Source of the DNA: Sulfurimonas hydrogeniphila | GTDB lineage: Bacteria > Campylobacterota > Campylobacteria > Campylobacterales > Sulfurimonadaceae | DNA: 64,000 nucleotides | Assembly (NCBI RefSeq): GCF_009068765.1 | Contig: NZ_CP035534.1 | Location: 62,001-126,000 of the forward strand | Reading direction: 5' to 3' | Part shown: positions 1-64,000 of the stretch, one piece after another | Layout: every line of letters begins with the position of its first letter | How positions within the stretch are numbered: the first letter of the stretch is position 1 | The notes under the pieces: model-generated | Seen by the model: the letters and a program-made list of their open reading frames with translations, nothing else | What the model was told of the DNA's origin: nothing | Database searches by the model: none | Translations under genes and position numbers: made by a program

Positions 1-1
1 A

Positions 2-511
2 AAGTTTCGGACATCTGATGAAGGAAAACTCTCCAAAATCCGAGCATCACTGGTCAATGAAACAGGTTTTGACAAACTGGCACGGGCTTTGAATCTGGGT
101 GATTATATACTGCTTTCAAATGCTGAAGACAATAATGGCGGACGCGAAAAATCTTCTCTGCTTTCAAATGCTTTTGAAGCTATAATGGGTGCAATATATT
201 TGGAAGCCGGTTTGGCAGAAGTACGAAGAATAGCCATTGATTTAATAGAAAAAAATCATGATGAGATCTCTTTGGATTCTTTGTTCCGTGATTTTAAAAC
301 AACACTTCAGGAATTGACACAGGCCCGCTTCGGGATAACGCCGGAGTATAAAGTTTTGGCATCACGTGGTCCTGATCATCAAAAAGAATTTGAAGTGGGT
401 GTATTTATAGAAGATAAAGAGTATGCCAGAGCAAAGGGAAAGAGTAAAAAAATTGCACAACAAGAGGCAGCGAGAGTTGCTGTAGATATGTTAAATAAGG
501 AAAAAAAGTGA
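2..511 (+). CDS. rnc: Ribonuclease III, 5'-truncated by the window edge
   Basis: This is the C-terminal 169 codons of RNase III, which cleaves double-stranded RNA in rRNA and mRNA processing. The reading frame is open from base 2, so the true start lies outside the window. Visible are the motif NNGGREKSSLLSNAFEAIMG, which is the end of the catalytic domain with its acidic metal ligands, and then a C-terminal double-stranded RNA-binding domain ending in KKIAQQEAARVAVDML. An in-frame TTG at 89 could be mistaken for a start but lies inside the conserved catalytic domain. The stop codon overlaps the aroC start by 4 bp (GTGA), so the two genes are probably translationally coupled. Confidence 0.95.
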   Translation, partial: KFRTSDEGKLSKIRASLVNETGFDKLARALNLGDYILLSNAEDNNGGREKSSLLSNAFEAIMGAIYLEAGLAEVRRIAIDLIEKNHDEISLDSLFRDFKTTLQELTQARFGITPEYKVLASRGPDHQKEFEVGVFIEDKEYARAKGKSKKIAQQEAARVAVDMLNKEKK

Positions 512-1581
512 ACAGTTTTGGAATGAAATTACGATTTTCAACATTTGGAGAGTCTCACGGAAAAGCATTAGGCTGCCTTTTGGATGGTGTTCCTGCGGGC
601 TTGAATATTGATGAAGAATATATTCAAAGTGAACTTGACAGAAGAAAACCCGGAAAGAGTAAATTTGAAACCGCCAGAAAAGAAGCAGACAAGGTTGAAA
701 TCTTAAGCGGTGTGTTTGAGGGAAAAAGTACAGGTACTCCAATTGCAATGGTTATATACAATACAAACCAAAAATCCAAAGACTATACAAATATAAAAGA
801 TGTGTTTCGTCCCGGGCATGCAGATTTTACCTATTTTCACAAATATGGTATACGAGACTACAGAGGCGGGGGGCGCAGCTCTGCGAGAGAGACTGCTGCA
901 AGAGTAGCAGCAGGGGCTATTGCAAAACTAATGCTTCAAGAGCTTGGTATTACAGTGCTTAGCGGTATCAGTGAAGTTGCAGGCATACAGGCAGAAGATT
1001 TTAATTATGAAGGTGCGAAGAAAAGTGTAATTTATGCACTTGATGCCAATAAAGAAGAAGCACAAAAAGCAGCAATACTTAAAGCAAAAGAGGAGCATGA
1101 TTCTGTCGGCGGTGTTTCGCGTGTTCTCATCAAAGGCACACCCGTAGGTTTGGGACAGCCTCTTTACTATAAACTAGACGCTGTTTTAGCGGATGCTATG
1201 ATGGGTATTAATGCTGTAAAAGCTGTTGAGATTGGAGATGGTGTATTGAGTGCCAAGGTACACGGTTCCCAAAACAATGATCAGATACGTGCAAACGGAT
1301 TTGAATCCAATCATTCGGGTGGAATACTCGGTGGTATCAGTAACGGGGAAGATATAGTGCTTAATGTCTATTTTAAACCAACGCCATCTATTTTCAAAGA
1401 GCAGCATACTGTTACAACAGCAAATGAAGAAGTTGATTTTTCACTCAAAGGCAGGCATGATCCTTGTGTTGCTATTCGCGGTACTATTGTATGTGAATCA
1501 ATGGCTGCTTTGGTTATAGCTGATATGATACTGCTCAATATGGGTTCAAAAATGGATGGTGTCATTAAATATTATAAATAA
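508..1581 (+). CDS. aroC: Chorismate synthase
   Basis: Chorismate synthase catalyses the last step of the shikimate pathway, converting EPSP to chorismate with reduced FMN as cofactor. The 357-residue length is normal. Hallmarks are TFGESHG near the N terminus, the arginine-rich RGGGRSSARETAARVAAGA around residues 125-145, and GRHDPC near residue 315. I chose the GTG at 508 over the ATG at 523 because family members begin with a conserved MNxxG stretch just before the TFGESHG motif, which the GTG start supplies as MNSFG. It overlaps the rnc stop. Confidence 0.97.
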   Translation: MNSFGMKLRFSTFGESHGKALGCLLDGVPAGLNIDEEYIQSELDRRKPGKSKFETARKEADKVEILSGVFEGKSTGTPIAMVIYNTNQKSKDYTNIKDVFRPGHADFTYFHKYGIRDYRGGGRSSARETAARVAAGAIAKLMLQELGITVLSGISEVAGIQAEDFNYEGAKKSVIYALDANKEEAQKAAILKAKEEHDSVGGVSRVLIKGTPVGLGQPLYYKLDAVLADAMMGINAVKAVEIGDGVLSAKVHGSQNNDQIRANGFESNHSGGILGGISNGEDIVLNVYFKPTPSIFKEQHTVTTANEEVDFSLKGRHDPCVAIRGTIVCESMAALVIADMILLNMGSKMDGVIKYYK

Positions 1582-1584
1582 TAT

Positions 1585-2325
1585 TTAAAAATCATCATCT
1601 CCAAATTCTTTTTCCATTGCTTTTTGATACTTTAATTCTTCTTCTTTTTGGAGTTGTTGTTTTGTTAAGACGGCTTCATGAAGAAACGCACCGAAAAATG
1701 TCTTTGGTTCTAATTTTGCCAAAGCAAGATAAATACCGCTGATAAGGGCAATGATTGTTATACCTGCTACTGCTTTTTGTATAGGATTAAATCTCTGTAT
1801 AGGTTCTTTTATTCGCATTTCACAGGTTCCGCCCGGGCAGAGTGTTGGATTTTTTCTTGTGATAAACTTGTAAATCATACAGCCTACACATATCGAAAAA
1901 GCACTTTCGAGAAACATTAATGCAAGGCACAGTACACAGATGAGTACTTTGTAAAAAGTAATATCCCAGTTGAGAACAAACCATTGCATCATAGGCAAAG
2001 ATATCAGCCAGCCAAGAGTCCAGGCAAAGCGTTTTTGGAGACCGCCTACATATTCCGGTTTTTGATTTTGTACAGCCAGTTTTCCCAGCAGTAAAGAGGG
2101 CGAGTATTTGGGAGAAATCATCCTTGCTGTAAAGTCAATAAACAAAAATGTCAAGTAGACTCTTGCTACGATGACATGTCCAAATCCTATTCCTATAAAA
2201 ATTACAAGCATTCCCAGCAAGCCAAGTATGCCAGCAGCAGCTCTTGCCTCACGCTCGTTAATGACGGTTACATCATAACCCGGAACTCTTTCTCCGTAGT
2301 CTAGTAAAAAACTTTTTAAATTCAT
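1585..2325 (-). CDS. DUF4395 family membrane protein
   Basis: This is a 246-residue integral membrane protein whose central part resembles the DUF4395 family, of unknown function. Several hydrophobic segments are visible (about residues 32-60, 105-150 and 185-205). A cysteine pattern, ICVGC followed by LCPGGTCE (about residues 145-170), could hold a metal or a disulfide. The C terminus is charged and ends in EFGDDDF. It starts 22 bp after the DUF302 lipoprotein gene on the same strand and is probably co-transcribed with it. It is convergent with aroC, with only 3 bp between the stop codons. Confidence 0.7.
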   Translation of the reverse strand: MNLKSFLLDYGERVPGYDVTVINEREARAAAGILGLLGMLVIFIGIGFGHVIVARVYLTFLFIDFTARMISPKYSPSLLLGKLAVQNQKPEYVGGLQKRFAWTLGWLISLPMMQWFVLNWDITFYKVLICVLCLALMFLESAFSICVGCMIYKFITRKNPTLCPGGTCEMRIKEPIQRFNPIQKAVAGITIIALISGIYLALAKLEPKTFFGAFLHEAVLTKQQLQKEEELKYQKAMEKEFGDDDF

Positions 2326-2347
2326 AAAATACCTTTAGTTGTAATAA

Positions 2348-3316
2348 TTATTCTGTCATTTCTTTTAAAATTTTGACAATCATCCCCTGGGCCTCTTTTA
2401 ACGGACGGATAGATTCTTCGTCTTGTATGTCGAGTGTATTTATCCAGTTTTCAACACCCAAAAATCCCATATACATCTTTGATTCATTTTTTTTCTTGTA
2501 AAGATAAAAAGAACACGGTGCCCAGGCACCTGCTTCGGGATGAAGTTTTGAAACAGGGTATATTACATCAAATTTGCAAATGGAATATGTATGAAAAAAA
2601 TCATATTCATGAAAATCGTAATCATCAAATATTTCTTCTTGCAGATTAGTATAGTTTGGAAACAAAAATCCCAAAGGTTCTAATTCACCTTCAAATTCTG
2701 CTTCAAAATCTTCTATATAGTCTTCCATTGGCAGGTCGGTCTTTACTTCTGTGGCCATATCAATTGCAAATGATTTTTTTGGAAATTTTACAGTGTAATT
2801 TAAGTCTTTAAAATGTCCGTCTGGCATTGCTTTTTTCAGTCCTGTTTGTATCAAAGCAGCATATTCTATTAGATCCGGATCATTTTTCGGGATACCTGTC
2901 GCTCTTGACATTCCGTTGAGCGTCAAGGTTGCTATATTCATATTGCCGTCTCTGTCTTCCCAGATAGACATAGTTAAAGGTGTCAATGCACCAAATTTTG
3001 GATATTTCTTGATAATCTTATATGTGAGTTCACTGTTTATATACATAGCAAGGTTGTAAGTTTTATAATGCACTTTACCAAATCTGGTTTTAAACGGCTT
3101 ATTCATATCATTGTTTCCGGGAACACTCAGTCCAATGGCATCAAAAGCAGCTTCTATTGTTTTGGGAGTAACCTTTTTGTTTGTATTGTGTGTTGTAAAA
3201 ACCTGCACATCCTGTGTTTGGACAGGTTTGGAAGGTGTTGCGGTAGATGTAGCATTACAGCCGTTAATAGACAGCGTTGCTAAAACAACCATTATCAGAG
3301 TGTATATCTTTTTCAC
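2348..3316 (-). CDS. DUF302-type lipoprotein
   Basis: This is a 322-residue exported lipoprotein: MKKIYTLIMVVLATLSINGC is a signal peptide with a lipobox ending at Cys20. The rest resembles two DUF302-like units in tandem. Each has a Y-x-x-Y or H-Y-like strand followed by a P-C-S-F or P-L-T-M strand and an ED-G or KKN turn, as in the single-domain DUF302 protein at 45750-46130. DUF302 proteins have no settled function, but they often sit beside sulfur and copper genes. The start is a GTG preceded by AAGGAG with 5-6 nt spacing. It probably leads an operon with the DUF4395 gene. Confidence 0.65.
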   Translation of the reverse strand: MKKIYTLIMVVLATLSINGCNATSTATPSKPVQTQDVQVFTTHNTNKKVTPKTIEAAFDAIGLSVPGNNDMNKPFKTRFGKVHYKTYNLAMYINSELTYKIIKKYPKFGALTPLTMSIWEDRDGNMNIATLTLNGMSRATGIPKNDPDLIEYAALIQTGLKKAMPDGHFKDLNYTVKFPKKSFAIDMATEVKTDLPMEDYIEDFEAEFEGELEPLGFLFPNYTNLQEEIFDDYDFHEYDFFHTYSICKFDVIYPVSKLHPEAGAWAPCSFYLYKKKNESKMYMGFLGVENWINTLDIQDEESIRPLKEAQGMIVKILKEMTE

Positions 3317-3407
3317 TTAGTCTCCTTGAGTTTTCTATTGCATAATACGGATTAAATTTATACAGTGTAACTTTATCATTATTGTTATATAAATAATATT
3401 AATAGAG

Positions 3408-3851
3408 TCAAATACTTACTGTATCTCCGACTTTAATTACGCAAGGACCACTTATTATTTTTGCAAATATACCTCTGTCGTTTTTTAGCAGTTTAGGCAA
3501 CTTTGGGTTTATGATGGACAAGCCTTTGCACAGAGTGCAGTTTTGTGTTATTTCCAATGTTGTATCACCTATTGTAAAGGTCTCCCCTGTATTTAAATGG
3601 TAGGGGTTGATATCAATTAAAATATTTTCGCCCAGTGCTCCGTCTGATAGGTTTATGTTTGTATCATATGCCATATTGTAGCTTTGGATAGAGGTAATTA
3701 AAATAGCTCTTTGATCATTTTTATTGTAAAATTTGTCATTTAGAATTCCGTGTTCGTCGGCATCTATATGAGAGGTGTTTATTCTTGTTTTATCTGTATC
3801 ATTTTTTGTGATGAATAATTTCAGAACTTTACCCTGCAGGTTTTTCTTCAT
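3408..3851 (-). CDS. MOSC domain protein
   Basis: This is a MOSC (molybdenum cofactor sulfurase C-terminal) domain protein of about 147 residues. It contains DGALGENILID, a TLEITQNCTLC stretch with the family's conserved cysteine, and a GIFAKIISGPCVIKVGDTVSI ending. MOSC domains carry sulfur or bind pyranopterin-type cofactors. The location just downstream of soxCDYZ fits, because SoxC is a molybdoenzyme, but a role in SoxC maturation is only inference. The frame is open up to 3995, but that would overlap soxZ and adds a low-complexity, unconserved stretch. I therefore chose the ATG at 3851, which has a weak upstream GAG and leaves a 97-bp gap after soxZ. Confidence 0.75.
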   Translation of the reverse strand: MKKNLQGKVLKLFITKNDTDKTRINTSHIDADEHGILNDKFYNKNDQRAILITSIQSYNMAYDTNINLSDGALGENILIDINPYHLNTGETFTIGDTTLEITQNCTLCKGLSIINPKLPKLLKNDRGIFAKIISGPCVIKVGDTVSI

Positions 3852-3948
3852 CTGTTTTTGCTCATTATTTGTATTTGTTGTAGTTGTTGTAAAAAATTGA
3901 GAGTATGAGAGCCAATGTAGTAATTGGCTCTTAAAAAAGAGGGTAAAA

Positions 3949-4263
3949 TTATTTAATTTTACCTTTGCCTTTGTAAGTTTTACCTTTAAGGTCAACTGCT
4001 AACATTTCAACCTTATCACCTTTTTTACCAATTCCTTTAAATTGAAATTTGAAAATAGGATTTTTAGATAAGAATTGTGAAGTAGACATATCTAAAACAG
4101 TCTCACCATTGACTGTAGCAGTTAAATGAGTAATAAAGTTTGCGTTATCTCTGCTACCGGTTTTCTTTTCTGCCATATTGTAAGTCATCATTTGATGTTT
4201 AACCATTGCTTTAACTTTAACAACACCGCCTTTTAATTTTGCTTTTACTTTAATTCCAGCCAT
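3949..4263 (-). CDS. soxZ: Thiosulfate oxidation carrier complex protein SoxZ
   Basis: SoxZ is the 104-residue partner of SoxY. Together they form the carrier to which thiosulfate sulfur is covalently attached during periplasmic oxidation. The immunoglobulin-like fold is visible as KVKAKLKGG at the N terminus, HxMxxxxMAEKKTG, VNGETVLDM around residues 52-60, and NPIFKFQFKG. It lies 48 bp downstream of soxY in the order soxC-soxD-soxY-soxZ. In Sulfurimonas this arrangement is known as a second sox cluster, separate from soxXYZAB. There is no signal peptide; SoxZ is thought to be exported together with SoxY. Confidence 0.93.
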   Translation of the reverse strand: MAGIKVKAKLKGGVVKVKAMVKHQMMTYNMAEKKTGSRDNANFITHLTATVNGETVLDMSTSQFLSKNPIFKFQFKGIGKKGDKVEMLAVDLKGKTYKGKGKIK

Positions 4264-4311
4264 TGTATTTCCTTATTTATTTTATTTTTTTTGTATCAAA
4301 ATGAGAAGGAA

Positions 4312-4767
4312 TTATCCTTCACATCCACCAAGAGCAACATCAAGAGTTTTCTTAGCAGCGTATAGTTTGCCGTCTTTACCCTCAGCAACGATTGTTATCG
4401 TACCGGATTTAGCCATTTTGATTTTAATAGAATATTTGTTTACACTGTACTTGTTTGTTTCTACGACAAGTACTGCTGCTTCCGGATTTGCATCTTGAAA
4501 TACAGAAATTGTTTTTACATCTTTGTCAGTTGAAAAATCAACCGGAATTGCACCACCGTTACTTGCAACATCAGGAGCAGTAAGTTTCACGCCTTCCATT
4601 GTTAATGCATTTGAACCATACATTGCTTTTATAGCATCATCAACAGTTTTTGCTGTCCATACAGTCGGTTTGAGTTTTCTGTAGTCTTCTGCTCTTACAC
4701 TTGCCGGTACAACCGCTAACGCCAGTGCGCCTAAAGTCATGCTTAAAAATTTTCTTCTTTCCATCAT
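4312..4767 (-). CDS. soxY: Thiosulfate oxidation carrier protein SoxY
   Basis: SoxY carries the sulfur substrate on a cysteine in a flexible C-terminal tail. The 151-residue protein has a twin-arginine signal (ERRKFLSMTLGALALAVVPAS) with cleavage expected near residue 26, followed by the usual SoxY beta-sandwich. The tail is the point of interest. The family's classical ending is GGCGG, whereas this gene clearly reads GGCEG before the stop codon at 4312. The carrier cysteine is kept, so the protein is probably functional. It is 14 bp downstream of soxD and upstream of soxZ. Confidence 0.93.
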   Translation of the reverse strand: MMERRKFLSMTLGALALAVVPASVRAEDYRKLKPTVWTAKTVDDAIKAMYGSNALTMEGVKLTAPDVASNGGAIPVDFSTDKDVKTISVFQDANPEAAVLVVETNKYSVNKYSIKIKMAKSGTITIVAEGKDGKLYAAKKTLDVALGGCEG

Positions 4768-4781
4768 TTTATCCTTTTTGT

Positions 4782-5939
4782 TTATTTACTTTGGTTGATA
4801 ATATAGTCAACAACTGATTTGAATTGTTTGTCAGAGAGTGATGAACCGCCTTTAGGAGGCATTCCTGTATCAGTCCCTTTTAAACCATTTTCATATACTT
4901 TATCCATTCCTTTTACAAGCAACGGTGCCCATGCGGACTTGTCCCCAGGTGCTGGAGCAGCACCTGTGTCATGGCACATTGCACAGTTTGCCGCATATGC
5001 TTTTTTCGCATCAAAACTGCTCTCTTCTTTCTCTTTTGGAAGATCTCTTACTGCAGACAAAGGCGGATGAAAGTCACTGATTCCGGCACCTTTTATATAA
5101 ACAACTTTTGCAGTCGGTTCCTGGCAGTTTTTCATACATCTTGATGCAGGGTTTTTGACATCATATTTCTGTCCGCCAAAGTTTTTTGCATTTGCATAAT
5201 ACTTACGTACATTTTCAGGACCATTCGGACCAGCGATATCCGGTTCAAATCCGTCTCTGTTTGGCATTTTTATTTTTAGGAATTTTTCACGATTAAGTAC
5301 ATACTCATCATCAACTTCCACACCGTCTATTTCCATTTCATTGGCATTTAATATATATGCAACCAAAGCATATACTTCATCATCACTGAGACTGTCAGTC
5401 AACGGATGAGGCATCGCATCTTTGATGTACCACCATAGAGTACTTGCCTGTGGCCAGTATGTACCAAAAACACGTACTGGACCGTCAGTATCTGGTTTGA
5501 TTCTTTGATTTGTTAATGTTTTATGCAATTCATAGGCATTTCCTTTGGATAAAGCAGGATAGCCACCGCCGCCTGAACCAAAGTCACCATGACACATGAC
5601 ACATTTTGCTTCATAAATATTTTCGCCTTCTTCTACACTTCCCTGACCTTCCGGTAAACCGGTACCGTCAGCCATGACATCAGAATTCCACTCATCATAT
5701 TCCGCTTTTGTCGGAGTACGGCCATATTTTACATCTGCATTATGCGCATTTGTATTGACATAGTATGGTCCTGTTTTTCCGTTTACAACAGGATAGTCTA
5801 CTCCACCGTCAATAGAAGCTTTTGTAGGCACATTTGAACCTGCAGGTGAAGCATTTTCCACACATGCAGAAAGTCCCAGTGACAATACAGCTGCAGTAGA
5901 AATTGAAATTAATAATTTTTTATTTAATGTAAACATCAT
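4782..5939 (-). CDS. soxD: Di-haem cytochrome c SoxD (sulfane dehydrogenase subunit)
   Basis: SoxD is the c-type cytochrome partner of the molybdoenzyme SoxC. The SoxCD pair oxidises the sulfane sulfur held on SoxY and passes electrons to the respiratory chain. The 385-residue protein has two haem-binding motifs, CVMCH (about residue 113) and CAMCH (about residue 320), plus an extra CMKNC between them. The N terminus is a signal peptide with a possible lipobox (LGLSAC), so it may be lipid-anchored. Its ATG overlaps the soxC stop codon as TAATG, implying coupled translation. Confidence 0.88.
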   Translation of the reverse strand: MMFTLNKKLLISISTAAVLSLGLSACVENASPAGSNVPTKASIDGGVDYPVVNGKTGPYYVNTNAHNADVKYGRTPTKAEYDEWNSDVMADGTGLPEGQGSVEEGENIYEAKCVMCHGDFGSGGGGYPALSKGNAYELHKTLTNQRIKPDTDGPVRVFGTYWPQASTLWWYIKDAMPHPLTDSLSDDEVYALVAYILNANEMEIDGVEVDDEYVLNREKFLKIKMPNRDGFEPDIAGPNGPENVRKYYANAKNFGGQKYDVKNPASRCMKNCQEPTAKVVYIKGAGISDFHPPLSAVRDLPKEKEESSFDAKKAYAANCAMCHDTGAAPAPGDKSAWAPLLVKGMDKVYENGLKGTDTGMPPKGGSSLSDKQFKSVVDYIINQSK

Positions 5940-7284
5940 TACGCTTTTCCTTCTATTACTAACTCGCCATTTGCTTTACGCCCTAATTGAGAACGTACTT
6001 CAACGTGAGTTATCTTTCCGTCTTTTTCAACTTTCCATGTTTCCACTGCATTTCTATGGTACACAGCTTCTACACCTACAGTAAGAATTTCCTGGTCAAC
6101 TGTCGGTTGGATGTATCCTGCATCATCTCTGGCACGAGAAGTAAGGAAGAGTTCCTGTCCTTTTTTGTATGTATGCATATAGCTCCAGCGTGTCCAGCAT
6201 TTAGGAAGAACCAAACCTTTGAGTTTTGCTTCAACATAATTTCTTCCACCGTCAAAAGAGAGATCCACACCTGTAATTGTTCCCATTTCCCACCATCTTC
6301 CAGGTCTGTCCAGTCAATTTCCGGAGACGGAGAAGTTACTGTTGAGTTTACTTCATTTGCATAGAAGTGTTGGATAGCCTTTCCGGTTGGTTTCAAGACT
6401 GTGTATTTAGATGTTTCTTCTTTACAGTACCAAGGCTCACTTGCGAAGTCTAAACGTCTTAGCCATTTTACACAGAGATTGCCTTCCCAGCCCGGAACAA
6501 GTAAACGAATCGGATATCCTTGTTCAGGACGCAGTGCTTCACCATTTTGACCCCATACAATCATGGCATCATCCCAGACTTTTTCCATTGGAATGGTTCG
6601 ACCCATTTTTGAGGAGTCTCCGCCTTCTGCAAGCATCCACAGTGCCTCTTTTTTTACACCCAGGTCTTTGAGGATGTCTTTAATGTAAACACCTGTCCAT
6701 TCTGCACAGGACATAAAGCCTTTTGCAAACTGTAAAGAGTTGTATTGTGGACCTCTCCATTCTTGACCGCCGTTTGCAGGACACTCAATAAAGTGAGTAC
6801 GTGTTACACTTGGGTAGCGCTTCAGCTGTTTCATAGTAAGAACCAGAGGTTTTTCAACCAAACCGGTAATCATAAGTCTGTGCTCATTCGGGTCAATATG
6901 TGCCACACCACCGTGACAACGACTGAAAAAGAGGCCGTTTGGTGTGATGATTCCGCTTGACTCTTGTAAAGGCGTAACCGCAATAGATGCTCTGAAGTTA
7001 CCCGAAGCAAGGAGCTTCGTGTATCTTCTTGTTACGTTATGCTCATACTTGGATGGCATTCCGTAAAGATTCTTTGTTACAGGATCTCCCCATTTTGTTC
7101 CCCACGGTGTAGGTTCTAAAATAGCGGGATCGCCTGCTTCTTCTGATGCCAGCAGAGAAGTTCCAGCAAGTGCAGTTACAGATAATGCAGCTGTTTTTCT
7201 GAAAAAGTCTCTTCTGCCAAGACTTGAGTCGTTACTGTTGTCAGTAGCAGACTCTACATCTTGTTGAGATTTTTTTATATCCAC
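5939..7284 (-). pseudogene. soxC: SoxC molybdoprotein, reading frame broken by an apparent 1-base deletion
   Basis: SoxC is the molybdopterin subunit of sulfane dehydrogenase, of the sulfite oxidase family. The N-terminal part has a twin-arginine signal (LGRRDFFRKTAALSVTALAG) and the molybdenum-ligand cysteine in HFIECPANGG. The frame beginning at 7284 is collinear with SoxC up to about 6297 (WTDLED) and then reads into unrelated sequence. The conserved C-terminal dimerisation domain continues in the next frame from about 6295 to 5939 (WWEMGTITGVDLSFDGG and onward). Restoring one base, for example one more G in the GATGGTGGG stretch at 6289-6297, would give a single protein of about 448 residues. 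The downstream sox genes look intact, so a sequencing or assembly error is as likely as a true mutation. Confidence 0.8.
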
Positions 7285-7344
7285 AATGTTCTCCTTGGTA
7301 AGTTGTTATTCTGTTTAATACTTTTAATATCTCATTAATTTCCA

Positions 7345-7378
7345 GGCAATACAAATAATTGCTGATTTGTATTATGCC
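7345..7378. promoter_or_regulatory. Inverted repeat upstream of the sox operon
   Basis: AATACAAAT (7349-7357) and ATTTGTATT (7365-7373) are perfect 9-bp inverted arms around an 8-nt spacer. Outer GGCA and TGCC extend the symmetry with a 2-nt bulge. It lies 60-95 bp upstream of soxC and below two TATAAT-like hexamers on the minus strand (7392-7397 and 7415-7420). It could be an operator for the sox operon or a 5' leader hairpin; I cannot tell which. Confidence 0.45.
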
Positions 7379-7561
7379 ATTGTATGCTTAAATTATAAAT
7401 ACATAGCAAAAGGTATTATACAAAAAAATGAGACAAAAATGTGATATTAGCACCTAAAATGCACTAATTGGTTACTTATTGAAACACTCTCCATATATAA
7501 CTAAAAATAATATTTGTACAGGTTATTTTTGGAATAACATAAACTTATTAGATAATAAAAA

Positions 7562-7834
7562 TTATTTTTCAACTATACCCAGCACAAGATAGGTTTCAGA
7601 GGCTTTGTCAATGAAAAACGGTATTATAAATCCCTGGTGCTCAAGGTCTTTTATGTTTTCATCATTAAAATAGACAGACTGCTTGTATTTTTGTGCTTTT
7701 GTCGGAATATTGATTATTACAGTATCCAAATACATTTTAAAGTTTTTTGTTGCCATAAAATCTTCTTTTGCGAATTTTTGCAAAATATCCTGTAGCTGTT
7801 TTTCAAACAGGTCAGTGCATAGTATTTGCATCAT
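7562..7834 (-). CDS. RelE/ParE-like toxin
   Basis: This 90-residue protein resembles small RelE/ParE-superfamily toxins, which are ribonucleases or gyrase poisons in type II toxin-antitoxin systems. The C-terminal strands YKQSVYFNDENIKDLEHQG, IIPFFID and ETYLVLGIVEK match the beta-sheet core seen in this group. Its ATG overlaps the stop of a 45-residue upstream gene as ATGA, the usual sign of a coupled pair. The assignment rests on overall pattern rather than catalytic residues, so it remains tentative. The 277 bp upstream of soxC (7285-7561) separate it from the sox operon. Confidence 0.5.
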   Translation of the reverse strand: MMQILCTDLFEKQLQDILQKFAKEDFMATKNFKMYLDTVIINIPTKAQKYKQSVYFNDENIKDLEHQGFIIPFFIDKASETYLVLGIVEK

Positions 7835-7968
7835 TTGGCCTTTTCGTTAAGCCAGTTTGAAAGTTTTTGTGTGCAAGGATAGAACTCTTTTACAGAGTTC
7901 TTGTCCTGTTTGTATTTTTCAAATGCTTTTTGCATCTTTTTTTTTGCATCTTCATTAATCTTTTGCAT
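7831..7968 (-). CDS. Small lysine-rich protein, possible antitoxin
   Basis: This 45-codon gene begins MQKINEDAKKKMQKAFEKYK and ends LSNWLNEKAK. It is strongly charged and predicted to be mostly helical. It is not recognisable as a known antitoxin fold. The case for it being a real gene is positional: it begins 3 bp after the DUF2231 gene ends, and its TGA overlaps the ATG of the RelE-like gene, so it is flanked by coupled genes on both sides. It could be the antitoxin of the pair. Confidence 0.5.
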   Translation of the reverse strand: MQKINEDAKKKMQKAFEKYKQDKNSVKEFYPCTQKLSNWLNEKAK

Positions 7969-7971
7969 TAT

Positions 7972-8571
7972 CTACTCGTCATCATCTTCTTCTTGGGTTT
8001 TTGGTGTATTGCCATAAATAGCATCCACTTCTTCTGAAAGTGAACTAATCTCATCTATTGCGTCTTCATAGGCTTCCACTTTTTCATCACAGTCCTCAGT
8101 GGCTTCAGCATTAGCTGTTGCTTCATGGAGAGAATCTTCTATCATATAGGCTTTAAAAGGCATACCGTAGTTGTAAACTATTTCTCCACCGTGTTTTCCT
8201 TGCAAAAGTGTTGTTGCTGTTGCTGCAAGTAAAAGAAGAATGGCCAATGCCTGCACAGCAAAATTTTTCATTTTATATCCGACTATCTGCACCAATGCGA
8301 TAATACCCGTTGCTATTGCCAGATACAGCCCAAGCTCTTTATGTTCCAGGAGTTCTTCTTTACCGGCTTTGCTCAGATAATCAAAAATTTCCGGTCCGGC
8401 CTGATTCCCTGTATACCAGGCTACTGTCATTGCAAGTGCTGCCGCAAGTGTCATTATAAGAGAAGTTTTCGACATCATTTCACTTTTGCTGTAAAGATAA
8501 ACAAGTCCAAAAACTGAAGCAACTACAGGTAAAGCCATCGCAAAGTGTACGGTTGCAGGGTGTAACATCAT
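7972..8571 (-). CDS. DUF2231 family membrane protein
   Basis: This is a 199-residue protein with four hydrophobic segments (about residues 6-27, 35-55, 83-103 and 108-125). It opens with LHPATVHFAMALPV, the HPxxVHF signature of the DUF2231 family. The conserved histidines suggest haem or metal binding, but the function is unknown. After the membrane part comes an acidic tail ending in EEDDDE. It is the first gene of a small minus-strand group with the two toxin/antitoxin-like genes. Confidence 0.7.
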   Translation of the reverse strand: MMLHPATVHFAMALPVVASVFGLVYLYSKSEMMSKTSLIMTLAAALAMTVAWYTGNQAGPEIFDYLSKAGKEELLEHKELGLYLAIATGIIALVQIVGYKMKNFAVQALAILLLLAATATTLLQGKHGGEIVYNYGMPFKAYMIEDSLHEATANAEATEDCDEKVEAYEDAIDEISSLSEEVDAIYGNTPKTQEEDDDE

Positions 8572-8666
8572 AGTAAATCCTTTGTATTTGAGTTTAGAAA
8601 ATTATATTAAAACATTCAAATTTATTTTTTAGTTAATTATAATAATAAATTATCTTAAGATGAAAT

Positions 8667-9713
8667 TTATCTATCTTTTTTTTCCATCGCATCTTTGGCT
8701 GACTTTATTGCACTGCCAAGTGCTGCCCGGGCAACTTCCCATGCCTGTATGCCCATTTTTTTGGCTTCCTGTGCCTTTGGCGAATGCAGGGCATTGTCTG
8801 CTTTCTTGGCTGCAATTTTTGCAAAGGCAGAAAACTTTTCTTTGATAACTTCAGCTGTTTCTTTGGAGATAAGAATAAGCTCTTCGAGATCATAACGCAT
8901 TTCTTTGTTAAGTTCGAGAAGGATTTTTTTAATGTATTGTGAACTTTGGGAAGCCTGCGTGATGATTATCTGTGAAAAAAGTGTATCTGTCTGATGCAAA
9001 TCTTCTATGATAGTATCATAGTCTTCGATAAGTATATGTTTGGCTTCTACAGGCATAAATGCAACTCTTTGTTTAAATCTGTCAATAGATTTGATCAATC
9101 CGCTTCGCATACCTTTGAGTGTGGCAGAGAGAATCTCTTGGGCTCTTGTCGGTGTTGCTTCTGCAACTTCTATAGTCGTTGCAAGAATTGTGGAGAGGAT
9201 TTTTCTCACACGTATTGTATTGAGAGAACCTTCTTTTATAGACTCAAAGGTAATATCTTTTATAACCTCTTTGATTGATTCGTTTACATCACCGTCTGTA
9301 TCTTTTTCCAGTGCTGTAATAATGGCTGATTCCACCATTTCGCTGAGCATATCATACAGATCAATGGACTGCAGTTTGATTTGATGTAACATATGAACAG
9401 CTTTGTCATCTTTGAGTTGCTCTTCAATAGCATTGAAAACCTCATATTTTGCTATTTGCAGCTCTTCTGATTTTTTGTGCAAAGCTCTTTCGATGGCTTC
9501 TTTTTGTTCCAAAAGCTTTTCAACCTCTTCTTTCAAAGTATGTGTTTCTTCTTCAACAAAAGTATTTGTTAAGGCTTTCATCTCATCCAGTGAGATGTTT
9601 TTCAGATCTACTTTTGCATCGGACAATGCATGTCCGATTCTTTTTTCTATACTTTTAAATTTATGACTGTATGCTTCTTTGAGTTTTGTTTGCAGGGTTT
9701 GATTTTGATCCAT
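8667..9713 (-). CDS. Long helical protein of unknown function
   Basis: I do not recognise this 348-residue protein with confidence. It is almost entirely heptad-like charged helix, with a coiled coil likely around residues 45-110 (ETHTLKEEVEKLLEQKEAIERALHKKS is split here as two helical turns of that region). The C-terminal third is alanine- and lysine-rich and amphipathic (KAQEAKKMGIQAWEVARAAL). There is no signal peptide and no catalytic motif. It follows the DUF493 gene by 9 bp and is probably co-transcribed with it. A structural or membrane-surface role is possible but unsupported. Confidence 0.6.
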   Translation of the reverse strand: MDQNQTLQTKLKEAYSHKFKSIEKRIGHALSDAKVDLKNISLDEMKALTNTFVEEETHTLKEEVEKLLEQKEAIERALHKKSEELQIAKYEVFNAIEEQLKDDKAVHMLHQIKLQSIDLYDMLSEMVESAIITALEKDTDGDVNESIKEVIKDITFESIKEGSLNTIRVRKILSTILATTIEVAEATPTRAQEILSATLKGMRSGLIKSIDRFKQRVAFMPVEAKHILIEDYDTIIEDLHQTDTLFSQIIITQASQSSQYIKKILLELNKEMRYDLEELILISKETAEVIKEKFSAFAKIAAKKADNALHSPKAQEAKKMGIQAWEVARAALGSAIKSAKDAMEKKDR

Positions 9714-9722
9714 GGGTTACTC

Positions 9723-9998
9723 CTAAAGTACCATTTTAATATCTTGATGATTTTTCAAAGCATCATATATAAATTTTCTGTCATCTTCGTTATGAACAAG
9801 TAAATCAAGGTTCATGCTGACATATTTGCCTGTTTTAGACTTGTTTGAGTCTGTAAGTTTGTGTGAGCGTTCATCAATGACCTCTTTTATGGCATTTTGC
9901 AGAGCCTCTTTTTCACTTGCAATGACTTTATAGCACCAGTTACAAGGATATTCAAGTTCCAATTGTTTGTCTTTGAGTTTATCGTTTAAAGTCTCCAC
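9723..9998 (-). CDS. DUF493 (YbeD/HP0495-type) small protein
   Basis: This is a small protein of the DUF493 family with an ACT-like fold, to which HP0495 of Helicobacter pylori belongs. Its cellular role is not settled. The conserved core starts at [13 protein letters not shown] and ends with NHQDIKMVL. The first ATG in frame is at 10031, which would overlap moaC by 53 bp. A GTG at 9998 instead has an excellent AGGAGG at 10004-10009 with 5-nt spacing and gives 91 residues, close to the 86 residues of HP0495, so I chose it. It still overlaps the moaC end by 20 bp. Confidence 0.75.
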
Positions 9999-10449
9999 TT
10001 TTTCCTCCTGATTTAGATTCAAGTTGAACATTCTGTATCACCATTCCTTTGTCGATAGCCTTTACCATGTCATAAATTGTCAAAAGCCCGATGCTGACTC
10101 CTGTTAATGCCTCCATCTCAACACCTGTCTGTCCTGTGAGTTTCGCAGTAACTGTAAGCTTAAATCCGGGAAGCTGTGTCAGTTCTTCTACCTCACAGTT
10201 TATGCCGCTTAAATTTAAAGGATGACACATAGGAATGAGTTCGCTGGTTTTTTTCGTCCCCATAATAGCTGCAATAACGGCTGTTTGCAATACAGGACCT
10301 TTTTTTGTCTTTTCGCTGACTATGGCATCGTAGGCATCTTGACTCATTTTTATGATACCGCTTGCTATTGCTACTCTTGTTGTATTGTTCTTATCACTTA
10401 CGTCAACCATTTTAGGTCTTTGGTTTTCATCAAGATGCGTTAAATTCAT
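9979..10449 (-). CDS. moaC: Cyclic pyranopterin monophosphate synthase MoaC
   Basis: MoaC acts with MoaA to make cyclic pyranopterin monophosphate, the first intermediate of molybdenum cofactor. The 156-residue protein is full length and has the family's [14 protein letters not shown] start, the substrate-pocket motif IPMCHPLNL (about residues 75-83), and [27 protein letters not shown] (spanning about residues 112-138). It sits between mobA and the DUF493 gene on the same strand. Two molybdenum-cofactor genes here plus SoxC and a MOSC gene nearby fit an organism relying on molybdoenzymes. Confidence 0.95.
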
Positions 10450-10500
10450 TACTAAACTGCTCTCTGTTAAATTATTTTGTACTATTATAGCAAAGTGCCG

Positions 10501-11082
10501 TTAATAATGCGTGAGAATTTCAAGAGCTTTTTGATAATCTTTAGGGTGATTCATATTTAAAAAGGGTTTTGAATCAGGAAAATAAACATAGCTTGTTTTG
10601 GAATTTTTTAAAAGAGAACCAAGTTTATGATTGTTTTCATGAAGCATCTGTAAAAATTTTGGTTGTAAATTTTTGGAATAGATCCCGCATAAGGGCTGTG
10701 CACCCTCATCTGTTTTGGCAATAACCGCATCAGAAGCAGAGTTGTCGGCAAGTATGATTTTTTCTATTTCTCTTTGGGAGACAAAGGGGGTGTCAACGCT
10801 CAGAACAAATATTTTTTCTGCACTGAATGTATCAAATACTGTGACAAACCCAAGAGTAGGAGCGAAAACAGAAGAAACTTTTTTATCTTCTATGAAGTTC
10901 GCATCAAAAGAAAAAACTGATTTGTTTTTGCAGGAGATATAGACCTTTGTAAAAATTTTACCCAGTCTGACGTATTGGTACTCTGTCAGGGTACTGAAAC
11001 CGGCAAAAGGGAGAAGCGATTTGTCCTCTCCCATTCTACTGCTTTTGCCGCCTGCAAAGATGACACAGGGAATATCGAACAT
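10501..11082 (-). CDS. mobA: Molybdenum cofactor guanylyltransferase MobA
   Basis: MobA transfers GMP from GTP to molybdopterin to form the bis-MGD cofactor of enzymes such as nitrate and formate reductases. The nucleotide-binding start IFAGGKSSRMGEDKSLLPF, with its LAGGxSxRMGxDK-like loop, is clear at residues 8-26. LSVDTPFV (about residue 98) is the metal-binding aspartate region. The protein has 193 residues. SoxC itself is expected to use the non-guanylated cofactor, so MobA probably serves other enzymes. It begins 1 bp after the ompA-like gene stops. Confidence 0.88.
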   Translation of the reverse strand: MFDIPCVIFAGGKSSRMGEDKSLLPFAGFSTLTEYQYVRLGKIFTKVYISCKNKSVFSFDANFIEDKKVSSVFAPTLGFVTVFDTFSAEKIFVLSVDTPFVSQREIEKIILADNSASDAVIAKTDEGAQPLCGIYSKNLQPKFLQMLHENNHKLGSLLKNSKTSYVYFPDSKPFLNMNHPKDYQKALEILTHY

Positions 11083-12207
11083 TTAGTTGAGTGTTAAGTT
11101 TGCTTCAATACGTCTGTTTTGTGCGCGACCTTCAGCCGTTTTATTACTTGCAATAGGGTTAAGCTCACCCATTCCTACCGTTGTCAGTCTTGAAGCAGGT
11201 ACTCCTTTTTGTACAAGAAGTTTTTTTACTTCATCGGCTCTTTTTTGAGAAAGTTTTTTGTTATAAGCTTCGCTTCCTCTGCTATCAGTATAGCCGACTA
11301 TCTCAGCACTGTAGTTTTTGTATTTTTTCAAAAAGTTTGCAAATGCATCTATTTTTGCAAGAGATGTTTGCTTGACTGCATACGAATTGCTTTCAAAATG
11401 AATGTCTAAGTTAATCGTTTGAGGACATCCATCTACATTTACCGGAGTTCCTACAGGAGTGTTGGGACATTTGTCTAAAGAATTTTCTACTCCGTCATGG
11501 TCATCATCAAGAGAAATTTTGCAACCGTTTATATCAACTGTACTGTTTGGCGGAGTATTTGGACATTTGTCGAGGGCATCATAAATGCCGTCACCGTCAC
11601 TATCTACTTCCGGTTTTTCTATGAGGATAACTTTTTCTTCGACAATTGTAACAACCTCAGGGGTTGTTTGTGCTTTTTGTGCACCAAAAGAGTAAGTAAG
11701 ACCGACAAGACCTACAAGGTTGCTGTCAGCATTTCCGGCATTGTTTGAAGCAATTTTTGCCATATAAATAGCTTCTAATTTAAGCGCCCAGTTTTGAGTA
11801 AAAGGGATTTTCACTCCTGCCCCTGCATCTAAAAACATACCGGTTTCATTATTTCTGTTTGTATCAGAAATATTTTCAATGCCTACACCCATTTTTGCAA
11901 AAGGGATGACGGTATGTGTTTTTTCAAAAGTATACACGCCATTAAAAGCACCACGGGTAATTTGTGTATCTCCACCTGACTTATAATCTACGCCGCGAGA
12001 ATGAAATACTGAAAATTCCGGGCTTATTTTACTTTCTAAAGTATTGAATTGTACTTCAACGCCTCCTGTAAAATAGCCGTCATCTTTAATGCCAAGATTG
12101 CCTTCTGCGATATCGTATCCTATCATTGGAGAGATTTCGTATTTGTAATCGCTCGCTTGAATCAGTGTCCCTGCCAATAAAAGTGGTAGCAAAAATCTTT
12201 TTTTCAT
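11083..12207 (-). CDS. OmpA-family outer membrane protein with calcium-binding TSP3 repeats
   Basis: This is an outer-membrane protein of about 374 residues. A signal peptide (MKKRFLLPLLLAGTLIQAS) precedes an N-terminal beta-barrel of eight or so strands. Then come two thrombospondin type 3 calcium-binding repeats (DSDGDGIYDALDKCPNTP and DDDHDGVENSLDKCPNTP) and a C-terminal OmpA peptidoglycan-binding domain containing GYTDSRGSEAYNKKLSQKRA. It tethers the outer membrane to the cell wall. The frame runs upstream into leuC, but the ATG at 12207 has AAGGAA 7 nt before it and is followed directly by the signal peptide, so I chose that start. Confidence 0.9.
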   Translation of the reverse strand: MKKRFLLPLLLAGTLIQASDYKYEISPMIGYDIAEGNLGIKDDGYFTGGVEVQFNTLESKISPEFSVFHSRGVDYKSGGDTQITRGAFNGVYTFEKTHTVIPFAKMGVGIENISDTNRNNETGMFLDAGAGVKIPFTQNWALKLEAIYMAKIASNNAGNADSNLVGLVGLTYSFGAQKAQTTPEVVTIVEEKVILIEKPEVDSDGDGIYDALDKCPNTPPNSTVDINGCKISLDDDHDGVENSLDKCPNTPVGTPVNVDGCPQTINLDIHFESNSYAVKQTSLAKIDAFANFLKKYKNYSAEIVGYTDSRGSEAYNKKLSQKRADEVKKLLVQKGVPASRLTTVGMGELNPIASNKTAEGRAQNRRIEANLTLN

Positions 12208-12238
12208 AAAATATTCCTTATTTGTTATTAATATATCA

Positions 12239-13498
12239 TTATCTCGGGTCTGTAATATACCCTGTAATTGCTGATGCGGCGGCAACGGCTGAGTTGGCCA
12301 GGTAGACTTTTGAAGAGCGGCTGCCCATACGACCGACAAAGTTTCTGTTGGTCGTACTGATTGCTACTTCATTGTCCCCTAAAATACCCATGTATCCGCC
12401 GAGGCAGGCACCGCAAGTAGGATTGCTCACAACACCGCCGGCATCGACAATGATGTCGATATAGCCCAAATGGTTTGCTTCACGCAGGATTTTTTGTGTT
12501 CCCGGTGTGACAATGAGACGGACATCAGGATGGACTTTTTGTCCTTTGAGTATCTCGGCGGCTACTTTGAGGTCAGCAAGCCGGCCGTTGGTACAGCTTC
12601 CGATAAAAGCCTGGTCCACTTTGATTTTATCTTCGACCGCTTTTTTGACAGAGTGACCGTTTGACGGCAAGAAAGGATAGGCAATAACGGGGTCAAGGTT
12701 TGCAACATCAATCTCTAAAACCTGAACATACTGGGCATCTTCGTCAGAGTAGTGAATACGAGGCTCACGGGCTAAATTTTTATCTGCCAAAAACTCTGCT
12801 GTAATCTCATCATAGGCTACGATACCGTTTTTTGCACCGGCTTCAATCGCCATATTGCACATAGAAAATCTGTCATCTATCGTAAGGTGTTTAATCGTAC
12901 TTCCTGTAAATTCCAAGGTTTTGTAGAGTGCACCGTCGACACCGATAAGACGGATAATCTCCAGGATAATATCTTTTCCTGTTGTATATTTTCCGGGTTT
13001 GCCTGAGAGTACAACTTTGATAGATTCGGGTACTTTGAACCAGTTTCCGCCGGTAATCATAGCAAATGCAAGATCCGTTGAACCCATTCCTGTTGAAAAT
13101 GCACCGAGTGCTCCGTGCGTACATGTATGTGAATCGGCACCGATGATGACATCACCCGGAACAATCAGCCCTTTTTCCGGTAATAAAGCATGCTCGATGC
13201 CCATATCCTTTTCATCAAAATAGTTTTTGAGTTGGTGTTTTTTTGCAAAATCGCGGGAAATTCTTGCCTGATTCGCTGATGCAATGTCTTTTGCCGGGAT
13301 AAAGTGATCAAGAACGATAGAGAAACCGTCCGGGTTTGCCAGTTTTTGTGCACCACTCTCTTCAAAAGCTTTGATAGAAATAGGTGTAGTAATATCGTTT
13401 CCGATAACCATATCAATATCGCAACGGATAATTTCACCCGCTTTGACTTCACGACCGATATGCTGTGAGAATATTTTTTCAGTTATAGTTTGCCCCAT
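12239..13498 (-). CDS. leuC: 3-isopropylmalate dehydratase large subunit
   Basis: LeuC isomerises 2- and 3-isopropylmalate in leucine synthesis, using a [4Fe-4S] cluster. The 419-residue protein belongs to the shorter HacA/LeuC type 2 group. The cluster cysteines are visible in GSCTNGR (about residue 302) and PTCGACLG (about residue 362). GADSHTCTHGALG (about residue 119) is the active-site histidine region. The small subunit leuD is not adjacent. The start has the usual MGQTITEKIF. Confidence 0.93.
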   Translation of the reverse strand: MGQTITEKIFSQHIGREVKAGEIIRCDIDMVIGNDITTPISIKAFEESGAQKLANPDGFSIVLDHFIPAKDIASANQARISRDFAKKHQLKNYFDEKDMGIEHALLPEKGLIVPGDVIIGADSHTCTHGALGAFSTGMGSTDLAFAMITGGNWFKVPESIKVVLSGKPGKYTTGKDIILEIIRLIGVDGALYKTLEFTGSTIKHLTIDDRFSMCNMAIEAGAKNGIVAYDEITAEFLADKNLAREPRIHYSDEDAQYVQVLEIDVANLDPVIAYPFLPSNGHSVKKAVEDKIKVDQAFIGSCTNGRLADLKVAAEILKGQKVHPDVRLIVTPGTQKILREANHLGYIDIIVDAGGVVSNPTCGACLGGYMGILGDNEVAISTTNRNFVGRMGSRSSKVYLANSAVAAASAITGYITDPR

Positions 13499-13573
13499 GA
13501 TGGTTACCCTCTTATAATATAATTAATTTCGCGATTATAACATAAGAGATTTAAAGTGATATTTCAGGAGATG

Positions 13574-14077
13574 CTAGATTTGATATTTAATGGCTTTTTT
13601 AGTAAATTCGGTTGAATAAAAAAACAGAGCAATAAAAACAGGGTTAAATACGATAACATCATCTTCAAGCGTTTCAAAAACAGTAAAACTGAAACCTTCT
13701 CCGTCATTGGGATTTTGGGGAGTGATGACAAACTTCAAAGGTGCAAGTGCCCGCGACATGTTGATGATGCTCTTTTTTACTTTTGAATTTGTCCCGTGTA
13801 AGATATTGAAATCTTTTTCTTCAGCCTCTCTGTGCGCAACGAGAATATTTTGAATCAGATCTATTTTGTCTTTAAAAACTACTTTGTTCCATTTTATGAT
13901 TGTATTGTTTGAAGCAATTTGGCAGTTCTTTTGCATAAGCGGATGCGGTTTTTTTGCACGCATGGCTTCAATGAGTGCAAGTAAATAGTTTACGCCACCT
14001 ATATTTTTGGCTGCTTTTGTTAAAAAAAGATGTAAAAACTCTTTTTTCTTTTGGTCTAGATTGTTAAAATTACACAT
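13574..14077 (-). CDS. Hypothetical protein, 167 residues
   Basis: I do not recognise this protein. It has no signal peptide and no clear membrane segment apart from a moderately hydrophobic stretch near the C terminus (VIVFNPVFIALFFYS). The N-terminal half is helical and basic. The ATG at 14077 has an AAGGAA ribosome-binding site 6 nt upstream, which supports expression. It is divergent from nifS and separated from leuC by about 75 bp. Iron-sulfur or sulfur involvement is only a guess from position. Confidence 0.55.
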   Translation of the reverse strand: MCNFNNLDQKKKEFLHLFLTKAAKNIGGVNYLLALIEAMRAKKPHPLMQKNCQIASNNTIIKWNKVVFKDKIDLIQNILVAHREAEEKDFNILHGTNSKVKKSIINMSRALAPLKFVITPQNPNDGEGFSFTVFETLEDDVIVFNPVFIALFFYSTEFTKKAIKYQI

Positions 14078-14168
14078 TGTTTTTTCCTTGTTAATTTGTT
14101 ATTATAACATTATTATTGGCTGTTTGAATTCTTAAACAAAATGTAAACTCAGTTTGGCTTAAGCAAAT

Positions 14169-14190
14169 CATAATGACAAAACTATTATGA
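14169..14190. promoter_or_regulatory. Inverted repeat in the nifS upstream region
   Basis: TCATAAT (14169-14175) and ATTATGA (14184-14190) are 7-bp inverted arms 8 nt apart, about 65 bp before the nifS ATG. An AT-rich palindrome here could be an operator for an iron- or Fe-S-responsive repressor, but I cannot match it to a named box. Confidence 0.3.
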
Positions 14191-14228
14191 TGTCAAAAGT
14201 AAAAGAAGACAAAAATAGTCTGATTTAA

Positions 14229-15479
<1,251 letters not shown>

Positions 15480-15494
15480 TAAGTAAGTGTTGCC

Positions 15495-15569
15495 ATGTTT
15501 TTCTCTATAAAATTCCGAGGGCGAATCCTCCCTACGGTCTGAGCCTCTTCATTTTACAGAGAAAAACAT
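15495..15569. repeat. Palindromic element between nifS and nifU
   Basis: The arms 15495-15513 and 15551-15569 are inverted copies, identical at 18 of 19 positions. They start ATGTTTTTCTCT and end AGAGAAAAACAT, and enclose a 37-nt GC-richer loop. Weaker complementarity (GTTGCC and GCAAC) extends outward. A further GGGAA/TTCCC pair lies just before the nifU ribosome-binding site. It could be a folded leader that sets the nifS/nifU ratio, a processing site, or a small non-autonomous repeat. I found no second copy in the window. Confidence 0.6.
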
Positions 15570-15664
15570 TATGGTAAAGCAACGGGTTGCGCGAGCGTTG
15601 GCGTGACATGAGGGAATAAAAAAGGTTCCCTTAAATTTATGAAATAAATCAAAGGAAGAATAGT

Positions 15665-16645
15665 ATGGCAAAAGCAGATATGTTAGGCGAGTCTCTATGG
15701 GACGCGTATTCAAATAAAGTAACTACATTAATGAACAATCCCCAGCATCAAGGGGAAATTACACCGGAAGAAGCTGAAGCACACGGAAACAAGCTCATCG
15801 TAGCAGATTTCGGAGCGGAGAGTTGTGGAGATGCAGTAAGACTCTACTGGGAAATTGATCCAAAAACAGACAAAATTGTAAACTCAAAATTCAAATCATT
15901 CGGTTGCGGTACGGCTATCGCATCAAGTGATGTAATGACAGAGCTTTGTATTGGTAAAACAGTACAGGAAGCGGTAAAAATTACAAATATTGATGTGGAA
16001 AAAGCACTGCGTGACGATCCGGATACTCCGGCAGTTCCACCGCAAAAAATGCACTGTTCGGTAATGGCATATGATGTTATTAAAAAAGCAGCTTCATTGT
16101 ACCTCGGTGTAGATGAAGAGAGTTTTGAAGATGAAATCATTGTATGTGAATGTGCACGTGTTTCACTCGGAACGATTCAGGAAGTTATTAAACTGAATGA
16201 CCTCAAAACAGTTGAAGAGATTACAGACTATACAAAAGCCGGCGGTTTTTGCAAGTCTTGTATCAAACCGGGCGGTCATGAAGACAGAGAGTGGTATCTG
16301 GTTGACATTTTAGAGCAGACTCGCAAAGAGATGGAAGCAGAAAAAATGAAAGCAGCTGCAGATGCGATGAGTGCAGGCGGCGGAAATTTTGAAGAGATGA
16401 CACTTGTACAGCAAATCAAAGCTGTTGATGCTGTCATTGATGAGAGCGTCAGACAGTTCCTGATTATGGATGGCGGAAATGTGGAAATCATAGACATTAA
16501 AAAGAATGATGACAACATTGATATCTATATCCGCTATCTCGGTGCATGTGACGGTTGTGCCTCATCTGCTACGGGTACACTCTATGCAATTGAATCAACA
16601 CTAAAAGAAAAACTTTCTAACAAAATCAGAGTTTTGCCTATCTAA
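15665..16645 (+). CDS. nifU: Fe-S cluster scaffold protein NifU
   Basis: NifU is the modular scaffold on which Fe-S clusters are built. All three domains are present in 326 residues. The IscU-like domain has SFGCGTAIASSD and its later cysteine in MHCSVMAYD. The central [2Fe-2S] ferredoxin-like domain has CECARVSLGTI and GGFCKSCIKPGG. The C-terminal NifU domain carries the CxxC of LGACDGCASS. It lies downstream of nifS and is followed by a hairpin terminator. Confidence 0.94.
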   Translation: MAKADMLGESLWDAYSNKVTTLMNNPQHQGEITPEEAEAHGNKLIVADFGAESCGDAVRLYWEIDPKTDKIVNSKFKSFGCGTAIASSDVMTELCIGKTVQEAVKITNIDVEKALRDDPDTPAVPPQKMHCSVMAYDVIKKAASLYLGVDEESFEDEIIVCECARVSLGTIQEVIKLNDLKTVEEITDYTKAGGFCKSCIKPGGHEDREWYLVDILEQTRKEMEAEKMKAAADAMSAGGGNFEEMTLVQQIKAVDAVIDESVRQFLIMDGGNVEIIDIKKNDDNIDIYIRYLGACDGCASSATGTLYAIESTLKEKLSNKIRVLPI

Positions 16646-16656
16646 TTTTCTTCTCT

Positions 16657-16679
16657 GACTCTCCTCTTGACGGAGAGTC
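16657..16679 (+). terminator. Rho-independent-like terminator after nifU
   Basis: GACTCTCC (16657-16664) pairs perfectly with GGAGAGTC (16672-16679) around a 7-nt loop and is followed by a T-rich stretch (TTCTTCTT). It lies between nifU and the oxygenase gene. Confidence 0.7.
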
Positions 16680-16701
16680 TTCTTCTTGCTACAATACTTC
16701 C

Positions 16702-17301
16702 ATGTATAAAAAGCTTTACTCAAAAATAACAGATGCCCTGGTCGACAACGGCTATATTATTTTAGAAAATGTGTTTGAACCTGCACTTGCAAAGCAACTT
16801 TTACAGATGTCACAAAATATCAGACAATACAAACAGGCGGGAATTTCCCATCACTCTACGATCAATACAAATCGCAGAAAAGATAAAATATACTGGATAG
16901 ATGCAGAGAATGAGCCAACTGCCAGGTACCTGGATTTTATGAACGGACTTCAAAATTATTTGAACCGGCAGCTTTATCTTGGGATTAAATACTATGAGGC
17001 ACATTTTGCTTTATACCAGGCAGGTGATTTTTACGAAAAACATCTTGATGCTTTTGGCGGTACAAAAAACCGTGTTGTTACGACTGTCTATTATCTTAAC
17101 GAAGCGTATGCGTCTCAAAATGGAGGAGAGCTGGTCATGTATGACAAAAATGATAGACAAATGCAAACAGTTACGCCTCTTATAAATACTCTGGTTGTAT
17201 TTTTGAGCGAAGAGTTTCCTCATGAAGTTCTGGTTTCCAAGAAAGAGAGATACTCTATTGCAGGTTGGTTTAGAGTTGATGAAAGAGGAGTGAATATTTG
17301 A
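16702..17301 (+). CDS. 2-oxoglutarate/Fe(II)-dependent oxygenase, prolyl-4-hydroxylase-like
   Basis: This is a 199-residue protein of the 2OG-Fe(II) dioxygenase superfamily, which hydroxylates amino-acid side chains or small molecules. The iron ligands are visible as HLD (in YEKHLDAFG, about residue 114) and the distal His in EEFPHEVLV (about residue 175). The 2-oxoglutarate-binding arginine lies in RYSIAGWFR. The substrate is unknown. Its stop overlaps the TTG start of the next gene, so the oxygenase and the c-di-GMP protein are probably co-expressed. Confidence 0.8.
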   Translation: MYKKLYSKITDALVDNGYIILENVFEPALAKQLLQMSQNIRQYKQAGISHHSTINTNRRKDKIYWIDAENEPTARYLDFMNGLQNYLNRQLYLGIKYYEAHFALYQAGDFYEKHLDAFGGTKNRVVTTVYYLNEAYASQNGGELVMYDKNDRQMQTVTPLINTLVVFLSEEFPHEVLVSKKERYSIAGWFRVDERGVNI

Positions 17302-18902
17302 GCTTGCCATATCATGATGAAATTCAGAAACTCAAGCAGTATAAGATGATTTTGGATCATAACAGTATTGTCTCCAAAACGGATGTCAATGGCATTATAA
17401 CCTATGTGAATGACAAATTTTGTGAAGCTTCCGGTTACTCCAAAGATGAACTGATCGGGAAAAATCATCGCATTATCAAACATCCCGACAACCCGGAACA
17501 TATCTATCAACATATGTGGGATACGATAAAAAATAAAAAAATATGGCAAGGTACGCTTAAAAACAGAAAAAAGAACGGAGAGGCCTATTATGTAAAGTCA
17601 ACTATTGCCCCTATTCTGAACTCCTATGATAAAATTATAGAATATATCGCTGCTAGAATTGATGTGACGGACCTTGTGCACAAAGATGAAATCATTAAAA
17701 ATCAGTTTATGGACGAACTTACCGGTTTGCAAAACAGAACGGCATTGTTACACGATTTAAAGCTAAACGGAGAGAATAAAGCCTCTTTGGTTCTTATCAA
17801 TATAGACAGGTTTTCAGATATTAATGATTATTTTGGATATGAAGTCGGAGATGAGGTGCTAAAAAGTTTTTCACAGACTCTGTTGCAGGCCCATAAAAAA
17901 GTCTACAGAATAAGTGGTGATGAATTTGCAATCTTGTGTGAGCATACATTAAACAATACGACGAAGCAGGCAATTACAGCAATTCTGGATACCCTTCAAA
18001 ACAGCAGTTACTCTTTTGAAGGGATGAACATCTCACTGTTTCTCTCTTGCGGCGTCTCCTATGGAAAAAAGAAAGATATTTACAAATTCTCCCATATTGC
18101 CTTAAAAGACAACAAAAGAACAAACAAAAAAGTGACATTTTTTAATGAAAATCCGGATCTGCAAAACCGTATCAAAGAAAATCTTGAAATAATAACAAAG
18201 ATTAAAAATGCGATTGACAATGACAGGTTTGTCCCATACTATCAGGGTATTGTAGATAACAAAACACAAGAGATTGTTAAATATGAAGCGCTTATCCGCT
18301 TACAGGAAAAAGACGGGAAGATTATTTCTCCTGTCTTTTTTTTAGAACATGCCAAAAAAGCCAAACTCTATACACAATTGACAAAGATTATGCTTGAAAA
18401 AGTATTCCAAAAATTTGCTGATTCAGCGTGCTCATTTGCAATCAATTTTACACTTGAAGATATAGAATCACAAGAGGTTGTGCAGACTTTGGTGGAGAAT
18501 CTGCAGAAGTATGCATGCGGAGAGCGGGTAACTGTAGAGATTGTGGAATCCGAGGGGATAGAAAATTTTGATGAGGTCTCAAATTTTATAAAAAAAGTAA
18601 AAATGTATGGATGTAAAATTGCTATTGATGATTTTGGAACAGGATATTCAAATTTTTCATATCTTGGAAAACTTGATATAGATTTTATAAAGATTGACGG
18701 TTCTCTGGTTTTGAATATGCATCAGGGTGGTGCTGAAATGGCAACCCTGGAAAGTATTTTGCATTTTGCGAAAAAAATGCAGATTAAGACAATAGCAGAG
18801 TTTGTTAAAGATGAAGAGACATATGAAACATTGCATCAAATGGGTGTTGACTATTCACAGGGGTACTACTTTTGCAAACCGCAGGAAAATTTGAGAGATT
18901 AA
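17298..18902 (+). CDS. PAS-GGDEF-EAL cyclic-di-GMP protein
   Basis: This is a 534-residue cytoplasmic signalling protein. The PAS domain (about residues 15-130) contains NDKFCEASGYSKDELIGKNH. A GGDEF domain follows whose active site reads SGDEF rather than GGDEF. The EAL phosphodiesterase domain retains YEALIRL, IDDFGTGYSNF and IDGSLV, so c-di-GMP hydrolysis is the likely activity, perhaps tuned by the GGDEF part. The start is a TTG overlapping the preceding stop (TTGA), with GAGGAG 8 nt before it. The PAS domain is very similar to that of the protein at 27301-29277. Confidence 0.85.
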   Translation: MSLPYHDEIQKLKQYKMILDHNSIVSKTDVNGIITYVNDKFCEASGYSKDELIGKNHRIIKHPDNPEHIYQHMWDTIKNKKIWQGTLKNRKKNGEAYYVKSTIAPILNSYDKIIEYIAARIDVTDLVHKDEIIKNQFMDELTGLQNRTALLHDLKLNGENKASLVLINIDRFSDINDYFGYEVGDEVLKSFSQTLLQAHKKVYRISGDEFAILCEHTLNNTTKQAITAILDTLQNSSYSFEGMNISLFLSCGVSYGKKKDIYKFSHIALKDNKRTNKKVTFFNENPDLQNRIKENLEIITKIKNAIDNDRFVPYYQGIVDNKTQEIVKYEALIRLQEKDGKIISPVFFLEHAKKAKLYTQLTKIMLEKVFQKFADSACSFAINFTLEDIESQEVVQTLVENLQKYACGERVTVEIVESEGIENFDEVSNFIKKVKMYGCKIAIDDFGTGYSNFSYLGKLDIDFIKIDGSLVLNMHQGGAEMATLESILHFAKKMQIKTIAEFVKDEETYETLHQMGVDYSQGYYFCKPQENLRD

Positions 18903-20041
18903 ACAAATATAAGTGTAATTTTGGTTCCTAAATTTTCTTTGGACTCTATGTTTATTTGAAAGTTATACTCTTCTATGATACTCTGGACAATATTTAAACC
19001 GACTCCAAATCCGCCGGCATAGGAATTTGCCCGTACAAAACGGGTAAAAATTTCCTGCAGTTTTTCTTGTTTGATACCGATGCCTTCATCTTGAATGACA
19101 AAAGAGTTGTGTGTGGTTGTGATTTTTATCTTTGTGTTGGGATGAGAATATTTTATGGCATTGCCAAGCAGGTTGTTTATAATCATTTTTGCTTTTGTCG
19201 GTGCTATTTTAAGCGGACAGTTTTGCAAATCGGTTTGGACAGTAATATTTTTTTTCTCCACAAGTTCACTGAAATAAGCAATATCTTCTTTGATAATTTC
19301 ATCAAACAGAAGAGAAACGGCCTCTTCACTCTCATTGTCAAAACTTAAAAAGCTGAGTGATGCATATATGTCATAAAGCTGTTTTGTACTGATGGAGATG
19401 TTCTTGACCGTTTTTTCATCATACTCCTTTTTTGCTTTTAATCTTGAAGTACTCATCATAATTGCTGTAATGGGTGTATTTAATTCATGGGTTGTGTCTT
19501 TGACGAAATCCTCTATCTCCTGCATTTTGTCTTTGAGCGGTTTGAGAAAAATATAGGATAAAAAGACGGCGATGACAATGATGAGAAAAGCTGTAATAAT
19601 GACAGCATAGGCAATCTTGTTTTTTATCACTTCTATATTTTTTACACACTCGTCACTTTGTACAACAATGTACTTTACATGTAAATGTCCGGCTGTCCTT
19701 TGGGTGATGAGAGTGAAAATATCATCTTTCATGTAAAAATCTTTTGAAAAATCAACCGCTTGGACAACTCTCCCGTATAACAGGTGTTTTTGTGCATCAA
19801 AAAGGGCGATAGCTTCTTTTTGAAACGCATCAAGTTTGAATTTTTTATGGTGCATATGGGCATCAATGACTTTGGCACTGACAATGTCAGCGATGTGGTT
19901 CATTTTGTAAAAATTGGCATTTTTTTCCATGGCTACCTGAGATGTGTAAAACCAGTAAGCCGCCAAAGACAAAAACATAAAAGAGCTAAGAAGATAAAGA
20001 GAGAGAAAAGAGTAGAAGGATTTTTTTGTTATTTTATTCAA
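18899..20041 (-). CDS. OmpR-partner sensor histidine kinase
   Basis: This is a 380-residue membrane sensor kinase. It has an N-terminal membrane segment (SFYSFLSLYLLSSFMFLSLA), a periplasmic part of about 115 residues and a second membrane segment (about residues 135-165). The phospho-acceptor is the histidine of TTHELNTPITA (about residue 188). The ATPase domain follows, with NLLGNAIKYSHP and GGFGVGLNIV. The signal is unknown. It overlaps its response regulator by 8 bp and is closely related to the kinase at 55585-56700, sharing the MNxxxKKSFYSF start. It is convergent with the EAL gene, with 4 bp of overlap. Confidence 0.88.
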   Translation of the reverse strand: MNKITKKSFYSFLSLYLLSSFMFLSLAAYWFYTSQVAMEKNANFYKMNHIADIVSAKVIDAHMHHKKFKLDAFQKEAIALFDAQKHLLYGRVVQAVDFSKDFYMKDDIFTLITQRTAGHLHVKYIVVQSDECVKNIEVIKNKIAYAVIITAFLIIVIAVFLSYIFLKPLKDKMQEIEDFVKDTTHELNTPITAIMMSTSRLKAKKEYDEKTVKNISISTKQLYDIYASLSFLSFDNESEEAVSLLFDEIIKEDIAYFSELVEKKNITVQTDLQNCPLKIAPTKAKMIINNLLGNAIKYSHPNTKIKITTTHNSFVIQDEGIGIKQEKLQEIFTRFVRANSYAGGFGVGLNIVQSIIEEYNFQINIESKENLGTKITLIFV

Positions 20042-20687
20042 AAATATACCCTTCCCCTCGAACAGTTTTTATTTTTTCTTTGCCTATAATTTCTCTGAGT
20101 GTTCTGATGTGCGAACGAAGCGTAGCATCACTGGGCAGCGAATCAAAGTTCCAGATATTCTGCACAAGTTCTTCGTTGGTAATGAGGCGGGATCTGTTTT
20201 TTAAAAAATAGGATAAGAGCAGTGTATCTTTGGCAGTGAGAGAGATTTTTTTGTTGTTTGCATGTACTGTTTTTTGCACAGGGTAAAATAGAGTTTCGTC
20301 ATCCAGGATGATAAACTTGTTATTTTCAATATTGAAAACTCTTTTGATGCTGAGTATTCTGGCATGCAGTTCTTCAAGTTCAAAAGGTTTTTTAATGTAA
20401 TCATGCGCACCGGCGTCAAAAGCACGCTGCAGGTGTTTTGTATCTCTGTAGGCGGTGATAAAAACAGTGGGGGTTTTGTTGCTGAAAGCTCGGAGTTCTC
20501 TGAGGAGGTCTATGCCGTCTTGACCCATCACATTGATATCAAATATAAACAGGTCATATTTGGAGTTTTCAAGATGTACATAGACTTCCTGCGCATTGTA
20601 AGCATAATCCACATGCCACTCTTCTCGCAAAAAATCCAGCAAAATATCGGACAAAACAGGGTCATCTTCCATTAAAAGTATGTTCAT
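20034..20687 (-). CDS. OmpR-family response regulator
   Basis: This 217-residue regulator has a receiver domain with the acidic pocket MEDD near residue 7, the phosphorylated aspartate in IFDINV (about residue 51) and the lysine of KKPFELEE (about residue 101). A winged-helix DNA-binding domain follows, ending in VRGEGYIFE. It is paired with the kinase at 18899-20041. It resembles the copper-region regulator at 54945-55592 along its length, so the two probably arose by duplication of a kinase/regulator pair. Confidence 0.9.
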   Translation of the reverse strand: MNILLMEDDPVLSDILLDFLREEWHVDYAYNAQEVYVHLENSKYDLFIFDINVMGQDGIDLLRELRAFSNKTPTVFITAYRDTKHLQRAFDAGAHDYIKKPFELEELHARILSIKRVFNIENNKFIILDDETLFYPVQKTVHANNKKISLTAKDTLLLSYFLKNRSRLITNEELVQNIWNFDSLPSDATLRSHIRTLREIIGKEKIKTVRGEGYIFE

Positions 20688-20713
20688 AAGTTATTTTATC
20701 CTAAAATAATGAA

Positions 20714-21493
20714 ATGATTATAAAAATTGATAATATTAATACAGATGAACTGCAGATTTACAAAGAACTCAGAGAGAATGCTTTTCGGAGTGACAGAAGT
20801 TTTATAGCTGACAGTCCGAAAGTCGTCAATCTTTTGCTTGAGAGTGATTTGGAGATAAAAAGTATACTTGCAACGCAGGAGTATTATGATGAATTTATGC
20901 CTCTTGTGCAGTCAAAAAATATTCCCAAAGTCTATCTCACAACGAAAGAGGAGATGAGCAGGATTGTCGGGCATAAGATACATCATAACTGCATGGCACA
21001 CGGCATACGTCCTGATGATATTACTTTAGAGGGGGCAGGTGAGCGTATCATCATGCTCGATAATATCACTTCAAGTGAAAATGTAGGCTCGATTGCCAGA
21101 AGTGCTGCCGCACTTGGCGTAACGAGTTATTTTTTGCCAAAATCCTCACCTCATCCGTTTAACAGGCGTGCTCTGCGTGTCTCTATGGGCTATGCGCACA
21201 GGCTGGGCATACATGTCTATAAAGATATTTTTGAGACGATTGCTGCTTTAAAATTTGCCGGTTACCGAGTCTATGCCGCAGAAGTTACCGAGGATTCCAC
21301 TCCCTTGTCCTCTTTACATGTAAGCGGCAAATGGGTACTTCTGATGGGACATGAGGGTCAGGGAATCGCACAGGATATTTTGGATCTCTGTGATGAAATT
21401 GTCAGTATAGAGATGCAGGCGGGCATTAAAAGTTTTAATGTAGGTGTGGCTGCATCCATTCTTATGTATAGCTTTGTGCTTAAGAAACAGTAA
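20714..21493 (+). CDS. TrmH/SpoU-family RNA 2'-O-methyltransferase
   Basis: This is a 259-residue RNA methyltransferase of the SPOUT class, using S-adenosylmethionine to methylate a ribose in tRNA or rRNA. The three family motifs are present: SSENVGSIARSAAALGV (about residue 120), VLLMGHEGQG (about residue 210) and AGIKSFNVGVAASILMY (about residue 237). The exact RNA target cannot be read from the sequence. It is divergent from the OmpR-type regulator and overlaps the end of the following minus-strand kinase by 14 bp. Confidence 0.85.
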   Translation: MIIKIDNINTDELQIYKELRENAFRSDRSFIADSPKVVNLLLESDLEIKSILATQEYYDEFMPLVQSKNIPKVYLTTKEEMSRIVGHKIHHNCMAHGIRPDDITLEGAGERIIMLDNITSSENVGSIARSAAALGVTSYFLPKSSPHPFNRRALRVSMGYAHRLGIHVYKDIFETIAALKFAGYRVYAAEVTEDSTPLSSLHVSGKWVLLMGHEGQGIAQDILDLCDEIVSIEMQAGIKSFNVGVAASILMYSFVLKKQ

Positions 21494-23195
21494 TACTAAA
21501 AAGAGCACCTTTGTCGGTATTGCGAACACAGAGTATGCCCGCACAGTAGTTTTCAATGATAATTTTACTCATATAGAGCCCCAGTCCTGTTCCAGTATCA
21601 TCTTTTGTGCTGAAATAAGGGTCAAAAATTTTGTTCATAATATCCTGAGGAATACCTCCTGCGTTATCTTCTATTGTAATTTCAGTCTGATTATGCTGCA
21701 GTGTCAGTGTAATGTATATATTTTTATCTTCAATATTATTTTCAATTAATGCATCTTTGGCATTGTTTAAAATATTAATGATCACTTGTCCGAGAATATC
21801 ACTTTGCATTGTAAGTGTTTTTGTATTTTTGTTTTCATAGGTAATGGAGATATTCTTTGCCTGAAATACCGGTTTTACAAGATTGATACTGTGAGTGATA
21901 ATTTCATCTATAGAAAATTCCAACTTGTCTTTTGGCCGAAAGTAGTGCATAAAATCGTTTGTGACTTTTGTCATTTCCTGGAGTTGTTTTTTTGCATTTT
22001 TGTCAAAATACTCAATAAAATCATCATTGAGTTTAGACTGTTTGTACTTGTGCCTGACTGTTTGCATAAGCATAGAAAGTGCATTGAGTGGTTGTTTCCA
22101 TTGATGCGCAATCATATTCATCATATTCCCCATCTGTGCCAGTCTGTTCTGCTGCAGCATGTGTAATTCCTGTTCTCTCTGTTTTTCTACTTCTTGTCTG
22201 ACCTGCTGCTGAAGGTTTTGATTGAGTGCTCGTAGTTTGTCTTGGGCATCTTTTCTTCTTTTTACTTCGTGTTCGAGCGAGAGGTTTATGAAATAAAGGT
22301 AAATAGAAAATGGTAAAATAATTCCAAAGGCAATGGCTAAATAAATAAGTGTCTGCTTATCGAAATAACGCTCTTTTTCTTTAATATAGCCCCATTTCAG
22401 GTAAAGAGACTGCAACTCCTGTTGGGGTAAATTGGTCACCGCTTTACTTAAAATAACATTAAGCACAGGCAGACTGCTTTGGCTTGCTATACGAAGTTGA
22501 TAAAGGTAGTCCAAATCACCGGCAACCCGCAGGTTTTGAATATTATACTGACTCATATAGTAGCTCGCTCTCACAGGTTCACTGATGGTTGCCTCTGCTG
22601 TTCCTGCTGCTACAGCCTGCAGGGCTTTGAGCTCTGTTTCGCAGGGTTTTATCACAATAGAGGGATATTTGTTTTGAATGTATGCAAAAATTGCACTTTT
22701 GTCAACAAGTGCAACACTCTTTGCCTGCAGTGACTCAATATCAGAAACCAAAAAATTGTCACGCTGCGTGATGATTTTGTTTTGCTGTGTGAGAATAACA
22801 TCTGTAAAATCCAGATACCCCAGACGTTCCTGAGTTTTTTGCGCTGCAAAAACTATATCGATTTTCCCTTTTTTTGCAGCGTCCATTAATGCATGCCATG
22901 TAGGAAAAGAGATGTATTTAAAAGAGATACCCAACTCCTGTTCAAGGAGATGAAAAAGATCCAAAGAAAAACCGGCAGTTTTGCCATCAGGAGATATAAT
23001 AACCTGGTTTGGAATGTTGGTAATACCGACAGTCAGGGGCTTCTTTAAAGTACGCAGCCATGTTTTTTCTTTTTGATTTAAGAAATTTTTTGTTGTTATC
23101 TGTTGAGGTTTTGAGAGCTCTTTAAGCTGCATGAGGAGAAAAAAACTCAAGAGGATTACAAAGGCAATGAAAAAGAGATAGCTTTTTTTATACAT
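21480..23195 (-). CDS. Sensor kinase with periplasmic solute-binding sensor domain
   Basis: This is a histidine kinase of about 571 residues. A signal anchor (MYKKSYLFFIAFVILLSFFL) leads into a periplasmic family-3 solute-binding-protein domain (about residues 60-280, with GFSLDLFHLLEQELG and DIVFAAQKTQERLGYLDFT). A second membrane segment, a coiled coil and a kinase core with IAHQWKQPLNALSM follow. It probably senses a small ligand such as an amino acid. The ATG at 23195 was chosen over 23294 because GGAG lies 6 nt upstream of it and the membrane anchor follows at once. It overlaps the preceding REC-GGDEF gene by 8 bp. Confidence 0.85.
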   Translation of the reverse strand: MYKKSYLFFIAFVILLSFFLLMQLKELSKPQQITTKNFLNQKEKTWLRTLKKPLTVGITNIPNQVIISPDGKTAGFSLDLFHLLEQELGISFKYISFPTWHALMDAAKKGKIDIVFAAQKTQERLGYLDFTDVILTQQNKIITQRDNFLVSDIESLQAKSVALVDKSAIFAYIQNKYPSIVIKPCETELKALQAVAAGTAEATISEPVRASYYMSQYNIQNLRVAGDLDYLYQLRIASQSSLPVLNVILSKAVTNLPQQELQSLYLKWGYIKEKERYFDKQTLIYLAIAFGIILPFSIYLYFINLSLEHEVKRRKDAQDKLRALNQNLQQQVRQEVEKQREQELHMLQQNRLAQMGNMMNMIAHQWKQPLNALSMLMQTVRHKYKQSKLNDDFIEYFDKNAKKQLQEMTKVTNDFMHYFRPKDKLEFSIDEIITHSINLVKPVFQAKNISITYENKNTKTLTMQSDILGQVIINILNNAKDALIENNIEDKNIYITLTLQHNQTEITIEDNAGGIPQDIMNKIFDPYFSTKDDTGTGLGLYMSKIIIENYCAGILCVRNTDKGALFSITVS

Positions 23196-24153
23196 CTGAA
23201 CTCCGCTCTTGAGTTGTGGGTGCTGTAGAAGAATCGCCGAGTTTAAAATGAGATTTTGCCTCTTTCTTTGCTGCATACATTGCCATATCTGCACTGTGTA
23301 AAAGTGCCTCTTTTGAGCTGCCCTGTATTGGGTAAACTGCTATGCCTATACTGCATGTAATGTGAAATGTATACTTTTGAAATACTACAGGAGTGCTTAC
23401 AGCCTGTATAATTTTCTCGGTAAGACTCTTTGTATCAGAGATCCTTTTTACACTTTCTACAATTAAAGCAAATTCATCACCTCCTATGCGGGCAAAGGTG
23501 TCTTCGATGCGAATAACTTTTTTTATATTTTGCGCGACAGACTGCAGCACTGCATCTCCTGCTGAGTGTCCGTATTGATCATTAATACTTTTAAAATTGT
23601 CCAAATCAATAAAAAAAAGAGTAAAGTTTTCATGGGAGTGTTGTGCTTTATTTACAGTTTCATTGAGTTTGACACTAAAGAGATGTTTGTTTGCAACCTG
23701 TGTCAATGTGTCGTAATGTGCAAGCGCATACAAGACCTCGAGCTCTTTTTCTTTTGCCTTTTTGGCATCTATGTCATTTTGAAGATTCCTGGCAATAGCG
23801 TGGAGTCTGTCATAGAGCATTTCTATGTCAACCGGTTTTGGAATAAAATAGTCTATACCTGTATTGATCGCTTCAAGCAGTTTTTCTCTTTCATCAAATG
23901 CAGAGAGAATGACAATCGGTTGCCATTTGTCGATTTTTTTAATTTCTTTGGAAAGTGTCAGTCCATCTGAGTGGGGAAGCACAATATCTGATAAAATAAT
24001 ATCAGGTTTTTTTTCTTTATAGACAGCTAAAGCCTCTTCTGCGTCAAATGCCTGGTAAAATGCTTTGAAATCATCCGCTAAAAGCATCTTCATATGTTCC
24101 TGTGCCTGCATGTCATCTTCAACATACAAAAGTGTAAAATTCTTTAAGTTCAT
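23188..24153 (-). CDS. Response regulator with diguanylate cyclase output
   Basis: This 321-residue protein joins a receiver domain (phospho-aspartate in DIILSDIVLPH, about residue 55) to a GGDEF domain with an intact active site, RIGGDEFALI (about residue 232). It should make c-di-GMP when phosphorylated. It is the only clearly active-looking cyclase in the window and lies between two membrane kinases, either of which could be its partner. Its start follows directly after the MASE1 kinase gene with no gap. Confidence 0.9.
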   Translation of the reverse strand: MNLKNFTLLYVEDDMQAQEHMKMLLADDFKAFYQAFDAEEALAVYKEKKPDIILSDIVLPHSDGLTLSKEIKKIDKWQPIVILSAFDEREKLLEAINTGIDYFIPKPVDIEMLYDRLHAIARNLQNDIDAKKAKEKELEVLYALAHYDTLTQVANKHLFSVKLNETVNKAQHSHENFTLFFIDLDNFKSINDQYGHSAGDAVLQSVAQNIKKVIRIEDTFARIGGDEFALIVESVKRISDTKSLTEKIIQAVSTPVVFQKYTFHITCSIGIAVYPIQGSSKEALLHSADMAMYAAKKEAKSHFKLGDSSTAPTTQERSSDV

Positions 24154-25767
24154 TTATTTTTTTCCTTTTGGCAGACGGATAACAAAGTTGGCTCCCTCGT
24201 GGGTATTGAAAACTTCTATTGTAGCATGTAACTGTTCCTGCAAGACCATTTTTGCCATATACAAACCCAGACCTGTTCCGTTTTTTTCCTGTTTTGTTGA
24301 GAAGTAAGGGTCAAAGATTTTGTCTTTTATGGCTTCGTCAATTCCCCCGGCATTATCCTGTATGGCAAGGAGTAGCTCTGTGCCGGTATCTTCAAGTGTT
24401 ATCTGTATCTTTTTTTCATTTTGTGTTGTTTGCAGCAGAGCATCTTTCGCATTGTTGAGAATATTTAAAAGAACCTGGTTCAGGGCATTTGGATTTGCAA
24501 AGAGTTCATAATCCTGTGCGGCATTAAATTCAATGAAAATTCCTTCATTCTTAAAAATATCGGCCGTAATATTTAAAACTTCATTGATAGCATCCTTAAG
24601 AGAAAAGGCATATATCTGATCTTCCTGTTTGAAAAAGTTTTTAAAATTATCTATAGTGTCAGACATTAAATCTATCTGTTTTTTAGAGTGGCTTTTAAAA
24701 TACTCTATTGCCTTGTCATCAAGTTTTCCTTTGGCATGTTTTGAAATTGTCAGTTGGTTGATGAGGGCAAGATTATTCAGGGGTTGTCTCCACTGGTGGG
24801 CTATCATGCTAATCATCTCTCCCATTTGGGCAAGTCTGCTTTGCTGGTAGAGAAATAATTGCTGTTCTTGGCTTTTTTTTACTTCTTTGGCAATGGTTTC
24901 TTCAAGTGTTTTCGTGTATCTCTTTCTCTCTTCAACAAGCATTCCGATGGTGAGGATTACAGAGACATGGACCAGAATAAAAAGGTTGTAGTTGATGACA
25001 TTGTCTATATGGTTGTTGAGAGTAAACGCCCCAATATCCAGATAAACCGTATAGGATGCAATGAGAGCTACAAGTACATTGAAAAAAGTTCCGTATACCA
25101 AGCCTTTGTATGCACTCGCGAGAGCGACAACAGGAAGTGTTAAGCTCAAAAGAAGAAAACTGTTTTCAATGCCAAATACTATCTGGAGTATATACACATA
25201 GGCACCAAACAGCCCTGCGCAGAGAAAAAATTCTTTCCATTGGATTTTTTGAAAGTTTGTAAAAAGGAGGAGTAAAAAGGGTGTAAAAACCAACTGCCCC
25301 ATTACATTGCCAAACCACCATGAAAAAAGATAGAGCGAAAACTTTTCAATAGAAATATAATGTGCCATAAGCAGTACGGTGTTTGAAAGTAAAGCACTCA
25401 AAGGCTGCAATACAAAAAATATCAGCAAAACCAATCCAAAAATATCACGAAATTTTTCAAGGCTGACACGGAGATGAAATTTTTTAAATAAAACAACAGC
25501 CAGGTAGGCTTCGGCTGTATTTATAAGAGCAATGCTGAGTGATACCGCAAATGAGATTTCATTGCCAAGGGCTAAGAAAAACTGTCCAAGAAAAATCCCC
25601 GGGAGAACTTTTTTGCCGAAATACAGGGCAAATGCCAAAGCAATGCCTTCTGCTGCAAAAAGTCCGACATTGATAATCGAGTTTCCGCTTAAAAGACTGA
25701 GGCTGAGTGTTCCGCTTGCATAGTATAAAAAAGCAAGAAGAAAAATAAGGAGACTATTGCGTATCAT
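24154..25767 (-). CDS. MASE1-domain membrane histidine kinase
   Basis: This is a sensor kinase of about 537 residues with an N-terminal MASE1-type membrane sensor of eight or so helices (about residues 1-290, including NVGLFAAEGIALAFALYFG). A coiled coil and a kinase core with MIAHQWRQPLNNLALI and TGLGLYMAKM follow. An upstream ATG at 25782 exists, but the sequence AAGGAG lies 6 nt before the ATG at 25767, so I chose the latter. It overlaps the preceding REC-REC kinase gene by 14 bp. MASE1 domains usually sense unknown membrane-associated signals. Confidence 0.87.
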   Translation of the reverse strand: MIRNSLLIFLLAFLYYASGTLSLSLLSGNSIINVGLFAAEGIALAFALYFGKKVLPGIFLGQFFLALGNEISFAVSLSIALINTAEAYLAVVLFKKFHLRVSLEKFRDIFGLVLLIFFVLQPLSALLSNTVLLMAHYISIEKFSLYLFSWWFGNVMGQLVFTPFLLLLFTNFQKIQWKEFFLCAGLFGAYVYILQIVFGIENSFLLLSLTLPVVALASAYKGLVYGTFFNVLVALIASYTVYLDIGAFTLNNHIDNVINYNLFILVHVSVILTIGMLVEERKRYTKTLEETIAKEVKKSQEQQLFLYQQSRLAQMGEMISMIAHQWRQPLNNLALINQLTISKHAKGKLDDKAIEYFKSHSKKQIDLMSDTIDNFKNFFKQEDQIYAFSLKDAINEVLNITADIFKNEGIFIEFNAAQDYELFANPNALNQVLLNILNNAKDALLQTTQNEKKIQITLEDTGTELLLAIQDNAGGIDEAIKDKIFDPYFSTKQEKNGTGLGLYMAKMVLQEQLHATIEVFNTHEGANFVIRLPKGKK

Positions 25768-27304
25768 TCTCTTCTCCTTCATAAACAGGCATTTCTATAA
25801 TAAATTCGGCACCCTCTTTTGTGTTTTTGACAGAAAGATTTCCTCCGCTGTGTTTTTCTATAATCATTCTTGACATATAGAGACCGAGGCCTGTTCCGTT
25901 TTTTTCTGTTTTTGTAGAAAAATAGGGCTGAAAAATTTTGTCTTGTATATGTGAAGGAATGCCTCCTGCATTATCGATGATATGTAAGCTGTTTTTGTCA
26001 ATCTTCAAAGTGATTTTCGGATGCCTAATGTTGTTTTGGACTAAGGCATCCTGCGCATTTTTTATAATATTTAACACAACCTGTACAAGTTCATTTTCAA
26101 AGGCCAAAAACTGTTGGGGTGCAGTAGTCTTTTTTTCAAAATGTATATTTTTTTGTTCGAGACTGTGTTGAACCAAAGCAGTGACAGTACGAAGAATTTT
26201 TTCAAAATCTGTCACTTTTTTTTCTTTTTGCGGTTTAAAAAAGTTTCGAAAGTCATCAATAGTATGACTTAAATAGTTGATATAGTTTTGCAGTTTTTCA
26301 GAGATTTTTTTTGCTTCTTCTGCATTAAGTTTGTCATTTTGCGCTTTGAGTTCAAGTACGATTGCCGCCGTTGCCATAGCATTGAGCGGTTGTCTCCACT
26401 GGTGGGCAATCATGGCTATCATTTCACCCATTTGGGCATGGCGGGACTGGGTGAACATAATTTCATCTTTTTTTCTGTTTTTTTCAACCTCTTCATAAAC
26501 AAGGCGTTCAAGGTTGTCATTTGTGTATTTGAGCTGAAAGTTTGCTTCTGCCAACTCTTTCTCTTTTTTGAAGTAATCTATCCACAGGTCGACTTTGAGG
26601 ATAAACTCTTCAAACACATAAGGCTTTTTTAGAAAATCATTGGCTCCGTTTTTTAATACATCCCGAATAATATCCGGCGTGGAAGTTCCCGAAAGTACAA
26701 TAATGGGAATAGACAAAAACCGGCTGTCTTTACGTAAAAGTTTTAAAAATTCCAGGCCGTGGATATCCGGGAGCTCCATATCCAGAATGATAAGATTATA
26801 CTCCTCTTTTTTGAGCTTTTCAAAGGCTGTTTTTGCTTTCATCGCTGTGTGCACATTATAGTTTCTGGGTTCAAGAACTGTTTTGATCTGTTTGCAGATA
26901 AATCGGGAATCATCGACTACCAAAATTTTATCTCTCTTTTTTGTACTGATTGTGTGAATTATTTTTACTATTTCAGAAATAGAGTATAAAAAATTGGTAT
27001 CTTTGATAATGTAATCAAGTATACCGTACTGAAACAGTTCTTCGCGAAGATCTGCATCTTGAGAAGATGTCAGGACAATAACTTTTGTTTTTGTCAAAGA
27101 CTGTATATGGGCTATGAGCTCAGAACCTTCTCCGTCAGGCAGATGTAAATCTAAAATGATAAGCTGAAACTTCAGTGTCGTCAAAAACTCTTTTGCCTCG
27201 GCAAGTGTATGGGCCTGTGAGATCTCAAAACCAAGAAGTGTCAGCTCTTTTTTTATGAGATTGTTTATGGTACGGGAATCTTCTATTACTAAAATATTTT
27301 TCAT
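25754..27304 (-). CDS. Histidine kinase with two N-terminal receiver domains
   Basis: This 516-residue soluble protein has two receiver domains in tandem (phospho-aspartates in LIILDLHLPDGEG, about residue 52, and LIILDMELPDIHG, about residue 173). A coiled coil leads to a kinase core with MIAHQWRQPLNAMATA and a C-terminal ATPase ending in FIIEMPVYEGEENDTQ. Such proteins act as phosphorelay hubs taking input from other kinases. It overlaps the gene before it by 4 bp (ATGA) and the gene after it by 14 bp, so the set is translated as a unit. Confidence 0.88.
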   Translation of the reverse strand: MKNILVIEDSRTINNLIKKELTLLGFEISQAHTLAEAKEFLTTLKFQLIILDLHLPDGEGSELIAHIQSLTKTKVIVLTSSQDADLREELFQYGILDYIIKDTNFLYSISEIVKIIHTISTKKRDKILVVDDSRFICKQIKTVLEPRNYNVHTAMKAKTAFEKLKKEEYNLIILDMELPDIHGLEFLKLLRKDSRFLSIPIIVLSGTSTPDIIRDVLKNGANDFLKKPYVFEEFILKVDLWIDYFKKEKELAEANFQLKYTNDNLERLVYEEVEKNRKKDEIMFTQSRHAQMGEMIAMIAHQWRQPLNAMATAAIVLELKAQNDKLNAEEAKKISEKLQNYINYLSHTIDDFRNFFKPQKEKKVTDFEKILRTVTALVQHSLEQKNIHFEKKTTAPQQFLAFENELVQVVLNIIKNAQDALVQNNIRHPKITLKIDKNSLHIIDNAGGIPSHIQDKIFQPYFSTKTEKNGTGLGLYMSRMIIEKHSGGNLSVKNTKEGAEFIIEMPVYEGEENDTQ

Positions 27305-29277
27305 AACAACGGCTCCGGTTTTCCAAAATAGTATCCTTGAGAAAAGTCAATTCCAAGCTTTTTGACTATCTGAAAAATGGCTTCATTTTCAATAAACTCT
27401 GCAACAGTTTGCAGTTTCTGCTCTTTTGCGAAAGTAACGATACTTTTTACTGCAGAAAGGGAGTAGGTGCTTGTTTCTATATCGCGTATCAGGCACCCGT
27501 CTATCTTGAGAATATCCGGCTGATACTCTAAAAGTCTTTCAAAGTTGGAATATCCGGCTCCAAAATCATCAATGGCAATTTTCACCCCGTATTGCTTTAT
27601 CTCTGCAATGAATTGTTTGACGGTTTCAAAGTCTTTGATCCGTTCGTCTTCAAGCAACTCAAAAACTATTCTGTGGGCACTCTCTTTGTATTTTTGTAAA
27701 AGGGAGAGAATTTTTTTGCGCATACTCAGCAGTTCAATATCCAGGGCAGAAAGATTGATGGAGATATCTGCCTCACAATGGCGTAAAACAGTAAAAGAGT
27801 GTTCTAAGACGATATTCGTGATTTTGAGATAATAATTACTTCTTTTGGCAGTTTCCAGAAAAAAGTAAGGTGAGAGCACTGTACCGTCTTCTTTGACCAG
27901 CCGCACCAGGGACTCATATTTTTCTATTTTCTGTGTGTTGTTGTTGATGATGGGCTGAAAGTAAGAAATAATTTTTGAACTTCGAATGGCATCCTTAATC
28001 ATATGCACTGTTCTTATATTCTCTTGTGCTTTTCTCTGCTCATGGGAGGCAAAATTATTGGCAAGTAAAAAACGCTGCTTCTCTTTTACAAGCTTTTTCA
28101 TGCCGAGTTTTACCGATTCGTAAAGTTTGTCATTTTCATAGGCGAAAGTGAGTAAAATTGCAATATCATACTCAAGATCTTCAAAAGCAATGGTATCATC
28201 GCGGACCTGCTGTTGCAGTGCCTGTAACTCCTGTACAAATAATGTTATATTGTCGGTGTGTTCTTTGGCATCAAGTATAAAAGCATATTCTCCGTTTTGC
28301 AATTGATATATTTTGTCAAAACTGTATTTTTTTGCAAAAGTATTCTGTAGATATATTCGTGCTTTTTGCTCAAGAATATAGAGCGTATTTGTATCATAAA
28401 AATCCTCAAGATCATCATAGTCTTCAAGTTTGATATAAACCAGTAAAGGATCATGGGCATTTTTGAGTTCGTTTTTGAGTTGTTTGAGCGGATGCATAAT
28501 GTCTGTAATATCGTGCCGCAATGAAATATACTCAAGAATGTTTCCCTCTAAATCAAGAATCGGTTTTACTGTTGCATCAAGATAGTAACTTTTTCCGTTT
28601 TTCGTTCTGTTTCTTATGCTGCCTTTCCAAATCTTTTTTTTATTTTTTATGGTATCCCACATTTCTTGAAAAATTGATTTGGGATTGTCCGGGTGGCGTA
28701 TAATGTTGTGATTTTTTCCGATAAGTTCCTCTTTTGTATATCCGGAAATTTCACAAAAAGCATCATTGACATAGGTGATGATGCCTGCTGTATCTGTTTT
28801 GGAAACGATAGCGCTGTTGTTTGTTGCTTCTTGATACTCTTTGAGGAGATGAAGATTCTGTTTGGCCTGCAGTGCATATTTGTATCTTTGTGTTACCTGA
28901 AAGATGGTACTGGAGAGCTGTTTCATATCAATGGGTTTTAAAAGGTAACCGTTAATGCCGATTTGTATGCTCTGGAGAAAAAAGTCCTCTTCGTTATGGG
29001 CTGAAAGTATGATAATAGGGACTTCTTTGTTAATGGCTCTTATTTTTTTTGCCATTTCCAGGCCGTTCATGTGGGGCATATTTATATCTGTAATAATGAT
29101 ATCTATAGACTCTTTTTGAAATTTTTCCAAGCCCTCCTGCCCGTTTTGTGCGACAATGATAGTATCGAAAAAATCCTCCAAAAGCATCGTTGTAATCTCT
29201 CTTGCATCAATGTCATCCTCAACATACAAGACTTTTAAACTCTGCGAATACTTAGTGACTTCTTGGATTTCAATCAT
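27301..29277 (-). CDS. REC-PAS-degenerate GGDEF-EAL protein
   Basis: This 658-residue protein carries a receiver domain (ITDINMPHMNG, about residue 61) and a PAS domain (NDAFCEISGYTKEELIGKNH, about residue 172). A GGDEF-like domain follows whose signature is lost (NGEYAF), and then an EAL domain with YESLVRL, IDDFGAGYSNF and IDGCLI. The catalytic glutamate of the EAL motif is kept although the alanine is serine. The likely role is phosphorylation-controlled c-di-GMP breakdown. It is the first gene of the five-gene minus-strand signalling run ending at 21480. Confidence 0.86.
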   Translation of the reverse strand: MIEIQEVTKYSQSLKVLYVEDDIDAREITTMLLEDFFDTIIVAQNGQEGLEKFQKESIDIIITDINMPHMNGLEMAKKIRAINKEVPIIILSAHNEEDFFLQSIQIGINGYLLKPIDMKQLSSTIFQVTQRYKYALQAKQNLHLLKEYQEATNNSAIVSKTDTAGIITYVNDAFCEISGYTKEELIGKNHNIIRHPDNPKSIFQEMWDTIKNKKKIWKGSIRNRTKNGKSYYLDATVKPILDLEGNILEYISLRHDITDIMHPLKQLKNELKNAHDPLLVYIKLEDYDDLEDFYDTNTLYILEQKARIYLQNTFAKKYSFDKIYQLQNGEYAFILDAKEHTDNITLFVQELQALQQQVRDDTIAFEDLEYDIAILLTFAYENDKLYESVKLGMKKLVKEKQRFLLANNFASHEQRKAQENIRTVHMIKDAIRSSKIISYFQPIINNNTQKIEKYESLVRLVKEDGTVLSPYFFLETAKRSNYYLKITNIVLEHSFTVLRHCEADISINLSALDIELLSMRKKILSLLQKYKESAHRIVFELLEDERIKDFETVKQFIAEIKQYGVKIAIDDFGAGYSNFERLLEYQPDILKIDGCLIRDIETSTYSLSAVKSIVTFAKEQKLQTVAEFIENEAIFQIVKKLGIDFSQGYYFGKPEPLL

Positions 29278-29373
29278 AACAACACCCTTTAAAACAGATT
29301 TATAATTTTAAAATACAAATCTAAGCAAAATTACACTAAAATCTGTTAAATCTGTATTTAACTGGGAAAACAC

Positions 29374-30033
29374 ATGCAAAAGGGCAAAATATTACTTGTA
29401 GAAGATGATGAACTCTCTTCGGAACTTATTTTCGAATATTTGAGTGACTGCGGGTTTTTTGTTGAGGCTGTATTTACGGCGACTGATGGTGTGGCAAAAG
29501 TAAAAAATGAGCCGTTTGATCTTGTATTACTTGATATAAATCTGCCTGATTTTGACGGGTTTGAAGTCTTGAAAAGTCTTAAAAATCACTCTTCTGTGCC
29601 GATTATTGTGACAAGTGCCTACAGTGATACACAGAAAAAACTTTTGGCTTTTAGATACGGAGCGAGTGACTATATGACAAAACCTTTGGATCTTGAAGAA
29701 CTTGAGGCTAGAATATGGCTACAGCTTGGAAAAAACAGTGCGATTAAAACAGAAGACGAAAAAAAAATCTTTGAAATAAAAAACAATCATGTCTATTTTC
29801 AACAAAAACAGCTTGATCTGACGACTATTGAGTTTGAACTCCTCTCCTTGCTTATCAAAAACAAAAACAGTGTTATGCAGAGGGAAAAACTTGTCAATGC
29901 CCTCTCCTCTATCAGTTCGCACCGTTCTTTGGATAACCATATAAAAAATATTCGTAAAAAAATAGGCGATACCGGAACAAAAGCCCAGTATCTTAAAACG
30001 GAGTACGGTGTTGGCTATAAATTGACATTTTAG
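29374..30033 (+). CDS. OmpR-family response regulator without adjacent kinase
   Basis: This 219-residue regulator has a receiver domain (EDDELSS, phospho-aspartate in LVLLDINLPDFDG, lysine in TKPLDLEEL) and a winged-helix output domain ending in TEYGVGYKLTF. It is divergent from the five-gene signalling run, so one of those kinases may be its partner. The DNA-binding helix region reads HRSLDNHIKNIRKKIG, the usual OmpR/PhoB arrangement. Its target genes cannot be inferred from position. Confidence 0.9.
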   Translation: MQKGKILLVEDDELSSELIFEYLSDCGFFVEAVFTATDGVAKVKNEPFDLVLLDINLPDFDGFEVLKSLKNHSSVPIIVTSAYSDTQKKLLAFRYGASDYMTKPLDLEELEARIWLQLGKNSAIKTEDEKKIFEIKNNHVYFQQKQLDLTTIEFELLSLLIKNKNSVMQREKLVNALSSISSHRSLDNHIKNIRKKIGDTGTKAQYLKTEYGVGYKLTF

Positions 30034-30060
30034 CTATAATTACAAAAAAGAAACTACTCA

Positions 30061-31419
30061 ATGAACTTTACTACACTTCCGCTTTCTCCAAAAATGCTTC
30101 AGACTATAGAATCACTCGGTTACACACAGATGACTGCCATTCAGGCTCAGGCACTTCCTGCTGTATTGGAAGGACGTGATGTTATTGCACAGGCTAAAAC
30201 AGGCAGCGGGAAAACAGCTGCTTTTGGTATAGGACTGTTGCATCATCTGGATGTGAAAAAGTTTCGTGTGCAGTCTTTGGTATTGTGCCCGACCCGTGAA
30301 CTTGCCGATCAGGTTGCCAAAGAGCTGCGCCGTCTTGCACGGTTTCAGCATAATATTAAAATTTTGATGCTCACAGGAGGAGAGTCTTTTGGCAGACAGC
30401 TTGGCTCTTTGGCACATCAGGCACATGTTGTCGTGGGAACACCCGGGCGTGTTTTAAAGCACTTGCAAAAAGAGAGTCTGGATCTGAGCAATCTCAAGAC
30501 TCTTGTTTTTGATGAAGCAGACAGAATGCTTGATATGGGGTTTATAGAAGAGATAGATGCTGTGCTTTCTTTTGTGCCCAAGCAAAGACAGACGCTGCTT
30601 TTTTCCGCCACTTATGATGATGAAATTTTAGCAATCAGCAAAAAACTTCAAAGCAATGCTTTACATGTAAAGACAACAGCACAGGAAATAGAAAATAAAA
30701 TAAAGCAGGAGTTTTATCAAACAGAGCATAAAACAGAAACACTCATTCGTATATTTTCTACCTATAAACCGCAAAATGTAATCGTCTTTACAAATACAAA
30801 AGTTGAAGCAAAAGAGCTTGCAGAGTCTTTGGTGCGGAACAAAATAGACGCACTGGCAATTCACGGCGATTTGGAACAGTATGAAAGAAATGACGTGCTG
30901 GTACAGTTTGCCAACAAATCCTGTCCCGTTTTGGTGGCAACTGATGTGGCAGCCCGCGGGCTTGACATAAAAGAGCTAAGCATGGTTGTCAATTATGACC
31001 TGCCCCATACCCAAGAAACATATACGCACCGTATAGGACGTACCGCAAGGGCAGGGGCAGAGGGCATTGCAATTACGTTGTATAACGAGTATGAGGCACA
31101 AAAGCTTGAACCATATGAAAATGATGAAAAACATCAATTTTTAGATGTCTCTGTGCTTAAAAAAGAGCAGGGTTTTGAAATGAAACCAGAGTTCGTGACT
31201 TTGGTCATAGAAGGCGGCAAAAAGGATAAAATCCGTGCCGGTGATATACTCGGAGCCTTAACAGGTGATGCCGGACTGCAGGGAAAAAGCATCGGTAAAA
31301 TTGATTTGTACGACAGACAAAGTTATGTGGCAATTGAAAATTCTTTGATAGACGAAGCGCACAAAAAGCTCAAAAACGGAAAAATCAAAAACAGAAAATT
31401 CAGCGTCTGGGTGCTTTAG
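30061..31419 (+). CDS. dbpA: DEAD-box RNA helicase DbpA
   Basis: DbpA is an ATP-dependent RNA helicase acting on 23S rRNA in 50S subunit assembly. The 452-residue protein has the Q motif (MTAIQAQALP), Walker A (AKTGSGKTAAFG), DEAD (VFDEADRMLDMG), SAT (LFSATYDDE) and HRIGRTARAG. The C-terminal domain beginning PEFVTLVIEGGKKDKIR and ending IKNRKFSVWVL is the DbpA-specific RNA-binding domain. The start is 27 bp after the regulator gene. Its stop overlaps the convergent ABC-F gene by 4 bp. Confidence 0.92.
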   Translation: MNFTTLPLSPKMLQTIESLGYTQMTAIQAQALPAVLEGRDVIAQAKTGSGKTAAFGIGLLHHLDVKKFRVQSLVLCPTRELADQVAKELRRLARFQHNIKILMLTGGESFGRQLGSLAHQAHVVVGTPGRVLKHLQKESLDLSNLKTLVFDEADRMLDMGFIEEIDAVLSFVPKQRQTLLFSATYDDEILAISKKLQSNALHVKTTAQEIENKIKQEFYQTEHKTETLIRIFSTYKPQNVIVFTNTKVEAKELAESLVRNKIDALAIHGDLEQYERNDVLVQFANKSCPVLVATDVAARGLDIKELSMVVNYDLPHTQETYTHRIGRTARAGAEGIAITLYNEYEAQKLEPYENDEKHQFLDVSVLKKEQGFEMKPEFVTLVIEGGKKDKIRAGDILGALTGDAGLQGKSIGKIDLYDRQSYVAIENSLIDEAHKKLKNGKIKNRKFSVWVL

Positions 31420-33248
31420 CTTACTTCTTCTATCTTTAAAGTATACTCTTCTAAAATTGTATCAAGTTTGGTTTGTTCTTCTTCAAGTTTTTCAAACATC
31501 TCTTCTACCTGCTTTTCCATCTCCGAAACAGTTTTTGAAAGTTCCATGAGCGTGGCGCTGTCACCTGCATTGGATGCTTCTATAAGCTCTTCATGTTTAC
31601 ATGTAAGTGTATCTTCAAGTTCCATTATTGTGTTTTCGAGATTTTCGACTTGTTTCTTGAGCGGGGAAGCAAGTTTGTTCCGCTCCCGTATAAGTTCGGC
31701 ACGCAGTTTTTTGTTTTCTTTGTGATTTGATTTTGGTACTGTTTTCGTTTTTTCTTCCTGCTCTTCCTCATCCCAGCCGATTTTTTCTAAAAAGTCGTCG
31801 TACCCGCCGTCAAAATATTCAGCGCCATCTTTTGCAAAGATGATGAGTCGGTCACATACACGGCGCAGTAACTCTTCGGAGTGGGTCACAATGATGCTTG
31901 AGCCTTCAAACGCATTGATGGCATTTGTAAGGGCTTCAATACTTTGCATATCAAGGTGGTTTGTCGGTTCATCCAAAAGCAGGAGATTGACATCTTTGGC
32001 AATTATCTGTCCCAGCATTACGCGGCTTTTTTCTCCGCCTGAAAGCAGGGAGATTTTTTTCTCGGCGTGTTCACCGCTAAAGAGCATCGCCCCGCAGATA
32101 CTTCTGACTTTTGCTTCACTTAAGTTTACATTGGCATTGTAGATTTCATCCATGACGGTATTGTCAGGGTTTAAATGGGCGATGTTTGTCTGTCCAAAGT
32201 GGGCAGCTTCAGTTGCGGTGTTGCAGATAACCTCCCCGCTGTTTTGTTTGAGTTCCCCTGCAATGGTGTTTAAAAGGGTTGATTTCCCTTTGCCGTTTTT
32301 TCCGATGATGCCCAGGGTTTCGCCTTTTGCAAGTGTGAAGCTGATATCTTTAAAAAGTATTTTATCTGCTGTGTAGCCAAAGCTTAAATTTTTGACATCA
32401 AGCAATACTTTGGCAGGCGTATCTTTGTAATTAAATCGAAATGCAAGCGAGGCATCCGTGTTTAAATCTTCAAGCCTGTCCATCTTTTGCAGCTGTTTTA
32501 CTTTGGACTGTGCAAGCGAGGCCGTAGAGGCACGTGCTTTGTTTTTGGCGATGAACTCTTCAAGCTCTTTTACTTTTCTGTCCTGAGAGAGCTTTTGTTT
32601 CTGGTGCAGTTCGTCATCGCTTGCAAGCTGGGCATAAAACTTGTGTGTATTTCCCTCGACAAGTCTGATGTTTTTTCGTACAATGCCTGCGGTATGTGTG
32701 CATACTCCGTCCATGAAATTTCTGTCATGGGTAATAAGGATAACCTCTCCCTCAAAACTTCTTAAAAATGTCTGCAACCAGCGCAGCGAGACAATATCGA
32801 GATAGTTTGTCGGTTCGTCCAGAAGCAGTAAATTTGGCTCAGTGACCAAAAGTTTTGCGAGATTGATGCGTATCTGGTAACCGCCAGAGAAAGAGAGCGG
32901 GTCTTTTTGCAAATCCTCTGCAGTAAATCCAAGCCCGAAAAGGATTTTTTCCACTCTGTAGGTATCATACTGCATCTCTTCGCCAAGAGCGAGTGCCGCT
33001 TCTTCTCCCAGTGTTTTTTCACTGAAACTCAAGTGTTGTTTGAGTATGCCGATACGGTAGTTTTTTGGCAGGAGAATCTCACCCTCATCGGCTTCTTCCT
33101 CACCGGTAATTATTTTAAAAAGGGTCGATTTCCCGCTGCCGTTACGTCCTACAAGCCCGAGACGGTTGCCGGAGTTGAGTTTGAGGCTGAGGTTTGAAAA
33201 AAGTTCTTGGGTGGTAAAAGATTTTGAAATATTTGTTAATTGAATCAT
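31416..33248 (-). CDS. ABC-F family ATPase
   Basis: This 610-residue soluble protein has two ABC ATPase domains and no membrane part, as in the ABC-F translation factors (Uup, EttA, YheS, YbiT groups). Domain one has GRNGSGKSTL and the signature LSFSGGYQIRINLAKLL. Domain two has GKNGKGKSTL and LLSGGEKSRVMLGQ. Between them is the P-site tRNA-interacting linker (about residues 210-270). The C-terminal about 90 residues form a charged coiled coil. It most likely acts on stalled or assembling ribosomes; which subgroup it belongs to is not certain. Confidence 0.9.
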   Translation of the reverse strand: MIQLTNISKSFTTQELFSNLSLKLNSGNRLGLVGRNGSGKSTLFKIITGEEEADEGEILLPKNYRIGILKQHLSFSEKTLGEEAALALGEEMQYDTYRVEKILFGLGFTAEDLQKDPLSFSGGYQIRINLAKLLVTEPNLLLLDEPTNYLDIVSLRWLQTFLRSFEGEVILITHDRNFMDGVCTHTAGIVRKNIRLVEGNTHKFYAQLASDDELHQKQKLSQDRKVKELEEFIAKNKARASTASLAQSKVKQLQKMDRLEDLNTDASLAFRFNYKDTPAKVLLDVKNLSFGYTADKILFKDISFTLAKGETLGIIGKNGKGKSTLLNTIAGELKQNSGEVICNTATEAAHFGQTNIAHLNPDNTVMDEIYNANVNLSEAKVRSICGAMLFSGEHAEKKISLLSGGEKSRVMLGQIIAKDVNLLLLDEPTNHLDMQSIEALTNAINAFEGSSIIVTHSEELLRRVCDRLIIFAKDGAEYFDGGYDDFLEKIGWDEEEQEEKTKTVPKSNHKENKKLRAELIRERNKLASPLKKQVENLENTIMELEDTLTCKHEELIEASNAGDSATLMELSKTVSEMEKQVEEMFEKLEEEQTKLDTILEEYTLKIEEVS

Positions 33249-33329
33249 AAAGGTATTTTACACTCTTGTCTATTAAATTTTTACATGCTTTGTGCTATAA
33301 TTGGGAAAAACAGCTTAAGAGAGGACGAT

Positions 33330-33557
33330 ATGAATATTGCGCAGTATACATTCCAGTCACCTTATCCGAGTCCTGTTCAGGTTGGGAGACTGGATCCGAG
33401 TTCACTCAAAGATTCCTCTTCATCACAAAGTGATACATCCTCATTGCTCAAGGCGAGCAATGAAACTTTGCAAAAAGCACAGGTTTTGGAGACATCGTTG
33501 AAGAGTGAAGTAAAGCCGAGCGTTACTCAGTCAAAGTCGTTGGATATTTACGCGTAA
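33330..33557 (+). CDS. Small serine-rich hypothetical protein
   Basis: I do not recognise this 75-residue protein, which begins MNIAQYTFQSPYPSPVQVG and is rich in serine and lysine, so probably largely unstructured. The frame is open from 33240, but the ATG at 33330 has GAGAGGA 4-5 nt before it, and a TATAAT hexamer lies at about 33295 in the gap. It is divergent from the ABC-F gene and convergent with the hydrolase gene. Confidence 0.55.
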   Translation: MNIAQYTFQSPYPSPVQVGRLDPSSLKDSSSSQSDTSSLLKASNETLQKAQVLETSLKSEVKPSVTQSKSLDIYA

Positions 33558-33562
33558 GAGAG

Positions 33563-34102
33563 CTATAAAACAGTTTGCAGCTCTTTGCGCATCCATTCCC
33601 ATTTTCCATATCCGCTGTCTGTATTGATATGCCCTGCATTGTTGAGTATTTTTATCTTTACATGTAAAGTTTTCTGTAATTCTTTTGCTTCATCCAGACT
33701 CATATAAGGGTCATTTGTAGAGGCAATAAGCAGGGTCTCTTTTGCAAACAGCTGAGCCGGTGTCGATACCGGAAAAAATTCCTCAAGTTCTTTTATCTTA
33801 CATGTAAGACTCGGCGGTGCGACAAGGTACAATTTCTCTATTTCGGGTATTTTTTTTGTATTGCACAGATGAAACCATAAGGTATTTGCGAGCGAGTGGC
33901 AGATGACGATATCTGGTTTGAAATCTGCAAGAGCAGATTCAAGCTCCTGCATCCAGACAGCAAGTTTTGGCGTATCAAAATTTGAAAACTTTAAAAAATT
34001 GACACAGCCGTATTCTTTGGCAGTCTCTCCCGCAAGCCAGCTTTGCCAGTGCGGATAATCGCTTCCTCCCCAGCCATGCAGCAGCAATACTTTCTTGGCC
34101 AT
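33563..34102 (-). CDS. RBBP9/YdeN-family alpha/beta hydrolase
   Basis: This 179-residue protein is a small serine hydrolase of the RBBP9/YdeN type. The oxyanion-hole region reads LLHGWGGSDYPHWQSWL, the nucleophile is the serine in ICHSLANTL (about residue 70), and the aspartate and histidine are in STNDPYMS (about residue 129) and NNAGHINTDSG (about residue 156). The substrate is unknown. Its start lies 2 bp after the stop of the DUF234-type gene, so the two are probably co-transcribed. Confidence 0.8.
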   Translation of the reverse strand: MAKKVLLLHGWGGSDYPHWQSWLAGETAKEYGCVNFLKFSNFDTPKLAVWMQELESALADFKPDIVICHSLANTLWFHLCNTKKIPEIEKLYLVAPPSLTCKIKELEEFFPVSTPAQLFAKETLLIASTNDPYMSLDEAKELQKTLHVKIKILNNAGHINTDSGYGKWEWMRKELQTVL

Positions 34103-34104
34103 GA

Positions 34105-34989
34105 CTATTCTACCAGTCTGGCAAAGTTTTTCAGTGTTAACAGACGCAGATTTTGTCCTTTCAAAGCTTTAAGTTCACTGGAAAAACCCTTTTTTGAGAC
34201 AATGACAAATATATCTGCATGAATGCCTGCTTTTTTTGCAAGCTCCTGCAGGCGAGTAAGTTCACTCTTTTTGATTTTTGTATTTGTATATTTTGTACTG
34301 CCGACAACTGTCTTGCCTGATTCTGTTTTGGCAAAGATGTCAAACTCTGCTTCTTTATCCCAGTAGCCTGAAATCTCTTCAACAGGGTCCTCTTTTGCAA
34401 AAATATCTTTGAGAAGCTCATGGGAGAGCTGGGTAAAAATCAGATTGGCAAACTCCGCTTCTCTGTTTTGCCAGCGTTTTTTAACTTCGCTGTAGTCGCC
34501 GTCACGAATCCCTTTAAAAAGCGGAGAGACGAATGCAAACCAAAAACGTAAAAATGGTGTTGTAAAGTAGAGTTTGTTGTCAAGTTTTTCATCATTTTCC
34601 CAGGAGGTAAACTCTTTTTTGGGCTTTTGGACACGTATAATCCCTCTTGCTGCAAGCTCCTCTACTGCTTTGTCTCCGACTTCTTTTTCAAGTTTTGCCC
34701 GCTTGTAGCTTGCATGTGTTTTGCCGTCACCCATGGCAATGGCACTCAAAAGTGCATGATACAGCGGGGCTCCACCCGTAATCTCACTGATATCATTGCG
34801 AATGTAGTGATAGTCTTTGAGTATGAGTTTCTCTATAAGCTCATAGGAAGGCTTTGATGTATCTATCTCGCCCCATCCTACACCGCCGAAGATTGCAAAT
34901 TTTTCCAGCAAATCTTCAAAACTCTTGCCTGGATGCTCTTTGTAAAATATTTTGAATGCTTCTTTGAGTGTCTGTTTTTCTGAAATCAC
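34105..34989 (-). CDS. DUF234-type protein
   Basis: This 294-residue protein resembles the C-terminal half of archaeal-type ATPases of the DUF234 group. A helix-turn-helix-like middle region (VEELAARGIIRVQKPKK) is followed by a PD-(D/E)XK-like segment with EEISGYWDKEAEFDIFAKTESGKTVVGSTK split across strands. The ATPase domain itself is missing, so this is either a stand-alone family form or a truncated relative. A nuclease role is possible but unproven. It is divergent from the Cys-rich peptide gene. Confidence 0.55.
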   Translation of the reverse strand: MISEKQTLKEAFKIFYKEHPGKSFEDLLEKFAIFGGVGWGEIDTSKPSYELIEKLILKDYHYIRNDISEITGGAPLYHALLSAIAMGDGKTHASYKRAKLEKEVGDKAVEELAARGIIRVQKPKKEFTSWENDEKLDNKLYFTTPFLRFWFAFVSPLFKGIRDGDYSEVKKRWQNREAEFANLIFTQLSHELLKDIFAKEDPVEEISGYWDKEAEFDIFAKTESGKTVVGSTKYTNTKIKKSELTRLQELAKKAGIHADIFVIVSKKGFSSELKALKGQNLRLLTLKNFARLVE

Positions 34990-35029
34990 AGCGAATGCCT
35001 TTTTTTATAAAATTATACACTAAATAATC

Positions 35030-35063
35030 ACTACACAGATACTACACATTTAAAATGTATAAT
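35030..35063 (+). promoter_or_regulatory. Copper-regulon promoter, site A
   Basis: Direct repeats ACTACACA (35030-35037) and ACTACACA (35041-35048) are 11 bp apart, and a TATAAT hexamer (35058-35063) begins 9 nt after the second. It lies upstream of the Cys-rich peptide gene at 35135. The same geometry recurs at seven other promoters in the window. Confidence 0.75.
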
Positions 35064-35134
35064 TTTTTAATGTAATAATTGTAATATATTTTATGCTACA
35101 ATTGTTCTAACTTAAAATATCAAAGGATAACAAT

Positions 35135-35419
35135 ATGAACAGGTTAAATCTTACAGCTTTACTTTTGGGCGCGGCTCTTTTTACAGGACTCGGTGCAGTT
35201 TCACTGAGTGCAGGCGATATGAAATGCGGTGCAGGAAAATGCGGATCTTCAATGGACAAGCCAATGAAAAAAGAGGGTGATTCCAAATGCGGTGCCGGTA
35301 TGAAAAAAGCGGGCATGAAATGCGGTGCTGCCATGAAAGAGATGAAAGAAAAGAAAGAGATGCAGGAAAAGAAAAAAGGCGGTATGAAGTGCGGCAAAGG
35401 AAAGTGCGGCGCTAACTAG
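35135..35419 (+). CDS. Exported cysteine-rich KCGxGKCG peptide (bufferin/HvfA-like)
   Basis: This 94-residue protein has a signal peptide (TALLLGAALFTGLGAVSLSAG) and then a lysine- and methionine-rich mature part in which all six cysteines sit in KCG triplets: MKCGAGKCG, SKCGAG, MKCGAA and MKCGKGKCG. The pattern resembles the copper-binding HvfA/bufferin peptides, whose cysteines are modified by a DUF692 enzyme. No DUF692 gene is in this window, so modification is uncertain. It has its own tandem-repeat promoter (site A), an AAGGAT ribosome-binding site, and a strong hairpin just after the stop. A DoxX gene follows. Copper binding in the periplasm is the best inference. Confidence 0.8.
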   Translation: MNRLNLTALLLGAALFTGLGAVSLSAGDMKCGAGKCGSSMDKPMKKEGDSKCGAGMKKAGMKCGAAMKEMKEKKEMQEKKKGGMKCGKGKCGAN

Positions 35420-35429
35420 CGGGCATTTT

Positions 35430-35452
35430 ATAACAGAGGCCTCCTCTGTTAT
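35430..35452 (+). terminator. Strong hairpin after the Cys-rich peptide gene
   Basis: ATAACAGAGG (35430-35439) pairs perfectly with CCTCTGTTAT (35443-35452) around a 3-nt loop. There is no T-run after it, so it may cap and stabilise a short mRNA rather than terminate efficiently. Confidence 0.55.
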
Positions 35453-35521
35453 ATGAATATTATCGTATACGCTCTTGCATAAAAACACGCTCTCTTCCAA
35501 AAAACATTAAATTTTCCTGAT

Positions 35522-35555
35522 TATACACACTTATTACACACAAAAGCAGTAAAAT
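35522..35555 (+). promoter_or_regulatory. Copper-regulon promoter, site B
   Basis: TATACACA (35522-35529) and ATTACACA (35533-35540) are direct repeats 11 bp apart. A -10 hexamer TAAAAT (35550-35555) starts 9 nt later. It precedes the DoxX gene at 35582. Confidence 0.72.
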
Positions 35556-35581
35556 TTTTCATACAACTTAAGGAGTTTGTT

Positions 35582-36022
35582 ATGAATTTGAAAAAGGTAT
35601 ATCTTGAGTTTTCACGTTTAGGAGAATATCTGCAGCCGTTAAGTCTGCTTTTTGCAAGACTCTTGGTAGCATACGGTTTTTATGAACCGGCAATGATGAA
35701 ATGGAATGATATGAAGTCTGTTGCAGAGTGGTTTGGCTCAATGGGTATTCCGTTTCCGACACTGAATGCCTACATGGCCGCCAGTACAGAAATAACAGGG
35801 GTTGTGTTGTTGACATTAGGATTTTTTACGAGACTCATTTCTATTCCTTTGATTATCATAATGATTGTGGCCATAGTCACTGTCCATCTGCATAACGGCT
35901 TTGCAGCAGGTGATAACGGTTTTGAAATCCCACTCTATTATATGGCATTTTTATTTCTTTTCTTATCTTTTGGTGCAGGAAAATTTTCATTGGACAGACT
36001 TGTTTTTGGAGAAAAAAATTAA
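35582..36022 (+). CDS. DoxX-family membrane protein (HvfX-like)
   Basis: This 146-residue protein has four membrane helices and the DoxX family pattern (LSLLFARLLVAYGFYEPAMMKW at the first helix, EITGVVLLTLGFFTRL in the middle). Related DoxX proteins called HvfX accompany copper-binding cysteine-rich peptides in other bacteria, which fits the neighbour at 35135. Their biochemical role is unclear; a quinone-linked redox function has been suggested for DoxX proteins. AAGGAG lies 6 nt before the ATG. The next gene begins 3 bp after its stop, so the two form an operon under site B. Confidence 0.8.
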   Translation: MNLKKVYLEFSRLGEYLQPLSLLFARLLVAYGFYEPAMMKWNDMKSVAEWFGSMGIPFPTLNAYMAASTEITGVVLLTLGFFTRLISIPLIIIMIVAIVTVHLHNGFAAGDNGFEIPLYYMAFLFLFLSFGAGKFSLDRLVFGEKN

Positions 36023-36025
36023 ACA

Positions 36026-37777
36026 ATGGAAGCATTATTCAGGTTTACGCATGAAATAGGAGAAATCCAATTCCCAATATTGATGTTTCTATTTAAGGCA
36101 ATAACTATTCTTTTTATTGTAACTTCTATAGTTTTATTTATTTATGACAGGTATATTCAACGGGAAAACCAGCTGCTGATTAACTATCCGTTAATCGGTC
36201 GTTTGCGGTATCTGTTTTATGCACTGCGTGACCCGATGCGTCAATATTTTGGTGATGAAAAGTTTTATGAATCGTTTGACAAGGTCAAATGGGTATATGA
36301 CTCGGCTGAACGAAAATCCGCCTATGCCTCTTTTTCTCCCGGACAACCGCAAAAAACTGCAAGACTTGGCATTAAAAATGCCAACTGTGTGCTTAATACA
36401 GAAGATGTGAGCGATGATTTTTCTGCAACTTTTGGAGAAGATTCTCCCAAGCCTTTTACAACAAGATCTGTTCTCGGGCGGAGTGCCATGAGTGACGGGG
36501 CCATCTCTCCTGAGGGAACACGTGCTTTTACAAAAGGGGCTTATCTTGGAAAATTTCCTATCAATACAGGAGAAGGAAGTCTGACTTCAAACTTTTTTTA
36601 TACCCATAAATATACAAGAGAGTGTCAATTTTTTCAAATCCAAGAGGGAACTTTCTTTGCAAAAAATATGTATAGAATTGTAAAATTTTTGATCAACCCG
36701 GCCACTGCACAAAAGGTATACAAACATATGGTTGTGACAACTCCTGCTCCTGACAGTTATCTTTTTGATAAAACGGAATTGGTCTTTTACCGGGTTAACT
36801 GGGATGCGCCAATGAGCACTTTTCCTTCACAGGTGCCTGATGATATGCCTGATATTATTTTTCAGATGGGAAGCGGACTCTACGGTGTGCGGGACAAAGA
36901 AGGAAATTTCTGCGAGGAACGCTACCAAAAGACAATGCGTTTTTGTAAAATGACAGAGATTAAAATGGCACAGGGAGCAAAGCAGACCGGAGGGAAACTG
37001 CTTGCATCCAAGGTAAGCGAAGAGATCGCCTATTATCGCGGGGTAGAAGCACACAAAAATCTTTTCAGTCCAAATCAGTTTCCTTTTGCACACAGCATAG
37101 AAGAGCTTTTTGATTTTACGGGCAGGCTCAAAGCCTTGTCTGAAAAACCGGTAGGCATCAAGCTTGTGATTTCATCCCAGGAGAATTTTACAGAGTATGC
37201 AAATCTTATCCAACAGCGCCTTGCTGCCGGTTCAAATGCCTATCCTGATTTTATTACCATAGACGGCGGAGACGGAGGAAGCGGTGCTGCACCACTGGAG
37301 ATGATGATGAGTGTCGGCATGAATATTGCAAAGGCACTTTATATAGCAGATAGCGAGTTAAGAAGAGTAGGCGCACGACAAAAAGTCAAACTCATTGCAA
37401 GCGAAAAAGTACTGACACCTGATGATGCTGTTGTCCTGTTCGGTTTGGGCGCGGACTATGTAGCCATAGCAAGAGCTTTTATGATGAGTGCCGGATGTAT
37501 CCGAGCACGGGAGTGTTCAGGGGCACACGGTCGTGCCTGTCCTGTCGGTCTGGCAACACAGGACAAGAAAAAAAGAGCCTCCTTCTTGATAGAGAAAAAA
37601 GCAAGAAACATTGCATCATATCATGAACAGTTGCTTTTTGGAATACGAAACCTGCTCGCTGTGATGGGCTTACACCATATAAAACAACTTGAAAAAGAGA
37701 ATCTTATTTTCAGAGACAACAGTGGAAAAACATACATGGATGTTGAACGTTATTTTGAAGAAATGCTGATAAACTAA
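36026..37777 (+). CDS. Membrane-anchored FMN-binding glutamate-synthase-like protein
   Basis: This 583-residue protein matches the FMN/Fe-S domain of glutamate synthase, as stand-alone family members do. Visible are KMAQGAKQTGGKL (about residue 310), the FMN-site IDGGDGGSGAAPLEMM (about residue 412) and the cluster cysteines in CIRARECSGAHGRACPVGLATQ (three Cys, about residues 490-510). One N-terminal membrane segment (about residues 17-40) anchors it, with no glutaminase domain. Whether it makes glutamate is doubtful; it may be a redox enzyme using DoxX or quinone. It is co-transcribed with DoxX from a copper-type promoter. Confidence 0.82.
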   Translation: MEALFRFTHEIGEIQFPILMFLFKAITILFIVTSIVLFIYDRYIQRENQLLINYPLIGRLRYLFYALRDPMRQYFGDEKFYESFDKVKWVYDSAERKSAYASFSPGQPQKTARLGIKNANCVLNTEDVSDDFSATFGEDSPKPFTTRSVLGRSAMSDGAISPEGTRAFTKGAYLGKFPINTGEGSLTSNFFYTHKYTRECQFFQIQEGTFFAKNMYRIVKFLINPATAQKVYKHMVVTTPAPDSYLFDKTELVFYRVNWDAPMSTFPSQVPDDMPDIIFQMGSGLYGVRDKEGNFCEERYQKTMRFCKMTEIKMAQGAKQTGGKLLASKVSEEIAYYRGVEAHKNLFSPNQFPFAHSIEELFDFTGRLKALSEKPVGIKLVISSQENFTEYANLIQQRLAAGSNAYPDFITIDGGDGGSGAAPLEMMMSVGMNIAKALYIADSELRRVGARQKVKLIASEKVLTPDDAVVLFGLGADYVAIARAFMMSAGCIRARECSGAHGRACPVGLATQDKKKRASFLIEKKARNIASYHEQLLFGIRNLLAVMGLHHIKQLEKENLIFRDNSGKTYMDVERYFEEMLIN

Positions 37778-37783
37778 AAAGGT

Positions 37784-37817
37784 GTTACACAATTATTACA
37801 CACTTTTTGAGTATAAT
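37784..37817 (+). promoter_or_regulatory. Copper-regulon promoter, site C
   Basis: GTTACACA (37784-37791) and ATTACACA (37795-37802) are 11 bp apart and are followed after 9 nt by TATAAT (37812-37817). It drives the operon from 37849 to 41359. Confidence 0.77.
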
Positions 37818-37848
37818 AGTTGTAATAATTAAAAAGAAGGAGGCTATG

Positions 37849-38037
37849 ATGTGTATTCCTCACAGTACCGCAGGTACAGTTACACAAACTTTTGTGAAAG
37901 AGAAAAAGCCTAAAAAACATATACAAAAACCTTCAAAAGAGATGCTTGAAAAAGGGGATCCTGATTTTGTGGATGAACGGACATCCTCTTATAAACCAAA
38001 AAAGAAAGGTTCTTTTTTTGATGACCTTTTCTCGTAG
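37849..38037 (+). CDS. Small lysine-rich protein, unknown function
   Basis: I do not recognise this 62-residue protein, which begins MCIPHSTAGTVTQTF and is rich in lysine and proline, ending KKKGSFFDDLFS. It has no membrane segment. The strong AGGAGG at 37838-37843 is 5 nt before the ATG at 37849 and only 2 nt before the ATG at 37846, so the former is preferred. It is the first gene of the site C operon, and its end overlaps the next gene by 17 bp. A single cysteine and histidine near the start could bind metal, but this is conjecture. Confidence 0.6.
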   Translation: MCIPHSTAGTVTQTFVKEKKPKKHIQKPSKEMLEKGDPDFVDERTSSYKPKKKGSFFDDLFS

Positions 38038-38509
38038 AAAATTTTTACAGGCAAGTTTTCTTTCTGGTGCCGTTTTTTTAATGGACGGATGCACCCTTTT
38101 TGGCGTGACAACACCCTTGCAAACCTTCACCCTTTTACACAAAGACCTGTTCCCTCAGGCACAGCATTTAGGGATACAAACTGCTCCGTACATGCAAAAA
38201 ATATTTCATCACAGCCGTATAAGCGATGCGGATAAAACTTTCTTAAAAAACGGTGTGAAATGGCTGAATGAAGAAGCCATTCAAAGCTATAGACAAGAGT
38301 ATACAAAGCTTTCGCCAATGCAAAGGCAAAGTATTCTTGAAAATATAACACAAACAGAGTGGGGAGAGAGTTTTGTTTATGATGTGATGAACTATATGTT
38401 TGAAGCAATGCTCGGTGACCCTGTATATGGCGGAAACAACAAAGAAGCCGGTTGGCAATGGCTCAATTTCAAAGGCGGACAACCCAGACCGCAAAAGGCT
38501 TACATGTAA
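38021..38509 (+). CDS. Gluconate 2-dehydrogenase subunit 3-like protein
   Basis: This is a protein of about 162 residues with a twin-arginine signal (FSRRKFLQASFLSGAVFLMDGC) that ends in a lipobox-like cysteine. The mature part resembles the small subunit of membrane-bound gluconate and sorbitol dehydrogenases, which pairs with a GMC flavoprotein. That flavoprotein follows 13 bp downstream, and it may be exported through the Tat signal of this subunit. The ATG at 38021 is chosen because the Tat motif starts just after it. Its last codons, stop included, form a TTACATGTAA palindrome. Confidence 0.78.
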   Translation: MTFSRRKFLQASFLSGAVFLMDGCTLFGVTTPLQTFTLLHKDLFPQAQHLGIQTAPYMQKIFHHSRISDADKTFLKNGVKWLNEEAIQSYRQEYTKLSPMQRQSILENITQTEWGESFVYDVMNYMFEAMLGDPVYGGNNKEAGWQWLNFKGGQPRPQKAYM

Positions 38510-38522
38510 TGGCAAAGATATA

Positions 38523-40187
38523 ATGGTTGATGTATGTATAATCGGCAGCGGAGCAGGCGGTTCTCCCGTAGCGTATGAGCTGGCAAATGCCGGGTTCAGT
38601 GTTGTTGTTTTGGAAAAAGGGCAAAACTATACAGAGCGTGATTTTAACAAAGATGAAATAGCCGTCACACGACGTGATATGTTTACCCCGCCGCTGAGTG
38701 AACAAAAACATATTATAAATGAGTATAACGCAGACGGTAGTTTTACCCGTTATGACGGGGAAGCATCGGGCTGGAATTTTTGGAACGGCTCTATGGTGGG
38801 CGGTTCCTCAAACCTGATGAGCGGATATTTTCACAGACTCAAGCCAAATGATTTTAAACTCAAGAGCGTATACGGCGAGATCAAAGGGGCAAATATTGTT
38901 GACTGGGCGATCAGCTATGAGGACTTGGAACCGTATTATGACAAGGTTGAAAAAGTTGTGGGTGTGAGCGGGAAAATTGTCAAACACAAATATCTTGAAC
39001 CGCGCTCAAGTACAGATCTGCCTTACCCTGAGTTGCAGACAAACGGTGTAACAAAATGGTTTGATCTTGCATGTAAAGAGCTTCATTATACCCCGATACC
39101 CACACCGCGTGCCATCTTGTCCCAAAATGCACTTGGACGCAATGCCTGTTACTATTCCAATTTTTGCGGCAGTTACGGCTGTGCAAGCGGAGCAAAGGGA
39201 AGCGGTCGTGCCGCTTTGTTGCAAAAATGCAAGGCAAAAATCATTACAGATGCTTTTGTGTACAAACTTCAAAGCAATGATAAAAAAGTGACACGGGCGT
39301 ACTACTACACAAAACGCGGTATCAGACACTCTGTGCAGGCAAAAATTTTTGTTGTGGCCGCACAGGCGATTGAGACCTCAAGACTCTTGCTTAATTCTAA
39401 AAATGAGCATTTTCCAAATGGTTTGGCAAACTCCAGCGGCGAAGTCGGGAAAAATCTTATTTTTTCTGCAGGCGGCAGCGGAAGCGGACGCTTTGTCTTT
39501 GAAAAACTGACACCGCAGCAGCAAAAAGAGCTGATGGAAGTCGGTGTTTTTTTCAACCGTTCTTTACAAGACTGGTATGATTTTGAAATGAATGCAAAGA
39601 TGCAAAAAGGCGGAACGATTGACTTTTTGTTTGAGCATCAAAATATTATTTCCCGTGTGATGCGTGAAGTTTATGATGAAAACGGAAATCTCTTGTGGGG
39701 TGATGCCCTTGCCAAGAAAATTAAAAAACGCATAACACGCTCAAGAGTACTGACCTTTGAAGTCTTTAACGACTGGCTGCCCACTGATAAATGCTTTGTG
39801 AGTGTGGATGATACAGTCAGAGACAAATACGGTGTACCAGTCGGGGTTATAAATCTCTACGGACATCCGCATGACCTGGAAGTAGGAGAATATTTGGCAC
39901 AAAAAGCAGTGAAAGTGTTGCAACAGCTTGGGTGTGAAGAGATCGACTATTCCATCTCTTCTGCACCGCCGCCTAACCTTGTTGCGGGCGGATGCAGATT
40001 TGGCGAAGATGTCAAAACATCGGTACTGGATAAAAACTGCAAAGCCCATGATTTGGAAAATCTCTATGTCGCGGATGCCTCTTTTATGCCGACAGGCGGG
40101 AGTGTTCCCTACACATGGACGATTTACGCAAACGCATTTCGTGTGGCGGATGTTATCAAAGAACAATTAAAGAAGGAAAAGTCATGA
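38523..40187 (+). CDS. GMC-family FAD oxidoreductase
   Basis: This is a flavoprotein dehydrogenase of about 554 residues. The FAD-binding fold opens with IGSGAGGSPVAYELANAGF, and LEKGQNYTERDF is the second part. GGSSNLMSGYFHRLKPNDF is the GMC signature region, and the C-terminal part has NLYVADASFMPTGGSVPYTW. With the preceding subunit it would form a two-subunit dehydrogenase; a cytochrome c subunit is not present nearby. The substrate is unknown; sugar acids or alcohols are possible. The ATG at 38523 starts directly at the FAD fold. Its TGA overlaps the start of the msr gene. Confidence 0.83.
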   Translation: MVDVCIIGSGAGGSPVAYELANAGFSVVVLEKGQNYTERDFNKDEIAVTRRDMFTPPLSEQKHIINEYNADGSFTRYDGEASGWNFWNGSMVGGSSNLMSGYFHRLKPNDFKLKSVYGEIKGANIVDWAISYEDLEPYYDKVEKVVGVSGKIVKHKYLEPRSSTDLPYPELQTNGVTKWFDLACKELHYTPIPTPRAILSQNALGRNACYYSNFCGSYGCASGAKGSGRAALLQKCKAKIITDAFVYKLQSNDKKVTRAYYYTKRGIRHSVQAKIFVVAAQAIETSRLLLNSKNEHFPNGLANSSGEVGKNLIFSAGGSGSGRFVFEKLTPQQQKELMEVGVFFNRSLQDWYDFEMNAKMQKGGTIDFLFEHQNIISRVMREVYDENGNLLWGDALAKKIKKRITRSRVLTFEVFNDWLPTDKCFVSVDDTVRDKYGVPVGVINLYGHPHDLEVGEYLAQKAVKVLQQLGCEEIDYSISSAPPPNLVAGGCRFGEDVKTSVLDKNCKAHDLENLYVADASFMPTGGSVPYTWTIYANAFRVADVIKEQLKKEKS

Positions 40188-41359
40188 TAGTCTCAATAGT
40201 ATTTGCAGCAGGATGTTTTTGGGGTGTTGAGAAACATTTTGAACATATGCAGGGGGTTATCAGTGCCGAATCCGGTTATGCAGGCGGAAATTATCCTAAT
40301 CCGACCTATGAGAAGGTACTGAAAAACCGTTACACAAAAAACGGCAAAAAAATCATCAACTACACCGAATCGGTCAAAGTCGTTTATGACAATTCTAAAA
40401 CAGATGCAAAAACACTGATAAAATCTTTTTGGGAACTGCATGACCCGACACAGGCAAACGGGCAGGGCAATGACATCGGAAACAATTACAGAAGCGCTAT
40501 CTTTTATACAACGCCAAGACAGGAAAAAATTGCGCATCTAACAGAACAAGCCTATCAAAAATTACTTACGAAAAAGGGATACGGCAAAATAACAACACAG
40601 ATAAAACCGCTCAAACATTTTTATACGGCAGAGACCTACCATCAGGATTATCTGCAAAAACATCCTCATGGGTATTGTCCCAACCATGCTACCGGTGTCA
40701 AGTTTCAAAAAGAACAAGCAAAACATGATTTTGTAACACCTTTGGGCGGCAAAGAGATTTTGGTCATTAAAAGTCCTAATTTTTGCCCCTACTGTGAAAA
40801 ATTTGATGCAGAGGTGGCAAAAAATTACAAAGGTAGAGTGCCGATGCGGACAGTTTTGGCAAGTGATTTGAAAGGCTTTGCAATACAAACAAAACTTTAT
40901 GCAACGCCTACTGTACTTTTTATAGAAGATGGAAAAGAAATAGCCGGTCATGTCGGTTTTATGAATGAAAAAGAATTTTATAAAGCCCTGGGTGATTTTA
41001 AACTGGGTAAAAATTCCGAGAGTTACAAGGTAGCGTTTAATCAGGGCACGGATAACCGCTTTTGCAAACAGTATGATATATTTAAACATACGTCTGAGGG
41101 TGTATTTGTAGACAAACTCAGCGGTGAAGTGCTGTTTGACACACGTGACAGGTTTAATTCAGGAACCGGATGGCTCAGTTTTTACAAGGCGGTTGACGGT
41201 GCGACAATACAAAAAGAAGATGACAGTTTTGGTATGAAACGCATTGAAATTATTGCGAAAAAAAGCGGTATTCATTTAGGGCATGTTTTTCCTTTGCCTG
41301 ACGGACGCAAACGGTTTTGTATCAATGCAAGTGTCCTTGAATTTATACCAAGAAAGTAG
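40184..41359 (+). CDS. MsrA-thioredoxin-MsrB fusion, methionine sulfoxide reductase
   Basis: This fusion of about 391 residues repairs oxidised methionine. The MsrA domain comes first (FAAGCFWGVEKHFE, catalytic Cys11), then a thioredoxin-like domain with SPNFCPYCEKFD (about residue 205), and then MsrB with the catalytic cysteine in KRFCINASVL and GTGWLSF. The zinc-binding CxxC pairs typical of many MsrB proteins are absent. The order differs from PilB of Neisseria, where thioredoxin comes first. No signal peptide is seen. It is the last clear gene of the site C operon (ATGA overlap with the GMC gene). Confidence 0.86.
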   Translation: MIVSIVFAAGCFWGVEKHFEHMQGVISAESGYAGGNYPNPTYEKVLKNRYTKNGKKIINYTESVKVVYDNSKTDAKTLIKSFWELHDPTQANGQGNDIGNNYRSAIFYTTPRQEKIAHLTEQAYQKLLTKKGYGKITTQIKPLKHFYTAETYHQDYLQKHPHGYCPNHATGVKFQKEQAKHDFVTPLGGKEILVIKSPNFCPYCEKFDAEVAKNYKGRVPMRTVLASDLKGFAIQTKLYATPTVLFIEDGKEIAGHVGFMNEKEFYKALGDFKLGKNSESYKVAFNQGTDNRFCKQYDIFKHTSEGVFVDKLSGEVLFDTRDRFNSGTGWLSFYKAVDGATIQKEDDSFGMKRIEIIAKKSGIHLGHVFPLPDGRKRFCINASVLEFIPRK

Positions 41360-41395
41360 TTTGGCAGATTTTTAAGAAATATTGGCGTATAATCG

Positions 41396-41416
41396 TTACA
41401 TGTAGATTACATGTAA
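41396..41416. repeat. Double TTACATGTAR palindrome before the beta-CASP nuclease gene
   Basis: TTACATGTAG (41396-41405) and TTACATGTAA (41407-41416) stand 11 bp apart, directly upstream of the start at 41427. The 10-bp palindrome occurs eight times in the window, mostly inside genes. Confidence 0.6.
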
Positions 41417-41426
41417 AGGATTTGTG

Positions 41427-42827
41427 ATGGCAACAGTGAGATCGTACGGTGCAACAAAAGAGGTGACAGGTTCGTGTCATGTCCTCAAAATTGATGGCGT
41501 GAAAATCATGATAGACTGCGGGATGTTTCAGGGCGAAGATGAAGAGAAAAACGAAGAGGCCTTTTACTTTGAACCCTCGAGTATAGATTATCTTTTGGTG
41601 ACACATGCCCATCTTGATCATATCGGACGGATTCCCAAACTGGTCAAAGAGGGTTTTAAGGGAAAAATCTATGCTACTGCCGCCACAATGGATTTGGCAG
41701 AGATTATTTTGATGGACAGTGCGAAAATAATGAGTGAAGATTTTCAAACAAAGTACAGAAAAGCACTGCGCAAAGGAAGAGAAAAAAAACTTTCAAAACC
41801 ACTCTACCAGCCTTTGGATGTGGAAAAAACATTTCAAAGTATAGAGTGGGTCAATCCTGAATATGACAAATATTATGATTTATGCGAAGGTGTGAGTTTT
41901 GTCTACCGTAATGCAGGGCATATCTTAGGTTCCGCTTTTATCGAACTCTCTTATATGGACAAGAGTGATTCGCATACTATTGTATTTTCAGGTGACATCG
42001 GAAATGATAACGGCCTTGTCATGCCAAATTTAAACAAATGTGACAAAACACAAAGTCTGTATGTTGAAACAACCTATGGAGACAGAGACCATCGATCTAT
42101 TAAGGCAACTATTAAAGAATTTAAAAGGGTCATTGTAAAAACTTTGAACAATCAAGGGAATGTACTCATTCCTTCTTTTGCGATTGAACGTACTCAGGAG
42201 CTGCTGTGTATTTTAAGAGAGATGCATGAGAGCGGAGAGTTGCCAAAATGCAAAGTGTTTTTGGATTCTCCCATGGCAACGCGGGCAACGGCTGTATATC
42301 GCCAGTATGTCAAGGATTTGACGAAAAAATGCCAGGCAAATATGCAAGAAGACGGAACCGTTTTTAATTTTGATTCGCTTGTCTATACAGAAACACCTGA
42401 AGCTTCAAAAAGCATAAATGATACAAAAAGCCGTGCTATCATCATTGCTGGAGCAGGAATGTGCAACGGCGGACGCATTACACACCATTTTAAACACAGA
42501 ATCTGGGATAAACGCAATGCCGTGATTTTTGTAGGATTTCAGGCTGAGGGAACCTTGGGACGTGAAATCGTCGAGGGAGCAAAATGGATCAATGTTTTGG
42601 GAGAAGATATTGTTGTCAAGGCATCTATTCATACAATTAACGGTTTTTCTGCCCATGCGGACAGAGACGGAATATTGGAGTGGATCTCGAGTATGCAAGA
42701 TTTGAAAAAAGTCTTCTTGGTACATGGAGAACTCAAGAGTCAAAAAGCTTTTAAGAAAATGCTAAATAAAAAACTGCATTTGGATGCGCATATCGTTTCT
42801 TTTAAAGAGAAAATAGTTCTCGACTAA
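41427..42827 (+). CDS. Metallo-beta-lactamase/beta-CASP ribonuclease
   Basis: This nuclease of about 466 residues belongs to the beta-CASP group of RNA-processing enzymes related to CPSF73. The zinc site reads THAHLDHIGRIP (about residue 58), with SGDIGNDNG following. The beta-CASP part has VLIPSFAIERTQELL, and the C-terminal motifs HTINGFSAHADRDG and FLVHGE are present. It probably processes or degrades RNA. The ATG at 41427 is preferred over the GTG at 41424 because AAAGGA lies 6 nt before it. It is convergent with the KCG lipoprotein gene. Confidence 0.85.
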   Translation: MATVRSYGATKEVTGSCHVLKIDGVKIMIDCGMFQGEDEEKNEEAFYFEPSSIDYLLVTHAHLDHIGRIPKLVKEGFKGKIYATAATMDLAEIILMDSAKIMSEDFQTKYRKALRKGREKKLSKPLYQPLDVEKTFQSIEWVNPEYDKYYDLCEGVSFVYRNAGHILGSAFIELSYMDKSDSHTIVFSGDIGNDNGLVMPNLNKCDKTQSLYVETTYGDRDHRSIKATIKEFKRVIVKTLNNQGNVLIPSFAIERTQELLCILREMHESGELPKCKVFLDSPMATRATAVYRQYVKDLTKKCQANMQEDGTVFNFDSLVYTETPEASKSINDTKSRAIIIAGAGMCNGGRITHHFKHRIWDKRNAVIFVGFQAEGTLGREIVEGAKWINVLGEDIVVKASIHTINGFSAHADRDGILEWISSMQDLKKVFLVHGELKSQKAFKKMLNKKLHLDAHIVSFKEKIVLD

Positions 42828-42836
42828 GAACTATTT
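42811..42836. terminator. Bidirectional hairpin covering both stop codons
   Basis: AAATAGTTCT (42811-42820) pairs with AGAACTATTT (42827-42836) around a 6-nt loop. The stop codons of both convergent genes lie inside or at the foot of the hairpin, so one structure can end both transcripts. Confidence 0.6.
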
Positions 42837-43199
42837 CATGGAACCGCCGCATTTCCCTGCACCGCATTTCATTGTGGGTGCCGGCATGGCTGCACCGCAC
42901 TTGCCTTCCCCGCATTTGAGTGTCATAATGTGTGTTTTGGGATCTCTTACACAATCATACATTTTTTTTGTACTTTTTGCATTTTTTACACAGTTTTGAC
43001 GCGGATCATCCTGTCTCATCTGTGCTAAAATATTTTTCTTTTTTTTGACAAGTGCTGCACTGCCGTCAAACATATTTGCGCCGCATTTTCCGGAGCCGCA
43101 TTTCATCCCCGGCGCCGAAGATTTGGCAACTTTTTTCTCATCGCTGCAGGCACTTATGAAGAGTACAAAAGTGCTGAGCGTCAGTAAAACAATTTTCAT
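42831..43199 (-). CDS. KCGxGKCG cysteine-rich lipoprotein
   Basis: This 122-residue lipoprotein has the lipobox ISAC (Cys18) and three double motifs in the mature part: MKCGSGKCG near the start, then LKCGEGKCG and MKCGAGKCG near the end, separated by a basic helical segment with two further cysteines. One motif, EGKCG, is the exact form modified in HvfA-type peptides. It follows the Cu(I) ATPase gene by 12 bp on the same strand. A role in holding copper at a membrane surface is the best inference. Whether it is chemically modified cannot be told from sequence. Confidence 0.78.
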   Translation of the reverse strand: MKIVLLTLSTFVLFISACSDEKKVAKSSAPGMKCGSGKCGANMFDGSAALVKKKKNILAQMRQDDPRQNCVKNAKSTKKMYDCVRDPKTHIMTLKCGEGKCGAAMPAPTMKCGAGKCGGSMK

Positions 43200-43211
43200 T
43201 ATACCTCCTGA

Positions 43212-45515
43212 TTACAGTTTTACATTTTTTAAACGCAGTGCGTTTGCAATAACAGAAACAGAGCTGAAACTCATAGCTGCTGCGGCAATAATAGGGGAGA
43301 GTACAATCCCAAAGAACGGATAGAGTACCCCTGCCGCAATCGGGACGCCGGCGCTGTTGTACACAAAAGCAAAAAAGAGATTTTGTCTGATGTTTTGCAT
43401 TGTGGCGCGAGAGAGCCGCAGTACTTTTACAATACCCAGCAGATCGCCTTTTATAAGAGTGACTCCCGCACTCTCAATAGCCACATCTGTACCTGTTCCC
43501 ATGGCAATTCCGACATCTGCCTGTGCCAGTGCCGGAGCATCATTAATGCCGTCACCGGCCATAGCAACGCGTGCTCCATTACTTTGGAGCTCTTTTACAA
43601 CATCTGCCTTGCCGTCTGGCAGGACATTGGCATATACTTTTGAAATGCCAAGTTTTTTGGCAACAGCATTGGCTGTAAATTCATTGTCTCCACTGAGCAT
43701 GACAACTGTTATGCCCTCTTTTTCCAATGTATGTACAGCTTCAACAGAAGTCTCTTTTATAGGGTCTTCTATCGCAATAATTGCACAATATTTATCATCT
43801 ATTGCCATAAAAATAATACCTTTTGCATCATTGCGCATGGCATCTGCTTTTGTCTGGACCTCCTCGATGGAGATACCCTGTTCCTGCAGAAGTTTTTCAC
43901 TGCCCAGAATTATTTTTTTACCGTCAATTTTGGCAATGACGCCTTTGCCGGGCACCGCTTCAAAATTGTCTACATTGATAAGTGAAATATTTGACTCTTT
44001 TGCATAGTCTATAACAGACTGTGCAAGAGGATGCTCACTGGCACGCTCAAGTGAAGCAGCATATTTTATAAGCTCTTGCGTATCATAGCCGGGTGCAGTG
44101 AGAAAATCGGTCACTTTTGGTTTTCCAAGCGTCAGTGTTCCTGTTTTGTCTACTACGAGAGTGTCTATTTTTTCCATCGTTTCAAGTGTTTTTGCATCTT
44201 TAATCAGTATACCCGAGAGTGCCGCACGACCGGTTGCCACCATAATTGAGATCGGTGTAGCAAGGCCGAGGGCACACGGGCAGGCAATAATTAAAACAGA
44301 AACGGCAGCGACAACGGCATACGCCAATTGCGGAGACGGTCCCCAGATATACCAGCCTGTAAAAGCAAGTACCGCTGAAATGACAACTGCAGGTACAAAA
44401 TAACTTGACACTGTGTCGGCAAGCTGTTGGATCGGTGCACGGGAGCGCTGGGCCTGTGCTACCATCTGGACAATCTGTGCAAGCATCGTATCCGAGCCTA
44501 CTTTTGTCGCCTGCATAACCAAGGTGCCGTTTTTATTGATGGTAGCCCCTATGAGTGTATCGCCTACTGTTTTTTGCACAAGAACAGGTTCTCCTGTAAT
44601 CATAGACTCGTCAATATTGCTTTGTCCTTCGATAACAATGCCGTCAACAGGAATTTTTTCTCCAGGTTTGACTCGGAGTTTGTCACCTACATGTACAAGT
44701 TCGAGATTTACTTCCTCTTCATTTCCTTCTTCATCTATAATTCTATGCGCTTTTTTTGGCGCAAGATTCAGAAGTGTTTTGATGGCTGTGTTTGTTTTGC
44801 TTCTTGCCCGCAGTTCCAGCACCTGTCCTAAAAGAACAAGGGTGGTAATGACGGCTGCTGCTTCAAAGTAAACAGGGACAACACCTTCTTTTGTGTGCAT
44901 TAAAGGCGGAAAAATTTCAGGAAAGAAAAGAGCCACGACACTGTAAAGATAGGCGGCTCCCACACCCATGGAAATGAGTGTAAACATATTGAGGTTCCAT
45001 GTTTTTACCGACTGGTAGCCTTTGACATAAAAAGGCCAGCCACCCCAAAGTACAACAGGCGTTGCCAGAACAAATTCAATCCACTGTACTAATTGTGCAC
45101 TCAGCCAGGAGGGAATATACTGCGGAGTAATGTCATGAACCATTGCCAGGGCAAACAAAGGAATTGACAAAACGGTGCTTATCAAAAAGCGGCGGCTCAT
45201 ATCGTCAAGTTCTTCGTTTTTCTCTTCGGCCTGTACGGTGACAGGTTCAAGATGCATACCGCATATAGGGCAGTTTCCCGGTTCATCACGGATGATTTCG
45301 GGATGCATGGGACAGGTGTACTGTGTCTTAATCGTCGGCAGTGCCTCAACCTCTTTTTCAAGGGTCATGCCGCATTTTGGACAGTTTCCAGGATGATTTT
45401 GGTGAATCTCAGGGTGCATAGGGCAGGTATAAAATACATTGCCTATTTCACAGGAATCATCAATACAGTATATATTTTCTTCTTCTGTGTTTTCTTCTGT
45501 TTTCTTTTCACTCAT
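43212..45515 (-). CDS. copA: Cu(I)-exporting P-type ATPase
   Basis: This 767-residue P1B ATPase pumps Cu(I) out of the cytoplasm. It has the metal channel motif ACPCALG (about residue 415), the phosphorylation site [21 protein letters not shown] near residue 670, and the Cu-type ending [15 protein letters not shown]. The N terminus lacks the usual CxxC ferredoxin-like HMA domain and instead carries two heavy-metal-binding (HMBD) units, [22 protein letters not shown] and its twin (shown here in part). It lies between SHOCT and the KCG lipoprotein gene in an operon driven by site H. Confidence 0.93.
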
Positions 45516-45529
45516 AATACACCTCCAAA

Positions 45530-45739
45530 TCAGTGTTTCAGCAGTTCTTTTTTTCGTTTATACTCTTCTTCGTCTATTTCGCCGTTTGCATACTTTCTGT
45601 CTAAAATATCTCGTGCCGATTCTCTGTCAGTGTTGTTATTGTTGTTGATAAAATAAAAAAGCGCAAAAATTAAAAGCAACGGTATAATCCATCCTAAACC
45701 CATTGTAAACCCCCATCCTGTCATTGCATGATCAAACAT
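45530..45739 (-). CDS. SHOCT-domain small membrane protein
   Basis: This 69-residue protein has one membrane helix ([20 protein letters not shown]) followed by an asparagine-rich linker and a C-terminal SHOCT motif ([20 protein letters not shown]). Such proteins are common beside copper ATPase genes but their role is unknown. An upstream in-frame ATG at 45760 would overlap the DUF302 gene. The ATG at 45739 has AAGGAA 6 nt upstream and is preferred. The gene begins 10 bp after the DUF302 stop. Confidence 0.78.
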
Positions 45740-45749
45740 ACTGTTTCCT

Positions 45750-46130
45750 TTAAAAAGCACTCATAAGAGTACGCAAGTTATTGAAAATTTCGCTCATATG
45801 CTGTTTAAAATCTTCGTCTACATCGACTGCATTGAGCATCTCTTCTATGCCGATTGTCGCCAGAACCGTTTTACCGTTTTGTTCGTAAATGGATATTCTG
45901 CAGGGAAGATACACGGAAATTTCGGCAATGGCATTGAGTGCCATGTTTGCAGCAGGAGGATTGCAAAGTTCATACACTGTGATTGGTGTTTTAAGTTCAA
46001 ATCCCTTGCTTTTCAATATCTTTTGAAAATCATAAGACCCCAATACACCAAAACCCAATGTTTTTGCTTTTTTCTCAAGCTGTGCTTTGACTGTTTCAAG
46101 AGGAGTGCTCGTTTGTGTTTTGTAAATCAT
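45750..46130 (-). CDS. DUF302 family protein
   Basis: This 126-residue protein is a single DUF302 domain. It has the family's YELCNPPAANMAL segment and LPCRISIYEQNGKTVLATI, and no signal peptide. The conserved cysteines in LCNPP and LPCRI might bind metal or take part in redox chemistry. It is the first gene of the operon DUF302, SHOCT, Cu ATPase, KCG lipoprotein, under the site H promoter. Related DUF302-like domains occur in the lipoprotein at 2348-3316. Confidence 0.85.
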   Translation of the reverse strand: MIYKTQTSTPLETVKAQLEKKAKTLGFGVLGSYDFQKILKSKGFELKTPITVYELCNPPAANMALNAIAEISVYLPCRISIYEQNGKTVLATIGIEEMLNAVDVDEDFKQHMSEIFNNLRTLMSAF

Positions 46131-46160
46131 CTTCTATCCTTTTAGAATTTATTTTAGAAA

Positions 46161-46194
46161 AGTATAGTAAGAGTTTGTGGTGAATTTGTGAGTT
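46161..46194 (-). promoter_or_regulatory. Copper-regulon promoter, site H
   Basis: Read on the minus strand, AACTCACA (46194-46187) and TCACCACA (46183-46176) are 11 bp apart, and TATACT (46166-46161) begins 9 nt after the second. It drives the DUF302/SHOCT/Cu-ATPase operon. Confidence 0.7.
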
Positions 46195-46256
46195 TCGTAA
46201 AAGATGTCATGCTATGGAGGAGAAAAGTCTATAGCATGACAGAAAAAAAGGAAGTG

Positions 46257-47459
46257 TTAGAAAACCGCACGTAATGTAAAGTATATTTCATTGCGTTTTT
46301 GAGAATTTTGATTAAAGACATAATCAAACTGACATTGCACATTTTCTTTGTAAAAATATTTGACAGCCAGAAGTTGTGCATTGTCTGCAGAGTTTGTATA
46401 TGCACCGTTGTCTGCCGCCCTGTAGCCTGCTGAGAACATAAGAATATGTGCAACAGGCGCTATTTCACCCATAATGGTAGCTGCTTTTACCTTGTTTGGA
46501 GTCTGTGCAAAGAGACTGCCTTGTTTTGCCTGGGCATAGGTGAGAAAAACACTCACAGGAAGTGTATCAACGGATCCCATAGCCTGAAAGTTCAGTGCGA
46601 ATTTGTCTGTTTTATCTTCTATTTTTGGTAAAGATGTATTCGCATCATCTCTTGAGGCTGTTCCCCACCAGATTTGAGTGCTCATGCCAAGATCCCAGTT
46701 GCCGACCTGCGGTGTAAAAGCAAGGGAAGCGTAATGTGCGGGTGTAACACCTGAGACGGTACCGACAGTTGGTACATAGGCAGAGTAAACACCGTACCAT
46801 AAATCACTTGCAATATAAAAGCCGATACCTTCTGCGGCAGCTTCTTCTCCTGCATTATTGACAATGTAAGACTGCGCAGATGTGACAGAAACAGCTTCAA
46901 GTGTCTGCCCGTTTGCTTTGGAACCGGTTGCCAGTGTGTCATAAGAAGCGGCTGCTCCAAATTCACTTGTTCGGTAAAATACAGTTCCGAGTGTATAGTT
47001 TGGAAGTTCATAGACAACAGGCACTACCAAAGTAGCGAGTTGAAATACAGGATCATTTCCGTCTTCTGATTCGTAACCGATTTCGGTAAATACACCAATA
47101 TTGTTGGCAACACGCCCCGCTATCATAAAGCCAAGAGCCTGTGGAAACTGAATTTGGGCTGCTTCGGCAGGATCTTCTCCTTGAACATACCCGATTTTAA
47201 CATTCAAAGAGAGGTTGAGTGTGTCTGTCAGTGAAAGAAATTTCCCGTTTTGGTCATCATAAATCGACTTTTGTGCACCGACCATTGTGTAGCCGCTTGC
47301 CTTAAAGCTTCGTCCGAAACGATTGAGCGCAGGAAATCCGTTTTGTGAATGGCAGGCATTACACGAGATTCCCATCTGTCTTGCAAATGCCGGAATAGCG
47401 TAAGCATTTGTTACAAAAGTGACGAGACTGATACCGAGTAAAAAAAACATTTTTAACAT
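46257..47459 (-). CDS. Outer-membrane protein with one N-terminal haem motif
   Basis: This is an exported protein of about 400 residues. After a signal peptide ending TNAYA, a single haem c motif, GISCNACHSQNGFPALN, lies near the start of the mature part. The remainder is a long series of alternating strands ending in F (LRAVF), as in beta-barrel outer-membrane proteins. A porin fused to a mono-haem cytochrome patch is the best description; electron transfer across the outer membrane is possible but not shown. I chose the ATG at 47459, with AAGGGG 7 nt upstream, over 47513. It has its own repeat promoter, site G. Confidence 0.72.
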   Translation of the reverse strand: MLKMFFLLGISLVTFVTNAYAIPAFARQMGISCNACHSQNGFPALNRFGRSFKASGYTMVGAQKSIYDDQNGKFLSLTDTLNLSLNVKIGYVQGEDPAEAAQIQFPQALGFMIAGRVANNIGVFTEIGYESEDGNDPVFQLATLVVPVVYELPNYTLGTVFYRTSEFGAAASYDTLATGSKANGQTLEAVSVTSAQSYIVNNAGEEAAAEGIGFYIASDLWYGVYSAYVPTVGTVSGVTPAHYASLAFTPQVGNWDLGMSTQIWWGTASRDDANTSLPKIEDKTDKFALNFQAMGSVDTLPVSVFLTYAQAKQGSLFAQTPNKVKAATIMGEIAPVAHILMFSAGYRAADNGAYTNSADNAQLLAVKYFYKENVQCQFDYVFNQNSQKRNEIYFTLRAVF

Positions 47460-47526
47460 AATATACCCCTTATTCTTAAGTTTTAAAATTAGTTTTGAAA
47501 TGCAAAACAACACTTAAGATATTGAT

Positions 47527-47560
47527 ACGGTATCAAAAAAGTGTGATGAGTTTGTGAGGA
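47527..47560 (-). promoter_or_regulatory. Copper-regulon promoter, site G (weak -10)
   Basis: On the minus strand, TCCTCACA (47560-47553) and TCATCACA (47549-47542) are 11 bp apart. The hexamer 9 nt downstream is TACCGT (47532-47527), which keeps only the T, A and final T of the consensus. It precedes the haem-motif outer-membrane protein. Confidence 0.55.
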
Positions 47561-47564
47561 AATA

Positions 47565-47588
47565 CTGTAAGCCAAAAAAAGCTTACAG
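47565..47588 (-). terminator. Hairpin after copB
   Basis: CTGTAAGC (47565-47572) pairs with GCTTACAG (47581-47588) around an A-rich loop. It lies just past the copB stop and only 4 bp from site G, so it may separate the two transcripts. Confidence 0.45.
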
Positions 47589-47601
47589 GTTTAGTAGCGA
47601 A

Positions 47602-48285
47602 TTAAAACCAAAATCGAAGACCAAAAGTCGCATAAGCTTCATTAAGCGGAGAGTAGGTATTTGTTGTCCCAAAGTTTTTTGCCCATTCAATGCCGACATA
47701 GGGGGCGAACTGTCTTCTGAATTCATATCGAAGTCTTGCGCCGAGAGTAAGATTTGAGATGCCTGAACCGTAACCCATAGTCGGGGCATCTTTTGCATAG
47801 GCATCGAGTGTAAATTTTGGTGTGAGGATGAGTCTTTGGGTGATGAGTGCCTCATATTCCATGTCAATTCTCAGACCAATATTGCCATCGTCACTAAAAA
47901 GTAAAGCTGCCCGTGTTTCAAAAAAGTAAGGAGCCAGGCCGGAGAGAGCAAGAACGCCCCATGTTTTGTTGTTTGATCCGGCTATATCGTAACTGATACC
48001 GGCCTGCACATCCCAAAAAGGGGCAACCGCACGGGAGTAAAGGAGTTGATTTTCACTGCTTGCATCGCCACTGTTGGGCTTTTCTCCCTCACTGTAGAAG
48101 TAGAGTTTGTTGAGATCATAGCCAATGTATCCATAGGTGTCCCAGTAAAGATTTTTTTCGCTGTTTGTCTGGTACTCCAGGTTGTCAGCGGTAAAAGTTG
48201 CACGCAGGGTATCACCACCTCCACCGGCAAAAGAGAGCGTTGCCAGAGTCGTTAAAAGTGTTAATTTTGTGAGTATATTTTTCAT
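47602..48285 (-). CDS. copB: Copper resistance outer-membrane protein CopB
   Basis: This protein of about 227 residues belongs to the CopB/PcoB family of outer-membrane barrels that work with the CopA multicopper oxidase. A signal peptide (KLTLLTTLATLSFA) is followed by strands including the conserved VAPFWDVQAGISYD, FFETRAALLFSDDG and the terminal ATFGLRFWF. The N-terminal Met/His-rich copper segment of longer homologues is missing. Two adjacent ATGs (48288 and 48285) follow AAAGGA; the second has better spacing (6 nt). It begins 10 bp after the multicopper oxidase stop. Confidence 0.88.
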   Translation of the reverse strand: MKNILTKLTLLTTLATLSFAGGGGDTLRATFTADNLEYQTNSEKNLYWDTYGYIGYDLNKLYFYSEGEKPNSGDASSENQLLYSRAVAPFWDVQAGISYDIAGSNNKTWGVLALSGLAPYFFETRAALLFSDDGNIGLRIDMEYEALITQRLILTPKFTLDAYAKDAPTMGYGSGISNLTLGARLRYEFRRQFAPYVGIEWAKNFGTTNTYSPLNEAYATFGLRFWF

Positions 48286-48295
48286 CATAAATCCT

Positions 48296-50011
48296 TTAAT
48301 CAACCACGACTTTTCTAAACATATCTGTCATGTGATAGAGTAAGTGGCAGTGGTACGCCCATGCACCTTTTGCATCCACTGTGACACGAAAGCTTATTTT
48401 GGAACCGGGCTGTGAGATAATAGTGTGTTTGCGTACCAAATGATTTTCATCACCGGTTTCAAGATCACTCCATAAGCCATGCAAATGCATTGGATGGTTC
48501 ATCATAGTGTCATTTATATAAGTGATACGCAGACGTTCGCCGTAATGAAACTCCAAAGGTGCCGCTTCATGATAAGGAATACCGTTAATAGACCACATGT
48601 AACGCTCCATATTTCCTGTTAGATGCAAAACGATCTCTCTGTCTGGATATCTGTCTTCTTTTGTAGAGCGCAAAGAGCGTAAATCTGCATAGGTTAATAC
48701 TTTTCTTCCGTTGTTTCTTAGTCCGACACCCGGGTCATCGAGTCTGTACTGCGGATTCATTGCCCGCATGGTTGTGCCGACATCCCATCGTATTGGCAGT
48801 TTTGTAAGGGGAATGGGCTTTTGTAGAGATGGCATTGATTGTTTCTTTGCCATATCCATACTTTTCATCTGTGCCATATCTTTACTCATGCCCATATCAA
48901 GCATTGTAAGTGCTTGCGGCGGATCCATTTGCGGCACTTCTGCCAATATATTTGCATCTGTTGAGAGGTTTCCGAGTGCATAGCCTTTTCTTGCTATACT
49001 TTGTGCAAAAATAGCATAGGCTTTGTCATTTTCGGGTTCAACTATGACATCATATGTCTCTGCAACACCTATGCGAAACTCATCCACATCCACAGGCTGT
49101 ATATTATTGCCATCTGCTGCAACAACTTTCATTGTAAGCCCTGGAATGCGAACATCAAAAAATGTCATTGCGGCTGCATTTATAAATCGAAGCCGTACTT
49201 TTTCTCCGTTTTGAAAAAGTGCCCTAAAACGTGTTGCCGGATTTTGCCCGTTCATCAAAAAAGTATAGGTGTAGGCTGTTACATCAGAGAGATCTCTGTC
49301 TGACATACGCATTTTATTCCACATTTGACGTGCTTTAAAGGCTTCAACAAATCCTTTGTCTTTGACTTCCCAAAAGAAATCGCCGACAGTTCTTCTGTTA
49401 AAATTATAATAATCAGGAAAAAGCTTCAGTTTTCGGTAAATAGCTGCGGGTTTTTCATCTGAATAATCGGATAAAAGGACAACATAGTCTTTGTCGTATT
49501 CATAGGGATCTTTCTCTTTTGGTTCTATGACAATGGCGCCGTAAACACCTGTCTGTTCCTGAAAAGCAGAATGGGAATGATACCAAAAGGTTCCGCTTTG
49601 ACGGACGGTAAATGTATAGGTAAATGTCTCTCCCGGCGCGATACCGTCATAGCTGATTCCCGGAACGCCGTCCATTTGGTAGGGTAAAATGATACCGTGC
49701 CAGTGAATAGAGGCGGATTCGTTGAGATTGTTGGTTACGTGTAAGGTAATTGTGTCGCCTTCGCGCCATCTGAGTGTAGGACCCTGCAGCATAGCATTGA
49801 CTGCCGTAGCATATGAGGGTTTTCCTGTTACATTGACAAGAGTTTTGTCTATAGACAGATTAAAAACCGTTCCTGAGAGTTCTTCGGTCTTTTTGCGCTT
49901 TTTAACTGTGTCGGTTGAAGCGTTGAGGTTTATTCCGTAAAGCATTGCACCTGAAGCGACAACGCCTTTGACAAAAGTTCTTCTTGATAAAGAGTGTTTA
50001 TTGTGTTTCAT
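48296..50011 (-). CDS. copA: CopA-type multicopper oxidase
   Basis: This 571-residue periplasmic enzyme is exported by a twin-arginine signal (LSRRTFVKGVVASGAML). All copper ligands are visible: HWHGIILP and WYHSHSAFQ in the first cupredoxin domain, and HPMHLHGLW and HCHLLYHMTDMF in the last. A methionine-rich insert around residues 370-395 (MLDMGMSKDMAQMKSMDM) is typical of copper-tolerance oxidases. It oxidises Cu(I) and helps sequester copper with CopB. Its own upstream region lacks a repeat promoter; the IS element at 50120 separates it from the genes that probably once drove it. Confidence 0.93.
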   Translation of the reverse strand: MKHNKHSLSRRTFVKGVVASGAMLYGINLNASTDTVKKRKKTEELSGTVFNLSIDKTLVNVTGKPSYATAVNAMLQGPTLRWREGDTITLHVTNNLNESASIHWHGIILPYQMDGVPGISYDGIAPGETFTYTFTVRQSGTFWYHSHSAFQEQTGVYGAIVIEPKEKDPYEYDKDYVVLLSDYSDEKPAAIYRKLKLFPDYYNFNRRTVGDFFWEVKDKGFVEAFKARQMWNKMRMSDRDLSDVTAYTYTFLMNGQNPATRFRALFQNGEKVRLRFINAAAMTFFDVRIPGLTMKVVAADGNNIQPVDVDEFRIGVAETYDVIVEPENDKAYAIFAQSIARKGYALGNLSTDANILAEVPQMDPPQALTMLDMGMSKDMAQMKSMDMAKKQSMPSLQKPIPLTKLPIRWDVGTTMRAMNPQYRLDDPGVGLRNNGRKVLTYADLRSLRSTKEDRYPDREIVLHLTGNMERYMWSINGIPYHEAAPLEFHYGERLRITYINDTMMNHPMHLHGLWSDLETGDENHLVRKHTIISQPGSKISFRVTVDAKGAWAYHCHLLYHMTDMFRKVVVD

Positions 50012-50034
50012 AAGAATGCCTCGTATAATAAATT

Positions 50035-50072
50035 TATCAAATCATTACATCCAAAGGAGTAGTGATTTGATA
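50035..50072. repeat. Inverted repeat upstream of the multicopper oxidase gene
   Basis: TATCAAATCA (50035-50044) and TGATTTGATA (50063-50072) are perfect 10-bp inverted arms with an 18-nt loop. They lie in the 108 bp between the oxidase start and the left inverted repeat of the IS element, and would form a leader hairpin in the oxidase mRNA. Confidence 0.45.
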
Positions 50073-50147
50073 TTTATTTTTTAGTTTTTGATAAAGTTGT
50101 TATGTTTGTCAAATACTAAAACAACTTACAGTTAAAGAGTTGAATGA

Positions 50148-50307
50148 CAGTCATTTTTCCTTATGAGGTGTAATGCCAACTATCTAAGAAAGCATACTGC
50201 GTTTAACCTGAGTAACTTACCCATAGGATGCCAGGATGAGTTCTATCTCAATCCTCTATCGTTACGAGGCTGTAAGAAAAAAGTTAAACATACGAAAGGA
50301 TGTACAG
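50148..50307 (+). ncRNA. Possible bridge/seek RNA region of the IS element
   Basis: The 160 nt between the left inverted repeat and the transposase start have no gene but several potential stems, including GGATGAG with CTCAATCC (about 50231-50251) and CCTC with GAGG (about 50252-50270). IS110-family elements are known to encode a guide (bridge or seek) RNA in a noncoding end. This is the only long noncoding stretch inside the inverted repeats. The identification is by position only. Confidence 0.3.
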
Positions 50308-51546
50308 ATGCACTATTATGTAGGTATAGATATAGCAAAAGGTTTTCATGTTGCCTGTGTGGTTAATCAAGATGATAAAGTGATAAAGAAGTCACTTAAG
50401 TTCAGCAATGATGAGAATGGCTTTAATGAGCTACTTTTACTTTTAAACTCCATTGATGAAGTATCAACCTTTACCATTGGTATGGAAGCCACTGGAATTT
50501 TCTTTGAAAATCTCTATCTTTATCTGAGTGAAAAAGGATTTAATGTACTATTACTCAATCCTTATCAAACAAATAGATTTAGAGAGATGGACAGCATGAA
50601 GAAAGTAAAAAATGACAACATTGATGCTTTAATGATAGCAGCTCTTATTAAATCAGGCAGATACTCTAAAGCCTATGTAAGTGAAGATACTTATCAGAGT
50701 ATCAAATCACTCTATAGACATAAGAATAATCTACTTGAAGAGATGAAAAAGCATAAAAGACAAATCTCTACACTCTTAGCTGTGGTATTCCCAGAGATGG
50801 AACAAGTGATAAGAGATCCCTTTAATGTGACAGGCTTGGCACTTTTAGAGAAGTATCCAACTGCAAAGCATTATCATCATGCGAGTGTAGAGAGAATACT
50901 AAAAACCTTTCGGGGTATCAAAGGCAATAACTTCAATGAAGAAAAAGCTACAAAGCTTTTAGAGTTAGCCAAACACTCTGTTTATCAAGGCAATGGTGTA
51001 GATGAGAGAGCTTATGTTATTAAATCTCATATCCGAGTGATTAAGCTTCTACAAGAGGAGCTTAAAGAGCTTGAGAATGAGATGTTAAAGCTTTTTAATC
51101 AAACACCGCAACTTGAGAGTAATGAAGAGCAAGAGATTATGAATATTATTGATAATCTTAGAACCATACCAGGTGTGAGTGATAAAACCATCTTTGCTCT
51201 TATTAGTGAGTGTGGAGACTTAGCGCGATTCAAAAATAATTCTCACTTCATTGGTTATTTAGGTCTTTATCCTACACTAGAGCAATCAGGTAATAAACTC
51301 ACCTACGGTGCAATCGCAAAAAGAGGTGCAAAGCTTGCTAAAAAAGCTCTCTATCAAGCCGCTATTGCTGCCATTAGGCATAATGAGCAACTCAACAAGC
51401 TTTTTCTTGACAAGGTCTCTCAAGGTAGAGCCAAAAAGGAAGCTGTTGTGATTGTTGCAAGGAAGCTTGCACATATCATTTTAGCTATATATAAAAACAA
51501 TGTTGCCTATAACCCACAAAGGGTATTTCAAGCATCACTATCCTAA
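50308..51546 (+). CDS. IS110-family transposase
   Basis: This recombinase of 412 residues has the two IS110 domains. The N-terminal DEDD (RuvC-like) domain has GIDIAKGFHVACVV, GMEATGIFFENL and NDNIDALMIA. The C-terminal Transposase_20 domain has IPGVSDKTIFALISECGD and FIGYLGLYPTLEQSG with its downstream serine. The open frame extends to 50236, but the ATG at 50308 has AAGGA upstream and starts right at the catalytic domain, so I chose that. The gene is complete, so the insertion may be recent and active. Confidence 0.93.
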   Translation: MHYYVGIDIAKGFHVACVVNQDDKVIKKSLKFSNDENGFNELLLLLNSIDEVSTFTIGMEATGIFFENLYLYLSEKGFNVLLLNPYQTNRFREMDSMKKVKNDNIDALMIAALIKSGRYSKAYVSEDTYQSIKSLYRHKNNLLEEMKKHKRQISTLLAVVFPEMEQVIRDPFNVTGLALLEKYPTAKHYHHASVERILKTFRGIKGNNFNEEKATKLLELAKHSVYQGNGVDERAYVIKSHIRVIKLLQEELKELENEMLKLFNQTPQLESNEEQEIMNIIDNLRTIPGVSDKTIFALISECGDLARFKNNSHFIGYLGLYPTLEQSGNKLTYGAIAKRGAKLAKKALYQAAIAAIRHNEQLNKLFLDKVSQGRAKKEAVVIVARKLAHIILAIYKNNVAYNPQRVFQASLS

Positions 51547-51578
51547 AGTTTAATTCAACTATTTAACAATAAGTTGTT

Positions 51579-51863
51579 ATAGAACTTGATAAACACTATA
51601 TAGGAAATTATATAAATTGTCCTATACCCTCAAGGGGCACCTAGTACCTTATCATTGTCAACCAAACAGTTTTTAGGTGTTTGATCATTGAAACACTTGA
51701 GTCAAATTCTAGATAATGACTTTAATAAAGTGCTTCAAAAATCAAACAATCCCAAGAGTTTTATACTCTTGAAAATGTTCTTTGAGGTTTTATTGTTACT
51801 GGGCTATTGTTTTTTTTATTTTTTTACTCCGTTTAAGTTATTCTTTATAGGATTGCTTTTTTG
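51579..51863. other. Gene-free stretch between the IS element and the dsbD-like gene
   Basis: No convincing gene is seen. The sequence holds three successive potential hairpins: TATAGGA with TCCTATA (51599-51626), CCCT with AGGG (51627-51636) and CACCTA with TAGGTG (51638-51679). A 75-codon plus-strand frame from 51688 runs into the dsbD-like gene and is not supported. The hairpins may be the original trailer of the dsbD operon or part of the IS outer end. Confidence 0.4.
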
Positions 51864-53225
51864 TTATTCTGCATTTAAATCAAGTACATCAAATAATTCT
51901 TTTGCACCTTCATAGCCGTAATGTATTGAATCCGTTTGGGGTGTTCCGTCACTCTCTATGAGCAAGAATGCGGGATAGCCGAAAACACCGTATTTTTCTT
52001 TAATAGCCAGTGTGTCTTTATTGCTTTTATCAGACAAATCAACCACTAAGGCAATATATTTGTTATTAAGAATTTCAATAATTTTTGGATCTTTGAATGT
52101 TGTTTCATCGAGTTTTTTGCAAACCTTGCAATATTTTGAATGAAAATAGACAAATACAGGCTTGTCGGTTTGTTTTGCCAGCGCTAATTTTTCATCCATT
52201 GTTTTGAGGTTTGGTACTTCTGTAAAAAGAGAAGGTGTTTTTGTAACCGTCTGCAAACTTGATGTTGATTGTTGTACAGCGTTGCTTTTGAGTGGCATAT
52301 ATATGTTGTCATGCCCCATAGCAGCTCCTGTCAAGCTGATAGTTCCCCAAACAAGACACAGTATTGCCAGAGTTCTTAAAAACCTCTGCCATAGCGTCAA
52401 GGACTCATCTGTTGTTGCCAAGGGATATATAAATGCGCCGATTATTATAAAATAAACACCCCACAGATACAAAGAAGAAAAGAGTTCAAGCTCGGAAAAT
52501 ATACTTACAGCAACACCTAAAAGGAGAATACCGAAAAAGTACTTTACATAATCCATCCATGCGCCTGCTTTTGGAATCAGATATCCGGCACCCAGACCAA
52601 CGAGTAAGAGCGGAACACCCATACCAAGAGAGAGTGCAAACATCATCTCTGCTCCCAAAACAGGATTTGCCTGTGCAATGGCAACACTTAGAAATGAGAT
52701 AATGACAGGCGAGACACAGGCTCCTAAAATAAGGGCCGAGAGTAAACCGAGCAAAAAAACGGCAAAAAAGGTACCGCCTTTAATATTTCGGGTTTGACTG
52801 TCAAGTTTTGACTGAATAAAAGAGGGCATTTGCAGGTTGAAAAAACCAAACATAGAAAGTGCCAGCAGAAAAAAGACAAAGCTCATAATACCAATCGCCC
52901 AGATATTTTGAAAGTAGGATTGCAGCTGTTCACCTGTAGCCCCGGCAAGAGCACCCATAAGTGTATAGGTCAGTGCTGTGCCAAGAACATAAGCAACAGA
53001 GAGGAGTAAACCGTTTTTCTTGGTAAGCTTTTCACCCTGTCCGGCTATAATACTTGAGAGAATCGGAATCATAGGCAGTACACAGGGAGTAAAAGTAAGC
53101 AGTAATCCGGCTCCAAAGGCTCCGAGTAACAATCCTAGAAGCGTGTGTGTTTGGAGACTTTCTGCATTGGCAAACAACGGAATTGTTACTAACAGCAGAA
53201 AAAGTAAAATAATCTTTTTTCTCAT
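51864..53225 (-). CDS. DsbD-like thiol:disulfide interchange protein
   Basis: This 453-residue protein passes reducing power across the inner membrane. After a signal peptide comes a membrane domain of eight helices with the redox cysteines in LTFTPCVLPMIP and LILGACVSPVII, and then a periplasmic thioredoxin domain with SKYCKVCKKLDE (about residue 365). The N-terminal alpha domain of full DsbD is absent. In a copper cluster it may keep copper-site cysteines, or the KCG peptides, reduced. It is downstream of the YtkA/FixH-like gene by 12 bp. Confidence 0.88.
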   Translation of the reverse strand: MRKKIILLFLLLVTIPLFANAESLQTHTLLGLLLGAFGAGLLLTFTPCVLPMIPILSSIIAGQGEKLTKKNGLLLSVAYVLGTALTYTLMGALAGATGEQLQSYFQNIWAIGIMSFVFFLLALSMFGFFNLQMPSFIQSKLDSQTRNIKGGTFFAVFLLGLLSALILGACVSPVIISFLSVAIAQANPVLGAEMMFALSLGMGVPLLLVGLGAGYLIPKAGAWMDYVKYFFGILLLGVAVSIFSELELFSSLYLWGVYFIIIGAFIYPLATTDESLTLWQRFLRTLAILCLVWGTISLTGAAMGHDNIYMPLKSNAVQQSTSSLQTVTKTPSLFTEVPNLKTMDEKLALAKQTDKPVFVYFHSKYCKVCKKLDETTFKDPKIIEILNNKYIALVVDLSDKSNKDTLAIKEKYGVFGYPAFLLIESDGTPQTDSIHYGYEGAKELFDVLDLNAE

Positions 53226-53237
53226 CTTTTTTGCCTT

Positions 53238-53624
53238 TTAAAAGTTTAATGTTGTTTTAACACGAGACCTTTTTCCTGTTTTAGGTGTGATAAATATATG
53301 CAGTTGCCATGTTCCGCTCATTGCAAGATTGAGTGTTGCTTTGTATTTTCCGTTACCAAGATTTTGGGCATTTGCTTTTGAGCTCATAGCAGGCATCCCC
53401 GGCATGGCTGGCATAAAGGCTTTGAGTGCTACTTTTGCATCAGTGACAGGTTTGCCGTTTTTCTTGATAGTGACAATAAGTGTGTTGGAACCGGTAGTAA
53501 GCGGTTTGTCTGCGGTGATATGTACTGCTGTTGTTCTGAATTTTGCATCCTTGGAGAATGCGGCTGCCTGAACAAGTGTTGTGCCTAAAAGCAATGCGAA
53601 AAAGATTTTTGCCAAAGTTTTCAT
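53238..53624 (-). CDS. YtkA/FixH-like exported protein with Met-rich segment
   Basis: This 128-residue protein has a signal peptide (KIFFALLLGTTLVQA) and one immunoglobulin-like domain of the YtkA/FixH type. The sequence FMPAMPGMPAMSS (about residues 69-81) is the family's methionine-rich loop, which probably binds Cu(I). It ends with a beta strand (TTLNF). It is the first gene of the minus-strand operon with the dsbD-like gene, driven by site E. It is divergent from the CopZ-like gene. Confidence 0.8.
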   Translation of the reverse strand: MKTLAKIFFALLLGTTLVQAAAFSKDAKFRTTAVHITADKPLTTGSNTLIVTIKKNGKPVTDAKVALKAFMPAMPGMPAMSSKANAQNLGNGKYKATLNLAMSGTWQLHIFITPKTGKRSRVKTTLNF

Positions 53625-53653
53625 AAGAAACTCCTTTTTGTTTTGTTAGGAGA

Positions 53654-53687
53654 AGTATATAACTTTTTTGTGGTGTGTTTGTGTAGC
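53654..53687 (-). promoter_or_regulatory. Copper-regulon promoter, site E
   Basis: On the minus strand, GCTACACA (53687-53680) and ACACCACA (53676-53669) are 11 bp apart, and TATACT (53659-53654) starts 9 nt downstream. It drives the YtkA/FixH-like and dsbD-like genes. It lies back to back with site D. Confidence 0.7.
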
Positions 53688-53703
53688 ACAGGGACAAAAA
53701 TGT

Positions 53704-53737
53704 ATGACACAAAGATTACACAGGAAAAATATATAAT
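53704..53737 (+). promoter_or_regulatory. Copper-regulon promoter, site D
   Basis: ATGACACA (53704-53711) and ATTACACA (53715-53722) are 11 bp apart. TATAAT (53732-53737) begins 9 nt after the second. It precedes the CopZ-like gene at 53761. Confidence 0.75.
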
Positions 53738-53760
53738 TGACTTTTTAAAAAGGATAAGTC

Positions 53761-54243
53761 ATGACAGATCTGTTTAGAACAAAAAATGAAGGTGATAACT
53801 GCTGTACGCCTCAGCCAAAAGGCAAAGTTGCCTGTCCGATATGTGGAGAAAAAGCCAAAGGGGTGCTGGGCAAAACACTGCAGCATCTTTTAACAGAGGA
53901 GGCAAAATCAAAACTTTCCTGTTTTGACGGTTTTTACTACTGTAAAACAGCTGCATGCGAAGCAGTCTATTTTCGGGGCGATGAGATACTGACACAGGAT
54001 GATATGAGCGTTGTCGTCGGACTCAAAGAAGGAGCAACTCCGGCTACTGTATGCTACTGTTTTGGCTGGAGCAAAGAGAAAATAAAAGCGGAATTAGAGG
54101 CAACAGGACAAACAACAGCACTTGAAGACATCAAAGCAAAAATGAAAAATCCCGGCTGTGCCTGTGAAGTGCTGAACCCAAGCGGCGGATGTTGTCTTGG
54201 AGATGTAAGCATGGCGATAAAAGAGCTTATAACACAGAGTTAG
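53761..54243 (+). CDS. CopZ-like Fe-S/zinc protein
   Basis: This 160-residue cytoplasmic protein resembles the N-terminal half of Archaeoglobus CopZ. That protein binds zinc and a [2Fe-2S] cluster and is thought to reduce and hand over copper. A zinc-type site, VACPICGEK, is near residue 25, and cluster cysteines are in VCYCFGWSKEK (about residue 98) and PGCACEVLNPSGGCCLG (about residue 137). The C-terminal HMA domain is absent, so it is not itself a full chaperone. It has its own repeat promoter, site D. Confidence 0.82.
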   Translation: MTDLFRTKNEGDNCCTPQPKGKVACPICGEKAKGVLGKTLQHLLTEEAKSKLSCFDGFYYCKTAACEAVYFRGDEILTQDDMSVVVGLKEGATPATVCYCFGWSKEKIKAELEATGQTTALEDIKAKMKNPGCACEVLNPSGGCCLGDVSMAIKELITQS

Positions 54244-54278
54244 GATGTTAGTGGCACAGATATGCTATAATCTGTCTT

Positions 54279-54593
54279 ATGAAAGCGACAAAAAACAATA
54301 TCATAGAGTATCTCAAACAGATAAAACCTGAACTTTACAAAAATGGCATCAGCTCAGTCGCTCTTTTTGGGAGTTTTGCAAAAGAGACACAAACAGTTTA
54401 CAGTGATATTGACATTGCCATATCCAAAGATGAAAATTTCTTACAGACAAACACATCTTATGATTACTTTGATACAGTAGCAACGATAAAATCAAAAATA
54501 CGAAAGCAGTTTCATAGAAATATAGATATTTTTGACTTAGACAGCAACAGTCCATTTAAAGAGAGTATCAAAAAGGAGCTTATATATGTTTAG
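54279..54593 (+). CDS. mntA: MntA-type nucleotidyltransferase antitoxin
   Basis: This 104-residue minimal nucleotidyltransferase has the catalytic GSFAKETQTVYSDIDIAI, with the GS pair and two aspartates, at about residues 29-46. In HepT/MntA systems this enzyme adenylylates the HepT toxin and blocks it. It overlaps the hepT-like gene by 8 bp. A TATAAT hexamer at 54266-54271 is too close to the start to serve a long leader. The module separates the CopZ-like gene from the copper-region regulator. Confidence 0.82.
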   Translation: MKATKNNIIEYLKQIKPELYKNGISSVALFGSFAKETQTVYSDIDIAISKDENFLQTNTSYDYFDTVATIKSKIRKQFHRNIDIFDLDSNSPFKESIKKELIYV

Positions 54594-54948
54594 TCAAAAA
54601 TCTGTAGAGAGAATAAAAGTTATAAAAAAAAAGATTCTCTTTATAGAGGAGATAGTGAAACAAAACGGCTCTATTGAGAAAGCGTTAGAAGACGAACAAA
54701 ATGCAAGAGCAGCTATACTTATGCATCTTACATCCATTTCAGAACAGTTTGATAAATTACTTCATAACGGTGAACTTGAGATACTTTCAAAGTTTGCAAA
54801 AGAGGATATAAAAGGAAGTTACGAACTAAGAAATTTTATAGCGCATGATTATGAAGGTGTGGACCTGTATATAGTGGAAGATGTAATAAAAACAAGATTA
54901 CCCATCATTAAAAAAACGACTGAAGATATACTTATAAACGAAAAATGA
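54586..54948 (+). CDS. hepT: HepT-like toxin (HEPN ribonuclease)
   Basis: This 120-residue HEPN-domain protein has the RNase motif R-x4-H in LRNFIAHDY (about residue 84), the family's catalytic signature. With the preceding mntA gene it forms a type VII toxin-antitoxin pair. Its stop overlaps the start of the response regulator gene (ATGA), so the toxin is translationally coupled to the two-component system. This makes the module part of the same transcript as the regulator. Confidence 0.82.
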   Translation: MFSQKSVERIKVIKKKILFIEEIVKQNGSIEKALEDEQNARAAILMHLTSISEQFDKLLHNGELEILSKFAKEDIKGSYELRNFIAHDYEGVDLYIVEDVIKTRLPIIKKTTEDILINEK

Positions 54949-55592
54949 AAATATTACTCCTTGAAGATGACACGGCACTGGCAAACATTTTGGTTGATTT
55001 TTTGGAAGACGAATATGAGGTTGTGCAGACTTACAGTATGAAACAGGCACTTGAACTCTCGGAAAATGAAAAATTTGATTTGTATATTTTTGACATTAAT
55101 GTTCCGGATGGCGACGGTATTTCACTACTGCGGGAACTGAGAGACTTCCATGATGAAACACCGGCTATTTTCATTACCGCTTTTCATGATACAAAGTATC
55201 TCAAATCCGCTTTTGAATCAGGCGCGAACGATTTTATAAAAAAACCTTTTGATTTGGAAGAGCTGGCACAGCGTATAGAAAACATTAAGAGACATTTTGG
55301 ACTGGAAAGTCTGGTGAAACTGGATGAACATATCATATTTGACACAAAAACACATATACTCAAAACGCCAGAAAAAATGATCAAACTGACACATAAAGAG
55401 AGTGACTGTCTTCATTACTTTTATAAAAACCGTCATCGTGTGGTAAGTTCTGACGAACTGTTGCAAAATTTTTGGGAGTATGAAGATATGCCGAGTGATG
55501 ATGCTATTCGTACCATTGTAAAAAATCTGAGAAAATACATCGGCAAAGAACATATTGTCAATATCCGGGGAGAGGGCTACAAATTTGAATGA
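54945..55592 (+). CDS. OmpR-family response regulator, probable copper regulator
   Basis: This 215-residue regulator has a receiver (LEDD, phospho-aspartate in IFDINVPDGDG near residue 51, lysine in KKPFDLEE near residue 101) and an OmpR/PhoB winged-helix ending VNIRGEGYKFE. It lies amid the copper genes with its kinase directly after it, overlapping by 8 bp. I infer it may bind the tandem CACA repeats found at eight promoters, since OmpR/PhoB proteins bind direct repeats 11 bp apart. The sequence does not prove this. It resembles the regulator at 20034-20687 closely. Confidence 0.9.
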   Translation: MKILLLEDDTALANILVDFLEDEYEVVQTYSMKQALELSENEKFDLYIFDINVPDGDGISLLRELRDFHDETPAIFITAFHDTKYLKSAFESGANDFIKKPFDLEELAQRIENIKRHFGLESLVKLDEHIIFDTKTHILKTPEKMIKLTHKESDCLHYFYKNRHRVVSSDELLQNFWEYEDMPSDDAIRTIVKNLRKYIGKEHIVNIRGEGYKFE

Positions 55593-56700
55593 GTTGGAAA
55601 AAAAGTCTTTTTACTCTTTTGTAACGCTCTATCTTGTCTCTTCCTTTTTGTTTGTTTTGCTCTCAGGATACTGGTACTACAGCGCACAGAAAAATTCTTT
55701 GGAGAGTGCAACCTATTATAAGCTCAACCATATCGCCGACAAACTTTCAGGACTCATAATTAATGCACAGATGAAAGGGACAACATTACAGCTCCCAAAT
55801 GAAAAAGGGTATGAATACAGTTTGATTGGTGCAAATGAAGCTGCGGGTTTTAAAACAGGATATTATGAAAAAAACGGTTATAAGGTTCTGGTTTCGGATG
55901 CACCGCAGGAACATCTGAATATTGAATATGTCCTTGTCAGAACAAAAGAGTATTTCAAACAGCTCAAGGAGCTGCAAAAAAATGTTCTTTTGGTTATGAG
56001 TGTGGGTTTTTTCTTTATTGTCCTCATCTCTGTCATACTGGCCAAACTCTTTATGAAACCTGTGCATCAGAGAATGGAGCAGATAGAGAGCTTCATTCAG
56101 GATGTCTCACATGAATTGAATACTCCTATAACCGCTTTGAAAATGAGTGCGAGCCGAGCAATCAAGAAAAAAGTTTATGATAAAAAAATATTGACGAATA
56201 TCTCTATAAGCACAAAACAGCTTGAGAGTATCTATAAGTCACTGACATTTTTAAATTTTAATCAAAAACAGCAAGAAGCAGAGGATGTGAATCTTAAAAA
56301 TATTTTGGAGCAGACTATCAGTTACTACAGTGAACTTACAAATGCAAAAAATATAAAAATAGAGAGTCAGCTTGAAGAATGTTATTTTCATATAATTCCC
56401 TCACGGGCAGAACTGTTGTTTTCCAACCTGCTCTCAAATGCCATCAAATACTCTCTTCCCCAAACAAAAATAAGCATAAAACTTGATAAAAATGCCTTTG
56501 TTATAGCAGATGAGGGTGTCGGTATAGAGCAAAAAAAACTTGATGCAATTTTTGAAATGTATAAACGTGAATCAGATATAGCAGGCGGATTCGGTGTGGG
56601 TCTGAGCATTGTGAAACAGATATGTAATGCATATGGTATCACAGTCAATGTTACATCCCAACTTGGAAAAGGAACACAATTCACACTTCTTTTTAAATAA
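55585..56700 (+). CDS. Sensor histidine kinase, probable copper sensor
   Basis: This kinase of about 372 residues has an N-terminal membrane segment, a short periplasmic domain (about residues 35-130) and a second segment (about residues 138-160). The phospho-acceptor is in VSHELNTPITALKM. The ATPase domain has SNLLSNAIKYSLP and GGFGVGLSIV. I chose a TTG at 55585 because it gives MNELEKKSFYSF, matching the MNKITKKSFYSF start of the paralogue at 18899-20041. The upstream frame to 55555 lies inside the regulator gene. Copper sensing is inferred from position only. Confidence 0.86.
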   Translation: MNELEKKSFYSFVTLYLVSSFLFVLLSGYWYYSAQKNSLESATYYKLNHIADKLSGLIINAQMKGTTLQLPNEKGYEYSLIGANEAAGFKTGYYEKNGYKVLVSDAPQEHLNIEYVLVRTKEYFKQLKELQKNVLLVMSVGFFFIVLISVILAKLFMKPVHQRMEQIESFIQDVSHELNTPITALKMSASRAIKKKVYDKKILTNISISTKQLESIYKSLTFLNFNQKQQEAEDVNLKNILEQTISYYSELTNAKNIKIESQLEECYFHIIPSRAELLFSNLLSNAIKYSLPQTKISIKLDKNAFVIADEGVGIEQKKLDAIFEMYKRESDIAGGFGVGLSIVKQICNAYGITVNVTSQLGKGTQFTLLFK

Positions 56701-56767
56701 TAATAATTTTCTTTTAAGAAGAGTTGCCTTATACTTGAGGTAATTCAAATCAGAGGAGAAGAATATT

Positions 56768-57280
56768 ATGACACGAGGAAATTCGATTATTAAAGGCATA
56801 GAACCTGAAACAGTGGTGAAGTTGCTTAACAGAGCCTATGCTGATGAGTGGCTGGCCTATTATCAGTATTTTATAGAAGCAAAAGTGATTAAAGGCATTA
56901 TGAAAGATGCGGCATTTGCGGAGCTGACACAGCATGCAAACGATGAACTCAGACATGCCAATATGGTTGCCGACAGAATCATACAGCTTGGCGGTACACC
57001 GCTTCTGAATCCGCAAGAGTGGTTTACGCATACAAACTGCGGCTATGAAGAGCCAAAAAACTTTGATGTGGTTGCCATCCTTGAAGACTCTATAAAAGGA
57101 GAACAGTGTGCAATCAGTACCTATTCGGAACTTGCCAATATTGTCAAAGACAAGGATATCATCACTTACGATATGGTTTCTCAGATATTAGCCGATGAGG
57201 TAGAGCATGAAGCAGATTTACAGGATCTGCATGATGACATTACAGAATTTGTTCAAAATATAAAAAGTACGATGCAATAA
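56768..57280 (+). CDS. Ferritin-like (bacterioferritin/Dps-type) protein
   Basis: This 170-residue protein is a four-helix ferritin-like bundle. The diiron ligands are visible as an early glutamate in YADEWLAYYQY, ELRHANM (about residue 60), a glutamate in SIKGEQCAIS and EVEHEAD (about residue 148). It could store iron or detoxify peroxide, limiting copper/iron redox damage. A GAGG ribosome-binding site precedes the ATG. It is followed by a bidirectional terminator shared with the convergent cusA gene. Confidence 0.82.
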   Translation: MTRGNSIIKGIEPETVVKLLNRAYADEWLAYYQYFIEAKVIKGIMKDAAFAELTQHANDELRHANMVADRIIQLGGTPLLNPQEWFTHTNCGYEEPKNFDVVAILEDSIKGEQCAISTYSELANIVKDKDIITYDMVSQILADEVEHEADLQDLHDDITEFVQNIKSTMQ

Positions 57281-57306
57281 AAAAGAGGATTAAATATCCT
57301 CTTTTT
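57280..57306. terminator. Bidirectional terminator between the ferritin and cusA genes
   Basis: AAAAAGAGGAT (57280-57290) pairs with ATCCTCTTTTT (57296-57306) around a 5-nt loop. T- and A-runs flank the stem in both directions. It overlaps the cusA stop codon. Confidence 0.75.
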
Positions 57307-60300
57307 GGGAAAGTTGTCGTTTTGCATAGATTTCAAACAGGATCGGAATGATGACAAGGCTCAAAACAGCTGAACTGACAACTCCGCCAAGCATAGGTGC
57401 GGCAATACGCTGCATGACTTCGCTTCCTACTCCGTGGGTATACATAATAGGTGTCAGACCTGCCAAAATAGCAAACACCGTCATAAGTTTTGGACGGACT
57501 CTTTGTACAGCTCCTTCATAAATTGCGGCATTGAGTTCTTTGATTCCAAAGTTTTTTCCATATTTTTCTTTATATTCATCCACCGCTTCCTGCAGATAAA
57601 TTATCATGACGATGGCTGTTTCCGCGGCTACTCCAAGGAGTGCCAAAAATCCGACGATAACGGCTATACTCATGGCAAAGTTGAGGATGTCTATATAGAT
57701 AAGTCCGCCTAAGAGTGCAAAAGGCAGAGTGAAAAAGACAATAATTGTCGGTCCCGGTTTTTTGAGTGCCATATAGATGAGTAAAAAGATGACAACAAGA
57801 ACAGCAGGCACAATCCAGATGATACGCTTCATAGCAGAATCAAGATACTCTGACTGTCCCGCCCATTCTATATAGTATCCCGGATCAAATTTGATTTGAT
57901 TGATGAACTTTTGTGCGCCTATTTTATACTCTGTTGCACTGATACCCTCTTTTGGTGTGATATAAATGAAGGTCACAGGTGCTGCCATTTCGCTTTTTAT
58001 GACAGAAGCGCTCTGTCTGTAAGCCACTTTTGCAAGTGAACCAAGAGGAACAAAGCCAAGTTTGGTTTTGACCTGTATGTTTCTGATGGACTCAAGGCTT
58101 CTTCTCTCATTGTCTTCCAGACGTAGTGCGATAGGATAACGTTCAAGACCTTTGTACATTGTTGAAACTTTCATGCCCCCGATGGCAAAAGCTGTGTACT
58201 CCAAGAGCGTATCTTTTGTCATGTTGTATCGGGCAAGTTTCTCCTCATCAGGGATAATGTCAATGTAGTATCCGGCACTTGCCTGATCTGCAAATACGGA
58301 GAGGGTTTTGTCATACTCCCGCAGTTTGTCTTCTATCTGTTTGCCGAATTTTTGCAAACCTGCCGCATCCATTCCGTAGAGTTTGATACCGATAGGGGTT
58401 CGGATACCGCTTAAAAGCATATCGATACGACCGCGAATCGGGTAGGTCCAGGAATTTGTCAGTCCCGGAATCTGCAAAGCGGCTTCCATGTCTTCACGCA
58501 GTTTGTCATAGGTCATGCCTTTGGGCCACTCGGACTTTGGTTTGAGCGTGATGATAGTCTCAAGCATACCAAGAGGAGCAGGATCCGTTGCAGTACCTGC
58601 ACGCCCGGCTTTGCCAAAAACATTTTCTACTTCGGGAAAACTTTTGATAATCTTGTCTGTTTTTTGCAAAAGCTGTTTTGTCTGGTCTATACTGATACCG
58701 TAAGGGGTAACAGGCATATACATGAATGTCTGCTCATTGAGCATAGGCATAAATTCCCATTTCAGACTCTTGTAAAGCGGATACATGTAACCAAGAGAGA
58801 GTAGAACAAGAACAATGACAAGATATTTTGCTTTGAGGCCGTAGACAATAATTGGACGATAGAGCCAGATGAAAAATCTGTTCAGTGGATTTTTGCTCTC
58901 TGGCAGGATTCTGCCTTTGACAAAAAATATCATCAGTGCAGGGACCAGAGTGATGCTCAGCAGTGCGCCTGCAGCCATTGCAAATGTTTTGGTAAAGGCA
59001 AGCGGAGTAAACAACAGTCCCTCTTGACCTGTCAGTGCAAAAATAGGCAGGAATGATACGACAATAAGTGCAAGTGCGAAAAATATCGGACGCCCGACAA
59101 GCTGTGAGGACTTGAGTATGATAGCAATGCGCTCTTTTTCTGTCGGGATTCTTCCTTCTTTGTGTTCAAATTTGTGCAGCATTTTGTGGGCATTTTCTAT
59201 CATGACGATGGAGGCATCAACCATGGCACCTATGGCAATGGCAATACCTCCAAGACTCATAATGTTTGAGCCGATACCAAAGATTTTCATCAGCAAAAAG
59301 GTAAAACCGACTGTTAAAGGCAGAACAATAATGACAATAAGCGAAGAGCGAAAATGCATCAAGAAAAGTCCAATAATGATGACAACAATAACGCTCTCCT
59401 CAATAAGCGTATCTTTTAAAGTGTCTACCGCTTTGTCAATGAGACCTGAACGGTCATAGACGGTGACAACATCCACACCCTCAACTTTAAGCTCTTTCAT
59501 TTTTTCCTGAACACGCTTAATCATTGTATAAACATCTTCGCCGTAACGTGCCATAACGATACCGCCGACAACTTCGCCTTCGCCGTTTAAGTCTGCCAGA
59601 CCGCGACGCGGTGCAGGGGTAAGTTCTACCCGTGCAATATCACCGAGTTTTACAGGTGTACCGGCTTTTGTTGTGACAACAAGTCCTCTGATATCATCAA
59701 GGTTTTTAATATAGCCTTTGGCCTGTACCATCCACTCATATCCGTTTTTAATGACGATACGCCCGCCTGTATCATTGTTGTTCTTGGCCAATACTCTTTT
59801 GATGTCCTGTATGCTGAGATTGTAGCGAACCAGATTGTCATTGTTTACTGTCACCTGAAAGGTAGGAATAAATCCGCCGATACTCGCTACTTCACTGACA
59901 CCGTCAACACCCATAAGTGCATATTTATAGTAATAGTCCTGGAGGGTACGCAACTCGGCAAGATTCTTTGTTTTTGATTTGAGGGCATATTCATACACCC
60001 AGCCCACACCGCTGGCATCGGGACCAAGGGATACATTCATGTTTGCCGGCAATTGCGACTGAATGGAAGCAAGCTGTTCAAGAACACGGCTTCGTGCCCA
60101 GTAGAGATCTGTTCCCTCTTTGAAAATGATGTAGATAAGACCGTTCTCATAGGTAGAGTATCCACGTACCGTATCAATATTGGCAATAGCCAAAAACTGT
60201 GCAACAAGCGGATAGGTTCCCTGATCTTCGACAATTTCAGGAGACTGTCCTGCCCAATTGATTTGTACAATGACCTGAGGAGGAGACAAGTCAGGCAAAG

Positions 60301-60412
60301 CATCCAAAGGCGTGTTTTTCATACTCCAAATAGAAGCACCGACAAGAGCAAAAGCCGCCAAAAGAACAATAAACTTGTTTTTTATACTAAAAGCGATGAG
60401 TTTTTCTATCAT
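57290..60412 (-). CDS. cusA: CusA-type heavy-metal RND efflux pump
   Basis: This 1040-residue inner-membrane pump drives Cu(I)/Ag(I) through a tripartite channel. It has the RND features: an N-terminal helix, a large periplasmic loop, IAIGAMVDASIVMIENAHK (part of helix 4 with the proton-relay aspartate), and a second half with VGFLALLGVAAETAIVMIIY. The motif YPIRGRIDMLLSGIRTPIG matches the CusA region holding a copper-binding methionine. cusB and cusC lie 2 kb away, beyond an MFS gene and a toxin-antitoxin module. It has its own repeat promoter, site F. Confidence 0.93.
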   Translation of the reverse strand: MIEKLIAFSIKNKFIVLLAAFALVGASIWSMKNTPLDALPDLSPPQVIVQINWAGQSPEIVEDQGTYPLVAQFLAIANIDTVRGYSTYENGLIYIIFKEGTDLYWARSRVLEQLASIQSQLPANMNVSLGPDASGVGWVYEYALKSKTKNLAELRTLQDYYYKYALMGVDGVSEVASIGGFIPTFQVTVNNDNLVRYNLSIQDIKRVLAKNNNDTGGRIVIKNGYEWMVQAKGYIKNLDDIRGLVVTTKAGTPVKLGDIARVELTPAPRRGLADLNGEGEVVGGIVMARYGEDVYTMIKRVQEKMKELKVEGVDVVTVYDRSGLIDKAVDTLKDTLIEESVIVVIIIGLFLMHFRSSLIVIIVLPLTVGFTFLLMKIFGIGSNIMSLGGIAIAIGAMVDASIVMIENAHKMLHKFEHKEGRIPTEKERIAIILKSSQLVGRPIFFALALIVVSFLPIFALTGQEGLLFTPLAFTKTFAMAAGALLSITLVPALMIFFVKGRILPESKNPLNRFFIWLYRPIIVYGLKAKYLVIVLVLLSLGYMYPLYKSLKWEFMPMLNEQTFMYMPVTPYGISIDQTKQLLQKTDKIIKSFPEVENVFGKAGRAGTATDPAPLGMLETIITLKPKSEWPKGMTYDKLREDMEAALQIPGLTNSWTYPIRGRIDMLLSGIRTPIGIKLYGMDAAGLQKFGKQIEDKLREYDKTLSVFADQASAGYYIDIIPDEEKLARYNMTKDTLLEYTAFAIGGMKVSTMYKGLERYPIALRLEDNERRSLESIRNIQVKTKLGFVPLGSLAKVAYRQSASVIKSEMAAPVTFIYITPKEGISATEYKIGAQKFINQIKFDPGYYIEWAGQSEYLDSAMKRIIWIVPAVLVVIFLLIYMALKKPGPTIIVFFTLPFALLGGLIYIDILNFAMSIAVIVGFLALLGVAAETAIVMIIYLQEAVDEYKEKYGKNFGIKELNAAIYEGAVQRVRPKLMTVFAILAGLTPIMYTHGVGSEVMQRIAAPMLGGVVSSAVLSLVIIPILFEIYAKRQLSQKEDI

Positions 60413-60439
60413 AATTTGTCCATTTTTTTAGTTTTGAAA

Positions 60440-60473
60440 ATTATAGCACGCTAGTGTGTAGCGTTTGTGAGAA
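60440..60473 (-). promoter_or_regulatory. Copper-regulon promoter, site F
   Basis: On the minus strand, TTCTCACA (60473-60466) and GCTACACA (60462-60455) are 11 bp apart. TATAAT (60445-60440) starts 9 nt downstream. It precedes cusA. Confidence 0.75.
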
Positions 60474-60536
60474 ATAGTATGAGACAATCAGGATTTTTAG
60501 AGGTTCTCTTAATATATTTTCTTATAGAATTAGGAT

Positions 60537-61811
60537 ATGAAAAACAATAATAAAAAATCTATATACTCCTGGGCACTGTATGACTGGGCAAATTCTGCCT
60601 ATGCAACCACTGTTATGGCTGGGTTTTTCCCTATATTTTTCAAGTCTTATTACAGTGTGGGAACTGAGGTGACTGTGAGTACCGCGCAGCTCGGATTTGC
60701 AAATTCAATTTCGAGTTTTGTGGTAGTGCTTCTTGCGCCTTTGCTTGGGGCTGTGGCTGATGCAGGTTCACTCAAGAAGCGTTTTTTGTTTCTTTTTGCA
60801 TTTTTGGGTATTTTGATGAGTGCCTCACTGGCTCTTGTCGAGCAGGGAAACTGGCAGATGGCGGCACTTGTCTATACGCTGGGAAATATCGGTTTTATGG
60901 GATCAAATATTTTTTATGACGCTTTGCTTCCCTCTGTGAGTAATGATAAAAATGTTGACTATGTTTCAGGCCTGGGCTTTGCCCTTGGATATCTCGGAGG
61001 CGGTATTTTGTTTGCCTTGAATGTTTTTATGGTACAGGAACCCGCCTTTTTCGGTTTTGAAGACAAGGCTGCGGCGATAAAAGCTTCTTTTGTCAGTGTT
61101 GCAGTGTGGTGGGCGGTTTTTTCATTGCCTCTTTTGCTTTTTGTAGAGGAGAAGAAGGGAGACAAAGAGCAGAAAAATATTTTATTGGTTGCAGGGTATC
61201 TGCGTTTGAAAAAAACCTTTCAAAGAGTGGCAAGTCTTAAAGGACTTTTGCTTTTTTTGGTGGCATACTGGCTCTATATTGACGGGGTGGACACTATTAT
61301 CCGTATGGCTGTTGATTACGGAATGGCGCTGGGGTTTGACAGCAGCAAGCTTATAATGGCCTTGCTTATTGTGCAGTTTGTCGGTTTCCCTGCCACACTC
61401 ATTGTTGCCAAACTTGCCGATATCTGGGATACAAAAAAAGTTATCTATCTTTGTATCGCTGTCTATATATTTATTATTGTTTATGCTGCGATGATGGAAG
61501 ATGTCTATGAATTTTATATACTGGCAATACTTATTGCATTGGTTCAGGGAGGTATTCAGGCACTGAGCCGTTCCTATTATGCCAAAATGATACCGCAAAA
61601 ATATGCGGCAGAATTTTTCGGATTTTATGATCTTCTTGGAAAATTTGCAGTTATCATAGGGCCGCTTTTGGTAGCCTTTGTCGCACTCTTTAGCCATAAT
61701 TCAAGACTCTCGATTGCTTCTGTTGCCATTCTTTTTATTCTCGGCGGACTGCTTCTCTTTTTTGTAGATGAGAAAAAAGTCGCAAAAGATGTGCGCCAGG
61801 CAATGGAATGA
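60537..61811 (+). CDS. UMF1-family MFS transporter
   Basis: This 424-residue protein has about twelve membrane helices and the UMF1/Atg22-like opening YSWALYDWANSAYATTVMAG. The second half includes ALVQGGIQALSRSYYAKMIP, the family's conserved loop. The substrate is unknown; an amino acid or other small solute is possible. It is on the opposite strand to cusA and cusB and has no obvious tie to copper. It is convergent with the toxin gene. Confidence 0.85.
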   Translation: MKNNNKKSIYSWALYDWANSAYATTVMAGFFPIFFKSYYSVGTEVTVSTAQLGFANSISSFVVVLLAPLLGAVADAGSLKKRFLFLFAFLGILMSASLALVEQGNWQMAALVYTLGNIGFMGSNIFYDALLPSVSNDKNVDYVSGLGFALGYLGGGILFALNVFMVQEPAFFGFEDKAAAIKASFVSVAVWWAVFSLPLLLFVEEKKGDKEQKNILLVAGYLRLKKTFQRVASLKGLLLFLVAYWLYIDGVDTIIRMAVDYGMALGFDSSKLIMALLIVQFVGFPATLIVAKLADIWDTKKVIYLCIAVYIFIIVYAAMMEDVYEFYILAILIALVQGGIQALSRSYYAKMIPQKYAAEFFGFYDLLGKFAVIIGPLLVAFVALFSHNSRLSIASVAILFILGGLLLFFVDEKKVAKDVRQAME

Positions 61812-61819
61812 GATGCAAA

Positions 61820-62092
61820 TTAATATACCTCATCATGTGAACCGATGTCTATAAGAATGATCTGCTCATCTATAATGATAAAATCTATGAGGATTCTGTA
61901 ATCCATATCAATAGAGACAGAATGATATTCACTTAACGGCCCCTGCAGTTTGTGCAAACGCAGTGAAGGGTGAAAAGGGTTTTTCTGTAAAAGAAGAATA
62001 GTTTTTGTGTATTTTCCTTTTAAATTTTGATGCTTTTTAAAAAACTTTTTTACTGTTTTTTCATACTTTTTACTAAAAGTGATTTCATACAT
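61820..62092 (-). CDS. RelE/ParE-superfamily toxin
   Basis: This 90-residue protein resembles YafQ/YoeB-type mRNA-cleaving toxins. It has an N-terminal strand (YEITFSKKYEKTVKKF), a helix, and HKLQGPLSEYHSVSIDMDYRILIDF with the typical R-I-L strand before the terminal DIGSHDEVY. The histidine and arginine of this core are the usual catalytic residues. It overlaps its antitoxin gene by 8 bp. It forms a module inserted between cusB and the MFS gene. Confidence 0.8.
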   Translation of the reverse strand: MYEITFSKKYEKTVKKFFKKHQNLKGKYTKTILLLQKNPFHPSLRLHKLQGPLSEYHSVSIDMDYRILIDFIIIDEQIILIDIGSHDEVY

Positions 62093-62333
62093 CAGCTATC
62101 TCTTTTAAATGTTTTGCAATATCTGTATGATAATCTTCATTTTTAATATCCTCCATTACCTCTGTATAAGCACGGTCAAGTTCCAAAGCACGAAGCTCTT
62201 TATACCTTTCTATGTCCATAACGACATACTTTTTTTCACCACGAAAATTGATAATAACCTCGTCCCATTTCTCCAAGAGTTCTCCAAAAAGAGAAACGCC
62301 TCGTTTTTTTACTTCATTTGCGCTGACTGTCAT
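62085..62333 (-). CDS. Phd/YefM-type antitoxin
   Basis: This 82-residue protein has the Phd-family N-terminal DNA-binding fold (VSANEVKKRGVSLFGELLEK, strand with KKYVVMDIERYKEL) and a short acidic C terminus that would bind the toxin. It precedes and overlaps the toxin gene. A palindrome in its promoter is the expected self-repression site. Confidence 0.82.
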   Translation of the reverse strand: MTVSANEVKKRGVSLFGELLEKWDEVIINFRGEKKYVVMDIERYKELRALELDRAYTEVMEDIKNEDYHTDIAKHLKEIADV

Positions 62334-62342
62334 AAGAATATC

Positions 62343-62360
62343 CTTAAAAGTACTTTTAAG
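62343..62360 (-). promoter_or_regulatory. Palindromic operator of the Phd-type module
   Basis: CTTAAAAGTACTTTTAAG is an 18-bp perfect palindrome 9 bp before the antitoxin ATG. It lies just downstream of a minus-strand TATAAT box at about 62365-62370. This is the usual place for autorepression by the antitoxin complex. Confidence 0.65.
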
Positions 62361-62377
62361 AGTATTATAACACAGTT

Positions 62378-63376
62378 TTAATACAAGCCGTTTATCTGCG
62401 CATCACTGTCCATCATAAAGAGGGCATTGTTGACAACTTCATCGCCGGCATTGAGTCCGCTTGTTATGATGTATGTTTCATTATTGAGCGGTTTGACATT
62501 GACTTCCATCGGTTCATACTCTCCCTCAAATTCTCCGACAACAAAAACATAGTATTTTCCGTCTTTTAAGATAACCGCACTCTGCGGCAGTGTCAGATAC
62601 TCTTTTGCCTTGTCTTTTGAAATTACATCCGCATACATTCCCGGAAAAAGTGTATGGTCTTTGTTCGCCAAAGTGAGTCGCATAGTGAGCGTTGCCTCTT
62701 TTGGACTCAGATTTGGATAAAGAAACTTTGAATGCGTCTCGTATGTTTTATCGGTTGTTTTAAAACTGACACGAAAGTCATTGGCATGTTTGAGCCATTT
62801 GACATCATCTTCAAAGACCTTTACCTCAACCCAGACGTCATCAAGATTGACTATCTCAAAAAGATTTGTTTTTGCATTAAAAGCAGATCCTTCATTGATA
62901 TTTTTCATAAAGATATAACCGCTTTGCGGTGCATAGATTGTTGTGTTCGGTGATACTTTTCTCATCTTTATAACTTGAGAAATCTCATTTGGCGCGACTT
63001 CCAGCAAAGAAAGTTTCAGCTTTGCACTCTTGAGCATACCTTTGTTTGGTCTGTTTTTTGTGTAGTTGTACGAGTTGACATAGTCCTCTTTTGCTTTGTA
63101 TACTTCAGGAGAGTAGACAACTGCCAAAGGCTCGCCTTTTTTGACATATTTGTAAATTTTGTCGGCATAAAGTTTTTCGACAAATCCTCCAAAACGGGGA
63201 CTCACTTCATACACTCTCGCTTCATTTGCTTTGACAAAACCGTAATTTTTTTTGCTGTGGCTTGTTTTTGTTTTTTGTACCTTGACGGTCTGAACTGAAA
63301 AAAGCTGTTCCACCGATGCTTCTTTTGCCGATACCATCAACGGCAGCAAAAGTAGTAATAATTTTAAATTTTTCAC
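62378..63376 (-). CDS. cusB: CusB-type periplasmic adaptor
   Basis: This 332-residue adaptor links the CusA pump to the outer-membrane channel. It has a signal peptide (KLLLLLLPLMVSAKE), a hairpin of helices (KAKEDYVNSYNYTKNR), lipoyl-like (VYEVSPRFGGFVEKLYAD, NTTIYAPQSGYIF) and beta-barrel domains. It is shorter than E. coli CusB and lacks the YHS metal-binding extension. Its start overlaps the cusC stop by 4 bp. After its end, the operon is interrupted by a toxin-antitoxin module and a transporter gene before cusA. Confidence 0.85.
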   Translation of the reverse strand: MKNLKLLLLLLPLMVSAKEASVEQLFSVQTVKVQKTKTSHSKKNYGFVKANEARVYEVSPRFGGFVEKLYADKIYKYVKKGEPLAVVYSPEVYKAKEDYVNSYNYTKNRPNKGMLKSAKLKLSLLEVAPNEISQVIKMRKVSPNTTIYAPQSGYIFMKNINEGSAFNAKTNLFEIVNLDDVWVEVKVFEDDVKWLKHANDFRVSFKTTDKTYETHSKFLYPNLSPKEATLTMRLTLANKDHTLFPGMYADVISKDKAKEYLTLPQSAVILKDGKYYVFVVGEFEGEYEPMEVNVKPLNNETYIITSGLNAGDEVVNNALFMMDSDAQINGLY

Positions 63377-63999
63377 TGTAATTCTCCTTTAAGTTGTGCT
63401 ATTTTGGCTTGTGCCAGGTTGTAGTTTGCGACGGCTTTGATACTTTTTTGTTCCAAATCAAGTTTTTGAAACAGGACATCTATATATTTGAACAAATCAG
63501 CCCCGACAGAGATGGAAGAGCTTGAAAGCTCAAACATGTGAGCAACCTGGGGAAGAGCTTCATCTTGAATAATATGATATATTTCATAAGAAGAGAGCAT
63601 TTGCGCATAATAGGCTTCAAGCTCGGCATTGACAGATATCTGAGTATCTGCTTTTTGGCTTGTAGCGGAGAGAACCAAGGCGCGTGCTTCTTCTTCTTTG
63701 TAGTCTTCCGTGCCGTATATAGGCAGGCTCAAGCCGAAACCAAAATTAAAATAGTTGTTGAAATTTTCTCGAAGAGCATAGCCTGCGATGAGATTAATGT
63801 CCGGATAGTTGTTGAGATCTGCCATTTTTAACTTTGCATTTTGTTTGAGAATCTCTTTGTCTTTTATTTTAATATCCGGGTTCTCTGCTAAAGATTTTTG
63901 CAGTTGTCCCAAATCCGGTTTTTCCCCCATTTGTATATTTATATCCAAATGGTGTACTTTAAATGAGGCCAGATAGGAGAGTCTTGCATAGGCAGCATT
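63373..63999 (-). CDS. cusC: CusC/TolC-family outer-membrane channel, truncated by the window edge
   Basis: This is the C-terminal 208 codons of an outer-membrane efflux protein of the TolC/CusC family. The frame is open to the window end, so the true start is outside; a TTG at 63948 is not a start. Visible are the repeat-type helices LSYLASFKVHHLD, MADLNNYPDINLIAGYALRENF (in part) and NYNLAQAKIAQLKGELQ, which is the classical end of TolC-family repeats. It is translationally coupled to cusB. Confidence 0.85.
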   Translation of the reverse strand, partial: NAAYARLSYLASFKVHHLDINIQMGEKPDLGQLQKSLAENPDIKIKDKEILKQNAKLKMADLNNYPDINLIAGYALRENFNNYFNFGFGLSLPIYGTEDYKEEEARALVLSATSQKADTQISVNAELEAYYAQMLSSYEIYHIIQDEALPQVAHMFELSSSSISVGADLFKYIDVLFQKLDLEQKSIKAVANYNLAQAKIAQLKGELQ

Positions 64000-64000
64000 G

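Follow-up and report, generated by a model that had tools for sequence, protein, structure and literature searches.

The KCG peptide gene and its surroundings

The open reading frame at 35135-35419 (+) of the window, by which we mean the whole stretch of 64,000 nucleotides from Sulfurimonas hydrogeniphila analyzed here, encodes a KCG peptide precursor (MNRLNLTALLLGAALFTGLGAVSLSAGDMKCGAGKCGSSMDKPMKKEGDSKCGAGMKKAGMKCGAAMKEMKEKKEMQEKKKGGMKCGKGKCGAN) of 94 amino acids with a Sec-type signal and six cysteines, all located in KCG triplets. The exported-type frame and its cysteine pattern are as described in the original prediction, except that the 94 residues attributed there to the mature protein are those of the precursor; the mature part, as read from the sequence, has about 66–68 residues. 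The likeness to HvfA and bufferins noted at that time is backed by the NCBIfam HvfA-type repeat model NF050137, which the peptide matches with 20.7 bits (cut-off 19.5). The full-length HvfA equivalog NF050188 was not reached, with only 23.8 of 95 bits for a second KCG protein of the window. The gene for this second protein is at 42831-43199 (-), and the peptide is thus not stand-alone as had been proposed. The second protein (122 aa) has a lipoprotein-type signal, six KCG and 39.2 bits with NF050137. Its gene is found about 15 nt 3' of, and on the same strand as, that of a copper-translocating P-type ATPase (CopA, 43215-45515, -; TIGR01511, 610 bits versus a cut-off of 397; PF19335 HMBD). The KCGxGKCG pattern, searched at the DNA level, has five matches genome-wide, all in two genes of the window, and the reversed pattern used as a control has none in the whole genome.

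The peptide gene is followed by the gene for a DoxX membrane protein of the HvfX family (35582-36022, +; 146 aa; DoxX PF07681), scoring 124 bits with NF050144 for a cut-off of 80, and this one directly by that of an FMN glutamate-synthase-domain protein (36026-37777, +; 583 aa; PF01645). Both neighbours had been correctly recognized. Further on are a small frame of 63 aa (37846-38037, +), which has no family match and is also present in close relatives, and two genes encoding a Gluconate_2-dh3 (gamma) subunit, hereafter Gdh3 (38021-38509, +; PF13618), with an N-terminal RRKF twin-arginine-type motif, and a GMC (alpha) flavoprotein (38523-40187, +; PF05199/PF00732). The start of Gdh3 at 38021 was picked by reading the sequence, and its 42.9 bits with PF13618 were scored on the longer frame 37946-38509. 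An MsrA-thioredoxin-MsrB fusion (40115-41359, +) is encoded directly 3' of the GMC gene and is a possible member of the same operon. Methionine sulfoxide reductases thus adjoin Gdh3-GMC here, as does MsrP, together with a ferric-reductase-like protein, on a plasmid of a relative (L263, 4815-6286), and the KCG peptides are rich in methionine. Other genes of the window encode a CopZ-type 2Fe-2S metallochaperone (53761-54243, +; PF18423; NF047645 above cut-off), an OmpR-type response regulator (54945-55592) and a histidine kinase (55555-56700), both on the + strand, and a CusA/CzcA efflux pump (57290-60412, -).

Known peptides of this kind are matured by an MNIO. The MNIO-PME1 pair of the captophorins turns Lys-Cys into a copper-binding 5-thiooxazole with loss of four hydrogens (4 Da) per Lys-Cys (PMC13097082). 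Profile searches of the window found neither DUF692 (MNIO; PF05114) nor DUF2063 (PME1; PF09836), in agreement with the original prediction, which had left room for a maturase encoded elsewhere. The genome consists of one contig of 2.34 Mb and is 100% complete, and the whole-genome searches for the two families came back empty as well, although two control genomes matched for DUF692 and the control matched for DUF2063. No MNIO of any type was found in the complete genome, and the idea of a maturase elsewhere is therefore excluded. What stood of the earlier interpretation is the existence of a separate class, unmodified or differently modified; the Gdh3-GMC pair, located about 2 kb beyond HvfX, had gone unmentioned. 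In a survey of the MNIO landscape, only 67 of 2583 genomes with EGKCG precursors had no MNIO, and the question of a modification in these cases was not settled (PMC12452194).

A promoter element shared with copper genes

The gene of the KCG peptide is preceded by the element TACACA-N5-TACACA-N9-TATAAT (35032-35063, +). A copper-type promoter had been proposed at this place; the element is real, but its form is that of a direct repeat common to three units of the cluster. It is found again before HvfX (35524-35555, +), with an exact repeat and TAAAAT as the -10 hexamer, and in exact form before the Gdh3-GMC unit (37786-37817, +). Related copies precede copper genes of the window, namely CopZ (53706-53737, +; one mismatch) and the CusA/CzcA gene (60440-60471, -; two mismatches). 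With up to three mismatches and the -10 hexamer included, seven sites are present in the window versus 0.12 expected. They include a site at 53654, before a pair of YtkA-like and DsbD-like genes, and one at 26925, inside a coding region, which is probably a chance match. The exact repeat TACACA-N5-TACACA occurs only four times in the genome, three times in the cluster and once before a gene that by eye resembles an NhaA antiporter gene.

Comparison of upstream regions in relatives revealed a conserved direct repeat 5' of their KCG genes, and in 63 of 75 distinct boxes a -10 hexamer is located exactly 9 nt downstream. Allowing up to one mismatch, the box was found before the KCG gene (38/91 GMC loci and 11/24 DUF692 loci), before HvfX (29/52) and before Gdh3 (31/134). 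This element probably defines a copper regulon in Sulfurimonas, for which the two-component system encoded at 54945-56700 may be considered a candidate regulator.

Gdh3-GMC and the DUF692 enzymes in Campylobacterales

Gene maps of the HvfX, KCG and GMC loci of about 60 genomes of the order present two layouts. KCG genes are found either with DUF692 and DUF2063, mostly together with HvfX, or with Gdh3-GMC, often together with HvfX; units of KCG and Gdh3-GMC exist without HvfX too. Among the first 200 genomes, DUF692 was detected in 16, HvfX above cut-off in 40, KCGxGKCG in 38 and GMC in 47. The 38 KCG genomes comprised 25 with GMC only, 10 with DUF692 only, none with both and three with neither; in one of these three, a fragment of GMC is found where a contig ends. 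Eighty further genomes gave a similar picture for those bearing KCG (11 GMC-only, four DUF692-only, none with both, and three with neither, all three less than 80% complete). Combined, the 56 KCGxGKCG genomes are distributed as 36, 14, 0 and 6, respectively (P=7e-9, kinship ignored). In genomes lacking DUF692, KCG and GMC co-occur with an odds ratio of 51 (p=6e-15), and of 27 (p=3e-6) in the replication.

Swaps between the two partners are seen inside families and genera, which partly answers the objection of kinship. In family f20 the layout KCG-DUF692-DUF2063-HvfX-RR-HK is found, versus a Gdh3-GMC unit diverging from KCG-HvfX-RR-HK in its genus g25, where a single genome (G241) has the DUF692 layout unlike the others. 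One genus of family f9 (g57) has one genome of each type (G244 versus G120). A tree of HvfX, although weakly resolved, calls for a minimum of four switches of partner type.

At the level of loci, KCG or HvfX is found within 4 kb of 68 of the 110 distinct GMC genes with enough flanking sequence, and a KCG gene is near GMC in 45 of 80 listed loci that were fetched independently. The other 42 of the 110 have neither KCG nor HvfX at this distance. A search of the KCG-less GMC loci for small, cysteine-rich exported peptides gave no recurrent type. When extended to 399 genomes, the survey detected GMC in 104 and DUF692 in 37, one further short DUF692 match being left out, and both together in six versus 9.6 expected, so that exclusion is not significant (P=0.105). 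All six belong to one family, and in those examined the two enzymes are encoded at separate loci, with a KCG-like peptide beside DUF692 and none at the GMC locus. One Sulfurimonas metagenome-assembled locus (L200) holds both enzyme pairs side by side. Strict exclusion at the genome level, as seen in 200 genomes, thus fell at 399, and we retain it for loci and for the genomes with KCG alone. These cases, together with the 42 GMC genes mentioned above, indicate that GMC is not tied to KCG peptides everywhere. The linkage between KCG and Gdh3-GMC is nevertheless well supported, and the probably exported Gdh3-GMC appears to take the place of DUF692 across many related bacteria. The peptides of the two classes present no sharp difference in motif, both being mostly KCGxGKCG. 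Lysine precedes CG in 390 of 396 cases, which is in part a selection effect as the peptides were picked by KCG.

The Gdh3-GMC enzyme pair

The GMC protein of the window is related to the FAD glucose dehydrogenase BcGDH of Burkholderia (6a2u, 1.2e-58) and to fructose dehydrogenase (FDH), and its AlphaFold model (mean pLDDT 72.8) has 8grj/6a2u as best fold matches. With the Burkholderia cepacia enzyme (6a2u/8grj) and the Gluconobacter fructose dehydrogenase, the family shares the gamma-alpha order of the two genes, the GMC fold (Foldseek TM about 0.75), the 3Fe-4S-type cysteines and a small subunit with a twin-arginine-type signal. Of 138 distinct GMC genes, 133 have Gdh3 encoded directly 5', and its RRxF/L motif is found at 41 of the 44 loci from genomes and, among further loci, at 71 of 79. 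The C-x5-C-x4-C motif, present in the window protein and aligned to the cysteine-rich 3Fe-4S region of BcGDH, is kept in 121 of 122 GMC members; judging from this alignment, the protein probably carries a 3Fe-4S cluster.

In contrast to the FAD sugar dehydrogenases, with which identity is about 25–33%, the family is encoded beside peptides of metal-binding type and DoxX, and has lost the Asn of GTVNVT/GYNPT and, in nearly all members, the catalytic histidine. The position of this histidine was located in the alignment through the H1147A entry of fructose dehydrogenase. It is Leu in the window protein and in nearly all members. The motif has the form NLxxGGxRFG or NIxxGGxRFG in 120 of 122, and the remaining sequences are a one-residue variant and a truncation. 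The histidine is retained in the controls, Burkholderia (NNHITG) and Campylobacter-like sequences (HNTGGTTMG, with GYNPT), and a canonical gluconate dehydrogenase was rejected on this basis. The twin-arginine-type motif and the missing histidine suggest that Gdh3-GMC is probably a periplasmic enzyme distinct from the standard sugar dehydrogenases. The genome scan for GMC gave at least 80 loci. Among the matches listed, all titles were Campylobacterota or unclassified bacterium, and plasmid matches outside the phylum had less than 33% identity.

A possible MNIO-free copper-buffering system

The locus shares with the captophorin/oxazolin HvfABCX systems and the Buf_EGKCG bufferins an exported peptide with repeated (x)KCG or KCGxGKCG, an HvfX-family DoxX protein and a context of copper-stress genes. 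Its peptide type and, to some extent, its promoter element recur in the DUF692 loci of the order. The locus differs from these MNIO-PME1 RiPP metallophores in that the Sulfurimonas genome lacks DUF692 and DUF2063 and has Gdh3-GMC instead. Methanobactin-type MNIO RiPPs are also copper-binding peptides with modified cysteines; those systems serve copper acquisition, are matured by MbnB-MbnC and have no KCG repeats, unlike the KCG system of this MNIO-free genome. In the literature searched, no paper was found to connect KCG peptides with GMC or Gdh3 proteins, and the main text of a copper study on Nitratiruptor does not mention DoxX or GMC.

We propose, with about even confidence, that the locus encodes an MNIO-free variant of captophorin/bufferin copper buffering, with Gdh3-GMC as oxidative partner. 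The peptide would be exported by Sec and bind copper in the periplasm, with HvfX as its membrane partner and perhaps as an electron route. A Tat-exported gamma-alpha complex, made of Gdh3 and the FAD-containing, probably 3Fe-4S-containing GMC protein, would replace the cytoplasmic DUF692-DUF2063 pair and be co-induced with the peptide from the same promoter element. Its most likely substrate would be the Lys-Cys-Gly of the exported peptide, which it would oxidize, and the membrane or a cytochrome could then receive the electrons via the Fe-S cluster. The proposal draws on a genome devoid of the MNIO and its partner, on the co-location and replacement pattern, and on a promoter that the three units have in common and that copper genes have in related form. 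The conserved fold and cofactor ligands and the lost histidine also enter into it, but GMC members thereby lack the catalytic base of their known relatives, which counts against the proposal. More specifically, and as a rather tentative idea, Gdh3-GMC might be a periplasmic, MNIO-independent modifier of Lys-Cys-Gly in exported copper-buffering peptides, possibly forming the same heterocycle through flavin/Fe-S chemistry without O2. A RiPP maturase would thereby have been replaced by a non-orthologous enzyme, and modification would have shifted from the cytoplasm to the periplasm. In the simplest reading a flavin/Fe-S enzyme would have taken over the oxidation after export, and the oxidative role would also be freed from O2.

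The KCG peptide could instead be an unmodified thiol sponge for Cu(I). Gdh3-GMC would then belong to the same copper/oxidative-stress regulon as an enzyme in its own right with another substrate, for example a thiol of the periplasm, a sugar acid or some damaged cofactor. We consider this a serious possibility, somewhat short of an even chance. A common promoter needs only common regulation, more than a third of the GMC genes (42/110) have no KCG gene nearby, and genomes with GMC but without KCGxGKCG exist; however, the mutual replacement of GMC and DUF692 among KCG genomes (0/56 with both), the KCG-Gdh3-GMC units without HvfX and the strict lysine before CG, this last being partly a selection effect, would be left unexplained. 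Sequence evidence alone does not separate the enzyme-modified from the unmodified peptide.

Other candidates for the missing function fare worse. The FMN protein, to which the original prediction drew attention, is encoded directly 3' of HvfX in relatives as in the window, but only 16 of 80 listed GMC loci have it, many KCG-HvfX-Gdh3-GMC loci do without it, and it also follows HvfX in DUF692 loci (L102, L176, L179). Being recurrent without being universal, it is ruled out as the main replacement candidate, and that it would be the maturase is improbable. That Gdh3-GMC would be an ordinary gluconate or sugar dehydrogenase, there by chance, seems a shade less probable still. Homology to the FAD glucose and fructose dehydrogenases does exist at the family level. 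The gluconate dehydrogenase of Campylobacter is cj0414/cj0415 (PMC5656828), with the same Gdh3-then-GMC order, and Campylobacter-like genomes (f11/g29) carry a related pair resembling it. These presumed homologs, however, keep the catalytic His and Asn (HNTGGTTMG and GYNPT) where the family under study has replaced the FDH/BcGDH histidine, score only 164–197 bits versus about 740–1040 for the GMC family of the window, and have no KCG nearby; the dedicated co-regulation with KCG and HvfX also speaks against an ordinary enzyme. Most improbable of all is an ordinary captophorin or bufferin whose DUF692 was missed or is located on an unsequenced plasmid. The KCG and HvfX models do match, and for some precursors an MNIO encoded elsewhere has been considered possible (PMC12452194), but the single complete contig has no PF05114 or PF09836 match with positive controls, and in the order 36 of the 56 genomes with KCG likewise lack DUF692 and have Gdh3-GMC.

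In Campylobacterales, KCG genomes without MNIO outnumber those with one, and they have a specific, co-regulated redox pair. Whether their peptides are modified by a flavin/iron-sulfur enzyme or work unmodified is thus made a testable question. A possible function is also suggested for a GMC subfamily that is widespread and whose members would be annotated as sugar dehydrogenases, and a defined promoter element is supplied for the probable copper regulon of Sulfurimonas.

Variants in relatives

Between Tn3/IS elements, the Sulfurospirillum plasmid pSulSP (L263, 8174-10650) carries Gdh3-GMC together with the gene for a KCG-type peptide, two-component genes, and genes for MsrP and the ferric-reductase-like membrane protein. 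It is a mobile form of the KCG/Gdh3-GMC cassette. At another locus (L155, genome G119), within about 0.9 kb 5' of Gdh3 and on the opposite strand, an exported protein is encoded with an N-terminal KCGxGKCG and a remainder that reads like a YtkA/FixH-type domain; the KCG motif is fused there to a possibly metal-related domain. In family f18 (L163-L165), methionine-rich exported peptides with MKCGSGMM-type repeats are encoded directly 5' of Gdh3-GMC, which is a more divergent pairing. The KCG precursors of the DUF692 loci of family f4 (L102, L103, L176, L178, L179, L300) begin with NRRKAM or a close variant and are twin-arginine-like, unlike the GMC-type KCG peptides, which have Sec-like signals. 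The DUF692 loci of family f9 (L291, L293, L294, L296, L301) have SCGAGKCGG or ACGAGKCGG repeats, in which lysine precedes every second cysteine only.
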